The notes beneath the pieces were generated by a model. It did not search any database. It was not told where the DNA came from and saw only the letters and a list, made by a program, of their open reading frames with translations. A program made the translations under genes and the position numbers. Shown here in pieces: positions 1 through 43,190 of a stretch of DNA of 43,190 bases. Location of the stretch: the IMG/VR virus record IMGVR_UViG_3300021960_000160, positions 1-43,190 of that record. The stretch is one strand, 5' to 3'. The stretch's first letter is position 1. Every line of letters starts with the position of its first letter. Origin of the DNA: a virus.

Positions 1-177
1 ATCTCTCCATGCTCCTCCATCCCAAAACTCTACTAAGTTAGTAGTCGTGTTATATCTCCACTCACCTGTACTTGGACTAGTCGGTCTCTCTGCAGTAGTT
101 CCACTAGGCAACTTTAAAGCAGTGTTTAAACTTTCTAAGTTAAATAAATCCGGGTTTGTAATTTTTGTTGTTGCCAT
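1..177 (-). CDS. Tail-fibre-like protein, N-terminal part (cut by window edge)
   Basis: The ATG is at 177 and 59 codons read open to the window edge, so the C-terminal part is missing. The N-terminus (MATTKITNPDLFNLES..., then SGTTAERP, GEWRYNTTT and EFWDGGAW) has the same plan as the N-termini of the proteins at 182-1387 and 2368-3405: a MAT(T/N)KV/I start, then a GT-A-RP motif, then a repeat ending in a Trp. This suggests a shared virion-attachment module followed by variable distal domains. The ATG lies 4 nt downstream of the TAA of the 401-residue gene, so the two are co-transcribed. Tail-fibre or minor structural role is inferred from the module and context. Confidence 0.7.
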   Translation of the reverse strand, partial: MATTKITNPDLFNLESLNTALKLPSGTTAERPTSPSTGEWRYNTTTNLVEFWDGGAWRD

Positions 178-181
178 TTAA

Positions 182-1387
182 TTAATTTGTTTTAAGAGCC
201 ATAAATAAATAATTTCCACCATTTGCATTATAATCACCATTTGTATCTCCAATTTGAAACCCTGTGCTAGTGATTGTAAAATTTGAATTATTACCTGTTT
301 CTTCTGCAATACTTTCATTCATTTCTAAAGAATTAGCAAACCCTCTAACACTATCTATTATTTTCCAATCTTCTGTAGCATCAGTTCTTTTTATTAGAAT
401 CCAATCAGCTTGAAAACCTACAGTTACGATTGGTCCTGTGGTACTTCCATTTCCTGTATAGCTTCCAATTTTTGAGACGTTATCAGCATCTGCAAAACAA
501 TATGCAATATATTCATTGCCATTTCCATTTGAATCACCACCTGTTGTAAGTGTAAAAACTGAACTTGTTGGCGCAGTATCTTGCCATACATTTGAAGTTC
601 TGAAACCAGGGCTACCATTTGGCTCTAAATATTTTGTCCAATCTAAAGCACCTCCTACCCAATCTGAAGCGCCAGATGTTTTTTTAATCATAATAAATTT
701 TGGGTCTGTTCCCAACCCGTGTCCTACAGAGGCATTAGCGCCTGTTCCTGTGTATTTCACAATACTGAATCCAGCTTCTGGATATGCTTGTACCGTACTA
801 GTTGTGCTTCCATCAGTGTTACTACTTGTAGTCCCTCCATTTGCTTTCCAACACCAAGCAACATATTGAGCAGCACTCCCAATACCATAATTCGTATTAT
901 CATACGCAGTGTTTGTTAAATAATTTCTGTTTACCTGAAAACCATCTGCATCAAAAGAGCCCATTAAATCACCTGCATTTCCACTTTCAGCAGCACTTGT
1001 ATCAGAAACTAAAAGTTTACCAGCGCCCCTCGTGCTATCCCACAATCCATTAGGGTTTGTACCACCTCGCTGTTTTATCCAAACTAAATCAGGCTGAAAA
1101 CCTAGCCCTGTAATTGATTGTGAAGTTCCATTTCCGTTATAAATTATAGTCTTAAATGCAAGCGGAGGAGGTATAGCTACATTGTTTATTTTTTGCCAAG
1201 CCGTACCGTTATAATACTCTTCGCATGAAGCTGAACCATCCGATGATTCATTGGTATTGTTTCTTACCATACCAGCTACATCTGTAGCAGGTCTGTTTGC
1301 ATTCGTACCTGTAGGAATCTTTAGTCCGCTCTCTGAAGTCGCTTCATTTAAATCTACTAGTTCCCCGCTTACTTTTGTTGTTGCCAT
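182..1387 (-). CDS. Tail-fibre/minor virion protein with GFQPDLVWIK repeats
   Basis: 401 residues. After the shared N-terminal module (residues 1-70, with GTNANRP and EEYYNGTAWQK) there are three related blocks of about 100 residues. Each opens with a YNGNG/YTGTG/YTGNG segment and a 'GFQPDLVWIK', 'GTDPKFIMIK' or 'GFQADWILIK' strand, followed by DS(T/V)RG-like sequence. Such blocks recur in marine phage structural proteins of unknown fold. No catalytic residues are evident. The gene is packed between tail-fibre genes (1 nt from its upstream neighbour), so a receptor-binding or fibre-tip role is likely but inferred. Confidence 0.75.
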   Translation of the reverse strand: MATTKVSGELVDLNEATSESGLKIPTGTNANRPATDVAGMVRNNTNESSDGSASCEEYYNGTAWQKINNVAIPPPLAFKTIIYNGNGTSQSITGLGFQPDLVWIKQRGGTNPNGLWDSTRGAGKLLVSDTSAAESGNAGDLMGSFDADGFQVNRNYLTNTAYDNTNYGIGSAAQYVAWCWKANGGTTSSNTDGSTTSTVQAYPEAGFSIVKYTGTGANASVGHGLGTDPKFIMIKKTSGASDWVGGALDWTKYLEPNGSPGFRTSNVWQDTAPTSSVFTLTTGGDSNGNGNEYIAYCFADADNVSKIGSYTGNGSTTGPIVTVGFQADWILIKRTDATEDWKIIDSVRGFANSLEMNESIAEETGNNSNFTITSTGFQIGDTNGDYNANGGNYLFMALKTN

Positions 1388-1388
1388 A

Positions 1389-2366
1389 TTACTGTTCTAT
1401 CCAAGTTAATGTTTCTTCATCCCAAAGATACGATTTTCCATCATTTGGTTTATCTACAGGTGCAGCCCAATCGGAATATATAGATGTGCCGTCTTGAAAA
1501 ACATCAGGGCTCACGTCTATATCTTTTATTATCCAACCTAAATAAGGTTTTTTTCTTGTAAGCAAACTTGTTGTCCACTCTTGCGCTTCCTCATTCCAAT
1601 AATTTTTACCTTCTACTTTTTCTACTGGAGCTGTCCATCCTGTCTCTGTACTCCACGACCAACTTGGGTAAGGAGCTTCTGAGTTATAAGGCTGAGAGTA
1701 ATATTCATAATCTACCCACTCGCCAGTATCTTCTTTCCACCAGTTATTACCTTCTGTTTTTTCTACGGGGGCTTCCCATAAACAAGACTCTTCATTTAAA
1801 GTCCAAGACTCAAATGGCTGCGGCGCATAAAACGCATCTCTTACAGGGTCGTAAATATATCCTACCCCTGCATAATTTTTTCTAAAAGGTGTGCCTCCGT
1901 TTTGGTGAACACCACCTTGTGTATTGTAAGAAGTTCTTTTGCATAGTCCGCCTTTTCCATAATACGCTTCCCAGTAAATCGTATTGTCTATTTCAGTTGA
2001 AGGAATTGGGCCTTTTTCTTCAATTTTTTGTTTTGCTTCAGCTTCTATTTCTGCAACTTCTTCTGGTGTTTTACCTACTCTTGTGTGGTATAAATCTATC
2101 ATTTCTTGCTCAAACTCTTCATCCCTGCCAACCTCATATTTTATTTCAGATACCCCAGTAATTACTCCAGTAACTACACAAAGACAATTGTCTATTTCTT
2201 CTTGCTTGCTATCTATCTCTGCTTGCTTAGCTTCCATCGCAGCTGTATCTTCTTCTGTAGGCTCTTCGATAGAAGTAAGCGTACCCATCTCACTCCATAA
2301 TACTGAAAGCTCTTCTTTTAGAGTTTTTGTTGTGTGGTCGTTATTTAAAAATGCGTAATGTGCCAT
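1389..2366 (-). CDS. Marine-phage structural protein with repeated Trp-rich 'WTAPVEK' units
   Basis: 325 residues. The N-terminal third is Glu-rich and predicted helical (residues 10-65). The middle has an RTSYNTQGGVHQNGGTPFRKNYAGVG-type stretch, and then a chain of short repeats of the type 'PYPSWSWSTETGWTAPVEKVEGKN' occurs four to five times (SWTLNEESCLWEAPVEK, GWTAPVEK, EWTTSLL..., DWAAPVDK, LTWIEQ). This architecture (RKNYAGIGYTYD followed by PxPSWTLNEDTCLWEAP) is familiar from cyanophage and pelagiphage virion proteins. The repeats probably form a beta-rich surface stalk. Stop and start are within 1-2 nt of the neighbours, so it belongs to the tail operon. Confidence 0.72.
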   Translation of the reverse strand: MAHYAFLNNDHTTKTLKEELSVLWSEMGTLTSIEEPTEEDTAAMEAKQAEIDSKQEEIDNCLCVVTGVITGVSEIKYEVGRDEEFEQEMIDLYHTRVGKTPEEVAEIEAEAKQKIEEKGPIPSTEIDNTIYWEAYYGKGGLCKRTSYNTQGGVHQNGGTPFRKNYAGVGYIYDPVRDAFYAPQPFESWTLNEESCLWEAPVEKTEGNNWWKEDTGEWVDYEYYSQPYNSEAPYPSWSWSTETGWTAPVEKVEGKNYWNEEAQEWTTSLLTRKKPYLGWIIKDIDVSPDVFQDGTSIYSDWAAPVDKPNDGKSYLWDEETLTWIEQ

Positions 2367-2367
2367 A

Positions 2368-3405
2368 TTAACTAAAACTTATTGAATCTGTTCCTGCTGT
2401 GAAACTGGTTATTTTATCACTACCATCCGTAGTGGTTGAACTTGTTAATCCACTTCCTACTGATATAGTATAGGTGTTTGGATATCTAACGATTACTATT
2501 CCACTTGCACCATTTCCACCATTTTGTGAATTGGCAGCTCCTCCTCCACCAGAACCCGTATTTGTACTTGCATTTCCACCTGCACTTCCATTTCCACCAT
2601 TTCCACCAATTCCTGAACCACCAGCTCCTGGCCCTCCAGCTTCACTTCCATATCTTCCTCCACCTCCACCTCCAGCGTAAGTAACAGATGCTCCTGTAAT
2701 AGAAACAGCTAGACCTACACCACCGTTACCTAAAGTAGGGACAGTATAGTGACTGTTAGAACCAGCACCTCCAGCTCCTCCTCCACCTCCAGATGATGAA
2801 CCGCTTAGACAATACCCTCCATCAAATCCTTGGTTAGCCGTACCAGCTCCACCCGCTCCAGGAGATGGTTGGTATGCTCCACCACCTGAACCCCCAGCTA
2901 TTCCAGCTGGATTATTAGTTGTTCCTCCTCCCCCTCCAAGTGATGTTATAGTTGAAAAAACTGAATTACTACCACTTGGCCCTGATGTATCTCCACTTGT
3001 AGGGCCGCTAGCTCCCGCCCCAACTGTTACAGTGTAACTTGATGAAAGAGTAATTCCTACTTTACTTTCATTTGACGAACCACCACCAGATGTAGAACCA
3101 AAGGAAGTACGAAGGCCTCCAGCTCCTCCTCCACCTCCACCAATTCCACCCGCTCTTCCTCCTGCTCCACCACCAGCTACTACTAAAAAGTCTACTTGAA
3201 AATCTACACTTGGTGTTGCTGCTCCTTCAGAGAATCTCTTCCAGTCTGCGTTGTCCTTGTATTCAAGTCTGCTGTCTGTTGTATTTAAACGTAAGTCTCC
3301 AGCAACTCCCGTTGGTCTTTGAGCCGAAGTTCCCTTTGCCCACACTAGACCTCCAGTGTTACCACTCATGTCAATTACGTTTGTAGTTACTTTGTTTGTT
3401 GCCAT
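2368..3405 (-). CDS. Glycine-rich tail-fibre protein
   Basis: 345 residues. Residues 1-60 match the shared fibre N-terminal module (MATNKV, GTSAQRP, DLRLNTTDSRLEYKDNADW). Residues 70-300 are an extreme Gly-rich domain (FLVVAGGGAGG followed by many GGGGGAGG runs and GNGGNGSAGG) ending with GASGIVIVRYP, typical of phage adhesins built from polyglycine-II helices. A short C-terminal cap (TYTISVGSG...TSFTAGTDSISFS) follows. This is a likely receptor-binding distal tip. The repeats make the DNA prone to recombination, so length may vary between relatives. Confidence 0.8.
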   Translation of the reverse strand: MATNKVTTNVIDMSGNTGGLVWAKGTSAQRPTGVAGDLRLNTTDSRLEYKDNADWKRFSEGAATPSVDFQVDFLVVAGGGAGGRAGGIGGGGGGAGGLRTSFGSTSGGGSSNESKVGITLSSSYTVTVGAGASGPTSGDTSGPSGSNSVFSTITSLGGGGGTTNNPAGIAGGSGGGAYQPSPGAGGAGTANQGFDGGYCLSGSSSGGGGGAGGAGSNSHYTVPTLGNGGVGLAVSITGASVTYAGGGGGGRYGSEAGGPGAGGSGIGGNGGNGSAGGNASTNTGSGGGGAANSQNGGNGASGIVIVRYPNTYTISVGSGLTSSTTTDGSDKITSFTAGTDSISFS

Positions 3406-3415
3406 GAGCTAAACG

Positions 3416-4072
3416 TTATTGTGTTATTACTACTTCTATTCCATTTGCTGCGGTTGTCGGTGGCGCTGTTGCGAAAGTTAATGTCGTTCCTGCAACTGTA
3501 TAATTTGCCGTTCCCCCAGAATCTTTGGAGTTTTGATATACACCGCTAATAAATATATTTAGATTAGCAGCCGCCGTTGGCGTTACTGATAATGTAAATG
3601 CTGTTGTTGAGTTGTTTCCTGTAAACTGGTCTTTGACAACTGTAGTACCTGCGGCAGAAGCAATGGTAATTTCAGTTGCTGAGCTTCTAGTAAGCGTGAT
3701 TCCTGTACCCTCTGTTAAGTTAACTGTTGAATCAGCTCCAGTTCCAGCGTCTAATTTTAAAGGAACACTACTTCCAGCTTTTGCGTCAGCTTGAAGAGTA
3801 TACGTATCTCCCGCTGCAGCAAACGATATTTCATTTGCACTTACCCTAGTTAGAGTCATTCCTGTTCCTCCAGTTAAAGTAATCGCATCATTCGTAGAAT
3901 CACTACCTGCTAAGTTGATGTTTGTAGTTGCCGCTGGGACATCTACTGTATAAGTTGTACCAGATAACAAGGACTTTGCTACTTGTATATTGTCAGTTCC
4001 TTTATATCCAACGAAATAATCTATATCCGCTAGTGTTGCTCCTGTTGTAAATTGTGAAAATTTTACTGCCAT
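3416..4072 (-). CDS. Tail-fibre-related structural protein
   Basis: 218 residues. It opens with 'MAVKFSQFTTGATLADIDYFVGYKG', a start common to phage fibre or collar proteins. Two tandem beta-repeats follow, 'NLAGSDSTNDAITLTGGTGMTLTRVSANEISFAAAG' and 'LDAGTGADSTVNLTEGTGITLTRSSATEITIASAAG'. The C-terminal block is of the type 'VKDQFTGNNSTTAFTLSVTPTAAANLNIFISGVYQN...FATAPPTTAANGIEVVITQ', known from fibre-proximal domains of many marine phages. No enzyme motif was seen. It is transcribed with the other tail genes. Confidence 0.72.
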   Translation of the reverse strand: MAVKFSQFTTGATLADIDYFVGYKGTDNIQVAKSLLSGTTYTVDVPAATTNINLAGSDSTNDAITLTGGTGMTLTRVSANEISFAAAGDTYTLQADAKAGSSVPLKLDAGTGADSTVNLTEGTGITLTRSSATEITIASAAGTTVVKDQFTGNNSTTAFTLSVTPTAAANLNIFISGVYQNSKDSGGTANYTVAGTTLTFATAPPTTAANGIEVVITQ

Positions 4073-4083
4073 TTTATTTTAAT

Positions 4084-4224
4084 TTATTCTGTTATTAAGT
4101 CATTACTATTTAATTCTGAAACCATTTGGATTGAAAGTTCAGTTATAATGTCTTCACTTCCGAACGGAGCTTGCCCCGCTTCTCTTTGTCCTATCCAATT
4201 CCCTATAGCAATAAATGTCGGCAT
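4084..4224 (-). CDS. Small hypothetical protein (46 aa) in the tail operon
   Basis: 46 codons from ATG 4224 to TAA 4084, reading MPTFIAIGNWIGQREAGQAP... and ending SELNSNDLITE. It fills exactly the gap between its neighbours: the ATG is 1 nt after the TAA of the 156-residue gene and its stop is 11 nt before the next ATG, which supports real translation. No domain recognised. Confidence 0.55.
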   Translation of the reverse strand: MPTFIAIGNWIGQREAGQAPFGSEDIITELSIQMVSELNSNDLITE

Positions 4225-4225
4225 A

Positions 4226-4696
4226 TTACCAAAGAGCTATTATGTTATCAGCACTTGTTCCTGTCGCAAAAACCTTAACTACATTCACTGGGAAAAAAGT
4301 TCCTGTGTTTACTCCCTGAAAAGTAACCTCATCTCCAGCTACTGTTCTTACTTTTAAATTTCCTGCTGTTCCTATGTAAAGGACAGCTCCTTCTTGATGA
4401 CCACCATAAATCTTATAAGCTTTTCCGCTTGCTGCAAATATGTTTGCTGAAACAGTAAGTGTGTTGTCATCTTCAATACCAATAACTACTGCTTGAGTAT
4501 TGTCAGTTGTGTTAACAATAATCATGTTTAGTTTTACTCCGCTAGTTAAAAACGTAGCGTTAGTATCTATTAGTTGTGTTGTGCTTCCAGAGGTAGTTGT
4601 ACCAGTTGGTCCTGCAGTTCCTATATCAGGAATATCTGTATTGTCAGACTTGTTAACTGACCACGCTCTTCCTGCTTGTAATTTTTGGTATGCCAT
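4226..4696 (-). CDS. Putative beta-rich structural protein
   Basis: 156 residues, starting MAYQKLQAGRAWSVNKSDN. It has a 'TQLIDTNATFLTSGVKLNMIIVNTTDNTQAVVIGIEDDNTLTVSANIFA' segment like those in small phage capsid-decoration, fibre or spike proteins, then KAYKIYGG and a final FFPVNVVKVFATGTSADNIIALW. All-beta, with no catalytic motif. It sits immediately downstream of the small basic gene cluster and upstream of the fibre genes. A spike or decoration role is an inference. Confidence 0.6.
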   Translation of the reverse strand: MAYQKLQAGRAWSVNKSDNTDIPDIGTAGPTGTTTSGSTTQLIDTNATFLTSGVKLNMIIVNTTDNTQAVVIGIEDDNTLTVSANIFAASGKAYKIYGGHQEGAVLYIGTAGNLKVRTVAGDEVTFQGVNTGTFFPVNVVKVFATGTSADNIIALW

Positions 4697-4698
4697 TA

Positions 4699-4878
4699 TT
4701 AATTATTTTTTTTACTATACGGAAACATTCGATTAAGACCATCACGTCTTTCACTGCATCCGCAATCTTTATTAAATTTTTGTGCTACTACGTCTACAGC
4801 TTTTTTAATTCCTGTGAACTTAGTAAACTTTTCTATATCATCTCCCAGTCCTCTTGACTTCATTTCGTACAAATACAT
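4699..4878 (-). CDS. Small Cys-containing phage protein (59 aa)
   Basis: 59 codons, MYLYEMKSRGLGDDIEKFTKFTGIKK... with a C-terminal DCGCSERRDGLNRMFPY. I remember the pattern (M)KSRGLGDxIEKFTxxTGIKK...DCGCxxRxxxLNxMFPY as a recurring tiny protein of flavobacterial phages. The start may be ATG 4878 or the internal ATG at 4863 (MKSRG). The first overlaps the upstream gene by 19 nt, the second by 4 nt; the second is likelier by family. The CxC pair could bind metal. Function unknown. Confidence 0.65.
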   Translation of the reverse strand: MYLYEMKSRGLGDDIEKFTKFTGIKKAVDVVAQKFNKDCGCSERRDGLNRMFPYSKKNN

Positions 4879-5021
4879 TTTTCGTTTTTACAATCTTTCA
4901 TCTTAAATGATATTGCAAAGATAATCTTATTCCAATTACATTTAAAATTATGTGTAAGCTTTCCCCACCATCTTGCGATATCGTGAGAAGTTTTAATAAG
5001 CCATGCTCCTAGTTTTTTCAT
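4860..5021 (-). CDS. Small Trp/Cys protein (53 aa)
   Basis: 53 codons, MKKLGAWLIKTSHDIARWWGKLTHNFKCNWNK... ending KMKDCKNEKCICTK. It has an amphipathic helical N-terminus with a WW pair and three Cys at the C-terminus. Its stop overlaps the start region of the 59-residue gene and its ATG overlaps the upstream TGA (ATGA), so it is translationally coupled on both sides. A similar small 'MKKLGAWLxKxSxxxAxWW' protein pairs with the DCGC protein in related phages as far as I recall. Function unknown. Confidence 0.62.
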   Translation of the reverse strand: MKKLGAWLIKTSHDIARWWGKLTHNFKCNWNKIIFAISFKMKDCKNEKCICTK

Positions 5022-5179
5022 TTTACTTTTTTTAATCTTGGGTTTTTCTTTTTTGCTTTAGCTGACGCTTTACGTGTAGCTGAAGCTAAAATAGCAGAGG
5101 CAGCTTTTTTGCTTACCCCCTGCTTTTTCGCAATATTATTAGCAACATTTTTAAAACCTCTAGTTTTTTTAGTAGCCAT
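5018..5179 (-). CDS. Small Lys/Ala-rich basic protein (53 aa)
   Basis: 53 codons, MATKKTRGFKNVANNIAKKQ... then SKKAASAILASATRKASAKAKKKNPRLKKVK. Strongly cationic, with a helical AASAILASATRKAS middle. It overlaps the downstream gene by ATGA and its ATG (5179) meets the TAA of the upstream gene. The composition resembles nucleic-acid-binding or virion DNA-condensing peptides. That is inference. Confidence 0.6.
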   Translation of the reverse strand: MATKKTRGFKNVANNIAKKQGVSKKAASAILASATRKASAKAKKKNPRLKKVK

Positions 5180-5334
5180 TACTTCATTTTTGAATCAGCT
5201 GAGTATGGGCGTTCTCCAAAATACTTGTACATCGCTTTAGACTCGTTTCTTCTGTCTTTTAAAGATTGTTTTTTGTTACCGTTACGAGCTGCGATAGCTT
5301 CGTCGTCTCTTGAATTATATCCTTGTTTTTTCAT
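5179..5334 (-). CDS. Small basic protein (51 aa)
   Basis: 51 codons, MKKQGYNSRDDEAIAARNGNKKQSLKDRRNESKAMYKYFGERPYSADSKMK. The pattern 'GYNxRxDExIAARNG..KQSxKDRRNESKGM' is familiar from tiny proteins of Bacteroidota phages. First gene after the TATCTTTG promoter at 5356-5363 (22 nt upstream of the ATG). Charged and helical; function unknown. Confidence 0.62.
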   Translation of the reverse strand: MKKQGYNSRDDEAIAARNGNKKQSLKDRRNESKAMYKYFGERPYSADSKMK

Positions 5335-5355
5335 TGTATAAAAATTTTATAAATA

Positions 5356-5363
5356 CAAAGATA
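5356..5363 (-). promoter_or_regulatory. Bacteroidota-type -7 box TATCTTTG (late promoter copy 1)
   Basis: The minus strand reads ATTAGTATCTTTGTATTTAT, ending 21 nt before ATG 5334. The 8-mer fits TAnnTTTG. The flanks are nearly identical to those of the copy at 34315-34322 (ATTAGTATCTTTGTAATTAT), which argues for a genuine phage promoter family. No clear -33 TTG was seen. Confidence 0.7.
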
Positions 5364-5379
5364 CTAATATTTTCCTTGT

Positions 5380-5634
5380 CTATTTTTTTGACTTAGCACC
5401 CACACATTTCCATCGTTTTCTAGATAAGTTATTCGGTGTGTTTGGATTGTTTTGTTGCTTTTTACTAAGACGTCTCTTTATACCAAGACTTCTAGCGCAG
5501 TAGCTATCGCCTTTAGACGTACCCGGCCTTACTCTAGGTCCACCACCTTTAGCTTTACCTGCCTGACCATAGCTTACTTTTTTTCCTGTTGAAGTAATTT
5601 TTACTCTTGCTTTTCCTTTTCTTGGTGTTGCCAT
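5380..5634 (-). CDS. Small basic Cys-containing protein (84 aa)
   Basis: 84 residues, MATPRKGKARVKITSTGKKVSYGQAGKAKGGGPRVRPGTSKGDSYCARSLGIKRRLSKKQ... then NTPNNLSRKRWKCVGAKSKK. Highly basic, with two Cys in GDSYCARS and RKRWKC. The motif GQAGKAKGGGxRVRPGTxKGDSYCARS...NTPNNLSRxxWKC recurs in phage genomes across marine Bacteroidota. Likely a nucleic-acid-associated virion or late protein; function not established. Its ATG overlaps the upstream stop by 1 nt. Confidence 0.68.
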   Translation of the reverse strand: MATPRKGKARVKITSTGKKVSYGQAGKAKGGGPRVRPGTSKGDSYCARSLGIKRRLSKKQQNNPNTPNNLSRKRWKCVGAKSKK

Positions 5635-5876
5635 TATGCGTTTCTTACTTTTGCTGCTCTTGTGTTTGATACTACTGTTTTACCTTTAGCGCCCGCTTTC
5701 TTTTTTTTGCGAGCTGTAGCTGCTAACTGTCTTTTGGAAAGACTTCTTGCTTTTGCCAGGGGAAGACATCTGTCAGGGTTTTTTTTATCCTTACTCGTTC
5801 CACATGGCCCTTTTATTTTACCATCCGAGCCAATGCGTACCCACTTCTGGTCTCTCCATTTTTTTAGCTCACCCAT
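5634..5876 (-). CDS. DUF5872-like small basic protein (80 aa)
   Basis: 80 residues. 'LKKWRDQKWVRIGSDGKIKGPCGTSKDKKNPDRCLPLAKARSL' matches the W(K/R)xxKWV.I...G...PCG...P.C.P..KA pattern I associate with DUF5872, found in marine phages and giant viruses. The C-terminal half is KKKKAGAKGKT-type and extremely basic. Two Cys (in GPCG and DRCLP) may form a metal site. Coupled to its neighbours by 1-nt overlaps. Confidence 0.68.
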   Translation of the reverse strand: MGELKKWRDQKWVRIGSDGKIKGPCGTSKDKKNPDRCLPLAKARSLSKRQLAATARKKKKAGAKGKTVVSNTRAAKVRNA

Positions 5877-6010
5877 TACTTTTTCATTTTTGCACCCGCA
5901 ATCTTATCTGCGTAAGTTACTCCTGGGTTGTTATCTAGCCCTGCTTTTACACTAAGCATACCGAACTTTGTTTTTTTACCTTTACGGTACTTTTTATTCA
6001 TCTTACTCAT
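5876..6010 (-). CDS. Tiny basic protein (44 aa)
   Basis: 44 codons, MSKMNKKYRKGKKTKFGMLSVKAGLDNNPGVTYADKIAGAKMKK. TAATG overlap with the downstream gene and ATGA overlap with the upstream one. The 'FGMLSVKAGxDNNPxxTYADKIAGA' pattern is recalled from other phage micro-ORFs. Function unknown. Confidence 0.58.
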   Translation of the reverse strand: MSKMNKKYRKGKKTKFGMLSVKAGLDNNPGVTYADKIAGAKMKK

Positions 6011-6162
6011 TTCTTACTTTTTTTGGCGTAGTTAGGGTCTTTACAATATTTACTTGCTGCCATGTTTGCATAGGCAGACGGGTATGTGTCAAACGTTCTC
6101 TTTGCCCAAGCGATACCTGCTGGACAGATTTTGTTTTTACGACCTGTTTTTTTCTTAGCCAT
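6007..6162 (-). CDS. CPxGxxWAKRxFxxYPSAYAN family micro-protein (51 aa)
   Basis: 51 codons. After a Lys-rich start it has CPAGIAWAKRTFDTYPSAYA, then NMAASKYCKDPNYAKKSKK. The CPxGxxxAKxxFxxYPSAYANxxASKxC signature is one I recall from many marine phages and giant viruses. Function unknown; the two conserved Cys suggest a small metal-stabilised or disulfide fold. Confidence 0.65.
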   Translation of the reverse strand: MAKKKTGRKNKICPAGIAWAKRTFDTYPSAYANMAASKYCKDPNYAKKSKK

Positions 6163-6266
6163 TAATACTTAGACTTAACTTTTTTACCAGTTTTTTTTGC
6201 ATGCTTTTTTGCAGCTGCTTTTCCTTTTTTTGTGTAACTAAACTTTTTACTTCCTACTGTTGGCAT
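6162..6266 (-). CDS. Tiny Lys-rich protein (34 aa)
   Basis: 34 codons, starting MPTVGSKKFSYTKKGKAAAK and ending KKTGKKVKSKY. The MP.VG.KKF.YT.KG.AAAKK pattern is a widespread phage micro-protein. The TAA/ATG junction is shared with the downstream gene (TAATG). Probably nucleic-acid binding by composition; unproven. Confidence 0.6.
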   Translation of the reverse strand: MPTVGSKKFSYTKKGKAAAKKHAKKTGKKVKSKY

Positions 6267-6366
6267 AATTTGTTTTTTTATAAATTAACATATTAGGGTA
6301 GTCTTTCGTGTTACCCTTTGGACACGTGTAATTGTATTTGTTTTTATCTAAAGAACTCTTCTCCAT
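6247..6366 (-). CDS. Tiny hypothetical protein (39 aa)
   Basis: 39 codons, starting MEKSSLDKNKYNYTCPKGNT and continuing KDYPNMLIYKKTNYANSRK. Starts in a TAATG overlap with the stop of the 82-residue gene and overlaps the next gene by 20 nt. One Cys in a 'YTCPKG' context resembling the neighbouring CPxG proteins. Supported only by packing and overlap. Confidence 0.45.
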   Translation of the reverse strand: MEKSSLDKNKYNYTCPKGNTKDYPNMLIYKKTNYANSRK

Positions 6367-6614
6367 TATTTTTTATTCATGTGATTTTTTGTTCTCATAG
6401 TAGCGTGAAGAATTTTTTCTTCTCTCGAACCCTTTGGTGCGTATACCATTTTAGATTTACCTGTCGAAGGGTTGTAAATCTCTACATCCCCTGGTGTTGA
6501 ATTTATTCTTTTGATTGCTGAGTTACGAAATCCCACTGAGTCGTAATTGTCCATTTTACGGATTCCTACTGACTTGGAATTATTTTTCTTACTAGGTCTT
6601 ATTCCTTTTGGCAT
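6366..6614 (-). CDS. Small basic protein (82 aa), first gene of the micro-gene operon
   Basis: 82 residues, MPKGIRPSKKNNSKSVGIRKMDNYDSVGFRNSAIKRINSTPGDVEIYNPSTGKSKMVYAPKGSREEKILHATMRTKNHMNKK. Basic and low complexity at both ends, with a short beta-type core (GDVEIYNPSTGKSKMVYAP). First gene after the TATCTTTG box at 6631-6638, and so probably the head of an eleven-gene string. Function unknown. Confidence 0.6.
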   Translation of the reverse strand: MPKGIRPSKKNNSKSVGIRKMDNYDSVGFRNSAIKRINSTPGDVEIYNPSTGKSKMVYAPKGSREEKILHATMRTKNHMNKK

Positions 6615-6630
6615 AATATTGTTATTTTTA

Positions 6631-6638
6631 CAAAGATA
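6631..6638 (-). promoter_or_regulatory. Bacteroidota-type -7 box TATCTTTG (micro-gene operon)
   Basis: The minus strand reads CTTATCTTTGTAAAAATAAC, 16 nt before ATG 6614. It lies in the 38-nt gap between divergent genes (the plus gene starts at 6653), so the gap must also contain the plus-strand start signals. The -33 box is not obvious. Confidence 0.6.
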
Positions 6639-6652
6639 AGAAATCTAATATA

Positions 6653-7096
6653 ATGAAATTAAAAGTTAATGACTGCCTAAAGTACTGGCGAGTCATACGC
6701 TATTTTATCAAACAAAAGTATGGTCTGACTACCGGCGATTTAGATATGCTTTTATTTCTTTACAGTGAAGATATATTCTCAAAAGAAAAGTTTGAAGAGT
6801 TTGACAACCTACTCTCATGGGACGAAGATAGATTTGATAGACTGCTTAGAGATGGTTGGATAGAAGTATTTCGCCGTAGGCGAAAAAAATTCAAGACACT
6901 GTATGGCCTCACGTTTAAAACTCAAAGAGTCATTAGCGGTATCTATAAGAAGCTTAGTGGGGAAGAAATACCTACAGACATGAGCAACAACCCTATCTTT
7001 GCAAAGAATGTAAAATTTTCAGACAAGGTTTACAAGAAGATGATTATAGAGATGAACGCTTCTATAAGACAACAACGACGTCTTTCTCCTGAATAA
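6653..7096 (+). CDS. Winged-helix (MarR-like) phage protein, candidate late regulator
   Basis: 147 residues. 'CLKYWRVIRYFIKQKYGLTTGDLDMLLFLYSEDIFSKEKFEEFDNLLSWDEDRFDRLLRDGWIEVFRRR...LYGLTFKTQRVI..IYKKLSGEEIP' has the helix-turn-helix plus beta-wing spacing of MarR-type winged helices. I recall this KYGLTTxDLDMLLFLYSE...SW...RFDRLxRDGWI family from flavobacterial phages. It is the only plus-strand gene in the left arm, divergent from the micro-gene operon. Its 3' end overlaps the convergent GroES-like gene by 35 nt. A transcription-control role is likely but inferred. Confidence 0.68.
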   Translation: MKLKVNDCLKYWRVIRYFIKQKYGLTTGDLDMLLFLYSEDIFSKEKFEEFDNLLSWDEDRFDRLLRDGWIEVFRRRRKKFKTLYGLTFKTQRVISGIYKKLSGEEIPTDMSNNPIFAKNVKFSDKVYKKMIIEMNASIRQQRRLSPE

Positions 7097-7319
7097 TTGT
7101 GAAAGGTTCATCGTTTATTATCATAGAGTATCCTGAGCGCTTGTCATAAAAAATAAAGTCACCCTCATCTAAAACAGCTACTTCTGTACCTGATTTTATT
7201 ATCACTCCTTTTTTGTATCTTAGCTGGTTGGCATCTTCTGAACTTAGAAGAAGTCCTGATGAAGTTTTAATCTCTTCATCAATCGTTTTAATAATTATAT
7301 TCTTACCTATCGGTTTCAT
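7062..7319 (-). CDS. groES-like: GroES-like co-chaperonin
   Basis: 85 residues, slightly shorter than bacterial GroES (about 95). 'MKPIGKNIIIKTIDEEIKTSSGLLLSSEDANQLRYKKGVIIKSG...VLDEGDFIFYDKRSGYSMIINDEPFTIIQEKDVVVVL' follows the GroES plan: an N-terminal strand, the mobile loop (TSSGLLLS, equivalent to TxSGIVL), G-V-I-x-x-G, the GD-x-V/I-x-Y/F segment and a terminal Glu-Asp-Val strand. The dome-loop region is short. It would cap the phage GroEL encoded in the same operon 353 nt upstream. Start ATG 7319 overlaps the end of the lipoprotein gene. Confidence 0.8.
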   Translation of the reverse strand: MKPIGKNIIIKTIDEEIKTSSGLLLSSEDANQLRYKKGVIIKSGTEVAVLDEGDFIFYDKRSGYSMIINDEPFTIIQEKDVVVVL

Positions 7320-7506
7320 AATACGAACAAAATATTTCAGTTATGTATGTTACTTCACAGATTCCATCAACGCACATTATATCTTCCTTCTGATATTGGT
7401 CTACTTTGTATGTAATACATCTATCGTCATCTTTAGTACAAGAAGCTGCCATAAAAAACAAAAGTATCAATAGAAAAAGTATGATGTAATCCAAAATTTT
7501 TTTCAT
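7303..7506 (-). CDS. Putative phage lipoprotein (67 aa)
   Basis: 67 residues with a clear lipoprotein signal: MKKILDY, then a hydrophobic core (IILFLLILLFF) and a lipobox-like MAASC with Cys at residue 23. The mature part is about 44 residues (CTKDDDRCITYKVDQYQK, then Cys-containing DIMCVDGICEVTYITEIFC). It may be a superinfection-exclusion lipoprotein or an outer-membrane spanin-like lysis protein. The four or five Cys in the mature part favour a small disulfide domain. ATGA overlap with the 60-residue membrane gene puts both in the groEL-groES operon. Confidence 0.6.
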   Translation of the reverse strand: MKKILDYIILFLLILLFFMAASCTKDDDRCITYKVDQYQKEDIMCVDGICEVTYITEIFCSYYETDR

Positions 7507-7685
7507 TTGCTATTTTTATAATCAAGCACAAACCCAATCGCTACAAGTAAATTCATTCCTACTGAAGAGGCTATCTCCACCAAGTCATGAAACGAATGTA
7601 TCGATAAATGCACATGCCCTACAATCCAAAAAGGTATGGCTAAGTTTTGGCTTATCCAAATAAGTGTAAACTTAACTAGCCTCAT
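7503..7685 (-). CDS. Small membrane protein (60 aa), possible holin
   Basis: 60 residues with two hydrophobic segments (about 5-27, FTLIWISQNLAIPFWIVGHV, and about 35-55, LVEIASSVGMNLLVAIGFVL) and a short charged tail DYKNSK. The start overlaps the last 14 nt of groEL and the end overlaps the lipoprotein start, so it is translationally coupled. Size and topology would allow a small holin paired with the lipoprotein, but no family was recognised and no endolysin lies beside it. Confidence 0.5.
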   Translation of the reverse strand: MRLVKFTLIWISQNLAIPFWIVGHVHLSIHSFHDLVEIASSVGMNLLVAIGFVLDYKNSK

Positions 7686-9267
7686 AAGTTCTCGCCATTG
7701 TTACAATCGCATTAGTAGATAGTATGGTCACCGCAACACTTACAGCGTTTTGTAGTGCCTGCTTTGTTACCTTCATGGGGTCTATAATTCCAAGCTCTAT
7801 TAGGTCACCTTCTTTCCCGCTCTTCACATCCAGACCTATGTTCTTCTCGTTATACACTCTACTGTTCTGTATCCCTGCGTTCTCTTGTATCTGCTTAAGC
7901 GGCTCTAGCAGCGCCCCCCCCAAAATCGCCTTGGCGATTTTTTTTGAGCTACTTTTTGACCCTTTTAGTAATAAACCCTCTTGATACAGAGCCAGTCCTG
8001 CCCCAGGGAGTATGCCTTCCTCTAGGGCACTACGGACTGCGCACACTGCGTCATCAACTCTATCGAACAGTTCCTTTTGCTCTAGGTCTGTGTTCCCACC
8101 TACGTAAATAACACCAACCCCACCTGTGAGGGATGCTATACGAGAGAGGATAAACTCCTTGTCCATCTTCTTAACTGTTACGGAATGGGCTTCCCAGAGC
8201 TGTGCTACCCTCTTATCGATTAGCTTCTCATCCACATGAGAATCATCTTTGATTATTATACTAGAGTCTTTCCCTACGATTATCTTCTTTGCACGACCCA
8301 GGTCTTCAAAGGACATAATGCTCATATCGTCTCCAGTTTTTTCTGAAAAATAAGTAGCCCCTACTGACAGAGCTATGTCTTGCATCAGTTCATGTTGCTT
8401 ATAGCCAAAGGAGGGTGGAATTATGGCACAAAGCTTCAAGCTGTTCTTCATCACATTCGCCGCTAGGGTGTTTATGACTTGTTGTGAACAAGGCGCTACT
8501 ATTAATAATTTTTTTCCTTCATTGATAATTGGTTTTAATATATTCTCAATGACAAGTATGTTGTTTATCTCTGCATCAGATACAAGGACATGTACATCCT
8601 CCATGATACACTCATCCTTTTTTTGATTGTTGATAAACAGAGGCGATGAGTACCCTCTGTCTATCTTCAATCCGTTTGTGGTTTCAAAGCCGGTCTCAGA
8701 CCCTTGAGCTTTCTCCACCGTTACTATCCCGTTTTTTCCTATAGATGTGTATGTGTCTGCTATTATCTTCCCTACATGGGTGTCATTGTTTGCAGATATG
8801 GTTGCCACATCTAGTAATTTTTTATCGGACACTTTGCGTGAGCGCTTCTTTAGATTGCTCACTACATCCTCGGTCAAAGAAACCATATCACGTAGGACCT
8901 GGGTTTTATTGTCTGCATCTTCAAGCTCCTCTATACCTGTGCGAACTAATGCTTCTGTCAGAACAATAGCCGTAGTCGTTCCATCCCCTGCATTAGCTGC
9001 AGTACGAGACGCTGCCTCTCTCATCATCTGAACCGCTAGGTTCTCTACCGGGTCTAATAGTTGTATGGACTTAGCTACAGTAACCCCATCCTTAGTCACA
9101 GTTATCCCATGGGTATGACTAGCTGACTCTATTAGAACAGTATTACCCATAGGCCCAAGCGTAGACTTTACAGCCTTAGACATTTTCGTTATTCCTTTGA
9201 TTAGTTTAGACCTAGCCTCTTTAGAAAAGTGCAAGTCTTTCGGTGAGTACCCTCCAGTAGTTTCCAT
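7672..9267 (-). CDS. groEL: Phage-encoded GroEL-type chaperonin
   Basis: 531 residues, close to cellular GroEL (about 545). Conserved elements run in order: STLGPMGNTVLIES (ATP pocket), TKDGVTVAKSI, the GDGTTTA nucleotide motif with its catalytic-region Asp, and a DDAVCAVRSALEEGILPGAG segment carrying the ATPase Asp equivalent to D398. The C-terminus lacks the GGM tail. The apical domain (about 190-370) is diverged, for example with Cys-Ser-Gln-Gln and FGYKQHELMQDIA. It should form the folding ring working with the GroES-like gene downstream, perhaps for large virion proteins. It has its own TATATTTG promoter at 9287-9294. Start MET-TGGYSPKDLHF was chosen as the first ATG after that promoter. 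Confidence 0.95.
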   Translation of the reverse strand: METTGGYSPKDLHFSKEARSKLIKGITKMSKAVKSTLGPMGNTVLIESASHTHGITVTKDGVTVAKSIQLLDPVENLAVQMMREAASRTAANAGDGTTTAIVLTEALVRTGIEELEDADNKTQVLRDMVSLTEDVVSNLKKRSRKVSDKKLLDVATISANNDTHVGKIIADTYTSIGKNGIVTVEKAQGSETGFETTNGLKIDRGYSSPLFINNQKKDECIMEDVHVLVSDAEINNILVIENILKPIINEGKKLLIVAPCSQQVINTLAANVMKNSLKLCAIIPPSFGYKQHELMQDIALSVGATYFSEKTGDDMSIMSFEDLGRAKKIIVGKDSSIIIKDDSHVDEKLIDKRVAQLWEAHSVTVKKMDKEFILSRIASLTGGVGVIYVGGNTDLEQKELFDRVDDAVCAVRSALEEGILPGAGLALYQEGLLLKGSKSSSKKIAKAILGGALLEPLKQIQENAGIQNSRVYNEKNIGLDVKSGKEGDLIELGIIDPMKVTKQALQNAVSVAVTILSTNAIVTMARTYEAS

Positions 9268-9286
9268 TCGATTTGATTTAATTACT

Positions 9287-9294
9287 CAAATATA
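9287..9294 (-). promoter_or_regulatory. groEL promoter, -7 box TATATTTG
   Basis: The minus strand reads TTTTTATATATTTGAGTAAT, 19 nt before the groEL ATG. A TTG (minus strand, 9311-9313) lies 16 nt upstream of the box, close to the expected -33 spacing. The TGACGA repeat cluster begins about 10 nt further upstream. Confidence 0.6.
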
Positions 9295-9321
9295 TAAAAA
9301 GTTTTTTATCCAATGACACTA

Positions 9322-9499
9322 TGACGAAAATTTTCTCCTATATCTCTCTATATAAATTTTATATTTTATTTTTTTTCTTATATACGACCCCTTCTCTTTT
9401 CGTCATTTCGTCATAAAAAAAAGTAAAGTATTAATAATCAATAAGTTAAAGCATGACGACTTTGATTATTTTCGTCATGGATATGACGAACTTCGTCAT
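9322..9499. repeat. Cluster of seven TGACGA motifs in both orientations
   Basis: TGACGA/TCGTCA occurs at 9322-9327(+), 9400-9405(-), 9408-9413(-), 9454-9459(+), 9472-9477(-), 9484-9489(+) and 9493-9498(-). Two copies form the 17-bp palindrome ATGACGAACTTCGTCAT (9483-9499) and 9471-9490 is a second inverted pair with a 4-nt spacer. A direct repeat TTTCGTCATTTCGTCAT lies at 9398-9414. An AT-only tract (about 9341-9380) sits inside. This is the look of origin iterons or a multi-site operator. The position between the groEL promoter and the early-gene control region fits either. Confidence 0.7.
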
Positions 9500-9549
9500 A
9501 ATTCATATCTATTTAGAATTATTCTAAATTATTTCTAATTAATATTTCT

Positions 9550-9586
9550 TTAAAAATAGAAAAAGCTACCCCTGAAGGTAGCTTCC
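9550..9586 (-). terminator. Rho-independent terminator of the 46/61-aa gene pair
   Basis: On the minus strand AAGCTACC-TTCAGG-GGTAGCTT forms an 8-bp stem with a 6-nt loop, followed by TTTCTATTTTT. It ends minus-strand transcription leaving 9625 and separates that unit from groEL. Confidence 0.75.
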
Positions 9587-9624
9587 CTAAACACTAACTA
9601 ACTAACAAATATGAACTAATATGA

Positions 9625-9810
9625 TTAATTCATAAACTTTTCGAGCATCTTAGCTCGCTGAATACCTTCAGCAATCTGCTCACTATTTCTTTGAGCCTTA
9701 ACCATCTTTCTAAGCTTTGCAGCTTTTTCAATTCCCATCATTCCATCAGGTCGGTCATTAATAAGTCTACCATCCTTGACGTATAGACCATCTACAAAAT
9801 TATCTTTCAT
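9625..9810 (-). CDS. Small charged helical protein (61 aa)
   Basis: From ATG 9810 it reads MKDNFVDGLYVKDGRLINDR, then PDGMMGIEKAAKLRKMVKAQRNSEQIAEGIQRAKMLEKFMN. The start at 9810 (TTAATTATGAAAG) was chosen over an upstream in-frame ATG because it matches the AATTATG contexts of other genes here and follows the TAA of the 46-residue gene by 2 nt. The C-terminal half is a basic amphipathic helix. Function unknown. Confidence 0.55.
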   Translation of the reverse strand: MKDNFVDGLYVKDGRLINDRPDGMMGIEKAAKLRKMVKAQRNSEQIAEGIQRAKMLEKFMN

Positions 9811-9812
9811 AA

Positions 9813-9953
9813 TTAATATTTTATTACTATGCTTATGAGTCCTAGAAAAACTGTCACCTCGGACCAATCATGTTGCTCGTCCTCTGCATAGTATTGAAAG
9901 CCTATTGCAAATCCGATGCGTATACGATTGTGAATTTCTATATCCCACGGCAT
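9813..9953 (-). CDS. Small phage protein (46 aa), RIGFxxGFxYY...LGLISI family
   Basis: 46 codons, starting MPWDIEIHNRIRIGFAIGFQ, with YYAEDEQHDWSEVTVFLGLI in the second half and an SIVIKY end. The R(I/L)GFxxGFxYY.pdE....El.lyLGLIsi pattern is one I recall as a recurrent micro-protein in Bacteroidota phages. A TACCTTTG box ends only 3 nt before the ATG, suggesting a nearly leaderless message. Function unknown. Confidence 0.65.
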   Translation of the reverse strand: MPWDIEIHNRIRIGFAIGFQYYAEDEQHDWSEVTVFLGLISIVIKY

Positions 9954-9956
9954 ATA

Positions 9957-9964
9957 CAAAGGTA
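9957..9964 (-). promoter_or_regulatory. TACCTTTG box abutting the start codon
   Basis: The minus strand reads TTTGTACCTTTGTATATGCC. The TAnnTTTG box is followed after 3 nt by the ATG of the 46-residue gene. If used, transcription would start at or within a base or two of the start codon. Confidence 0.45.
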
Positions 9965-10340
9965 CAAAAAAATTACATTAGTTATCTAGAGTGTTTGGGT
10001 TCTCTACCATCTCACGTTGCATACCCCCAAAAGCAAAGTCGATTTTTTTTTTCGACCAGTTTTCAATTCATTTTATTTCCTCCAACTTTTTTGGCTTTTT
10101 CCCCTGTCAACCCTTGGTATCATTGACCTTCCCTCCAGAAAAACTAGGGAAACTTTCCAGAAGTTTTGTTTGTCCAACAAAGGTAGACCTTCCCTTTAAT
10201 ATCTCAAAGAATTAAATCCCTCCTCAATAAAAAGAAAGGAAAGAATGTTGATAACTTTTTGACTACCAGTGTTAATGCGACCTCACAATTCACTTTACTA
10301 AATTAATAGTGTATAAAATATAGTATTACAAAAAAATAAA
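9965..10340. other. Non-coding control region
   Basis: I see no convincing gene here. It holds a strongly pyrimidine-biased stretch on the plus strand (about 10043-10200), a GTCGA-(T)n-TCGAC inverted repeat at 10038-10056, a minus-oriented TACCTTTG box at 10178-10185 with no ORF of note behind it, and two TTTCTGGA-type direct repeats (read on the minus strand, about 10130-10160). Together with the TGACGA cluster it separates leftward and rightward transcription, the usual place for an origin or an early switch. Confidence 0.5.
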
Positions 10341-10371
10341 TTTGGAATTACAAAATAAAAGATTACCTTTG
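10341..10371 (+). promoter_or_regulatory. Early rightward promoter, TTTG-N19-TACCTTTG
   Basis: TTTG at 10341-10344 and TACCTTTG at 10364-10371, spaced by 19 nt, match the Bacteroidota vegetative consensus (-33 TTTG, -7 TAnnTTTG) exactly. It lies 32 nt before the first early gene and is the best promoter in the window. Confidence 0.85.
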
Positions 10372-10403
10372 GATTTTAAATAACAAATTAAAACACACAA
10401 ATT

Positions 10404-10601
10404 ATGAGAAAAATTACATTTAATGAGTCAAAGGAAATAATCGAAGTAATATTAAAATTAGCAGATGATTATAAAAAAGGAAGATTTGATAAGAAGATAC
10501 TTGAGGAAGTTATTACAAAAATTTACAAAGATTCAGGTTGCCAGACAGAAAAGGAAATCCAGAAAATTGTAGACAATTCATTCAGCAAGTTCCTCGGCTA
10601 A
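10404..10601 (+). CDS. Small helical early protein (65 aa)
   Basis: 65 residues, starting MRKITFNESKEIIEVILKLA, with KIYKDSGCQTEKEIQKIVDN and SFSKFLG at the end. All-helical by composition. First gene after the strong early promoter, with the recurring ACAAATTATG start context. First-expressed small proteins of this kind are often host-takeover factors, but nothing in the sequence identifies one. Confidence 0.6.
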   Translation: MRKITFNESKEIIEVILKLADDYKKGRFDKKILEEVITKIYKDSGCQTEKEIQKIVDNSFSKFLG

Positions 10602-10606
10602 GCGAG

Positions 10607-10662
10607 GTTAAAGAGGCATTAGGCTTAGTGCGTTCCAGTCTTCGGACTGGAGGTTGTTTAAC
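10607..10662 (+). ncRNA. Structured RNA element with GG-loop and TTCG-loop hairpins
   Basis: Closing stem GTTAAA (10607-10612) with TTTAAC (10657-10662). Inside are hairpin GCATTA-GGCT-TAGTGC (10616-10631) and hairpin TCCAGTC-TTCG-GACTGGA (10634-10651). It begins 5 nt after the stop of the 65-residue gene. The layout (closing stem, GG-loop hairpin, TTCG-loop hairpin) parallels the three T-arm-bearing elements downstream but is not the same consensus. No T-run follows, so it is not a plain terminator. Confidence 0.55.
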
Positions 10663-10679
10663 TTAAAAACTAACAAATT

Positions 10680-10799
10680 ATGAACTTTGAATTTAATTGT
10701 GCATACTGCGACAAACCAGTAGCAACGACAACAACACCAGAAGGATTTTTTCAAGTCCTTGATGGGTGTGAATGTATAACTAATAATAACAAATCATGA
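10680..10799 (+). CDS. Small zinc-ribbon-like protein (39 aa)
   Basis: 39 codons, starting MNFEFNCAYCDKPVATTTTP and continuing EGFFQVLDGCECITNNNKS. The C-x2-C...C-x-C pattern could bind one zinc. It starts in the AACAAATTATG context and overlaps the ArdC gene start by ATGA, hence translational coupling. Function unknown. Confidence 0.6.
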   Translation: MNFEFNCAYCDKPVATTTTPEGFFQVLDGCECITNNNKS

Positions 10800-11683
10800 A
10801 AAACATATACGATAAAATCAATGACCAAGTCCTAGAGGGCTTGGAGAAAGAAGGCTTGAACTGGTTCAGACCATGGAAGTCTGGACAGGCTAATCAGCCG
10901 ATGAACTACTCAACTGGGAAGTTTTACAAAGGCTTTAACATCTTCATGCTCAACTTTGAGATGGTCGATAAGGAGTATGAGTATAACCAGTGGATGACCT
11001 ACAAACAGGCTCAAGCTAAAGGTGGACAGGTCAAGACTGGCTCAAAGTCTACTGATGTTTACTTCTACAAAGTTTCTTACCAGAACACTAAAACAGGAGA
11101 GTATTCAGATACTCCTACAGGTGACCTTAAAGACTGGAGAAAGACCTTTGCGATTAGATACTTCAAAGTATTTAATATCGCCCAGACTGAAGGCTTAGAG
11201 CCACTACCAGTGGAGGAGTTTGAGCCAACTGAAGACCAGACTAATGAGATGGCTAAGAACCTGTCAACAGGATACTTAGAGAGAGAGTCAATCACTATCA
11301 ATCCATTTGGTAGGAGTGCATCTTATAGTCCATCCAGAGACCACATTGAGATGCCATCACTGGAGACCTTCTGTGACTCGGACTCATACTACAAGACTTT
11401 GTTTCATGAGATGGCTCATTCAACTGGTCATGAGACTAGGCTCAAAAGAGCCACTCTAATGGATGTTGCACACTGGGGTGACAATACCTACTCCAAGGAG
11501 GAGTTAGTCGCTGAGATATCAGCTATGTACCTTGTAGGGATATTGGGACTTGAACCTCAAGACTCGACCTTCAATTCACAGGCTTATATCAAGGGATGGT
11601 GCAAACACCTTAGAGACAAGTCCAGAGAGTGTGTTAATGCGATGCAACAAGCTACCAAGGTAGTGGAGTTCATCCAAGGATAG
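10796..11683 (+). CDS. ardC-like: ArdC-like antirestriction protein with zincin domain
   Basis: 295 residues. The N-terminal part ('IYDKINDQVLEGLEKEGLNWFRPWKSG...PMNYSTGKFYKGFNIFML', 'WMTYKQAQAKGGQVKTGSKST') matches the ssDNA-binding N-domain of ArdC. The C-terminal part carries a gluzincin site HEMAHSTGH (H204, E205, H208) with EELVAEISA about 30 residues on supplying the third Glu ligand. Known ArdC proteins protect incoming DNA from restriction. Position early in the rightward operon fits a counter-defence role on DNA entry. The stop codon TAG lies inside the 5' strand of the RNA element at 11678-11719. Confidence 0.88.
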   Translation: MKNIYDKINDQVLEGLEKEGLNWFRPWKSGQANQPMNYSTGKFYKGFNIFMLNFEMVDKEYEYNQWMTYKQAQAKGGQVKTGSKSTDVYFYKVSYQNTKTGEYSDTPTGDLKDWRKTFAIRYFKVFNIAQTEGLEPLPVEEFEPTEDQTNEMAKNLSTGYLERESITINPFGRSASYSPSRDHIEMPSLETFCDSDSYYKTLFHEMAHSTGHETRLKRATLMDVAHWGDNTYSKEELVAEISAMYLVGILGLEPQDSTFNSQAYIKGWCKHLRDKSRECVNAMQQATKVVEFIQG

Positions 11684-11719
11684 CATGGTGCTTGGGGAGG
11701 TTCGATTCCTCCCCTATTC
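11678..11719 (+). ncRNA. tRNA-elbow-like RNA element A
   Basis: Three-way junction. Closing stem GGATA (11678-11682) with TATTC (11715-11719; one G-U pair). Mini-hairpin GCA-TGG-TGC (11683-11691). 2-nt linker TT. Then a T-arm, GGGGAGG (11694-11700), loop TTCGATT, CCTCCCC (11708-11714). The loop is a perfect tRNA T-loop closed by G-C. The stop codon of the ArdC gene (11681-11683) is inside the structure. No U-tract follows. Confidence 0.75.
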
Positions 11720-11764
11720 ACGACTTAAATGTCAATAAATAAATAGTAACTAAATAAACAAATT

Positions 11765-12070
11765 ATGAAAAACGATTTTAAAGATAAAGTTAACTGCTTA
11801 AAATTCTCTATCGGAGACAGGTTTGAATTATCAATCTCTGATGTAGGTAGGGGAGGAGGAGCATGTTGGAAGGAAGTGTTAATATGGGATGCTGAATTTG
11901 AGTCTGAATTTTCAGATAAAAAAGGAGGATTTCTAGACAACTTCAACGAAGGGTGCTTAGGTGTTAATGGTCTGCATGAGGTAATCCTCAAAGCAGTCAA
12001 ACACTGCAACAATGTACTCATGAATGAGATGATTGAAGAGGGTGATAAAAGGTTCATCACTTTAGACTAG
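11765..12070 (+). CDS. Hypothetical early protein (101 aa)
   Basis: 101 residues, MKNDFKDKVNCLKFSIGDRFELSISDVGRGGGACWKEVLIWDAEFESEFSDKKGGFLDNFNEGCLGVNGLHEVILKAVKHCNNVLMNEM... Mixed alpha/beta, with two Gly-rich turns (GRGGGACW, NEGCLGVNGLHEV). I do not recognise a family. It starts in the ACAAATTATG context. The TAG overlaps the closing stem of RNA element B. Confidence 0.6.
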   Translation: MKNDFKDKVNCLKFSIGDRFELSISDVGRGGGACWKEVLIWDAEFESEFSDKKGGFLDNFNEGCLGVNGLHEVILKAVKHCNNVLMNEMIEEGDKRFITLD

Positions 12071-12107
12071 CTTGGAGCAGGGGAGGGTTCGACTCCCTCC
12101 TTAGTCT
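12064..12107 (+). ncRNA. tRNA-elbow-like RNA element B
   Basis: Closing stem AGACTA (12064-12069) with TAGTCT (12102-12107), 6 bp. Mini-hairpin GCT-TGG-AGC (12070-12078). Linker AG. T-arm GGGAGGG (12081-12087), loop TTCGACT (12088-12094), CCCTCCT (12095-12101). Compared with element A, every stem has changed on both sides while pairing is kept, including the third pair of the mini-hairpin (A-T to T-A). The stop codon TAG 12068-12070 lies within it. Confidence 0.75.
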
Positions 12108-12126
12108 CAATGTTTACAGGGCTTTA

Positions 12127-12159
12127 GGAATTGTCAAATATTCTTTGTAGCTTTACAAA
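12127..12159 (+). promoter_or_regulatory. Promoter-like repeat GGAATTGTCA-N11-TAGCTTTACAAA, copy 1
   Basis: GGAATTGTCA (12127-12136) and TAGCTTTACAAA (12148-12159) are separated by 11 nt and lie 20 nt after RNA element B and 36 nt before the 234-residue gene. The same pair with identical spacing recurs at 12950-12982. The second box resembles a -7 TAnnTTT(G/A) element and the TTG a -33. Confidence 0.55.
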
Positions 12160-12195
12160 CATTATACAAACATTTTACTAACTAAATTAAAAATT

Positions 12196-12900
12196 ATGAA
12201 TACAGAAAATAAACAACACAAATTAAACACTAACGAGTATCAACTGCTTCACGAGTGGTTGAGGTCACTCAATAAAGTCCAAGAACATAGACCCGATAAA
12301 ATTACTATATCTGATTATGCTAGCTATGTATTATCACAAAACCCAACCGAGTGGTGGGCCAATTATGAAAACCATTTAGCAAATTCATTTAAACTATCTG
12401 ATGGCTCTTATTGGGCTAACAATGGAAAGTATCAAAAGTTTGCTGATAAGGTTGAAAAGCTAGTGCCTATTAGAGATGCGGTAATAAAACATCTTCCTTA
12501 CTCTCTTGAGCCTAAGCAATCATTTAAACCTTTGCTTGAATGTTTCAGAGTGTACTCTAATATCTACTACGATTTGTACAACAATGGTGGCACAAATAAG
12601 TATGATAGAAGAGAAGTACCTAATGAACTTTACGGAGATTATTCTTGGGAGTATTACTGGAGGGATGATACTGACGAAGAAGTGGTTGATACCATCGACA
12701 AGTATTTAAAGTTGCCGGAAAGCAAGAGCCTAAAGTATAACTACCAAGAGGAAGTTGAAGCTTACTACGATGGGGGTAGGTCGGCCGCCAATAGATACTA
12801 TATCGAAAGAGTCGGAGACCAACTCCTAGAGAAACTCCAAGAAGCCTACAAGAGTGAAAATGCTCATCTCTTAGAAAGGCTTGAAGGAGTCGAGGCATAG
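12196..12900 (+). CDS. Hypothetical acidic early protein (234 aa)
   Basis: 234 residues, rich in Tyr, Glu, Asn and Trp ('NPTEWWANYENHLANSF', 'YSWEYYWRDDTDEEVVDTIDKYL', 'EEVEAYYDGGRSAANRYYIERVGDQLLEKLQEAYKSEN'). Mostly helical and acidic, with no recognised catalytic motif. Size, acidity and place among antirestriction and ART-like genes would fit a DNA-mimic or host-factor binder, but this is a guess. The TAG is the first base pair region of RNA element C. Confidence 0.6.
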   Translation: MNTENKQHKLNTNEYQLLHEWLRSLNKVQEHRPDKITISDYASYVLSQNPTEWWANYENHLANSFKLSDGSYWANNGKYQKFADKVEKLVPIRDAVIKHLPYSLEPKQSFKPLLECFRVYSNIYYDLYNNGGTNKYDRREVPNELYGDYSWEYYWRDDTDEEVVDTIDKYLKLPESKSLKYNYQEEVEAYYDGGRSAANRYYIERVGDQLLEKLQEAYKSENAHLLERLEGVEA

Positions 12901-12939
12901 GGATGCATGGTGCGAGGGCAGTTCGATTCTGCCCATCCC
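12900..12939 (+). ncRNA. tRNA-elbow-like RNA element C
   Basis: Closing stem GGGAT (12900-12904) with ATCCC (12935-12939). Mini-hairpin GCA-TGG-TGC (12905-12913). Linker GA. T-arm GGGCAG (12916-12921), loop TTCGATT (12922-12928), CTGCCC (12929-12934). Third member of the set, again starting at the last base of the TAG stop. It is the most symmetrical copy, with all 14 pairs Watson-Crick. Confidence 0.75.
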
Positions 12940-12949
12940 ACAAAGATTT

Positions 12950-12982
12950 GGAATTGTCATTTCAGTTCCATACCTTTACAAA
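12950..12982 (+). promoter_or_regulatory. Promoter-like repeat GGAATTGTCA-N11-TACCTTTACAAA, copy 2
   Basis: GGAATTGTCA (12950-12959) and TACCTTTACAAA (12971-12982) are again spaced by 11 nt, 10 nt after RNA element C and 20 nt before the start of the ART-like gene at 13003. The recurrence with exact spacing supports a real promoter or regulator-binding element. Confidence 0.58.
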
Positions 12983-13002
12983 AGTTTTACAAACACAGAA
13001 CT

Positions 13003-13551
13003 ATGAAACTAACTTTATATCATGGCACTAGCTCGGTTCATCTGGATAAGATTCTGGAGTCTGGACTAGTCCCTAGATACAACAATGACTCAGAGTGGGA
13101 GTGTGCATCTCGACCAGATATGATTTATCTGACCAGTGCTTACCCTCTTTACTTTGCTGAGCATAGCATCAACCACAATGGTGGTGAACCTGTTGTCTTT
13201 GAAGTCGAGGTGGATACATTGAGACTCTACCCAGATGAAGACTTCTTAGAACAGGCGACAAGAAGCGAGAAGTATAAAGATTCATACTCCGAGCTTCAAG
13301 GTCTAGACATGGAAGCAAGGACTAAGTATTTTAGAGATAGCTTGGAAGAGTATAAGCATCACTACGATGATAGTCTGAAGTTCCTAGGGAATTGTTGTCA
13401 CAAAGGCATTATTAAACCCAAAAGGATTAGAAGGTATGTCATTCCAGATATGAGTATCAGGAGAAAGTCAGACCCTTCGATTACGACAAACAACTTCAGG
13501 TTTATGTCGCACTACTATGCCGAGCTGATACAAGAAATGTTTAACAAATAA
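13003..13551 (+). CDS. ADP-ribosyltransferase-fold-like protein (182 aa)
   Basis: From ATG 13003: MKLTLYHGTSSVHLDKILES, then GLVPR, 'DMIYLTSAYPLYFAEHSI' and 'EPVVFEVEVDTLRLYPDEDF'. The YHGT(S)...I...GL plus Y-L-T-(S)...A spacing is that of PARP/KptA/DarT-type ADP-ribosyltransferases (H7 for NAD ribose, Y42 for the nicotinamide stack). The third catalytic residue is not certain. The longer frame from 12907 was rejected because it would run through RNA element C and the promoter repeat, and its start lacks a leader. Early position suggests modification of host protein or nucleic acid. Confidence 0.65.
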   Translation: MKLTLYHGTSSVHLDKILESGLVPRYNNDSEWECASRPDMIYLTSAYPLYFAEHSINHNGGEPVVFEVEVDTLRLYPDEDFLEQATRSEKYKDSYSELQGLDMEARTKYFRDSLEEYKHHYDDSLKFLGNCCHKGIIKPKRIRRYVIPDMSIRRKSDPSITTNNFRFMSHYYAELIQEMFNK

Positions 13552-13562
13552 ATTACTAACTA

Positions 13563-13700
13563 ATGAAACAAATAAATATTACTTGTACTTCTGACAAATC
13601 AGGAGTAGAAATACATAAAATCTTAGTGGACATTTTTTATAATAGTGGATACTCTGAAGAATTTAAAAGTGCTGACTGGAAAATTAAAGGAGGGAATTAA
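13563..13700 (+). CDS. Small hypothetical protein (45 aa)
   Basis: 45 codons, starting MKQINITCTSDKSGVEIHKI and ending SADWKIKGGN. It begins 11 nt after the ART-like gene in the ACTAATGAAA context and ends 1 nt before the next ATG. No family recognised; support is packing and codon pattern. Confidence 0.5.
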   Translation: MKQINITCTSDKSGVEIHKILVDIFYNSGYSEEFKSADWKIKGGN

Positions 13701-13701
13701 A

Positions 13702-13932
13702 ATGCAACTAACAAGTAAACAGATTTTAAAAATGCTAGAGGAGATTGACAACGAGGCTATCGATGTCGGTCTTCACTCTACCTGTCCTGTCACTGACAAG
13801 AAGGTAGGACTGGGTGTTAAATTAATTAACACGCCTGTGAGGTCTCAAAGACCAGTAGATAATCTCTTTGCTATGCAGAACTTTGCAATGCAAGAGATGT
13901 TAAAAGCTATAACTAAAAAACCTAGCTTATGA
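13702..13932 (+). CDS. Small hypothetical protein (76 aa)
   Basis: From ATG 13702: MQLTSKQILKMLEEIDNEAI, then DVGLHSTCPVTDKKVGLGVKL and a helical 'NLFAMQNFAMQEMLKAITKKPSL' tail. The start was chosen because of a clear AAAGGAGGGAATTAAAATG context, one of the few Shine-Dalgarno-like sites here, and because it follows the preceding TAA by 1 nt. The longer frame from 13645 overlaps the previous gene. Function unknown. Confidence 0.55.
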   Translation: MQLTSKQILKMLEEIDNEAIDVGLHSTCPVTDKKVGLGVKLINTPVRSQRPVDNLFAMQNFAMQEMLKAITKKPSL

Positions 13933-14027
13933 TTTCAGAATGTTGTGATGCGATGCCATGGGTTGATGCAGCTTATGGCATCTGTAGTGATTGCAAAGAG
14001 CATTGCGATTTTTATTTAGAAGAGTAA
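13929..14027 (+). CDS. Tiny zinc-finger-like protein (32 aa)
   Basis: 32 codons, starting MISECCDAMPWVDAAYGICS and continuing DCKEHCDFYLEE. The CC...C-x2-C-x3-C arrangement could hold zinc. The ATGA overlap with the preceding stop makes it translationally coupled. This 'CCGA...(I)CSDCKEH(C/A)' style is common in Bacteroidota phage micro-proteins. Confidence 0.58.
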   Translation: MISECCDAMPWVDAAYGICSDCKEHCDFYLEE

Positions 14028-14034
14028 AAGATTT

Positions 14035-14090
14035 GTCTCCCAATATCAACAATAGATTATTATCTTAGTGAGGGGGACATTTTTTTTCTT
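14035..14090 (+). terminator. Early-operon terminator with long loop
   Basis: GTCTCCC (14035-14041) pairs with GGGGGAC (14072-14078; one G-U) across a 30-nt loop and is followed by ATTTTTTTTCTTTT. It comes 7 nt after the 32-residue gene and closes the first early transcription unit. Confidence 0.7.
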
Positions 14091-14126
14091 TTGACTTGCA
14101 TAAGTCAAATCTTTGTATTATCTTTG
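14091..14126 (+). promoter_or_regulatory. Promoter with embedded palindrome, leaderless configuration
   Basis: TTG (14096-14098) - 20 nt - TATCTTTG (14119-14126), then 4 nt to ATG 14131. An 18-bp inverted repeat TTGACTTGCATAAGTCAA (14091-14108) overlaps the -33 region, a good candidate operator. It directly follows the terminator T-run, so this is a fresh transcription start for the replication genes. Confidence 0.65.
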
Positions 14127-14130
14127 TCAC

Positions 14131-14316
14131 ATGATTTTAACCTGTAGCAAATGCGATAGCCAGAACTTAGAAGTTCTTCACGATGATTACCATGGTGAAT
14201 ACACAAGCTTGACTTACATTTGTTCAGATTGTCAAACTAAAACAACTAACTATTATGATGCAATTTTTACTTTCAATACCAGCCTTCCGAAGATACAGAA
14301 GGAAGAGGTTACATAA
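14131..14316 (+). CDS. Zinc-ribbon protein (61 aa)
   Basis: From ATG 14131: MILTCSKCDSQNLEVLHDDY, then HGEYTSLTYICSDCQTKTTN. C-x2-C...C-x2-C spacing of about 27 residues gives a classic zinc ribbon. The TTG start upstream at 14113 was rejected because it lies inside the -7 box. It may be an RNA-polymerase or DNA-associated ribbon; no specific family. Confidence 0.65.
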   Translation: MILTCSKCDSQNLEVLHDDYHGEYTSLTYICSDCQTKTTNYYDAIFTFNTSLPKIQKEEVT

Positions 14317-14539
14317 AGATTATGTATATAGCAATATGCTTCAGCTTAGAAATGAAGCAGTCAGATTACTTATCTCTGTAAGTAATGGAGATGACATCCA
14401 GAAGGTCAGAGATTCAAGACAAAAACCTTATGTGATTTGCAAAATATCTCAAGGTGATTTATATTTACTTAAAGAAGCAAAGAGAAAATATTCTTTAGCT
14501 TCCAAATATAAACGAAGACTACAACTCCTTAACTTTTAA
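14255..14539 (+). CDS. Basic hypothetical protein (up to 94 aa; start uncertain)
   Basis: The frame from 14255 gives MMQFLLSIPAFRRYRRKRLH..., overlapping the zinc-ribbon gene by 62 nt. An internal ATG at 14336 (MLQLRNEAVRLLISVSNGDDIQKVRDSRQKPYVICK...) would give 67 residues and start 19 nt after the preceding stop. The shorter form looks more natural, but the RRYRRKR segment could be part of the protein. Basic, helix-strand-helix, no family recognised. Confidence 0.45.
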   Translation: MMQFLLSIPAFRRYRRKRLHKDYVYSNMLQLRNEAVRLLISVSNGDDIQKVRDSRQKPYVICKISQGDLYLLKEAKRKYSLASKYKRRLQLLNF

Positions 14540-14541
14540 TT

Positions 14542-14709
14542 ATGCCACAAGAAAAAACATTTGAAGAGTTAAGAATTGAAACTATAGTGAATCTAATTAA
14601 AGATACTTTAGTAGATTTAGAAATATTACAATCGAGTAGTGGTAACATGTCTTATGACCAAGACCAACGATTGAAAAAAATAATAACTAATCTTAAAAAA
14701 ATACAATGA
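14542..14709 (+). CDS. Small helical protein (55 aa)
   Basis: 55 codons, starting MPQEKTFEELRIETIVNLIK, with DTLVDLEILQSSSGNMSYDQ and a KKIITNLKKIQ end. Two helices joined by a polar loop. It starts 2 nt after the preceding stop and overlaps the DnaA-like gene by ATGA. Function unknown; perhaps a partner of the downstream initiator-like protein. Confidence 0.55.
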   Translation: MPQEKTFEELRIETIVNLIKDTLVDLEILQSSSGNMSYDQDQRLKKIITNLKKIQ

Positions 14710-15008
14710 AAGAATATATCTATCAACAATATTTAAATAACATCTGTTCCCACATGGGGATAGAGAGTTCTGATTTGTTTGTTAAGTCAAAGGAGACAGG
14801 AGTGGTCGATGGAAGACAACTCCTGTACTACCTTTGTTACAACAATAGCAATATGAAGCTAACAGAAATCAGTACATACACAAACAACCAAGGATTCCAT
14901 GAAGACCAAGCTAATATATCTAGGTCAGTAGAATCATTCAGTAAGAAACTTGAGTCTGATAAAGACCTTCAAGCAATCGTTGATAAAATTAAAAGGGTTG
15001 AAGTGTAA
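14706..15008 (+). CDS. DnaA domain IV-like DNA-binding protein 1 (100 aa)
   Basis: 100 residues. 'LFVKSKETGVVDGRQLLYYLCYNNSNMKLTEISTYTNNQGFHEDQANISRSVESFSKKLESDKDLQAIVDKIK' has the order of the DnaA C-terminal DNA-binding domain: a basic helix, (A/R)RxxxYYLC, an 'S/T-x-x-x-I' helix, then a DH(S/A)T-like recognition segment (here HEDQANISRSV) and a final helix. The match is weaker than for the second copy at 21901-22431. Stand-alone domain IV proteins are common in Bacteroidota phages and probably bind the phage origin or compete with host DnaA. Confidence 0.6.
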   Translation: MKEYIYQQYLNNICSHMGIESSDLFVKSKETGVVDGRQLLYYLCYNNSNMKLTEISTYTNNQGFHEDQANISRSVESFSKKLESDKDLQAIVDKIKRVEV

Positions 15009-15390
15009 TAATTTACAGGAGGTATTTGACCAAGCTAAGCATACCCATGGGTGTGTAAATATAGATGGGTCTGGATACCAAGCCTATATCTATCTGGGGG
15101 TGAAGATTTCCAGAGATGACCTGACCGAAGAGATAATAATATATGACCCACAAAAAAGCATACATTATTATGTTGAGATTGAGAAATATTTATATGACTT
15201 GTTTCTTGATAAAGGTTGGAGAGATGCAGTCATTCATATAACACTAGAGAAGTACAAATCAAAACTTGAGAGAATCAAGGAGGGTATTTCAAAAGAGATG
15301 AATGGAAGCCAAAGTCCTAAAAGACTAAGAGTTCTCAAAGAGATGCGAGAGCAAATATTAAAGAAGTATTATAAACTAACACAAAAATAA
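14998..15390 (+). CDS. Hypothetical protein, start uncertain (about 130 aa)
   Basis: The body reads 'CNNLQEVFDQAKHTHGCVNIDGSGYQAYIYLGVKISRDDLTEEIIIYDPQKSIHYYVEIEKYLYDLFLDKGWRDAVIHITLEKYKSKLERIKEGI', an alpha/beta domain followed by a long charged helix (about residues 85-130). There is no good ATG. TTG 14998 gives 130 residues and an 11-nt overlap with the DnaA-like gene; ATG 14950 gives 146 residues and a 59-nt overlap. I prefer the TTG because another TTG start is used at 17142. No family recognised. Confidence 0.5.
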   Translation: MKCNNLQEVFDQAKHTHGCVNIDGSGYQAYIYLGVKISRDDLTEEIIIYDPQKSIHYYVEIEKYLYDLFLDKGWRDAVIHITLEKYKSKLERIKEGISKEMNGSQSPKRLRVLKEMREQILKKYYKLTQK

Positions 15391-15393
15391 CTA

Positions 15394-15987
15394 ATGAGTA
15401 ATAAATTAAATACATTCGATATACTTTCTAAAGTAAATGTCAATGACTTTACAAAAAAGAAAGGTCAACTTACATATTTATCATGGTCACATGCATGGGC
15501 AGAAGTTAAAACAAGATTTCCAGATGCATCGTACACCTATTATGTAAATCCAGAAACCAATCAACCATATTCTTTTGAAGAAAATGTAGGTGGGTTCTGT
15601 CATACATCGGTAACAATATCAGGGGAAACTTTGTCTATGTGGTTACCTATCTTAAACTATAGTAACAAGTCGGAAATGAATCCAAAAGCATTTGACATTA
15701 ACACTTGTCTCATGAGGTGTTTAACTAAAAACTTAGCAATGTTTGGACTAGGTTTTTATATATATAAAAGCGAAAGTTTTCCAGTTGATATAGAAGAAGA
15801 AAAAGAAAAGCCAGTAACTTCAAAGCTAAAACCTATGAGTGAAGCCAATTATCCAGTTATATTAAAAACTGCTAAAGTCTATCAGAAAGAAAAGATGAAG
15901 TGGGATGATATAACTTTAAAAATTAGCAAAAAGTTTGTCTTAGATATTGAGCTTTTACAAAAACTTGAAAAAGAGCTTTATGGATAG
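15394..15987 (+). CDS. Sak/DUF1071-type single-strand annealing protein
   Basis: 197 residues. 'VNVNDFTKKKGQLTYLSWSHAWAEVKTRFPDASYTYY' and 'GGFCHTSVTISGETLSMWLPILNYSNKSE...AFDINTCLMRCLTKNLAMFGLGFYIYK' are hallmark stretches of DUF1071 (Sak, RAD52-like) recombinases. The C-terminal 55 residues are a charged, helical extension. It anneals complementary ssDNA made by the neighbouring exonuclease. The exonuclease ATG overlaps its last codons (ATGGATAG), as in Red/RecT operons. Confidence 0.85.
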   Translation: MSNKLNTFDILSKVNVNDFTKKKGQLTYLSWSHAWAEVKTRFPDASYTYYVNPETNQPYSFEENVGGFCHTSVTISGETLSMWLPILNYSNKSEMNPKAFDINTCLMRCLTKNLAMFGLGFYIYKSESFPVDIEEEKEKPVTSKLKPMSEANYPVILKTAKVYQKEKMKWDDITLKISKKFVLDIELLQKLEKELYG

Positions 15988-16801
15988 AGATAAAATTATA
16001 GAGCAACTCAAGGATGATGAGTTATACTATGGTGAGTTTGGTAAGCAGTTCTTATCTAACTCAGACCTTAAATATCTTAAGACTGAAAGTTCAGCTAAAG
16101 AGTTTCGTTCAGTTAAAAAGTTTTCAAACACTGAGCTACTTAATTTAGAGTTAGGTAGATACTTTCATCAGCTAATGCTTGAGCCAGATAAAGCTAAAGA
16201 CTTTCCGATGGTCGATGTAAAGACTAGAAATGCAAACGAGTACAAGCAATACTTAGAAGATAACAATCTGGAGTATGTGCTTAGAACTTCAGAGGCTCAA
16301 GATATCAAAGACCTTGCTGACTGGGTGTTAAATCCTAAGTCAGAGTATGGTACTGATAGAGTCAGAGTTTTACTTAACAACCCAATTGCACTTAAAGAGC
16401 AACCAGCAGTAGCTGAGTTACATGGCCACATGTTTAAAGGTAAGGCAGACCTTATTACTTTAGATTTGGATGGTCAGTATGTTATAATAGATTTAAAAAC
16501 CACTGGAAGTAATCCATCTGATATTAATATATATAGGATGCGAGATTTCGGATACCATTCCCAGTGCTACTTATATAAGGAACTTTTCGGTATGGACTTT
16601 AAGTTCATCTTCTTTGGAAAGAAACCGAAGGTAAATGAGAGTGGTGAAATCTATTATGATATTGAAGAGATAACTCCATCAGAAGATACTATTGAAAGTG
16701 GTAAGATGGCAGTTATGAATGCACTAGCAAACTACGATAAGTTTTTTGGGGAAGGTGCAACACACGATGTGCGAAAGTCGTACACGAGAAGAGTAATTTA
16801 A
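15980..16801 (+). CDS. Exonuclease VIII/YqaJ-like PD-(D/E)XK nuclease
   Basis: From ATG 15980: 273 residues. 'FLSNSDLKYLKTE' and 'LELGRYFHQLMLEPDKAKDF' are the N-terminal features of the RecE/DUF3799 exonucleases. The catalytic core is 'GHMFKGKADLITLDLDGQYVIIDLKTTGS' (Asp of KADLI, then D-x-K of IDLKTT), followed by a Y...SQ.YLY helix. Processive 5'-3' degradation would feed the annealing protein just upstream. The shorter start was chosen because ATGGATAG overlaps the stop of the annealing gene. Confidence 0.85.
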   Translation: MDRDKIIEQLKDDELYYGEFGKQFLSNSDLKYLKTESSAKEFRSVKKFSNTELLNLELGRYFHQLMLEPDKAKDFPMVDVKTRNANEYKQYLEDNNLEYVLRTSEAQDIKDLADWVLNPKSEYGTDRVRVLLNNPIALKEQPAVAELHGHMFKGKADLITLDLDGQYVIIDLKTTGSNPSDINIYRMRDFGYHSQCYLYKELFGMDFKFIFFGKKPKVNESGEIYYDIEEITPSEDTIESGKMAVMNALANYDKFFGEGATHDVRKSYTRRVI

Positions 16802-16811
16802 ACATATATAT

Positions 16812-17048
16812 ATGAGTGATTATAAACACAAAGATGGTATGGGTTCTTTATTTCCTAATAAGTATAAGGAGAAAGAAAACCAGCCTGACCATAAGGGTAC
16901 AATGACAGACCTTAATGGACAAGTTTGGGAGATTGCTGGGTGGAATAGTACTACCCAAGCAGGTGACCCAAAGATTTCCATCAAGCAAAGCAAACCCTAT
17001 GTCAAGCCTGAAGATAAGGAAGACAAAAAAGGTGAAGACCTTTTCTAG
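16812..17048 (+). CDS. Small recombination-associated protein (78 aa), possible ssDNA-binding
   Basis: 78 residues. 'KHKDGMGSLFPNKYKEKENQPDHKGTMTDLNGQVWEIAGWNSTTQAGDPKISI' is a familiar phage motif (G.GSLF.N+.K..+.PD+.G...+.G..W.+A.W.....G..+.S+) resembling DUF736-type folds. The acidic C-terminus KKEDKKGEDLF ends in an aromatic residue, like SSB tails. Position right after the annealing protein and exonuclease supports an ssDNA-binding or mediator role, but this is inferred. Confidence 0.6.
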   Translation: MSDYKHKDGMGSLFPNKYKEKENQPDHKGTMTDLNGQVWEIAGWNSTTQAGDPKISIKQSKPYVKPEDKEDKKGEDLF

Positions 17049-17072
17049 TTAATTAAATTTAATTTATAACAG

Positions 17073-17130
17073 GAGTGAGGAGATTTTTTTCTTTTCATAT
17101 TAATTGGTTTTCTCCTCCTCCTTTTTTAAC
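17073..17130 (+). terminator. Terminator/attenuator between recombination and primase genes
   Basis: AGGAGTGAGGAGA pairs with TCTCCTC-CTCCT (one bulged T, about 12 bp) and a T6 tract follows. The loop is itself T-rich (T7CT4). The hairpin ends only about 12 nt before the TTG start of the primase-helicase gene, so read-through rather than a new promoter probably expresses that gene. This makes attenuation plausible. Confidence 0.55.
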
Positions 17131-17141
17131 AAACAAACAAA

Positions 17142-19541
17142 TTGAAAACAGAAGTAACAATATTTAAAAACATACTGGAGACCGATACGCCTTTTCACAG
17201 AGATGTGATGTTCATACTGGACAGGATTAAAGAGGGAAAGAATAGTGAACTGGTTAAAAGAATTAGAAACGAAAAAAATAAGTCAGAGAGAAACGAGCTT
17301 AAGAAAAAGCTTCCATCAATATGTTTCTCTGGAGTATTCAACAAGCGTTCTGACTCAGCATTGGTTGAGCATAGTGGTCTTATCTGTTTAGACTTTGATG
17401 GATATGAAAAGAAGAAAGACCTAACAGATGACAGAGCAAAGTTTGAAAAGAATAAGTTTGTCTTTGCAGTTTTTGTTTCACCCTCTGGTAATGGACTAAA
17501 GGTTTTAGTTAGGATACCTAAAGACCCAGAGAACCACACAAAGTATTTCAATGCCCTTAAAAAACATTTTGCATCATCTTACTTTGATACTACATCAAAA
17601 AATATTTCAAGAGTATGCTATGAAAGTTTTGATAAACAAATCTATGTCAATCAGAAAAGTAAACTATGGGAAAAATTAGAAGAAGAAGAGTACCAAGAAA
17701 AGCATTTAGCACAAGGTCAACCACTGCTAAAAATTACAGACGAAAGAAAGATAGTAGAGATTCTACTCAAGTGGTGGCAATCTAAGTACCCTATGACCGA
17801 GGGTCAGAGGAATCACAATGTCTATGTGATAGCTCAGGCTTTGAATGAGTTTGGTATCAATAAGACTACTGCATCTATTATATGTAATAATTATGCAACA
17901 AAAGACTTTCCATCCAGAGAGATAGATAGTACAATCGACTCAGCGTATAGCAAGACTCATCTGTTTAACACAAAGTATTATGAGAACACTGAGATAATAG
18001 ATAATGTAAAGCAAAGACTTAAAAGGGGTGAGCCAAAGAAAGAGGTTAAGAAAGACCTGCAGAGGAGTGAATTACCTGACCATACAATTGAGGCAGTTAT
18101 AAAGAAAGCTGAAGAGGGAAAGGATGAGGAGTTTTGGACAAAGAATGAGAAGGGTGTGATAAAGATAGTGCCATTATACTTCAAGAAGTTCTTAGAGGAT
18201 TGTGGATTTTATAAATATACTCCAGAGGGAAGCAATAGTTTTGTGTTTGTAAGAGTGACCAACAATCTTATAGACCATTCAAGTGAAAAGCAAATAAAAG
18301 ATTTCGTATTAGACTATCTGTATCAGATTGAAGATGTGTCGATTTATAATTACTTTGCAGAGCAAACCAGATACTTTAAAGAAGAGTTTCTTACATTAAT
18401 AAACACAATCGATGTATATTTTATAGAAGATACTAAGGATACATCTTATCTATATTTTAAAAATTGTGCTGTACAAATTAAAAAATACGAGGTCTCAGCT
18501 ATAGATTATGTAGACCTTGATGGGTATGTATGGAAAGACCAAGTAATCGACAGGGCGTTTCGTGAGTGCCTGATTACAGAGTGTGACTACAAAACATTCA
18601 TACATAATGTGTGTGGACAGAATGAAAAGAGAACTCTTTCGATGGAGTCAACCATTGGATTCTTAATGCATGGTCATAAGAACTTATCTTATTGTCCAGC
18701 AGTTATACTAAACGATGAGGTTATCTCTGACAATCCAGAGGGAGGAACAGGTAAGGGTATATTCATGAATGCTCTGAGTCACATGAAAAAACTTGTTACT
18801 ATTGATGGTAAAGCTTTTGCTTTTGAGAAATCATTTGCCTATCAACTGGTCTCGGTGGATACTCAGATACTCTGCTTTGATGATGTCAAGAAGTATTTCA
18901 ATTTTGAAAGACTCTTCAGTGTAGTAACAGAAGGTTTGACTCTGGAGAAGAAAAACAAGGATGCTATTAAGATACCATTTAGCAAGAGCCCTAAGATAGC
19001 TATCACCACAAACTATGCCATAAAGGGTACAGGTAATTCTTTTCAAAGAAGGAAGTGGGAGCTTGAACTTTACCAACACTATACTAAATCTTATACACCA
19101 CAAGATGAGTTCGGAAAACTATTCTTTGGAGACTGGGATGATGATGAGTGGTGTGTGTTTGATAACTATATGATTGAATGTCTTCAGTTGTATTTAAAAG
19201 AAGGGTTAATTGAAAGTGAGTTTGTTAATCTTAAAATCAGACAACTCTCAGCCTCAACATCTCATGACTTTATTGAGTGGTGTGGATTGTTAGCTGACTC
19301 AAATGAAAATGATAAGTTAGGGGTGGGCTTAAAAATATATAAGAATGAATTGTACTTTGACTTCATTAATGAATACCCGGACTACGGACCGAAGTCCAAG
19401 ATGACTATAAGTAGACAAGTCTTTTATAAGTGGCTGCATTTTTATGCGGAATATGCGACAGGTCATCCACCTGTAGAAGGGAAGGACATGACAGGTCGAT
19501 GGATAGAATTGACAGAGCCAGACATTGAACCAGCTTTTTAA
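17142..19541 (+). CDS. Primase-helicase: BT4734/VirE-N domain plus SF3-type NTPase
   Basis: 799 residues with a TTG start (TTG AAA ACA GAA), which gives the family-typical MKTEVTIFKN. Residues 1-170 match the BT4734/VirE-N domain common in Bacteroidota primases ('SGLICLDFDGY', 'VFAVFVSPSGNGLKVLVRIP'). Residues about 205-270 resemble PriCT ('QRNHNVYVIAQALNEFGI...ATKDFPSREIDSTI'). The C-terminal ATPase has Walker A NPEGGTGKG (K538), Walker B-like ILCFDDV, and 'KIAITTNYAI' with an Arg-rich 'NSFQRRKWELEL' sensor, as in SF3 phage helicases. It is the central replisome enzyme of the window; no DNA polymerase gene is present here. Confidence 0.85.
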   Translation: MKTEVTIFKNILETDTPFHRDVMFILDRIKEGKNSELVKRIRNEKNKSERNELKKKLPSICFSGVFNKRSDSALVEHSGLICLDFDGYEKKKDLTDDRAKFEKNKFVFAVFVSPSGNGLKVLVRIPKDPENHTKYFNALKKHFASSYFDTTSKNISRVCYESFDKQIYVNQKSKLWEKLEEEEYQEKHLAQGQPLLKITDERKIVEILLKWWQSKYPMTEGQRNHNVYVIAQALNEFGINKTTASIICNNYATKDFPSREIDSTIDSAYSKTHLFNTKYYENTEIIDNVKQRLKRGEPKKEVKKDLQRSELPDHTIEAVIKKAEEGKDEEFWTKNEKGVIKIVPLYFKKFLEDCGFYKYTPEGSNSFVFVRVTNNLIDHSSEKQIKDFVLDYLYQIEDVSIYNYFAEQTRYFKEEFLTLINTIDVYFIEDTKDTSYLYFKNCAVQIKKYEVSAIDYVDLDGYVWKDQVIDRAFRECLITECDYKTFIHNVCGQNEKRTLSMESTIGFLMHGHKNLSYCPAVILNDEVISDNPEGGTGKGIFMNALSHMKKLVTIDGKAFAFEKSFAYQLVSVDTQILCFDDVKKYFNFERLFSVVTEGLTLEKKNKDAIKIPFSKSPKIAITTNYAIKGTGNSFQRRKWELELYQHYTKSYTPQDEFGKLFFGDWDDDEWCVFDNYMIECLQLYLKEGLIESEFVNLKIRQLSASTSHDFIEWCGLLADSNENDKLGVGLKIYKNELYFDFINEYPDYGPKSKMTISRQVFYKWLHFYAEYATGHPPVEGKDMTGRWIELTEPDIEPAF

Positions 19542-19542
19542 A

Positions 19543-20787
19543 ATGAAATTTAGAGATTACCAAATACAGATAATTGAAAAAGCGAAGGGTGTGCTTCAGG
19601 CACACCGCTTCGTTTATCTTTCAATGGAGGTGAGAACAGGAAAGACTCTGACTGCTTTGGGAGTGGCAGATAGACTGGGCATAAAGAACCTTTTGTTTGT
19701 CACTAAGAAGAAAGCTATTAGTTCAATCGAGGCTGACTATAATAAGTTGAAGCCAAGTTATAGCATAACTATAATAAACTATGAAAGCCTTCATAAGGTT
19801 AGAATCAATCAACCTAACAGTGTTGATTTAATTGTACTTGATGAGGCGCATACCTTAGGTGCATACCCAAAGCCAAGCAAGAGGACTAAGCTAGTCAAAG
19901 AAATAATTTTAAGACAGAACCCTTATGTAATCCTTATGTCTGGAACTCCTACTCCAGAATCATTCAGTCAGATATATCATCAAGTGTATGCTTGTCCTAA
20001 GAATCCATTTATTGAGTATAAAAGCTTTTATAAATTTGCTAAAGATTATGTTAATGTTGTTCAAAAAGTAATCAACTCCTTTCACATAAACAACTACGAT
20101 GATGGTAAACCTGTGATACTGGACAGGATGAAACCATACATGATAAGTTATACTCAGAAGGAAGCGGGGTTTAAATCAGAGATAAAAGAACATGTATTGA
20201 AAGTAGAAATGAGTAAACTCACATACGACTTTGTAAAAGAAATGAGAGAGCATGGAATAATAACAGGAAAGAAAACGAAGGAAGTAATCCTAGGAGATAC
20301 AGGAGTAAAGAAGATGTCAAAAATACACCAGCTTTTTTCTGGAACTGTGAAGTTAGAAAATGGAAAGCGTATGGTAACTGACTTATCAAAAGCTAGGTTT
20401 ATAGGCGCTGAATTTAAAAGCAGGAAGATAGGTATATTCTATAAGTTTAAAGCAGAGTATGATGCTTTAAAACAAGTCTATGGAGATAACCTGACTGATG
20501 ACTTGCAGGAGTTCAAGACAACCAATAAAAATATAGCCCTTCAGATTGTTAGTGGGCGTGAAGGAATAAGTTTAAAGGAGGCTGATTGTCTTGTGTACTA
20601 CAATATAGATTTCTCGGCTCTGAGTTACTGGCAGTCTCGTGACAGGATGACAACTAAAGATTCTAAGGTAAGTGATGTTTATTGGATATTTGCAGAGAGA
20701 GGGATTGAAACTAAAATATATAAAACTGTAACCAATAAAAAAGATTACACCCTCAGACATTTCAAAAAAGATTTACTAAGTTTATAA
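19543..20787 (+). CDS. SNF2-type DEAH superfamily 2 helicase (phage)
   Basis: From ATG 19543: 414 residues. 'FRDYQIQIIEKA' Q-motif-like start, Walker A SMEVRTGKTLTA, DEAH at residues 100-103 (LDEAHTLG), motif III SGTPTPE, and motifs V-VI 'IVSGREGISLKEADCLVYYNIDFSALSYWQSRDRM' with the Gln and Arg finger. The compact size is typical of phage SNF2-like helicases that act in recombination or replication. The start overlaps nothing but lies 1 nt after the primase-helicase stop. Confidence 0.88.
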   Translation: MKFRDYQIQIIEKAKGVLQAHRFVYLSMEVRTGKTLTALGVADRLGIKNLLFVTKKKAISSIEADYNKLKPSYSITIINYESLHKVRINQPNSVDLIVLDEAHTLGAYPKPSKRTKLVKEIILRQNPYVILMSGTPTPESFSQIYHQVYACPKNPFIEYKSFYKFAKDYVNVVQKVINSFHINNYDDGKPVILDRMKPYMISYTQKEAGFKSEIKEHVLKVEMSKLTYDFVKEMREHGIITGKKTKEVILGDTGVKKMSKIHQLFSGTVKLENGKRMVTDLSKARFIGAEFKSRKIGIFYKFKAEYDALKQVYGDNLTDDLQEFKTTNKNIALQIVSGREGISLKEADCLVYYNIDFSALSYWQSRDRMTTKDSKVSDVYWIFAERGIETKIYKTVTNKKDYTLRHFKKDLLSL

Positions 20788-20789
20788 TT

Positions 20790-21008
20790 ATGAAAGAACA
20801 AAAATTAATAGAGATGATGAACAAGCTAGACAAGCTTGACAACATCATGCAAGAAGTCATCAAAGAGATGATGAATATCAGAAGCCTATCGGTTGGAACA
20901 CTTGAAGCTCTCAAGAGAATGAAAGGATACGACAAAGCTATCGAGCAACTTAAAAAAGATGCAGCTAAAGATAAAGAGAAAGCTGAAAATGAAGGACAGA
21001 AAAACTAA
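20790..21008 (+). CDS. Small coiled-coil protein (72 aa)
   Basis: 72 residues, MKEQKLIEMMNKLDKLDNIMQEVIKEMMNIRSLSVGTLEALKRMKGYDKAIEQLKKDAAKDKEKAENEGQKN. Heptad-like Leu/Met/Ile spacing over residues 5-40 and a charged Lys/Glu tail. It lies 2 nt after the helicase stop and overlaps the next gene by 20 nt. Perhaps a helicase accessory factor; unproven. Confidence 0.58.
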   Translation: MKEQKLIEMMNKLDKLDNIMQEVIKEMMNIRSLSVGTLEALKRMKGYDKAIEQLKKDAAKDKEKAENEGQKN

Positions 21009-21387
21009 TTTCGATTACGATTTAATTATTGGTCAACAAGGAGAAAAATTGGTTGACCATATTTTTAAAAATTCAACCATTGAAGTTAAAAGAGACTTTT
21101 GGACAGGAACGACAGGTAATATTGCAGTTGAGTTCGAGAGCAGAGGTAAACCTTCTGGGATTGCTAAAACTAAATCAGATTATTACGCATTTGTTTTAGC
21201 TGAACAATTCAGAGATGAGGTAATAATTATAATTAAAACAAGTAGATTAAAACAGATTGCTAGAAAGTACTATTTAAAAGGACGTGTTAAGGAAATGGGT
21301 GACGACAAAACATCTCTATCGGTTTTAATACCAATAAAAGATTTAAGTAACTTTGCATATAATGACAGAGCAACAGATACAAACTAA
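20989..21387 (+). CDS. PD-(D/E)XK endonuclease, Holliday-junction-resolvase-like
   Basis: From ATG 20989: 132 residues. 'DLIIGQQGEKLVDHIF', 'TIEVKRDFWTGTTGNIAVEFESRGKPSGIAKTKSDYYAFVL' gives the (G)E...E-V-K...GN..VE.ES.GK.SGI..T.(A/S)DY order of phage PD-(D/E)XK resolvase-like nucleases (E19, E32-x-K34, E48/E50). It probably cuts branched DNA during recombination or packaging. The start within the preceding gene's end was chosen because residues upstream of MKDRKTNFDYD are low-complexity Lys. Confidence 0.78.
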   Translation: MKDRKTNFDYDLIIGQQGEKLVDHIFKNSTIEVKRDFWTGTTGNIAVEFESRGKPSGIAKTKSDYYAFVLAEQFRDEVIIIIKTSRLKQIARKYYLKGRVKEMGDDKTSLSVLIPIKDLSNFAYNDRATDTN

Positions 21388-21601
21388 AAAGATTAAAGAG
21401 CTGGAGGCTGATGGTTATTTTGTTATTAAATTAATCAAGACTAATAAGAATGGTATACCAGATGTATTAGCATTACACCCAGATTATGGTATTGAGTTTT
21501 ATGAAATCAAAACCAAGAAGGGTAAAGTGTCTAAGCTTCAGGAGTACCGCATGAAAGAACTAAAAGAATATGGATTTACCGCAGAGGTTTACAGGGGATG
21601 A
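21362..21601 (+). CDS. VRR-NUC domain nuclease (79 aa)
   Basis: From ATG 21362: 79 residues. The whole protein is a minimal VRR-NUC fold: 'GIPDVLALHPDYGIEFYEIKTKKGKVSKLQEYRMKELKEYGFTAEVYRG', with D34, E48-x-K50 and Q60 in the catalytic order D...E-x-K...Q. Such nucleases accompany SNF2-like helicases in many phages, as here. It overlaps the previous gene by 26 nt. Confidence 0.85.
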   Translation: MTEQQIQTKKIKELEADGYFVIKLIKTNKNGIPDVLALHPDYGIEFYEIKTKKGKVSKLQEYRMKELKEYGFTAEVYRG

Positions 21602-21614
21602 ACATTTTTACGAA

Positions 21615-21914
21615 ATGGAAGAAAACTTTTTAGAGGAGCTTGAGACTTTACCTCCACTATATAGTGCTGGAATTATAATGCAGTTAGATAAGTTGGCAAG
21701 TGAAATGCATGAAGAAAAAAAATACGCTGATGAACCAAGAAGGTTTGGCATGGTTGCAGGTGTTGTTGCTATGCAAGAACCATTGTTTTTTAGTGTAGAA
21801 TATCTTAACTCAAGAAGTATGTTTCCTTTGTTTTATAAATTTAATATTATAACTTCGGATGAATACTTAGACTACTTAAACCTAAACAAAACTATTGACT
21901 ATGAAAACAATTGA
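21615..21914 (+). CDS. Hypothetical acidic protein (99 aa)
   Basis: From ATG 21615: MEENFLEELETLPPLYSAGIIMQLDKLASEMHEEKKYADEPRRFGMVAGVVAMQEPLFFSVEYLNSRSMFPLFYKFNIITSDEYLDYLNLNKTIDYENN. Helical and acidic. The start was selected because it falls 13 nt after the VRR-NUC stop and removes a long overlap. No family recognised. Confidence 0.5.
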   Translation: MEENFLEELETLPPLYSAGIIMQLDKLASEMHEEKKYADEPRRFGMVAGVVAMQEPLFFSVEYLNSRSMFPLFYKFNIITSDEYLDYLNLNKTIDYENN

Positions 21915-22431
21915 AATAAAAGAATCCTCAAAACTAAAAGCAATAAGAAATGAAGTCGTTAACAAATTTAACGCAGATATAACAAAGAAAAACAGAAACC
22001 GAGAACTTGTGTATGGAAGAGCTGTTTACTATAAGCTATGCAAAAACCTAACCAGTCATTCTCTGACTGACATTGGCTCATTTATATGTAAAGACCACGC
22101 CACTGTGCTTCATGGCTTAAAAGTTTTTGAAACTTTTGAATTAAACAACGATTATTACTACCTCAATGCTTATGAAGAAATGTTTAATAAATTAAAATTA
22201 AACTATGCCATTAACATAAAAAACCCTAGGGATTTAAAAACAAAATATTACAAGTATATAAATGAAAACATTAATTTAAAAGAGAAAAACAAATTAATGC
22301 GTGTTCTAATTCAAAAAGAGTTTAAAGATATATTTAATGAGTGTAGAAAAGAGTTTGGGTATGTTCCACAAACTGCATACTTGAAGCAAAGATTTGCAAA
22401 AATTAACGAAATGTTGAAAAAAATTTCATAA
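21901..22431 (+). CDS. DnaA domain IV-like protein 2 (176 aa)
   Basis: From ATG 21901. Residues 16-70 ('VVNKFNADITKKNRNRELVYGRAVYYKLCKNLTSHSLTDIGSFICKDHATVLHGLKVFETF') match DnaA domain IV closely: R-x-x-x-V-Y-G-R, Y-K-L, S-x-x-x-I-G, and the DHATVLH signature (DHSTV in DnaA). A helical C-terminal extension (about 75-176) is not part of DnaA. There is no AAA+ domain, so it would bind origin DNA or block host DnaA rather than act as a full initiator. Confidence 0.75.
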   Translation: MKTIEIKESSKLKAIRNEVVNKFNADITKKNRNRELVYGRAVYYKLCKNLTSHSLTDIGSFICKDHATVLHGLKVFETFELNNDYYYLNAYEEMFNKLKLNYAINIKNPRDLKTKYYKYINENINLKEKNKLMRVLIQKEFKDIFNECRKEFGYVPQTAYLKQRFAKINEMLKKIS

Positions 22432-22452
22432 CTTTAAGTTGTATTGATACTT

Positions 22453-22680
22453 ATGTCTTATAACATAGATGACATTGAAAAGATTCTAAACTTCACGAGC
22501 TGGAGTAATAAAAGGAAAATAGATACTCTTTTTGAAATTGACGCAGACCTTTATTGTAATTTAGGCAGCGACTCTAATAAGACTGAAGTTGAAAAAGTAA
22601 AGAAACAGTCTCGTAAAATTTACAAGGCTATAAAAAGAATCGATGAGTACACAGGAAGGTTATTGTTAAGAGAACAGTAA
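22453..22680 (+). CDS. Small phage protein (75 aa)
   Basis: From ATG 22453: MSYNIDDIEKILNFTSWSNKRKIDTLFEIDADLYCNLGSDSNKTEVEKVKKQSRKIYKAIKRIDEYTGRLLLREQ. The 'ILNxTSWSxKxKIDxLxxIDADxYxNLGxDSxKTE...VKKxSRxIYxAIKxI' pattern is one I recall as a conserved micro-protein of flavobacterial phages. Helical; function unknown. Confidence 0.62.
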   Translation: MSYNIDDIEKILNFTSWSNKRKIDTLFEIDADLYCNLGSDSNKTEVEKVKKQSRKIYKAIKRIDEYTGRLLLREQ

Positions 22681-22690
22681 ACCTTAAAAA

Positions 22691-22879
22691 ATGAATATAA
22701 CACCGCTAGAACAAAAGCGTCTTCAAAACATTAACTTTATAATGGAAGATATTCATGACTCAGTAAATCAAATATACGAAACATTGGTAGACCAAGAGTA
22801 TGATGAAACTCGTAAGTCTATACTGACTCTTAATAGTAAATTAAAAACTATTAACGAATCAATAAACGATGAGCTATAA
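22691..22879 (+). CDS. Small acidic helical protein (62 aa)
   Basis: 62 residues, MNITPLEQKRLQNINFIMEDIHDSVNQIYETLVDQEYDETRKSILTLNSKLKTINESINDEL. Predicted helical hairpin. It ends overlapping the metallophosphoesterase start by 11 nt. Function unknown. Confidence 0.55.
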   Translation: MNITPLEQKRLQNINFIMEDIHDSVNQIYETLVDQEYDETRKSILTLNSKLKTINESINDEL

Positions 22880-23585
22880 AGATTTCAGACCACGATTAAA
22901 AGGAGATAAAAAAATTGCATACGATAACCTAACTAAAAACGAGAGAAGGATTCTGGTTGTAGGAGATTTGCATGCACCATTTGAACTTGATGGATACTTA
23001 GATTTCTGTCAAGAAACTTACGCAAAGTATTTATGTAATCAAGTAATATTCATTGGAGATATTATAGATAACCATTACAGTTCTTATCACGAGACTTCCT
23101 CTGATGCACTTGGTGGTGCTGACGAGTTAGATTACGCTATACAAACTGTTAGTCATTGGAACAGAGTTTTTCCAGAAGCTGATGTGATTATAGGAAACCA
23201 CGACAGAATGGTGATGCGGAAAGCTCAGACCTCAGCCATACCAACTATGTGGATTAAATCTTACAACGAGGTGCTGGGAACTAAATGGAACTGGGTGGAA
23301 AGAGTAGTGTATGATGACGTACAGTACATACATGGTGAGGGTGGAACGGCTAGAACAAAAGCCAAGAATGATATGATGTCTACTGTTCAAGGACACATAC
23401 ACACGCAAGCCTACATCGAATGGATGGTAGGCAGGAACTTTAGAGTCTTTGGTATGCAGGTAGGCTGTGGTATAGATACTACATCATACGCAGCTGCTTA
23501 CGCAAAGCATTTTAAAAAACAAGCTATTGGCTGTGGCGTAGTTCTAGGTGGACACACAGCTATTAATTGTCTTATGAATCTATAA
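22869..23585 (+). CDS. Calcineurin-like metallophosphoesterase
   Basis: 238 residues. Metal-binding motifs in order: VGDLHAPF (D33, H35), IGDIIDNH (D64, N68, H69), GNHD (N110, H111) and a late GHIH. This is the complete binuclear metal site of the calcineurin-like superfamily, as in other phage phosphoesterases. Substrate unknown; nucleotide or nucleic-acid phosphates are likely given the replication context. Last well-recognised plus-strand gene. Confidence 0.85.
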   Translation: MSYKDFRPRLKGDKKIAYDNLTKNERRILVVGDLHAPFELDGYLDFCQETYAKYLCNQVIFIGDIIDNHYSSYHETSSDALGGADELDYAIQTVSHWNRVFPEADVIIGNHDRMVMRKAQTSAIPTMWIKSYNEVLGTKWNWVERVVYDDVQYIHGEGGTARTKAKNDMMSTVQGHIHTQAYIEWMVGRNFRVFGMQVGCGIDTTSYAAAYAKHFKKQAIGCGVVLGGHTAINCLMNL

Positions 23586-23671
23586 TGAATAAAAAACCTT
23601 TGATAGAGTTTGTGGTAGTGATAGTAATTAACTTACTTATCTTTTACTCTATCTTCCAATTCGTCTTCTAG
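23585..23671 (+). CDS. Single-span membrane micropeptide (28 aa)
   Basis: 28 codons, starting MNKKPLIEFVVVIVINLLIF and ending YSIFQFVF. Almost the whole peptide is one hydrophobic helix after a Lys-rich start. The ATG shares its A with the phosphoesterase TAA (TAATG), so it is translationally coupled. Its end overlaps the convergent minus-strand gene by 23 nt. It could be a holin-like or inhibitor peptide; size alone leaves doubt. Confidence 0.45.
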   Translation: MNKKPLIEFVVVIVINLLIFYSIFQFVF

Positions 23672-23825
23672 CTCTACGTTGAGTAAGTCTTCTACGAGTA
23701 TTAGTTCTAGGGTGTAATCTATTTGGAAGAGAAGCTGAGTCAGAAGTTTCTTTTTCAAACTCTTTAGCCATCTCCGGCTTATTAGCGTACATCCATCTAC
23801 GTTGTGCTTTACTTTTAAATGGCAT
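23649..23825 (-). CDS. MPFKSKAQRRWMYANxPEMAKE family micro-protein (58 aa)
   Basis: 58 codons, starting MPFKSKAQRRWMYANKPEMA, continuing KEFEKETSDSASLPNRLHPRT and an Arg-rich tail (RRRLTQRRARRRIGR). The MPFKSKAQRR(W/Y)(M/L)YA...AKE(W/F)EK opening is widespread in phage genomes. It ends the virion operon, following the giant gene's stop by 2 nt. Very basic; function unknown. Confidence 0.7.
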   Translation of the reverse strand: MPFKSKAQRRWMYANKPEMAKEFEKETSDSASLPNRLHPRTNTRRRLTQRRARRRIGR

Positions 23826-23827
23826 AA

Positions 23828-26800
23828 TTAATCTGTATCAAAATCTGTTTTTAAATCAAGGTCAAGGCTAGTATCTAAATCAATATCTAAACCTTTACTT
23901 TTTTTACCAGAAGAACCGAATTTTAATTTCTTAGCTTTTTTTTGTGGCCCACTAATAGCATACTCACTAAAGTTAAATATTCTAAGCACGTCTTCACCTG
24001 CGCCATCAGTCTCACCATTGATAACTTTCTGTAAATTTTTAACCCACCTTTCTATTATGCTATATGGTAATCCATTCTTATTTATAAACTCAAACATTTC
24101 TTTATTTACCTCGTCATAATCCTCTTGAGTTTTAGCTTTACCAAGTTTATTTATAATTACAGCTATATCAGTTGCTGTTTCAAAAACAGGAAAAGATGTT
24201 GTCTGTCTATACCATGGCTTATCTTGATAAGCATCAGCAAATTGCTGTATAACTAACCCCCAAACGAACAACCCATTTAAATTACCCATAAAAGCTGCCC
24301 TCATTAATGTATCATCATCATCATCTCTTCTGTCTCTAGCAAGTCCAGGGAATCCGAGAGATGTATATGCAAATAAAACAGGCATAAAAGCATGATAAAA
24401 TGCTAATTGAGATAATGCTTGAGCTATATTAGGAGCGTTTTTGTTTTTATCGCCTTTAGCAAATCTTTTTGCAGCTCTTGTCATTTGCCTCCATCCTGTA
24501 ATCTCTCTTCTTAAATACTGCTTAGGCGTTGTCAAGAACATATTTATACCACGTGAAAAGGGGTCTCTGTTTTGATGAATGTCCCTATCCTGCAAATCGT
24601 AAGATTGTTGAGTAGACTTTACATCTTTTTCAAACTTTCTTATAGCATAATCTATCGCTTGTTGTTCGGTGGCGTTTGGATTTTCATTTTGATATTTAGC
24701 CTTATAAAAAGAATAGTTTGGAAGACCTCCTAATAATATTGCACTTCTATCAGCTACTTTAATGAACCCCATTAACAAATCTATAGCAAAGTTTTGAGTT
24801 GGTTTTGGAATAAAACTTTGAAATCTTTCTGGGTTATATGTTTCAATACTACGCAATATACTTCGAGCTGCCCTATCTTTTAAATAAACAGAATTTTCTA
24901 AAACTTCATTATAAACTTGAAGTTGTTGAGTTTTATTTTTAACTGAATATTTAATCCAATTAGCAGGTCCAACCTCTGGTTCTAAAGCAAACGTAGGAAT
25001 AGAAGTAAGCTGTTTAATTGCTATTGCAGGTGAAAGCATTAGTCTTGATATTTGAAAAACATTATTAAAAAAGTTTAAAACATTAGCGCTTAACATATTA
25101 GTTTTAGACTTTCCTGCCATAGCTAAATTGTTAATCATGTTGTCTATTAAATTATAAAATTCTTCACCATGAATACTTTCAATAATAATTTTTGCATCTT
25201 TGTTTGTGAACAATCGTGATATGGTCTGTAGATTTTCCGCATACGCATCAAAGTACTCCATGTCTTGTGTATACTCCTGCATTGCATCTACTAGAGTGCT
25301 GTTTTTGATTTTGTCAGTGCTATTAACTCTTAGTTTTGTATAGTTTGAGCCTACCGTAGCATTGTATTTACTAGCTCCTTGAAGTAAATGAAACTCTTCT
25401 GTTTTTTCGCCTTCTCTTCTAATAGGCCCTGCATAGTATTTGTTATAAGGCATATCAGTGTAATAAATTCTTTTATATGTTTCATTAAACCTTTGATGCA
25501 TAATAGGATAAAACTCCTTGACCTGCCACTCACCAAATGCTCTAACTCTATCATCTAATTTTTCATTCATTTCTCGCATTACTCTTTGATAATCATCACC
25601 ATACATGTTTTTAAATGTTGGGTGTAAAGCAGGGTCGTTATACTGAAAAACCATGTAACCTATTTGTTCTTGAGATAATATAATTTCATTTCTTGCAAGA
25701 ACATCTCTTAATTCATTCTTAGTATCATCGTTTCTATTCTTATCATACTTTGCTTGTGCTGCCTCAACCTCCTTAATGTTTTTATAAAAAATATTATCAG
25801 TTTGATTTAATTCTCTTAAGGTGTATTGATAATTTTTTCCGTAATATTTTATTAAATTTTCTTCTAACAAGTAAGAAAAATCTAGCATTCTGCTTTTGTA
25901 TTGCCTTGTTGATTCATTTACTTTATCAGTAACTATTTCTTGTAGTTGACCTCCAAACACCACCCCAGGAAACTCGGCTAATTGGTCAATTAGACCTGTT
26001 AAATCTTGAGCAGCACCAAATCCCATAGTATTACTAAACCTCCTCATCATTTTTTTAAATTTGGTAATTAAATTACCATTTACTCTTTCCTTTTCTGCTA
26101 TACCTTCTCTGGTTTCTGAAACAGTTTCTACTTCTTTTTTAAAATTTTCTTCATCTGGATTTAATTCTTGCTTTGTTGTTTCTTTAATAAGTATAGATAG
26201 GTTTTGCATATACTGTTTATGCTTCTCTTGTAGTATGCCTGCCTGTATGTCTCTACCTCTTACTACTATGTTTTCCAGTTGTGCGTATGCTCTTGTTAAG
26301 TTTTCAAGTCTTGAGATATCAGTAGGGTCTTGTAGCATCGCCTCATTATAATTCAGTGCGGTTGTAATGTCAGCAATCCTCATTAAAGTTTCTGGGGTCA
26401 GCTCTTGGTTTTCTGTATCATTATTGCTTTCTAATAAACTTTCTAATTCAGCTCTTAATTTATCCTGTGTCTTCTCTATAACTTCAACATCAGTACTTGT
26501 TACTAGTAAAGATGCAATGGTTTTTAATCTCTTTTTTGTATCAACATCTATCTTAACTCCTTTAGGTTTTCCAGAAACAACAACCTCATATTTACCATTC
26601 AATAATTTTTTAATTCTACTAAGTACGTTTTTATTGTTAAGCTTAGTTACAATTCCTTCTATCTCATCTACAATGTTTTCTAAGTTGTTCCCTTTTAAAT
26701 CTACTGTGCTTAGGTCCTGAATTTCTCTAACTATATCTATTACCTCTGATTTAGTAAACAAAGACTTAGGAAGATTTCTTCTTAATAAATTAATAAGTAT

Positions 26801-29800
26801 CTGCTGTTGGCTTTTAACAGTTGTAGCCCCTTTCTTTTTATCTCTAAGACTTTGTCTAGCTTTTACTATTTGTGCTGTAACTGTTTGAGATGGTCTTGCT
26901 TCGAGTATACTTGTAAGGTCACTAAGCATTTGTGCTTGTAAGGAAGACAAACCTTTTTTAGTTTTGGTCTCCCCTTTTACTTTATAAGTTTCAGCTAAAG
27001 CTTTGAACTGCGGCCTTTCCATTAAATAATTAATAACTGAATCTGCTTCAGCAGTTTTACTTAAAGGTTTTTTCTTGTTAGCTTTTCTTTGTTTTAAAAT
27101 AAAAGTTTCTAATTGTAAAAATAGTTTTGTTCCAGCAGCATCTCCAATCTTTTTAAAACTATCAGGCACTCCTCCTAATGTCAGAGACTGGATGTTTAAT
27201 ATATCTTTAATCTTTGTTTCAGAAAGTTTGTATTGTCTTCTTAATGTATCTACTATTAATTCTTCTCTTACCTTTCTATCTCTTAACTGGCTAGCAATGT
27301 CTACATAAAAGTCATCACTTCTTTGTGCTCTTCCTGTTATATATGGGTTTATAAACTTACCGTTTTTAGTTAGATAAAGCGAACCGCTTCTAGCTCTTGC
27401 CACTCCATACCCTAGTTCTTCTGCAGCCTTTCTAAATTGAAACTCATCTACCATTGGATTAGCAAATCCTGCTGTATCTACATTATAAAACTGTGCAACC
27501 TCTTGTATTGTTTTCTCTCTTTGCTCTCTAGGTGTAATTTTTTCTGGAATTTTACCTACAAACTGTCCACCCATTGCAGATTTCGCAGCAAATCTTTTTG
27601 GTCTTTTACCAATAGGAACAGGTGATGCGTCTTTACCTTTGCCCACTGCTTTTGGGAACACAGACCTTACATCGACTGCTTTATTAAATACCATCAAAGG
27701 CTTACCTGATATAGTAAACGGATAGGATGGATGATAATTTGGGTCACCCTCTCTCACCTCTACTATGTCAGAATTTTTATCAAACTGTATAGCAGAAACA
27801 ATATCACCAAATTCTGTTTCTGTCAGGTTAGGGTCATTAACATAATCAAGTACCCCTATATCGCTTTTAGCTGTAGGCTTTAATGGTGGTATTCCAAAAT
27901 CTTGGAATGAGGTGGCAGAAAAAAACTTTTCTGTAAATAATCTTCTTTCTCCATAACTTAATTTTTTATTACTACCTATAGTTTCAATAGGCATTAATGT
28001 ATTAAGTTGTTCTAAATTTGTTATTTGTAAAGGCTTTCCTTTTCCTTTTAAAACTTTTTGAAGAGCGTCATTGCTTAATATTTTATTTACATAATTTAAA
28101 AGCTCATTAGGATTTGCACCTTTATTAATTGCATGGGCTATTTCAGCGTTTAAATATTGATAAAAATTTCTACTTCCTGTTATTCCAGTATCACCTTGTA
28201 TCATCACTAATCCAACACCATCGCTTTCTTTTACTTTGTTTAAAACTTTTTGAGCATTACTTTTATCTGTAAATGCCCATCCTTTTCCTGAGCCATACGG
28301 ATATAAATAGCCTCCATAAAAATTAAACTCTAACCCGCTAGGGCTTTTAATTAATCCATAGGTTGCTTTATCTGCTGCATACACAAACGCAGTTGCTCCG
28401 CTTAGTTCGTTAATACTTCCGTATTTAATAGAACTCATATCTATACCACCCCTGTTTAGCTGATAAGAAGTTTTTTGTTCTCTTCCTATTGTTCTATCAG
28501 ACTCTTTAATGTTTGATGGGATTTTCCCTTCTGCATTTGGTATTAATGTTCCTGGTTCTAATATTTCTATATCAGTCTCTGTTATAGCTTCACCAGTTGC
28601 AACCTTGCCAGCTAATGTGTTAAATAAATCTACTACATCAGAGTCTTGCTGTGTGAACTCAGAGAAGTTTATATTTAAACCAATCTTATTGGCAAGCTCT
28701 TGTAGGAATTTAATTATTTTGTTTTTCTGCGGCTTAGTAAGTGTTGCATACTCTGAAGACATAATACCCATAAGCTCAGCTAACCTTTCTTCATTCTGTA
28801 GTTCAGGGGTATTATCATATTTTGCAGCAAACTCATCTATTCTTCTAGCAAGAGGACTGTTTTTAGGTAATGCTTTTCTAACTGACCTCATCATGTTCTC
28901 AGCTAGCTTAGCTGCTTCAGCATTTGTTTTAATTTTACTCAGTAAAGTTGCATGAAATATTTCGTGGGGCACTGTTGTTGCAACAGCTTTATTTAAATCA
29001 ACATGTATAACATTCTCATTAGTGTCATAAAAACCTCTGTTGCCTGCTGGAGCAAATCTTTCAAACTCAACTGTACTCTCGTGTAATATTATTTTAGTTT
29101 CAGGGAAAAGTTTTTGTATAGCTTGTGCTCCTGTCTTAGCTAAACCTTTCACTACATTACGAAGTGTTACTTGGTTTGGTTTTAAATTTTCTGGTTGCTC
29201 GTTAGTGTTAATAATTAAATTATCAGAAATCTCTTCAACATTTTTAGTTTTCTTTTTACCAAAGAAAGTTTCTGTAGCACTCTCTTTTGTTTCTTGTACT
29301 GGTGGCGCTGCTGATTCAGCTTGCTCTACCACTTCAGTAATATCTTTAGACTCTTGTTGTGTTGCACCTTCAACCTGTGTATCAGTTGTAGTTTCTTTTA
29401 CCTGTGCTAACCTTTCATTAATCTGTTGAATTTCAAGTAAATCTTGTTTAACTGAGCCAAGGTTTTGGTCTATTGGAGGTGCGGTTCTATCTTCAAGAAC
29501 TTTCTTTCTAATTTTTAAATCCATAGCCTCAGCAAAAGCTGGGTTGTCAATACCTCCTGGCAATTCATTTGCTAACCCTATTGCTAACTCATAGTCTGCT
29601 TTGATTTGTTTACCCTGCTCTGCAGTAATCTCTCCACCATTTATATCCATTTTAATTTTGTTAGTCAATGCTTTCTGAGATATAGTAGGGTTGTTTTTTA
29701 TCTCTCTGAATATTTGTATCTGTTGCTCTGTAAGATTTGCAAACTTGTTTTCATTGACAGCTGCTGATACTGCTGGCATTGTACCAAGTACTAAACCTCC

Positions 29801-31936
29801 TACAGCTTCTTGCGCTGCAGAGTATGCTACTTGTCCTATAATTTCTGTAAAACCTTTAGGAGTTGAGAATAACTCTTTATCTTTTATTTGATTATATAAT
29901 TTCTTACTATATATATCACTAAATTCTTGCGCTGCACCAGTTTCAGCTTCAGCTAATGTAGCTCCACCTAGCACTAACCCACCTCTTGTAGCCGCATCTT
30001 TTACTTCTCGGTCTACAAACTCTTTAAAAGTTTGACTTCCACCACTTTTAGGCATTTTACGCATAACTTTAGTTAATATGTTAGCTACCAATCCACCCTT
30101 ATCCAACACATTTCTGAAACCATAATTTTCTAATGTAGCCGCAATAAAAGCTACTGGCATTTTAAATACAGCTTTTTCATTTTCACTTATACCTGCAAAC
30201 TCTGGATTGTTCATCATCTCTTCGTCAAGTTTACCAGAGGTAAGTAAAAATAAACTTGCAAGTCTTGCTGGCCCAAGAGCTAAAGAAGGTATAGATTCTG
30301 CAAGTCCTGCTAACGCACCAATCCAAAAGTTTTCTTGTTGCACTGCAGCGTATTGTTCGGTTATAGATTTACCAGCCACCTCTTCAAGCAAGTCTTCTCT
30401 TATCATAGTTACAACACCCCCTTCTCTTTTTCCGTCCACCATCTTACCGTACTTTAAATCTTTAGCATATACATCTCTAACCTCGTCTACTAATTTGTCG
30501 TAATCAGTTAATTGAATAGTTGTTCCAGGTGCGCCTACTCCTGCAGCGATTGTTTTAGTTCCAGCATCACCTCTATAAAAGTTTTTTAATTCATCTATTG
30601 TTATGCCTTCTACATCTTCATCTAATGGAATCGGTAAACCTTGTTGTTCTGCAGCTTTTATTATTTCATTTTTATATCTTTCCTCTCCCATCTGTTTTTG
30701 CAAATCAATAGGCAATAAATTTACTCCTGATTGAATACCATAACCAACTAATTCAGCAATAGGCCCAAGGACACCACTAGCTCCTTTATATTTCATTAAA
30801 AGACCGAAGCTACCTTGTTGTTCTTGCATGTCATAATACTTTCCAACCGCTTCATTAAGTTGAGTTTGTCTTGCTTTCAGATTTTTTTCTTCTTCTAAAA
30901 GTTTTGCGCCTGCAGCATTGTGTATTGCTATTCTGTTATTTAAATCATTTACTTGTTCTGGAGTCATAGACTCAATGTCATTGATTTCCTGTTCAAACTT
31001 CAAAGAGTTAGCTGAATAAAGTTGAGCTCCTTTATTAAAACGGTCTTCTCTTTTAGAAAAAGCAGACATCGAATCATCCATAGCTTTATCATTCCTAAAT
31101 TTAATTTCGTTTGCTTCATAACCTACAACAGTTTTAGCCAAAGCTTGACTTGCCTCTTTGTTTTTTTCTATAAACTCAAGTAATTGTAAAGCACGCTTCT
31201 CTTCATTTTGTCCTATCCCTATATTAACTCTTTGTTTCTCTCCGTTTTTTGCAGTGACTTTTATTTTTTGTCCAAGTATATCTGCTTCTTCAAATTTAAA
31301 TCCTTGGTCACCATATAAATAATTTAGTTTTGGAACAACAAAACTTTCACTTCTATCTAAAAGTTCTACCATGTCTTTGTACTCAGGAGAAGATGTGTTC
31401 ACTCTTGACAACTCCATATCTGTAGAAACTATTTCTCCTTCTCTTTTTTTCTGTTCCTCTATGTTTGTGTTATCAAAACCTTCAACAGGTTTTATAAGAG
31501 CATCTCTTTGCTCTTTTAAAGCTTCTAGCTCTATCATTGCAGGGGTTTCTTCTGCAGGTTTACCTAGAGGATACAATTTTTCTTCTTGTTCAGATAAAGG
31601 AGTTTCAGCTTCTGTTTGAATTTGTTTTTCAAGGTCAGCTATTTGAATAGAAAGGGTATCTATTTTACGACCAGTTTGTAGCTCTTGGTCTTCTGATAAA
31701 TCCGAACCACCATCTCCCGAAGGAGAATCCATAGGTTCGTCTTCGATTTTTTTTTTTGAAGAATACTGATTGTTAAAAGTTTCTTTGTCTTTTGAATAGA
31801 GCTTTCTATCGGTGACCACATTGTAAACTTTATCTACATATTCAGGGTCAGAAAACTGCTCTTCAAATTCTTCTAAAGATTTTGAATAAAGTTTCTTATC
31901 TATTAATACGTTATATAATTTTTCAATTTCTTCCAT
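23828..31936 (-). CDS. Giant (2702 aa) injected-type internal virion protein with HEXXH protease site
   Basis: The N-terminus has two copies of an LYNVLIDKKLYSKSxEEFxxQF-type repeat (about residues 7-58), then an acidic Ser/Asp linker and long coiled-coil. HEIFH at residues 991-995, in 'NVIHVDLNKAVATTVPHEIFHATLLSK', is a zinc-metallopeptidase motif. Around 1150-1400 is a 'GATAFVYAAD...FNFYGGYLYPYG...' block of the kind found in phage polyvalent proteins. The C-terminal third resembles the 'large polyvalent protein' tail with 'STQQSYDLQDRDIHQNRDPFSRGINMFLTTPKQYLRREITGWR' and hydrophobic helices. By analogy with T7 gp16 and marine podoviruses it would be ejected with the DNA and remodel the cell envelope. 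Sequence rules out a frameshift over 8.1 kb. Confidence 0.78.
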   Translation of the reverse strand: MEEIEKLYNVLIDKKLYSKSLEEFEEQFSDPEYVDKVYNVVTDRKLYSKDKETFNNQYSSKKKIEDEPMDSPSGDGGSDLSEDQELQTGRKIDTLSIQIADLEKQIQTEAETPLSEQEEKLYPLGKPAEETPAMIELEALKEQRDALIKPVEGFDNTNIEEQKKREGEIVSTDMELSRVNTSSPEYKDMVELLDRSESFVVPKLNYLYGDQGFKFEEADILGQKIKVTAKNGEKQRVNIGIGQNEEKRALQLLEFIEKNKEASQALAKTVVGYEANEIKFRNDKAMDDSMSAFSKREDRFNKGAQLYSANSLKFEQEINDIESMTPEQVNDLNNRIAIHNAAGAKLLEEEKNLKARQTQLNEAVGKYYDMQEQQGSFGLLMKYKGASGVLGPIAELVGYGIQSGVNLLPIDLQKQMGEERYKNEIIKAAEQQGLPIPLDEDVEGITIDELKNFYRGDAGTKTIAAGVGAPGTTIQLTDYDKLVDEVRDVYAKDLKYGKMVDGKREGGVVTMIREDLLEEVAGKSITEQYAAVQQENFWIGALAGLAESIPSLALGPARLASLFLLTSGKLDEEMMNNPEFAGISENEKAVFKMPVAFIAATLENYGFRNVLDKGGLVANILTKVMRKMPKSGGSQTFKEFVDREVKDAATRGGLVLGGATLAEAETGAAQEFSDIYSKKLYNQIKDKELFSTPKGFTEIIGQVAYSAAQEAVGGLVLGTMPAVSAAVNENKFANLTEQQIQIFREIKNNPTISQKALTNKIKMDINGGEITAEQGKQIKADYELAIGLANELPGGIDNPAFAEAMDLKIRKKVLEDRTAPPIDQNLGSVKQDLLEIQQINERLAQVKETTTDTQVEGATQQESKDITEVVEQAESAAPPVQETKESATETFFGKKKTKNVEEISDNLIINTNEQPENLKPNQVTLRNVVKGLAKTGAQAIQKLFPETKIILHESTVEFERFAPAGNRGFYDTNENVIHVDLNKAVATTVPHEIFHATLLSKIKTNAEAAKLAENMMRSVRKALPKNSPLARRIDEFAAKYDNTPELQNEERLAELMGIMSSEYATLTKPQKNKIIKFLQELANKIGLNINFSEFTQQDSDVVDLFNTLAGKVATGEAITETDIEILEPGTLIPNAEGKIPSNIKESDRTIGREQKTSYQLNRGGIDMSSIKYGSINELSGATAFVYAADKATYGLIKSPSGLEFNFYGGYLYPYGSGKGWAFTDKSNAQKVLNKVKESDGVGLVMIQGDTGITGSRNFYQYLNAEIAHAINKGANPNELLNYVNKILSNDALQKVLKGKGKPLQITNLEQLNTLMPIETIGSNKKLSYGERRLFTEKFFSATSFQDFGIPPLKPTAKSDIGVLDYVNDPNLTETEFGDIVSAIQFDKNSDIVEVREGDPNYHPSYPFTISGKPLMVFNKAVDVRSVFPKAVGKGKDASPVPIGKRPKRFAAKSAMGGQFVGKIPEKITPREQREKTIQEVAQFYNVDTAGFANPMVDEFQFRKAAEELGYGVARARSGSLYLTKNGKFINPYITGRAQRSDDFYVDIASQLRDRKVREELIVDTLRRQYKLSETKIKDILNIQSLTLGGVPDSFKKIGDAAGTKLFLQLETFILKQRKANKKKPLSKTAEADSVINYLMERPQFKALAETYKVKGETKTKKGLSSLQAQMLSDLTSILEARPSQTVTAQIVKARQSLRDKKKGATTVKSQQQILINLLRRNLPKSLFTKSEVIDIVREIQDLSTVDLKGNNLENIVDEIEGIVTKLNNKNVLSRIKKLLNGKYEVVVSGKPKGVKIDVDTKKRLKTIASLLVTSTDVEVIEKTQDKLRAELESLLESNNDTENQELTPETLMRIADITTALNYNEAMLQDPTDISRLENLTRAYAQLENIVVRGRDIQAGILQEKHKQYMQNLSILIKETTKQELNPDEENFKKEVETVSETREGIAEKERVNGNLITKFKKMMRRFSNTMGFGAAQDLTGLIDQLAEFPGVVFGGQLQEIVTDKVNESTRQYKSRMLDFSYLLEENLIKYYGKNYQYTLRELNQTDNIFYKNIKEVEAAQAKYDKNRNDDTKNELRDVLARNEIILSQEQIGYMVFQYNDPALHPTFKNMYGDDYQRVMREMNEKLDDRVRAFGEWQVKEFYPIMHQRFNETYKRIYYTDMPYNKYYAGPIRREGEKTEEFHLLQGASKYNATVGSNYTKLRVNSTDKIKNSTLVDAMQEYTQDMEYFDAYAENLQTISRLFTNKDAKIIIESIHGEEFYNLIDNMINNLAMAGKSKTNMLSANVLNFFNNVFQISRLMLSPAIAIKQLTSIPTFALEPEVGPANWIKYSVKNKTQQLQVYNEVLENSVYLKDRAARSILRSIETYNPERFQSFIPKPTQNFAIDLLMGFIKVADRSAILLGGLPNYSFYKAKYQNENPNATEQQAIDYAIRKFEKDVKSTQQSYDLQDRDIHQNRDPFSRGINMFLTTPKQYLRREITGWRQMTRAAKRFAKGDKNKNAPNIAQALSQLAFYHAFMPVLFAYTSLGFPGLARDRRDDDDDTLMRAAFMGNLNGLFVWGLVIQQFADAYQDKPWYRQTTSFPVFETATDIAVIINKLGKAKTQEDYDEVNKEMFEFINKNGLPYSIIERWVKNLQKVINGETDGAGEDVLRIFNFSEYAISGPQKKAKKLKFGSSGKKSKGLDIDLDTSLDLDLKTDFDTD

Positions 31937-31937
31937 A

Positions 31938-33560
31938 TTAATCTGTTGGGTCTAATATATATGTTGGGGGAACATCGCCTTCGTATGTATACTCTGGGTT
32001 GCTTCTTCTAAATATAGAATAAATCATATCTTCACTTCCAGCTATCAATGCTGTCTTTAACAACTCCATTCTTTCTTTCGTTACTTCTGTGCTTAAATTT
32101 AATACAGCAGTGTTGCCATCATAAATAATTAGATTACCCAAATCATCTTTTTGCATATTTAAACCAAGGGGTGTAACTAATGTTTCAATTTCAGCATCAG
32201 TATATACATCACCATCCGCAGGATTTACCAATCCTCCTTCAACTGTAAATAAATTCTCTTTTAAATAAGCTTTTGCCTCATCTATTTTAATAGCATCCCT
32301 CAAAGCTTTTTCTCTTTCCTGTTGTTCTTTCAATTCAGTAGCAGATATTTTTACAGGAACATCTGTAAACATTCCACTACCTAATGCAGATGACAATGCT
32401 TCAAAATCTACATTACCTTTAGCACCAGCTAATAAGAGACCTAGTGTTTCTTTATTTATTACTTGTCCACTTCTCTGTGCTATTAAAGTTAAGTCTAATA
32501 TTGTTTTTATATTATCATCAAAATTATTTGTAACTGTTGGTTCAACTTTCGTATAATCAGCAGCACCCTTAAGCATCTCCTCTGCATTTTTTAATATAAC
32601 TTCTTTAGCTTTATCACTTTCATAAAATCTACCAGACTTGTCTTGGTAAAATATGTAAGGGTTTTTATCTTGTAACTCTTTTAATTTTTCTTCTGTTAAT
32701 ATACCACCGATTTCATAGTATTCCATAGGCACTGAAGCATACTCAAAGTTAACAGTGTCTTCGCCATCTTTTATTGTATTCGCCATAGCAAACCCTCTTA
32801 ATGCTGTTGGCTGAGATAGCATTGCTTCTGATGCATTTGTTAAAGCTTCTTTGCCTTCATTAGTTGAAATAAATCTTCCAACTTCTTGTTTACCACTAGC
32901 AGTAGTTATGTCCTGTACTCCTGTTAAATTTTTAAGAGTTGATGTTATTGCACCCGCAGTATCATACTGACCTTGAAACTTCATATTAACACCATTAAAG
33001 TATTGATTTATTGACATAATATCATATCCACCCTTGAGTCCTTCACCTACCTTAATTAAATTTGCTTGATATGACTCTGGGTCAAAAGCTATACTTACAT
33101 TACCTAAATCAGAAAACTCTTGTAGCTGGCTAAGTTTAAATAAGTCTTCATCACTTAATTCGCCCGCTGATTTTTTTTCTTCTATGTCATTAATCATTGT
33201 TGCGTACTTAGTCATAGAATCTACAGTCATAGAAACCTGAGAGTTTAAGTTAGCCATAAGGATATCATAAGTTCTCTTATCTATATCTCCGTTATTAAAT
33301 TGTTGATTTACTTTAGATGCAGATTGCATTGCAGCTTGAGATGTGTCCCCAAAAAATCTATTGTATTCCTGGTTAAAACTTGTAGGCATTTTACCTAAAA
33401 GCTCTGCAAACTCACGGCTGGTTGTTGCTACACCTGCAGCATCATCAGCTTTCTTTTGCTCGTATGCTTTTAAATCGTCACTAAGACTCTTAGTAACTGT
33501 AGCCATATCTATGCCTAAAGCATCCCCTGGTCTTAATCTTTCGTATCCGTAATATGACAT
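31938..33560 (-). CDS. Internal virion/ejection-type protein (540 aa)
   Basis: 540 residues, MSYYGYERLRPGDALGIDMATVTKSLSDDLKAYEQKKADD... Largely helical, Gln/Asn/Ala-rich, with no enzyme motif ('EFAELLGKMPTSFNQEYNRFFGDTSQAAMQSASKVNQQFNNGDIDKRTYDILMANLNSQV'). It sits directly between the giant injected protein and the 243-residue Ala-rich protein, as gp15 does between gp16 and gp14 in T7-like phages. Assignment by synteny and composition only. Confidence 0.62.
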   Translation of the reverse strand: MSYYGYERLRPGDALGIDMATVTKSLSDDLKAYEQKKADDAAGVATTSREFAELLGKMPTSFNQEYNRFFGDTSQAAMQSASKVNQQFNNGDIDKRTYDILMANLNSQVSMTVDSMTKYATMINDIEEKKSAGELSDEDLFKLSQLQEFSDLGNVSIAFDPESYQANLIKVGEGLKGGYDIMSINQYFNGVNMKFQGQYDTAGAITSTLKNLTGVQDITTASGKQEVGRFISTNEGKEALTNASEAMLSQPTALRGFAMANTIKDGEDTVNFEYASVPMEYYEIGGILTEEKLKELQDKNPYIFYQDKSGRFYESDKAKEVILKNAEEMLKGAADYTKVEPTVTNNFDDNIKTILDLTLIAQRSGQVINKETLGLLLAGAKGNVDFEALSSALGSGMFTDVPVKISATELKEQQEREKALRDAIKIDEAKAYLKENLFTVEGGLVNPADGDVYTDAEIETLVTPLGLNMQKDDLGNLIIYDGNTAVLNLSTEVTKERMELLKTALIAGSEDMIYSIFRRSNPEYTYEGDVPPTYILDPTD

Positions 33561-33564
33561 AAAA

Positions 33565-34296
33565 TTAACTTGTTTCTGATTGTCCTCTAAACATCGATGT
33601 ATAATCTATTGAAGGCTGTGGTGCTAATGATGAAACTCCGTCAAGTAATTCAAAACCTGATGGCATATTTATATCTACGCCTAAACCAGGTGCTTGTCCT
33701 CCTATAAAACCACTAAATGGGTCAACTGGTGTTTCACCGCCTCCTTTTTTACCGTCTAGTAAACCTGATGTTGCTAGTCCTGAAAGACCTCCACTTAATT
33801 GACTAAACCCTTGCTGCATATTATAAGTACGCATCTTCATAGCATCTTGTGCTGCTTTTTGAGCTCCTGCTGCTTCAGCTAAATCTACAGAGGCTCTTGC
33901 TGAACCAAGTCTTGATTCTTCTTGAGCTACTAGCCTATCTAATTGTGACATCTCTTGCGCCATAGCTGCTCGTTGTCTAGCTAAGCCCGCTTGTTGTGCT
34001 TGTACAACTCTACCAGCTGTAGCTGCTGCGCCTCTTGGGTCTCCCTCAACTCCGGCTTGTAATGCACTTGCTCCTGCCTGTGCTAAAGCTTCTCTTTCTA
34101 ATTCATAAGGTTCTTTTGCAATTGATAAACCTTTCATATAATTTACTGATAATTCTTTTTTAGCCTGAGCTGCCGCTACTGCCGCTGCATTTTGAGCTTT
34201 CTTCATTGCATCTCTCTGTTTCTTTGCTTCACCGAAACTAAATATAGAGCCAACAATTTGAACACCTGCCGCTGCTAATAATAAAGGGTTTGCCAT
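33565..34296 (-). CDS. Internal virion protein, gp14-like (243 aa)
   Basis: 243 residues. A hydrophobic N-terminus 'MANPLLLAAAGVQIVGSIFSFGEAKKQ' is followed by an Ala/Gln-rich helical core ('AAAVAAAQAKKEL', 'AQAGASALQAGVEGDPRGAAATAGRVVQAQQAGLARQRAAMAQEMSQLDRLVAQEESRLGSAR') and a Gly-rich tail. The GVEGDPRGAAA...GRVxQAQQ stretch is typical of podovirus core/ejection proteins that form the periplasmic channel. First gene after the late promoter copy at 34315-34322. Confidence 0.7.
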   Translation of the reverse strand: MANPLLLAAAGVQIVGSIFSFGEAKKQRDAMKKAQNAAAVAAAQAKKELSVNYMKGLSIAKEPYELEREALAQAGASALQAGVEGDPRGAAATAGRVVQAQQAGLARQRAAMAQEMSQLDRLVAQEESRLGSARASVDLAEAAGAQKAAQDAMKMRTYNMQQGFSQLSGGLSGLATSGLLDGKKGGGETPVDPFSGFIGGQAPGLGVDINMPSGFELLDGVSSLAPQPSIDYTSMFRGQSETS

Positions 34297-34314
34297 AATA
34301 AATTTTTATAATTA

Positions 34315-34322
34315 CAAAGATA
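34315..34322 (-). promoter_or_regulatory. Bacteroidota-type -7 box TATCTTTG (late promoter copy 2)
   Basis: The minus strand reads ATTAGTATCTTTGTAATTAT, 18 nt before ATG 34296 and essentially identical to the copy upstream of 5334. It drives the internal virion protein operon (34296 to 23649). Confidence 0.7.
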
Positions 34323-34329
34323 CTAATTT

Positions 34330-36117
34330 TTACGGATAGCTTTTCATTACATCGCTCTCTACTGCAAACAGTTCCGTAGCCTGAGTGTTGTAGTTTGTTA
34401 TAGTAAATATACAATAATGTCCTAGTAAACCATGAGATTCAGCTTCAGAACTTTTTATAAACATAATGTATGGGTCATTTAATGGAAAAGCTACAGTGTT
34501 TGCAGAGGTTGTACTTACAATTAATTCATTGATTCCGTTTTGTAAATCTACATTTATCTGAGTTACAATTCCACCATAAGAAACCTCAGTGTATTGAGGT
34601 AGAGAATGGTATACATAATCACCTATGCTTATAAAATTACCTATCGATACAAGTGGGTTTGTAGAAAAACTAAGAGTTGTTGTCCCTTGTGTGATAGCTA
34701 CATTAGATGTTTTTCCGATACCATTAGCAGACCTCAGTGCATATTGCCCTTCAAGTGCTGGAACTTCTCCGCTTTGTCTAAGATATGCAAACCAAGCTCC
34801 TTCTTTTTTTTCAAACCAACCATCTTCCATAAAGCCATTTATTTGTATATCTGTTTCTAAATAAGATTCCCAAGCATCATTAGATTCTAAGTTCAGTGTT
34901 TTAAATATTTTATTTTCCAGTGGGTTTTGATTAAACACACTTGTTATTTGTGAGTTATATTGTTCTCCATAATAATTGTTTCTTTTTTCATTTACATTGT
35001 GCTGGTATAAATTACCTCCTTGAAATGTGTAAAAGAAATTATTCATCCCTATCATATACTCTGGTATATAAGAATAAAATGATGGCCAACCTTTAGAGTT
35101 TTCACTATAACTAACCGTCCATTCTGTTTTAACTGGAGATGGTATAGGAGGAACTACACTAGGTGGAGCTGGAGTTGGTGTTACAGGAGTTGGTGTGCCG
35201 GGTTCAGATGGGTTACAATCAGTGCTAAATCTTAAATTATTTTCTCCTAAAAAATATTGTCCGTTTGTAGACTCGGGATATAATGTTTGATAGCTTATTA
35301 CTCCAAAATCTTGATTTACATTTAAGGTTATTGTTCCTGAATAAAAATCATAAGTGTTCCCATCTAATGCTGTAGCATTTCTTTCTAATTTTGTTCCAGT
35401 ATAAGATATTTGATTTTCTTTTCCATTATTTAAAAAAGCTATAGGCCACTCTGAACTTACACCAGTTATTTGATATATTCCGGTGTTAACCTCATAATTA
35501 CCCCACTCTCCATTTATAACATAATATCGTATTGTAACGTTTTCGAATTCTCCTATGGTTGCAGTACTACTAATAACCGTTAGAGAGTTTGTAAAACTTA
35601 AACAATACTGACCAGTTCCTGGAGATGGTGTTGGTGTCGGACTGGGTGATGGTGGTGGTGCTATAGCAGCATTACAAGTTGCACAATCTGCATACGTCGG
35701 TATGTTAGCAATATCTAAATAAGATATGTTAGTAGTGCTTACACCGTTTGTCCAACATATAGATTGATATGCTAAATTGGATGGCCATGCTGTAAAACTT
35801 GAAGGCGCTCTAAATATTTGTTTTTGACTTGCTGCATTACAGTTTTCATATTCATAATAACTATATCCTTCTATAGGTGTTGGGTCAGCCTCACCACACT
35901 TTGTTGAACAGTTTTTATTAAAATCATTTACAATACCATAAACAGATGTTTTTCTAATTTCAGAACCACGCTCTAAACAATATACGTGAATTTCATTTGC
36001 AGGAACTTTTATATTTATTTTATCACCACTATAACAAGTGACTACCCACGTACATTGACCATTCTCGTCACCTATTTCGTCAATAGGACATGTAAAATTA
36101 AATTCAGCACCAGCCAT
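34330..36117 (-). CDS. Cys-rich structural protein with Pro-Thr/Ser linkers (595 aa)
   Basis: 595 residues. Residues 85-147 repeat the Cys module seen in the 867-residue protein ('YSYYEYENCNAASQKQIFRAPSSFTAWPSNLAYQSICW...YADCATC'), followed by the linker 'APPPSPSPTPTPSPG' (about 152-166). A second linker 'GTPTPVTPTPAPPSVVPPIPSPV' (about 308-330) separates beta-rich regions from a C-terminal domain with no recognised fold. It is probably a tail surface or spike protein. It is the downstream flank of the hydroxylase-glycosyltransferase cassette and has the same linker type as the proteins on the other side, so it is a likely modification target. Confidence 0.7.
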   Translation of the reverse strand: MAGAEFNFTCPIDEIGDENGQCTWVVTCYSGDKINIKVPANEIHVYCLERGSEIRKTSVYGIVNDFNKNCSTKCGEADPTPIEGYSYYEYENCNAASQKQIFRAPSSFTAWPSNLAYQSICWTNGVSTTNISYLDIANIPTYADCATCNAAIAPPPSPSPTPTPSPGTGQYCLSFTNSLTVISSTATIGEFENVTIRYYVINGEWGNYEVNTGIYQITGVSSEWPIAFLNNGKENQISYTGTKLERNATALDGNTYDFYSGTITLNVNQDFGVISYQTLYPESTNGQYFLGENNLRFSTDCNPSEPGTPTPVTPTPAPPSVVPPIPSPVKTEWTVSYSENSKGWPSFYSYIPEYMIGMNNFFYTFQGGNLYQHNVNEKRNNYYGEQYNSQITSVFNQNPLENKIFKTLNLESNDAWESYLETDIQINGFMEDGWFEKKEGAWFAYLRQSGEVPALEGQYALRSANGIGKTSNVAITQGTTTLSFSTNPLVSIGNFISIGDYVYHSLPQYTEVSYGGIVTQINVDLQNGINELIVSTTSANTVAFPLNDPYIMFIKSSEAESHGLLGHYCIFTITNYNTQATELFAVESDVMKSYP

Positions 36118-36135
36118 AAAGAGATTATTTGTTTA

Positions 36136-36143
36136 CAAATTTA
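36136..36143 (-). promoter_or_regulatory. TAAATTTG -7 box upstream of the 595-aa protein gene
   Basis: The minus strand reads TCGTAAATTTGTAAACAAAT. The TAnnTTTG box ends 18 nt before ATG 36117, in the 43-nt gap behind the glycosyltransferase gene. No clear -33. Confidence 0.5.
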
Positions 36144-36160
36144 CGAATTATTTAGCTTTG

Positions 36161-37000
36161 TTATTTTATATAGGTATTTATAAAAGCATTATAATCTTTA
36201 ATCCAATTTTCAGCTGACCTTTTAGAACAATTTAAATTTTTAGCATCTGGCCAAAAGTTTTGTTTAATTTTTTTTGGTCTATTTAATTCTCTATAATTAT
36301 CTACTCCAGAAACAAAATATTTATGCCATATTAAATTTTCACTAGGAGCATATATGTCTACGCCACATTGATATAGAAGTAAACTATAAAGTTCTTGCTC
36401 GCATGTACCATAATATTTATAATCATCTACAGTTAAATGTTTTACTATATCACCTTTACAAAACATGTTACCTCCAGATATATTCATAATTTTTTCATTT
36501 TTATTTTGTGCTAATTTTTGGTGGTGTGGACCTATAAAATTTCCAACAAATGGAATTTCATTAGGTATATAAATAGAAGATAAATTTCTTTTACTATAAA
36601 CTTCATAAAGTTCATTGAAGTGATACTCTCTTGGAAAACCGCTAATTACGCTTTTATTTGGCGTTTCTTTCAACATATTTATATACTCAACGTCCCAACC
36701 ATTTTTAAATCTACTATGACTATCAACTAATAAAAAATAATCTTGATTATTATATAATTCTTTCATTATAATATTTCTAGCCCAGCCGCATCCTTCTGCA
36801 TATTCAGGAAGCACATGTTTTATTGAAATATTTTTGATGTTAAACTGTGATAAAAAACTATTAAAAACTAAATATGAATCCTGAATTAAAACCCCTACGT
36901 AAACCTGATTTGGACTAGTAGCTCTTTTATATAAATCAGTTACAGTGGGAAATAATTCAGAATCTTTAAATGAAGCTATGCTTACAAATATTGATTCCAT
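36161..37000 (-). CDS. Glycosyltransferase of the Skp1 hydroxyproline-GlcNAc-transferase family (PF11397-like)
   Basis: 279 residues. Residues 4-40 'IFVSIASFKDSELFPTVTDLYKRATSPNQVYVGVLIQ', 'GCGWARNIIMKELYNNQDYFLLVDSHSRFKNGWDVEYINML' (70-110; metal-binding D93-S-H95), 'VISGFPREYHF', and a late 'GGNMFCKGDIV...CEQELYSLLLYQCGVDIYAPSENLIWHKYF' (catalytic acid in CEQE, about 200-203) follow the PF11397/GT60 pattern closely. That family includes the Dictyostelium enzyme that adds GlcNAc to hydroxyproline. Here it sits with a prolyl-hydroxylase-like gene and Pro-rich virion proteins, so a hydroxyproline or Ser/Thr glycan on the virion is the likely product. Sugar donor unknown. Confidence 0.85.
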   Translation of the reverse strand: MESIFVSIASFKDSELFPTVTDLYKRATSPNQVYVGVLIQDSYLVFNSFLSQFNIKNISIKHVLPEYAEGCGWARNIIMKELYNNQDYFLLVDSHSRFKNGWDVEYINMLKETPNKSVISGFPREYHFNELYEVYSKRNLSSIYIPNEIPFVGNFIGPHHQKLAQNKNEKIMNISGGNMFCKGDIVKHLTVDDYKYYGTCEQELYSLLLYQCGVDIYAPSENLIWHKYFVSGVDNYRELNRPKKIKQNFWPDAKNLNCSKRSAENWIKDYNAFINTYIK

Positions 37001-37001
37001 G

Positions 37002-37904
37002 TTATTTTATAATTGCAGAAGAGCACTCTTTACATATAGAATTGAATGCTTTTTTATTAACTAAATCTCTTTCTTTTGAGAACCATATTTCTTTTATTGT
37101 CTTATGTTTTAAGTTACCATAGCTATACTCCATATAATAATCATTACAACATAAAAAAACATCACCTTTTGGAGATATATGCAACCACTCTGTATCCCTT
37201 TTAACACTACAACCAATTACTTCTCCTTCAGGTATATTATTAAGCATGACATCTTTTAACAAACCTGCTCTATCTATTAAGTTCCATTGCTCATATATTT
37301 TAATTGATGGAAATAATTTTTTGGCAATAGCAACCTGGTTTTGCATTTCATTTTTTTCTAAATCTGGAAAATTTTTTAGTTTAATTATATTTGAATGTTC
37401 GTTTATACCGTTTATATGTAGTAATAACAAATTAGGGTTATATAAATTATTTGAAGCATAATCTATGTTTCTAATTAGTTTGTCAAACATAACCTCTTTC
37501 ATTCCAGTTCTTTTTTCAAATAATCTTTTTTCATAAACAGGAGCATTGATTGCTATCATACTAACAGCAGGTTGATGTTTGTTAATTAAGTCAATTTTTT
37601 TAGGCGTGAGAGGAACTCCATTTGTTAATATACATATTGTCAATTTGTTTTTATTTAATATTTTAAGCATAGACTCGAAGTGTTTGTACAACAATACTTC
37701 ATTATAATGAGAACAATAAATAAAATGCAGGTTTGGGTTTATTAAATCTCCTTTTAAATTTACAATTTCAGATATAATTTTATCAAACAAATTTATATCC
37801 ATTTGATTAATTTGATTTTTAGGATTCCCTAAAGTGCTTACTGGACAAAACCAACAGCCTGCATTACATAAACCATTTGGGTCTAACTGTATGAAATTTA
37901 TCAT
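37002..37904 (-). CDS. Radical SAM/SPASM enzyme
   Basis: 300 residues. The cluster motif CNAGCWFC (C13, C17, C20; CxxxCxxC) near the N-terminus binds the 4Fe-4S cluster that cleaves SAM. 'LTICILTNGVPLTPKK' is the usual beta-strand motif. The C-terminal half carries a SPASM-like Cys set ('GCSVKRD...HISPKGDVFLCCNDYY...GNLKHKTIKEIW...ICKEC'). SPASM enzymes modify peptides or carbohydrates. Direct operon position between the hydroxylase and glycosyltransferase (2-nt and 1-nt gaps) suggests it acts on the same substrate or on a sugar. Which one cannot be told from the sequence. Confidence 0.88.
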   Translation of the reverse strand: MINFIQLDPNGLCNAGCWFCPVSTLGNPKNQINQMDINLFDKIISEIVNLKGDLINPNLHFIYCSHYNEVLLYKHFESMLKILNKNKLTICILTNGVPLTPKKIDLINKHQPAVSMIAINAPVYEKRLFEKRTGMKEVMFDKLIRNIDYASNNLYNPNLLLLHINGINEHSNIIKLKNFPDLEKNEMQNQVAIAKKLFPSIKIYEQWNLIDRAGLLKDVMLNNIPEGEVIGCSVKRDTEWLHISPKGDVFLCCNDYYMEYSYGNLKHKTIKEIWFSKERDLVNKKAFNSICKECSSAIIK

Positions 37905-37906
37905 TG

Positions 37907-39139
37907 TTAATTGTACTTATAATGAACATCAAGAGTTCTGTAAGAATTACCTTCTAAAGGTTCTTTTCTACCGTGTTCACAAATTGCAGATTCATATATT
38001 ATCATGTCACCAGGTTCTGCATATATTTTATACCATTCACCGTCATGACCCATTATATCTAAAGGCCAATCGTTTCCATATTTTTTATTTTGACATCCAC
38101 ATTTTAAATTTTTATCTACAATTATTATAGAGCTTACGTGATTAGATTTAAAATCTTCATAAGTAGGAGTTATTGTTTCTCCTTTTTGATATGAATTTAT
38201 ACCTTGTATTAATGAAGGTTTTATTGGTTGATTGTTTATCCATTCTTTATGGACTAATAGTAATTGAGTTTGTATTAATTTTTTTATTGAAGGTAAAACG
38301 TCAAGTGAAAACATATTTACGCTTTCTTCTTTTTCTTTTAATAATTTATATGTGTCATTAATTATATTCCACGTTTCAGGCGGACATTTTTGCAATGCAA
38401 AACCAAGGTCAGTGTGTTTGGGAATTTGCTCTTTAGATGTAAAAACTTTTGGCTCTAATTTAGAGACAGGTTTTTTTTCTTGTTTTATTAATTCTGATGC
38501 TTTTACAACATAAGATTTATTAATAAATTCTCCTTCTTCTTTTTGTTGTTTTTGAGAATCATAATACAATTGTGCATCCCCTGCTCCATCCCAAGATTTT
38601 TCTCTCCACCATGATGTAACAACATATTTTTTACCCTCATCTACTGTAACGCCTTCATGCAAATATTGTTCTTGAACTTTTCCGTCTTTTAGATTATGCC
38701 ACCATAAAGCTTTACCTGTCTCAGGCTCTATTGTTTTTTGTAGTGTTGGAAAATATGTGCCCCCACCTTTGTACCCCTCGTTTAAATAAATCATTAAAGT
38801 GTGTGTTCTATTACCTGATGCTTTACAGTGCATGTCGTAAGCAGGCCCACTAAAAAAATCATTGTGTGGTTTGAAGTATTGACCTGGTTCATAGAGCTGT
38901 CCCTGTATAGCTTCTCCTTTATTTAATTCTAATCCTAAAGTTTCAGATATTCTTTTTTTTAAATTTAACAAAATTGGGTTTGTCATATCTAAATTAGAAG
39001 TGCTTGAAGTTCTGTGGTCAGTAACATCAGTTCTATCTGTACCTCCAACAACAACAGATGAACGAGTATGATTGGCGTCAATCATTTTAATTAATTCTTG
39101 ACATTCCTCAGGTGTGATATAATTATGTATTTCCTCCAT
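37907..39139 (-). CDS. Prolyl-4-hydroxylase-type 2-oxoglutarate/Fe(II) dioxygenase, two-domain
   Basis: 410 residues. Domain 1 (residues 1-190) is a P4H fold: 'QLYEPGQYFKPHNDFF' (H92-x-D94), 'RTHTLMIYLNEGYKGGGTYFP', 'GKALWWHNL', 'HEGVTVDEGKKYVVTSWWREKSW' (H161 and K171 for iron and 2-oxoglutarate). Domain 2 (about 300-410) has the partner half of a dioxygenase ('YAEPGDMIIYESAICEHGRKEPLEGNSYRTLDVHYKY') but where HxD would be it has 'ITPTYEDF', so it may be inactive or a binding domain. Hydroxylation of Pro in the PTPSP linkers of adjacent virion proteins is the natural substrate hypothesis. It heads the three-gene operon. Confidence 0.88.
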   Translation of the reverse strand: MEEIHNYITPEECQELIKMIDANHTRSSVVVGGTDRTDVTDHRTSSTSNLDMTNPILLNLKKRISETLGLELNKGEAIQGQLYEPGQYFKPHNDFFSGPAYDMHCKASGNRTHTLMIYLNEGYKGGGTYFPTLQKTIEPETGKALWWHNLKDGKVQEQYLHEGVTVDEGKKYVVTSWWREKSWDGAGDAQLYYDSQKQQKEEGEFINKSYVVKASELIKQEKKPVSKLEPKVFTSKEQIPKHTDLGFALQKCPPETWNIINDTYKLLKEKEESVNMFSLDVLPSIKKLIQTQLLLVHKEWINNQPIKPSLIQGINSYQKGETITPTYEDFKSNHVSSIIIVDKNLKCGCQNKKYGNDWPLDIMGHDGEWYKIYAEPGDMIIYESAICEHGRKEPLEGNSYRTLDVHYKYN

Positions 39140-39192
39140 TTGATTTGATTTAATTTCAAATAAAGTTAATCATAATTATTTAAAATGAAAAA

Positions 39193-41796
39193 CTATGGAC
39201 AATTAGTAACAGTACACGATAATGTAAATGATGAACCATTCCAGTATCTATAGAAACTTCCGTTGTTATAATAACCTGCTAATGCAGCTCTATCACAATT
39301 TGGAGTTCTGTATAAAAGTGTTGCAGTACAGAAATCAGTTGTATTCATAAAGTATCCAATGCTCAAACTACAAGTAAAGCTTGGAACAGGCGATGGACCA
39401 CTCTGACTTATATACTCTAAGCTTACCGCATTACACGCAGGTGTTGGAGTCGGTGTTGGAGTAGGCGTTGGTGTTGGACTCGGTGTAGCTTGACAATCAA
39501 AACATAGATTAAATGACGCATACGCTAAGTACGAACCATCAGTACCACTTCCAGCGTTTGTGTCAAATTCAAAACATATCGACCCACTTTTTAACACATT
39601 AGGGAATGTAGTGCCAAATGGTGCGCTTACGTCTAATAAGTTACTAGGGTCGTTACAATCTAAATACCTTCCATATATTGTGCTCGGAGGAGTCGGTGTT
39701 GGACTCGGTGTTGGAGTCGGTGTTGGAGTAGGCGTTCCAGAACATCCAGATAACCCCGAACAACTATTACTTACTACATCAAGTACACCTTGACAATTGT
39801 GATATCCTATATTAACAGCCGTAACTTCATAACATTGAGATGTATCAAACGTTGGACATCCACCAGTTGTACCACCAGAACTTATTTTAATACCTAATCC
39901 TATAACCAAACTATTGCTTCCTGTTATCTCAACGTGATATGTAGGGCTTGTTGTACCACAAGCAACTATCGATATTTCTTGAGTCGCAGGTGCTGGAGTA
40001 GGCGTTGGACTTGGGCTAGGCGTTGTTGCACAAGTCGTTATAGCCTGGACAGCACCGGTAGAAAGAATTAAATATTTATCATTTGAAGGTTGAGGTAAAT
40101 ATCCTAATTGATTAGAAATACTATACCATTCTAACCCTCCATTAAATACTGTTGTTTTAGAAGAGTTAGCGTATAAAGTGTCTCCAACAATAATTTGACC
40201 TACAGTTGCTCTATTAGAGAACACAAAGTTATTAGTTCTATGGTTACAAGCATCTGCTTCAATATATCCTTGTTGTGGCAATGCATTAATAAAGAATGAA
40301 GGGTTTTCACAATCATAACAATTATTAAAGCTTGATAAAGACTCTACGCTTATAGTTGATGTTGCAGTTGTTGATACTGGGTTTGAGTAACAAATATTGT
40401 TATGTTTTATAAAGCCAGGGAAACTTGCTGTTGTGCTAAGTTTTCTAAATACTGCTGTAGTTGATGTTTGACATTCCGTATAAGTTGCATAATTATAAGT
40501 TGGAACTGCTCCACAGCCCGAACAACTACTAAATGTAGAATTTAATACAACAGACGAATCATAGGATGTTGCTGCGTTATCTATAATTTCCCAACAAGTT
40601 GTACCAGTAAACTCTGGGTTTGGTGCGCTAGCTGCGCCCGTTATTTGTATTACAATACCATTAGCTAAAGTTGGCGCTGTTAAACCTGTTACTCTTACTT
40701 TGTAAGTTGGAGTCGTAGTGAAACATTGTCTTATTTCAACATCTTGGAATGTAGGAGCTGGGCTAGGTGTTGGGCTAGGTGTTGGAGGCATACAGTCTAT
40801 AATTGTATCAACAACACCAAGTGAGCTAATAAGTAAAGCATATCCACTATCTAAGTTTGGATAATGACTATTTACGTTTGTTACACCATAAAAACTTAAT
40901 CCTCCATTCCAAACATTAGTTAGACCTGAATTAGTGTAAATTATATCGTTTACCTGTATCGAAGCTACATCAGCTCTTGATGTGTACATGCTGTTAGTAG
41001 CTTGTGCGGCACACGCAGTAGATGAGTTTCCGACTCCATTACCTACTGTATACGTAGAGAATATTTGTGTTCCAGGAGCTGGAGTTGGACTAGGCGTTGG
41101 ACTTGGAGTTGGACTTGGAGTTGGACTTGGGCTAGGCGTTGTACCTAGACATGTAGCACAATCTACATAAGAAGCAGTAATATCATTAGTGCTGGTAGAG
41201 CCAGTTGCAGAAGGAGAAGAGTAACAAAGATTGTTATCTTTTACAACCGCTGGGAACGAGCCACCAGAGACTAATCTAAATATTTTAGGAGTTGAACCAC
41301 CACATAAAACATACTCTCTATAGTCATAACTAATAGGTGTCGGTGTTGGCGATGGACTAGGAGTTGGACTTGGAGATGGAGTAGGCGTAGGGGTAGAGCC
41401 ACACTCAGTACAATTATTATAACTTACTAAACCATTTACATTTATAGTAGATGTTGAACCTGTAGCTTGTGGATTATCATAACAAATTGAATTATAAGAT
41501 ACAGTTTGTGGAAAAGTTCCTCCTTGAACTATTCTAAATACTTCATTAGGACTTACACCATCACAAGCTGTATAAACTCTATAGTCATAAGCAATAGGTG
41601 TTGGAGAAGGGGTAGGTGTTCCACAATTTGGACAATCATCTTCAGCAAACAACACACCAGAAGCTTGCTGCCTTACAATTGACTGGTCAGAATACCATCC
41701 ATCAGGAGCAAAAGAAGATAGGTCAGCATCCGTGAACAATGCAGTAGCAGTTGAAAAACTTGCTGAGCTATAATAATATGTTCCTGTTGTTGCCAT
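39193..41796 (-). CDS. Modular Cys-rich virion protein with (PTPSP)n linkers (867 aa)
   Basis: 867 residues. The N-terminal block (1-56) ends in DDCPNCG. Then come modules of about 62 residues with the pattern YDYRxYxxCxG...(F/V)FR.(V)..G.(FP)..V..N.ICY..P.ATGSTST...Y..C..C at 69-132 and 156-216, with diverged copies near 433-500 and 700-770. Other beta modules ('FNGGLEWYSIS' type and 'PTYHVEITG' type) alternate with them. They are separated by Pro-Thr/Ser linkers (for example 59-68, 134-155, 219-242). The design looks like beads on extended rods, and regularly spaced Cys pairs suggest disulfides or metal. Probable tail surface protein and prime hydroxylation/glycosylation substrate. Confidence 0.8.
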   Translation of the reverse strand: MATTGTYYYSSASFSTATALFTDADLSSFAPDGWYSDQSIVRQQASGVLFAEDDCPNCGTPTPSPTPIAYDYRVYTACDGVSPNEVFRIVQGGTFPQTVSYNSICYDNPQATGSTSTINVNGLVSYNNCTECGSTPTPTPSPSPTPSPSPTPTPISYDYREYVLCGGSTPKIFRLVSGGSFPAVVKDNNLCYSSPSATGSTSTNDITASYVDCATCLGTTPSPSPTPSPTPSPTPSPTPAPGTQIFSTYTVGNGVGNSSTACAAQATNSMYTSRADVASIQVNDIIYTNSGLTNVWNGGLSFYGVTNVNSHYPNLDSGYALLISSLGVVDTIIDCMPPTPSPTPSPAPTFQDVEIRQCFTTTPTYKVRVTGLTAPTLANGIVIQITGAASAPNPEFTGTTCWEIIDNAATSYDSSVVLNSTFSSCSGCGAVPTYNYATYTECQTSTTAVFRKLSTTASFPGFIKHNNICYSNPVSTTATSTISVESLSSFNNCYDCENPSFFINALPQQGYIEADACNHRTNNFVFSNRATVGQIIVGDTLYANSSKTTVFNGGLEWYSISNQLGYLPQPSNDKYLILSTGAVQAITTCATTPSPSPTPTPAPATQEISIVACGTTSPTYHVEITGSNSLVIGLGIKISSGGTTGGCPTFDTSQCYEVTAVNIGYHNCQGVLDVVSNSCSGLSGCSGTPTPTPTPTPSPTPTPPSTIYGRYLDCNDPSNLLDVSAPFGTTFPNVLKSGSICFEFDTNAGSGTDGSYLAYASFNLCFDCQATPSPTPTPTPTPTPTPACNAVSLEYISQSGPSPVPSFTCSLSIGYFMNTTDFCTATLLYRTPNCDRAALAGYYNNGSFYRYWNGSSFTLSCTVTNCP

Positions 41797-42091
41797 TTAT
41801 AATTTTACAAAGTTAACCATTTATGTTGAACATCTTGAATCTCCACATCCTGCTACTTGAACAATTACTTCACCGTTTTGTCCACTGCCTCCTACATCAT
41901 ATAAAGATACACATCCTATTATTGAGCCAAATTGATATTGAACCTCATCTCCAACAACAATACCTAGTGTTTGGTTTGCTTTCACATACACTGCTTGCAG
42001 ACTAACACAATCAATTCCTAAGAAATAATCATATACCGGTGCTGGACTTGGAGTTGGACTTGGAGTTGGACTTGGAGTTGGACTTGGTGTA
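39441..42091. repeat. Pro-Thr/Pro-Ser codon repeats (GGTGTTGGAGT-type tracts)
   Basis: Tracts of 9- to 12-nt repeats encoding PTPSPTP are at about 39441-39486, 39687-39736, 39990-40022, 40757-40790, 41072-41144, 41336-41396, 41600-41622 and 42042-42091, reading GGTGTTGGAGTCGGTGTTGG and variants on the plus strand. Similar tracts in the 595-residue gene are near 35157-35200 and 35626-35660. They are linkers at domain boundaries and potential recombination or slippage sites, so copy number may vary. Confidence 0.85.
41808..41815 (-). promoter_or_regulatory. TAACTTTG -7 box upstream of the 867-aa protein gene
   Basis: The minus strand reads GGTTAACTTTGTAAAATTAT, the TAnnTTTG box ending 11 nt before ATG 41796. 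It lies in the only gap between the cut protein gene and the modular protein gene and could start transcription of the modification cassette. Confidence 0.55.
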
Positions 42092-43190
42092 AACGTACAA
42101 TTACAACACGCATCTAATAAACTTGTTGAAGAATAACACAATTCTTGACCTACTGCATTTCTTAAATCATATATCAAATATAATTTGTTTCCGTTGGCCG
42201 GTAAACCAAATTCAGCGCTATATAAATTAGGAGCGCCAGTAGTGTTTATTGGAGTAGCTTTTATTGACGCCGCTAATAAAATACTTATATCAGTTGGATT
42301 ATTTTCATATAAAGCATCAGTTCTTAAATATCTAAACTCATTTTCTATTGGGTCGAATTGGAAATCATCAAAATTAATTTTGTTAGACCTCATTATAATG
42401 GTTGAACCATCAGGCGGTATAACACCTAAAGCTTGAGGGCCTTCAAGCTCTCTATATTGTGAAACTATTGGGTCACTAGGGCTAGCTAAAAAAGTAACTA
42501 AATCTGATTGTGTTGGTGAGGTAACAGTTAAATTTGTCCAACTAAATTCAGTGTGTGAAAACTGGCCAGAGTTAGCGTTTGTAGTAAGCGTAACACTATA
42601 AACACTAAACACTTCTTCTTCTGGACACTTTACAGTAACTTGAATTGTATCATTTACTATTGCATCCGAAGAAATAATCATAACAACTTCTGTAGGCGTT
42701 GGATTTGGTTTTGGAAACCTTAAAGTTCCACTTTGATAAACAATACCTGTAGTGTATGTAACACCATCATATATTGCTTGAACTATATACCCTGTACCCG
42801 TCACTTGACCTTCCGTTTCTAAATCTAATCCTGCTTCTGAAACCATTTGCTGTTCCGTCCCTTCTGTTACAATTAAATCTGTGTTCTCAAAAGGAATTAC
42901 ATAATCTATCTCTACATAATTAAGATTTGATGGAGGGCCTACAGTTTCACCTAACTCCACACAATAAACAAATTCTTGTCCAGCAACAATAGTTATATTT
43001 TTAGTAACACCACATGCAGTACATAACTCTGTTTCCGGCTTTACAATTGTATTAGTTGTAAAAACATACTCTTGCATATAAGGGTCATATCCACCTAATT
43101 TTTGTGTTGATGAAGCCTCAGCAAATAAATCTCTAAACCAACTTCTCATACCTTCATTAGATATAACCGTCAGAATTTCATTTTGAGCTG
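41821..43190 (-). CDS. Nozzle/tubular-type structural protein with Cys-rich C-terminus and PTPSP linker (partial)
   Basis: The frame stays open to the window end (13 further codons upstream of the Met at 43149, reading AQNEILTVISNEG), so the true start is outside; the visible part is about 455 residues. 'SNEGMRSWFRDLFAE...QKLGGYDPYMQEYVFTTNT' near its visible N-terminus is the sort of segment found in the middle of podovirus nozzle/tail-tubular proteins. A 'TPSPTPSPTPSPTPSPAP' linker (about residue 353 from the Met) is followed by a C-terminal Cys module with 'CVSLQAVYVKANQTLGIVVGDEVQYQFGS..GCVSLYDVGGSGQNGEVIVQVAGCGDSRC'. It could also be modified by the neighbouring enzymes. Confidence 0.65.
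   Translation of the reverse strand, partial: AQNEILTVISNEGMRSWFRDLFAEASSTQKLGGYDPYMQEYVFTTNTIVKPETELCTACGVTKNITIVAGQEFVYCVELGETVGPPSNLNYVEIDYVIPFENTDLIVTEGTEQQMVSEAGLDLETEGQVTGTGYIVQAIYDGVTYTTGIVYQSGTLRFPKPNPTPTEVVMIISSDAIVNDTIQVTVKCPEEEVFSVYSVTLTTNANSGQFSHTEFSWTNLTVTSPTQSDLVTFLASPSDPIVSQYRELEGPQALGVIPPDGSTIIMRSNKINFDDFQFDPIENEFRYLRTDALYENNPTDISILLAASIKATPINTTGAPNLYSAEFGLPANGNKLYLIYDLRNAVGQELCYSSTSLLDACCNCTFTPSPTPSPTPSPTPSPAPVYDYFLGIDCVSLQAVYVKANQTLGIVVGDEVQYQFGSIIGCVSLYDVGGSGQNGEVIVQVAGCGDSRCST

Follow-up and report, generated by a model that had tools for sequence, protein, structure and literature searches.

Genomic context of three tRNA-like elements

The window, i.e., the whole stretch of DNA that was analysed (43,190 nucleotides, IMG/VR record IMGVR_UViG_3300021960_000160), probably belongs to a phage of Bacteroidota, since its primase is similar to those of a Manatee Spring phage genome and of Flavobacterium phages. 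Three copies of a tRNA-like element lie at the ends of successive early genes, in the company of a self-cleaving ribozyme and a promoter-like repeat:

10592..10658, + strand, Pistol self-cleaving ribozyme (Rfam RF02679, 67.5 bits)
11678..11719, + strand, tRNA-like element (putative punctuation), copy 1 (covariance model R1, 65.5 bits, E 2.9e-24)
11681..11683, + strand, stop codon TAG of ORF 10796-11683, inside the closing stem of copy 1
12065..12106, + strand, tRNA-like element (putative punctuation), copy 2 (R1, 63.0 bits, E 3e-23)
12068..12070, + strand, stop codon TAG of ORF 11765-12070, inside the closing stem of copy 2
12127..12159, + strand, promoter-like repeat GGAATTGTCA...TAGCTTTACAAA, 3' of copy 2
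12898..12900, + strand, stop codon TAG of ORF 12196-12900, its third base being base +1 of copy 3
12900..12939, + strand, tRNA-like element (putative punctuation), copy 3 (R1, 49.1 bits, E 1.6e-17)
12950..12982, + strand, second copy of the promoter-like repeat, 3' of copy 3

The ORF that ends at copy 1 encodes an ArdC-type anti-restriction protein (PF08401, PF18818). Copy 1, read from the sequence as GGATA-GCATGGTGC-TT-GGGGAGG-TTCGATT-CCTCCCC-TATTC, consists of a 5-bp closing stem, a GCA-TGG-TGC hairpin, the linker TT, and a 7-bp T-stem capped by a TTCGATT loop, with A73 and C74 at 11720-11721. Copy 2 has the corresponding parts GACTA/TAGTC, GCT-TGG-AGC, AG, GGGAGGG/CCCTCCT and TTCGACT, followed by T73 and C74, and its limits become 12064-12107 when a sixth closing pair is counted. 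Copy 3 is built from GGGAT/ATCCC, GCA-TGG-TGC, GA, GGGCAG/CTGCCC and TTCGATT, again with A73 and C74 next, and its stack is 11 bp. In all three copies, the stop codon shares bases with the 5' strand of the closing stem, at positions +4 to +6 in copies 1 and 2 and in the common TA/R register in copy 3 (the slash marks the boundary between positions -1 and +1). The promoter-like repeat might be of the Bacteroidota -33/-7 type, although this is inferred from resemblance.

The motif pattern matched the window three times on the + strand and not at all on the - strand or in a backwards reading. A covariance model built from 40 copies recovered exactly the three known copies (E 1e-17 to 1e-24), the next-best match in the window having an E value of 0.45.

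Structure of the element

The element is about 42 nt long and comprises a 12-bp acceptor/T-arm stack, usually divided 5 + 7, and a tRNA T-loop, with no anticodon arm. The commonest form (47 of 72 distinct copies) begins with a 5-bp closing stem, a 3-bp hairpin with a TGG loop and a 2-nt linker, and continues with a 7-bp T-stem whose first pair is G-C, a TTCGANT loop, the closing strand without a spacer, N73 and C74. A contiguous helix of 12 or 13 bp is present in 112 of 127 copies, the 13th pair being -1:73, while the stack is 11 bp in roughly a tenth of copies. The T-loop, TTCGANY, hardly varies, and its 54-58 pair is T-A in 120 copies and A-T in 5. Some constraint is also evident on the base pair at +1 and on A at -1. 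From tRNA structure we infer that TGG docks onto the T-loop as in the tRNA elbow.

Position 74, the 14th base after the T-loop, is C in 82% of 127 copies (103 of 113 in the pattern set), and its neighbours vary. Overall, there is no constraint at positions 73 or 75: position 73 holds various bases, and conservation of C75-A76 is confined to phage G022, in which 10 of 13 copies end in N73-CCA. Copies in Gordonia phage VanLee have C-G (13 of 13 parsed copies), and those of another phage, G038, have C-A-A (10 of 10). C74 is therefore general, and positions 75-76 are lineage specific.

Comparative evidence for an RNA family

The element is a genuine RNA family with a covarying fold. Thermodynamic folding of single sequences was not significant for any window copy (z of -1.6, -0.7 and -2.0), and the minimum-energy fold of copy 1 even lacks the closing stem; because folding of single copies is unremarkable, comparative evidence was needed. 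A fixed pattern leaving ten stem pairs free, run on IMG/VR and on fetched genomes, gave 79 distinct matches, and all ten free pairs form in 45 of them, against a chance expectation of ∼0.004 matches (per-pair chance, 0.375). With a loose pattern in IMG/VR, both stems form in about half of the matches retrieved.

Scans centred on the hairpin, in which the TGG triloop stays fixed while the stem covaries, gave the same picture. The other two stems were intact in 54 of 80 matches around TGG with a GC/GC hairpin, in 48 of 76 with GT/AC (both counts being lower bounds) and in 9 of 31 with GA/TC; the non-complementary control hairpin GC/CG had seven matches, none of which folds. These pattern scans of the collection and the mismatched-hairpin control rule out coincidence. 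In alignment A1, the 40 gapless copies that seeded the covariance model, 12 of 15 pairs show changes on both sides, and pairing is satisfied in 99.8% of cells, compared to 41-56% when slid. The A1 seeds were chosen to pair, however, and the fair test lies in the pattern and hairpin scans. Similarly, a structural descriptor gave 113 matches versus one in reversed sequence, but its loci were fetched with the motif, so that this figure counts copies and is no test of chance.

Deviations from Watson-Crick pairing on the coding strand comprise 26 G-U and 4 A-C pairs, and this excess of G-U indicates that RNA rather than DNA acts. It bears on a reading of the element as a DNA-level module boundary, i.e., an integrase, recombination or cassette site with structure in single-stranded DNA. 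In support of it, T-arms of tRNAs frequently serve tyrosine recombinases as attachment sites, and single accessory genes have the elements at their borders. Nevertheless, the stem sequences of the copies have no common core, and the G-U tolerance, together with the fixed orientation relative to genes, points to RNA, and a DNA boundary is very unlikely. For integron attC sites, whose R-box core sequences IntI recognizes, this counterevidence is indirect.

Comparison with known RNA families

No Rfam 15 family covers the element at gathering score. ARAGORN found no tRNA genes in the window and the canonical tRNA model (RF00005) has no match at the elements. The element shares with canonical tRNA the 12-bp acceptor/T stack with a TTCRANY T-loop; only the 9-nt hairpin and the 2-nt linker lie between closing stem and T-stem, so the anticodon arm is absent. 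A degenerate tRNA was rejected, since ARAGORN and Rfam find none. The T-arm of copy 2 aligns to that of tmRNA (RF00023; E 0.003), but at 14.1 bits this best match is far under the gathering score of 47, and tmRNA was also rejected. Ribozyme models in Rfam do not match at the elements; the only matches are to separate Pistol and hammerhead copies. An intrinsic terminator was rejected because no T-run follows any window copy and no terminator was found on the gene strand of the VanLee operon. A link to a phage Ro protein was likewise rejected, TROVE being present in only 2 of 25 records. No published description was found in the open-access literature searched (subscription papers were outside the scope). 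Within the limits of that literature and Rfam, the element is new as an RNA family, although the principle of structured separators in polycistronic messages is already known from mitochondrial tRNA punctuation and from proposed prophage hammerhead punctuation.

A first-pass annotation of the window had reported three copies at 11678-11719, 12064-12107 and 12900-12939, overlapping the stop codons of successive early genes. The coordinates are right, and the three TAG codons were located. Its observation that the stems differ yet keep pairing also held, the proof coming from comparative covariation in many more copies, as did its argument that the copies are not terminators because no U-tract follows. 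Identification of TTCGANY as the tRNA T-loop is supported by the near invariance of the loop and by covariation of the 54-58 pair. The elbow reading, in which the GG of TGG mimics the D-loop, is supported too, but the docking itself is still inferred. The covariance-model search that it had proposed for further copies was run, and homologs are abundant. Two tRNA features go beyond that annotation: the combined 12-bp length of closing stem and T-stem, and the conserved C at position 74.

Placement at gene ends

The element lies at the 3' ends of genes, on the coding strand, and usually touches the stop codon. An ORF of ≥80 codons ends at the element on the same strand in 97 of 125 copies and antisense in 19 of 125, gene ends in unannotated contigs having been taken from open reading frames rather than from gene calls. 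The commonest register places the stop codon at -2 to +1 (TA/A or TA/G), in 29 of 113 copies versus 3 at -3 and 2 at -1, and in 28 of 109 copies of an overlapping pattern set; related contigs inflate these counts. The next ATG commonly follows 13-45 nt downstream of the element, too close for a promoter to intervene.

Gap statistics rest on the annotation of VanLee, because greedy ORF calling proved too coarse for this purpose in contigs without annotation. In the VanLee early operon (genes 162 to 133), there is one copy in each of the 16 internal gaps of ≥78 nt. None lies in the 362-nt gap that precedes gene 162, a gap that is likely the promoter region. Neither a sigma-70-like promoter nor a gene-strand terminator was found in the region, and the genes are therefore probably cotranscribed.

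Distribution

Well over 100 IMG/VR contigs carry the element, and single genomes have as many as 17 copies; this abundance is a lower bound, several scans having been capped. The hosts of most of these contigs are unidentified. Among named phages, it is found in Gordonia phages VanLee, Cafasso and Morgana and in one Mycobacterium phage, Zolita, whose copy directly follows the stop codon of gene 86. In Cafasso, one copy is on the other strand and follows a gene encoded there. Each of the 48 records to which covariance model R1 was applied was positive, with 1 to 16 matches at an E value of ≤0.001, some of the weakest being to the T-arm only. No matches were found in Flavobacterium phage elemoF, Polaribacter phage Leef_1, Cellulophaga phage phi46:1 or Gordonia phage Clawz. 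Gordonia phage GMA2 and Maribacter phage Panino gave mostly T-arm-type matches, and copies in them are not convincing. BLASTN of single copies against phages returned mostly T-arms of real tRNAs and was informative in just two cases, the Zolita group of Mycobacterium phages and VanLee. At an E value of ≤1e-6, 5 of 198 Bacteroidota and 2 of 200 Pseudomonadota genomes were positive, each count including one genome already known to be so. Since bacterial genomes rarely carry it, the element is essentially a phage RNA rather than a common bacterial one.

The copy number bears on a decoy function, in which anticodon-less mimics would titrate host tRNA-processing enzymes or tRNA-attacking defence nucleases. 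In favor of this idea, up to 17 copies occur per genome in early regions, and features of tRNA identity are kept in the absence of an anticodon. Strict placement at gene ends and stop codons would be unneeded for a decoy, however, and many phages have a single copy; we regard this function as very unlikely.

Self-cleaving ribozymes in the same slot

The tRNA-like element shares its slot with self-cleaving ribozymes. In the window, the Pistol ribozyme overlaps the stop codon TAA (10599-10601) of ORF 10404-10601, which lies two genes before the first element. Pistol is also present in contigs that are related to the window. In several element contigs, hammerheads share the strand of the element, and almost all are located at a stop codon with the next ATG close behind; Rfam confirms them in five of these contigs. 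The hammerhead descriptor had no match in 7 Mb of reversed sequence. Hammerheads occur in 10 of 147 element contigs and in none of 176 element-free contigs from the same scans (Fisher P = 3e-4), a P value that is optimistic because the hammerhead contigs represent about four lineages. In the shared slot, the stop codon lies within the 5' part of the hammerhead. Hammerheads cut near their 3' ends, and cleavage by Pistol or hammerhead near the 3' edge leaves the stop codon intact. Perreault et al. (2011, PMC3088659) proposed that hammerheads next to prophage genes, ardA being one of them, divide long transcripts of phages.

These findings weigh on the possibility that the element is never cut and is instead a 3' barrier, its fold stopping 3' exonucleases and stabilizing the upstream gene as bacterial REP sequences do. 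A stable GC-rich hairpin directly after the stop codons of successive genes is consistent with such a role, as is the overlap of the element with the stop codon. Against it, a plain hairpin would suffice without invariant TGG and TTCGA loops, a 12-bp ruler or C74, and a slot shared with self-cleaving ribozymes argues for cleavage. An uncut barrier is thus unlikely.

A proposed model for mRNA punctuation

The fold and its covariation, the coding-strand placement at stop codons, the filling of every longer VanLee gap and the sharing of slots with ribozymes are shown. We propose that, on this basis, the element may punctuate mRNA through host tRNA-processing enzymes. Transcription would place it within a polycistronic phage message, at the 3' end of an early gene, where it would fold into a 12-bp acceptor/T-arm stack with the T-loop docked to the short "D" hairpin and an N73-C74 end. 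Host tRNA-processing machinery, with RNase P as the leading candidate, would recognize this fold. RNase P would cut at or next to base +1, measuring 12 bp from the T-loop and contacting the RCC(A) end, and this cut may be followed by RNase Z or by trimming of the 3' end. Cleavage would separate the mRNAs of neighboring genes, as hammerhead and Pistol would in the same slots, the benefit being that each mRNA has a lifetime and translation of its own. The docking of the elbow, RNase P as the recognizing enzyme, the cleavage and the benefit are inferred only.

Punctuation by host-enzyme cleavage is the most likely explanation because what stays invariant in the element is what tRNA-processing enzymes recognize. 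In the absence of transcript data, with both cleavage and recognition inferred, our confidence that the cleavage is of the RNase P type is slightly below even, though above that for any rival. RNase P uses a 12-bp distance between T-loop and cleavage site and an interaction with RCCA, and it cuts the C4 RNA of phages P1 and P7 and a polycistronic mRNA (PMC11143913). The element possesses the first of these substrate traits, 12 bp from the T-loop to the predicted cleavage site; of the second it has C74 in most copies, with a variable N73 and with C75-A76 in G022 alone. Evidence against RNase P includes the lack of C75 conservation outside G022, the 11-bp stack of about one-tenth of copies and the absence of a phage-encoded CCA-adding enzyme from the 26 records checked. 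The chief difficulty is that a cut between -1 and +1 would trim or remove the stop codon, both where this codon straddles the site (29 of 113 copies) and in copies 1 and 2 of the window. Mitochondria cope with this very problem. Loss of the stop codon might be avoided if cutting follows translation or if an A-tail completes UA to UAA, and a terminating ribosome could conceivably mask the element until translation ends.

The ribozymes cut near the 3' edge, and 3'-side processing may be a closer analogy to them than an RNase P cut. A possible alternative is therefore that the element makes 3' ends, through RNase Z or through exonucleases that trim to N73-C74 before CCA is added. The mRNA upstream would keep its stop codon and acquire a stable tRNA-like 3' end, and the downstream mRNA would gain a free 5' end. 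Three observations favor this: stop codons overlap the 5' strand of the element, so that only a 3' cut leaves the upstream message complete; same-slot hammerheads hold the stop codon in their 5' part and cut near the 3' end; and C74 is conserved, with full CCA in G022. Against it, some constraint also acts on the +1 base pair and on A at -1. Bacterial RNase Z, furthermore, disfavors a C at position 74.

Of the roles listed in the first-pass annotation, that of an RNase P or RNase Z processing point is the best supported, because self-cleaving ribozymes use the same slots in the same operons; cleavage is inferred, and the enzyme is not shown. Its other suggestions, mRNA 3' protection and tRNA decoys, are retained as weaker rivals. 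A bolder version of RNase P punctuation is possible but tentative: dsDNA phages of Bacteroidota, Actinomycetota and probably others may run a mitochondria-like tRNA punctuation in which (i) host RNase P would cut early polycistronic mRNAs at anticodon-less mimics in the UA/A register, with stops completed or shielded later, and (ii) these mimics would be interchangeable with hammerhead and Pistol ribozymes as gene separators.

Significance and relation to known systems

The element represents a widespread phage RNA family that is absent from Rfam and has unusually clean covariation. It has escaped notice because gene-finding programs go no further than its edge, and those for tRNAs require an anticodon. 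If RNase P cuts it, phages have turned a host enzyme that is essential and universal to the processing of their own mRNAs, converging with mitochondria, and the long-puzzling hammerheads of phages would gain a function. Each copy is a 42-nt tRNA minimum for studying elbow recognition, and cultured Gordonia phages make the element directly testable.

The closest known systems differ in instructive ways. In mitochondrial tRNA punctuation (Ojala et al. 1981, reviewed in PMC6540609), tRNA folds likewise lie between the genes of a polycistronic transcript. Cuts at mitochondrial tRNAs often leave mRNAs ending in U or UA that are completed by adenylation (PMC6540609), and the commonest register of the element also splits the stop codon, as UA/A or UA/G. 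Unlike their mitochondrial counterparts, the phage elements belong to dsDNA phages and are not tRNAs, having no anticodon arm and a helix of 5 + 7 rather than 7 + 5; only the geometry fits, and cleavage and stop completion are inferred by analogy. Prophage hammerheads (PMC3088659) are also intergenic RNAs at the borders of one gene or a short block of genes, an anti-restriction gene among them, but the new element has no ribozyme core and would depend on host enzymes. Minimal RNase P substrates, which are acceptor/T-arm hairpins, and the P1/P7 C4 RNA (PMC11143913) share the 12 bp to the cleavage site, the T-loop and an RCC(A)-type end. The element differs from them in being natural, present in multiple copies and located at gene ends, in carrying a D-like hairpin between pairs 5 and 6, and in its mostly unconserved C75. 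The tRNA-like domain of tmRNA (RF00023) resembles it in the T-arm (copy 2) and in lacking an anticodon arm, but the element has neither a 7-bp acceptor stem nor an mRNA-like part. Finally, plant-virus tRNA-like structures, of which that of TYMV is cut by RNase P (cited in PMC11143913), also place tRNA mimicry on viral mRNAs; they are 3' terminal, single and pseudoknotted, whereas the phage elements are internal, repeated and simple.

Ribozymes and repeats in element-bearing contigs

Self-cleaving ribozymes occur in several contigs that carry the tRNA-like elements, including the window.

Window 10592-10658, + strand: Pistol ribozyme; the ORF 10404-10601 stop codon falls within it

The ArdC-type anti-restriction protein is encoded a few hundred bases downstream of this ribozyme, and Pistol ribozymes are also present in contigs L149 and L126/L230. 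The L126 / G049 contig C134 carries three tRNA-like elements and a Pistol ribozyme in an arrangement close to that of the window; binning assigned it to an Aliivibrio metagenome-assembled genome, but it is probably a mis-binned phage contig rather than Aliivibrio. Hammerhead ribozymes were found in contigs L056, L028, L047, L049, L099, L104, L159, L007, L165, L215, and L301. They share their strand with the tRNA-like elements, and nearly all overlap or adjoin stop codons.

A promoter-like repeat (GGAATTGTCA...TANCTTTACAAA) occurs twice in the window, against a chance expectation of 0:

Window 12127-12159, + strand: copy 1, shortly 3' of element 2
Window 12950-12982, + strand: copy 2, shortly 3' of element 3

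Variant 3' ends and T-loops

Phage G022 (contig L207) has 13 T-arm elements at 8700-13200, 10 of which have a complete N-CCA end, unlike other phages. These ends might reflect a host in which CCA is part of the tRNA genes. Element variants in contigs L206, L211, and L218 have the T-loop ATCGTYT or CTCGTTT, in which A-T (or C-T) replaces T-A as the 54-58 pair; this natural T-loop variation is informative.

Other RNAs and genes

NC_073474.1 (Gordonia phage VanLee) 65454-67367: tRNA-Arg adjoining a Ro-like (TROVE) RNA-binding protein
Contig L087 3615-3689, + strand: c4-2 RNA, in a contig that also has a tRNA-like element

A possible Y RNA may lie close to the VanLee pair. Separately, a phage-encoded GroEL-like chaperonin (PHROG 5725) occupies window 7672-9267 (− strand). 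The c4-2 RNA belongs to the c4 antisense RNA family, and RNase P cuts the P1/P7 member of that family (PMC11143913).
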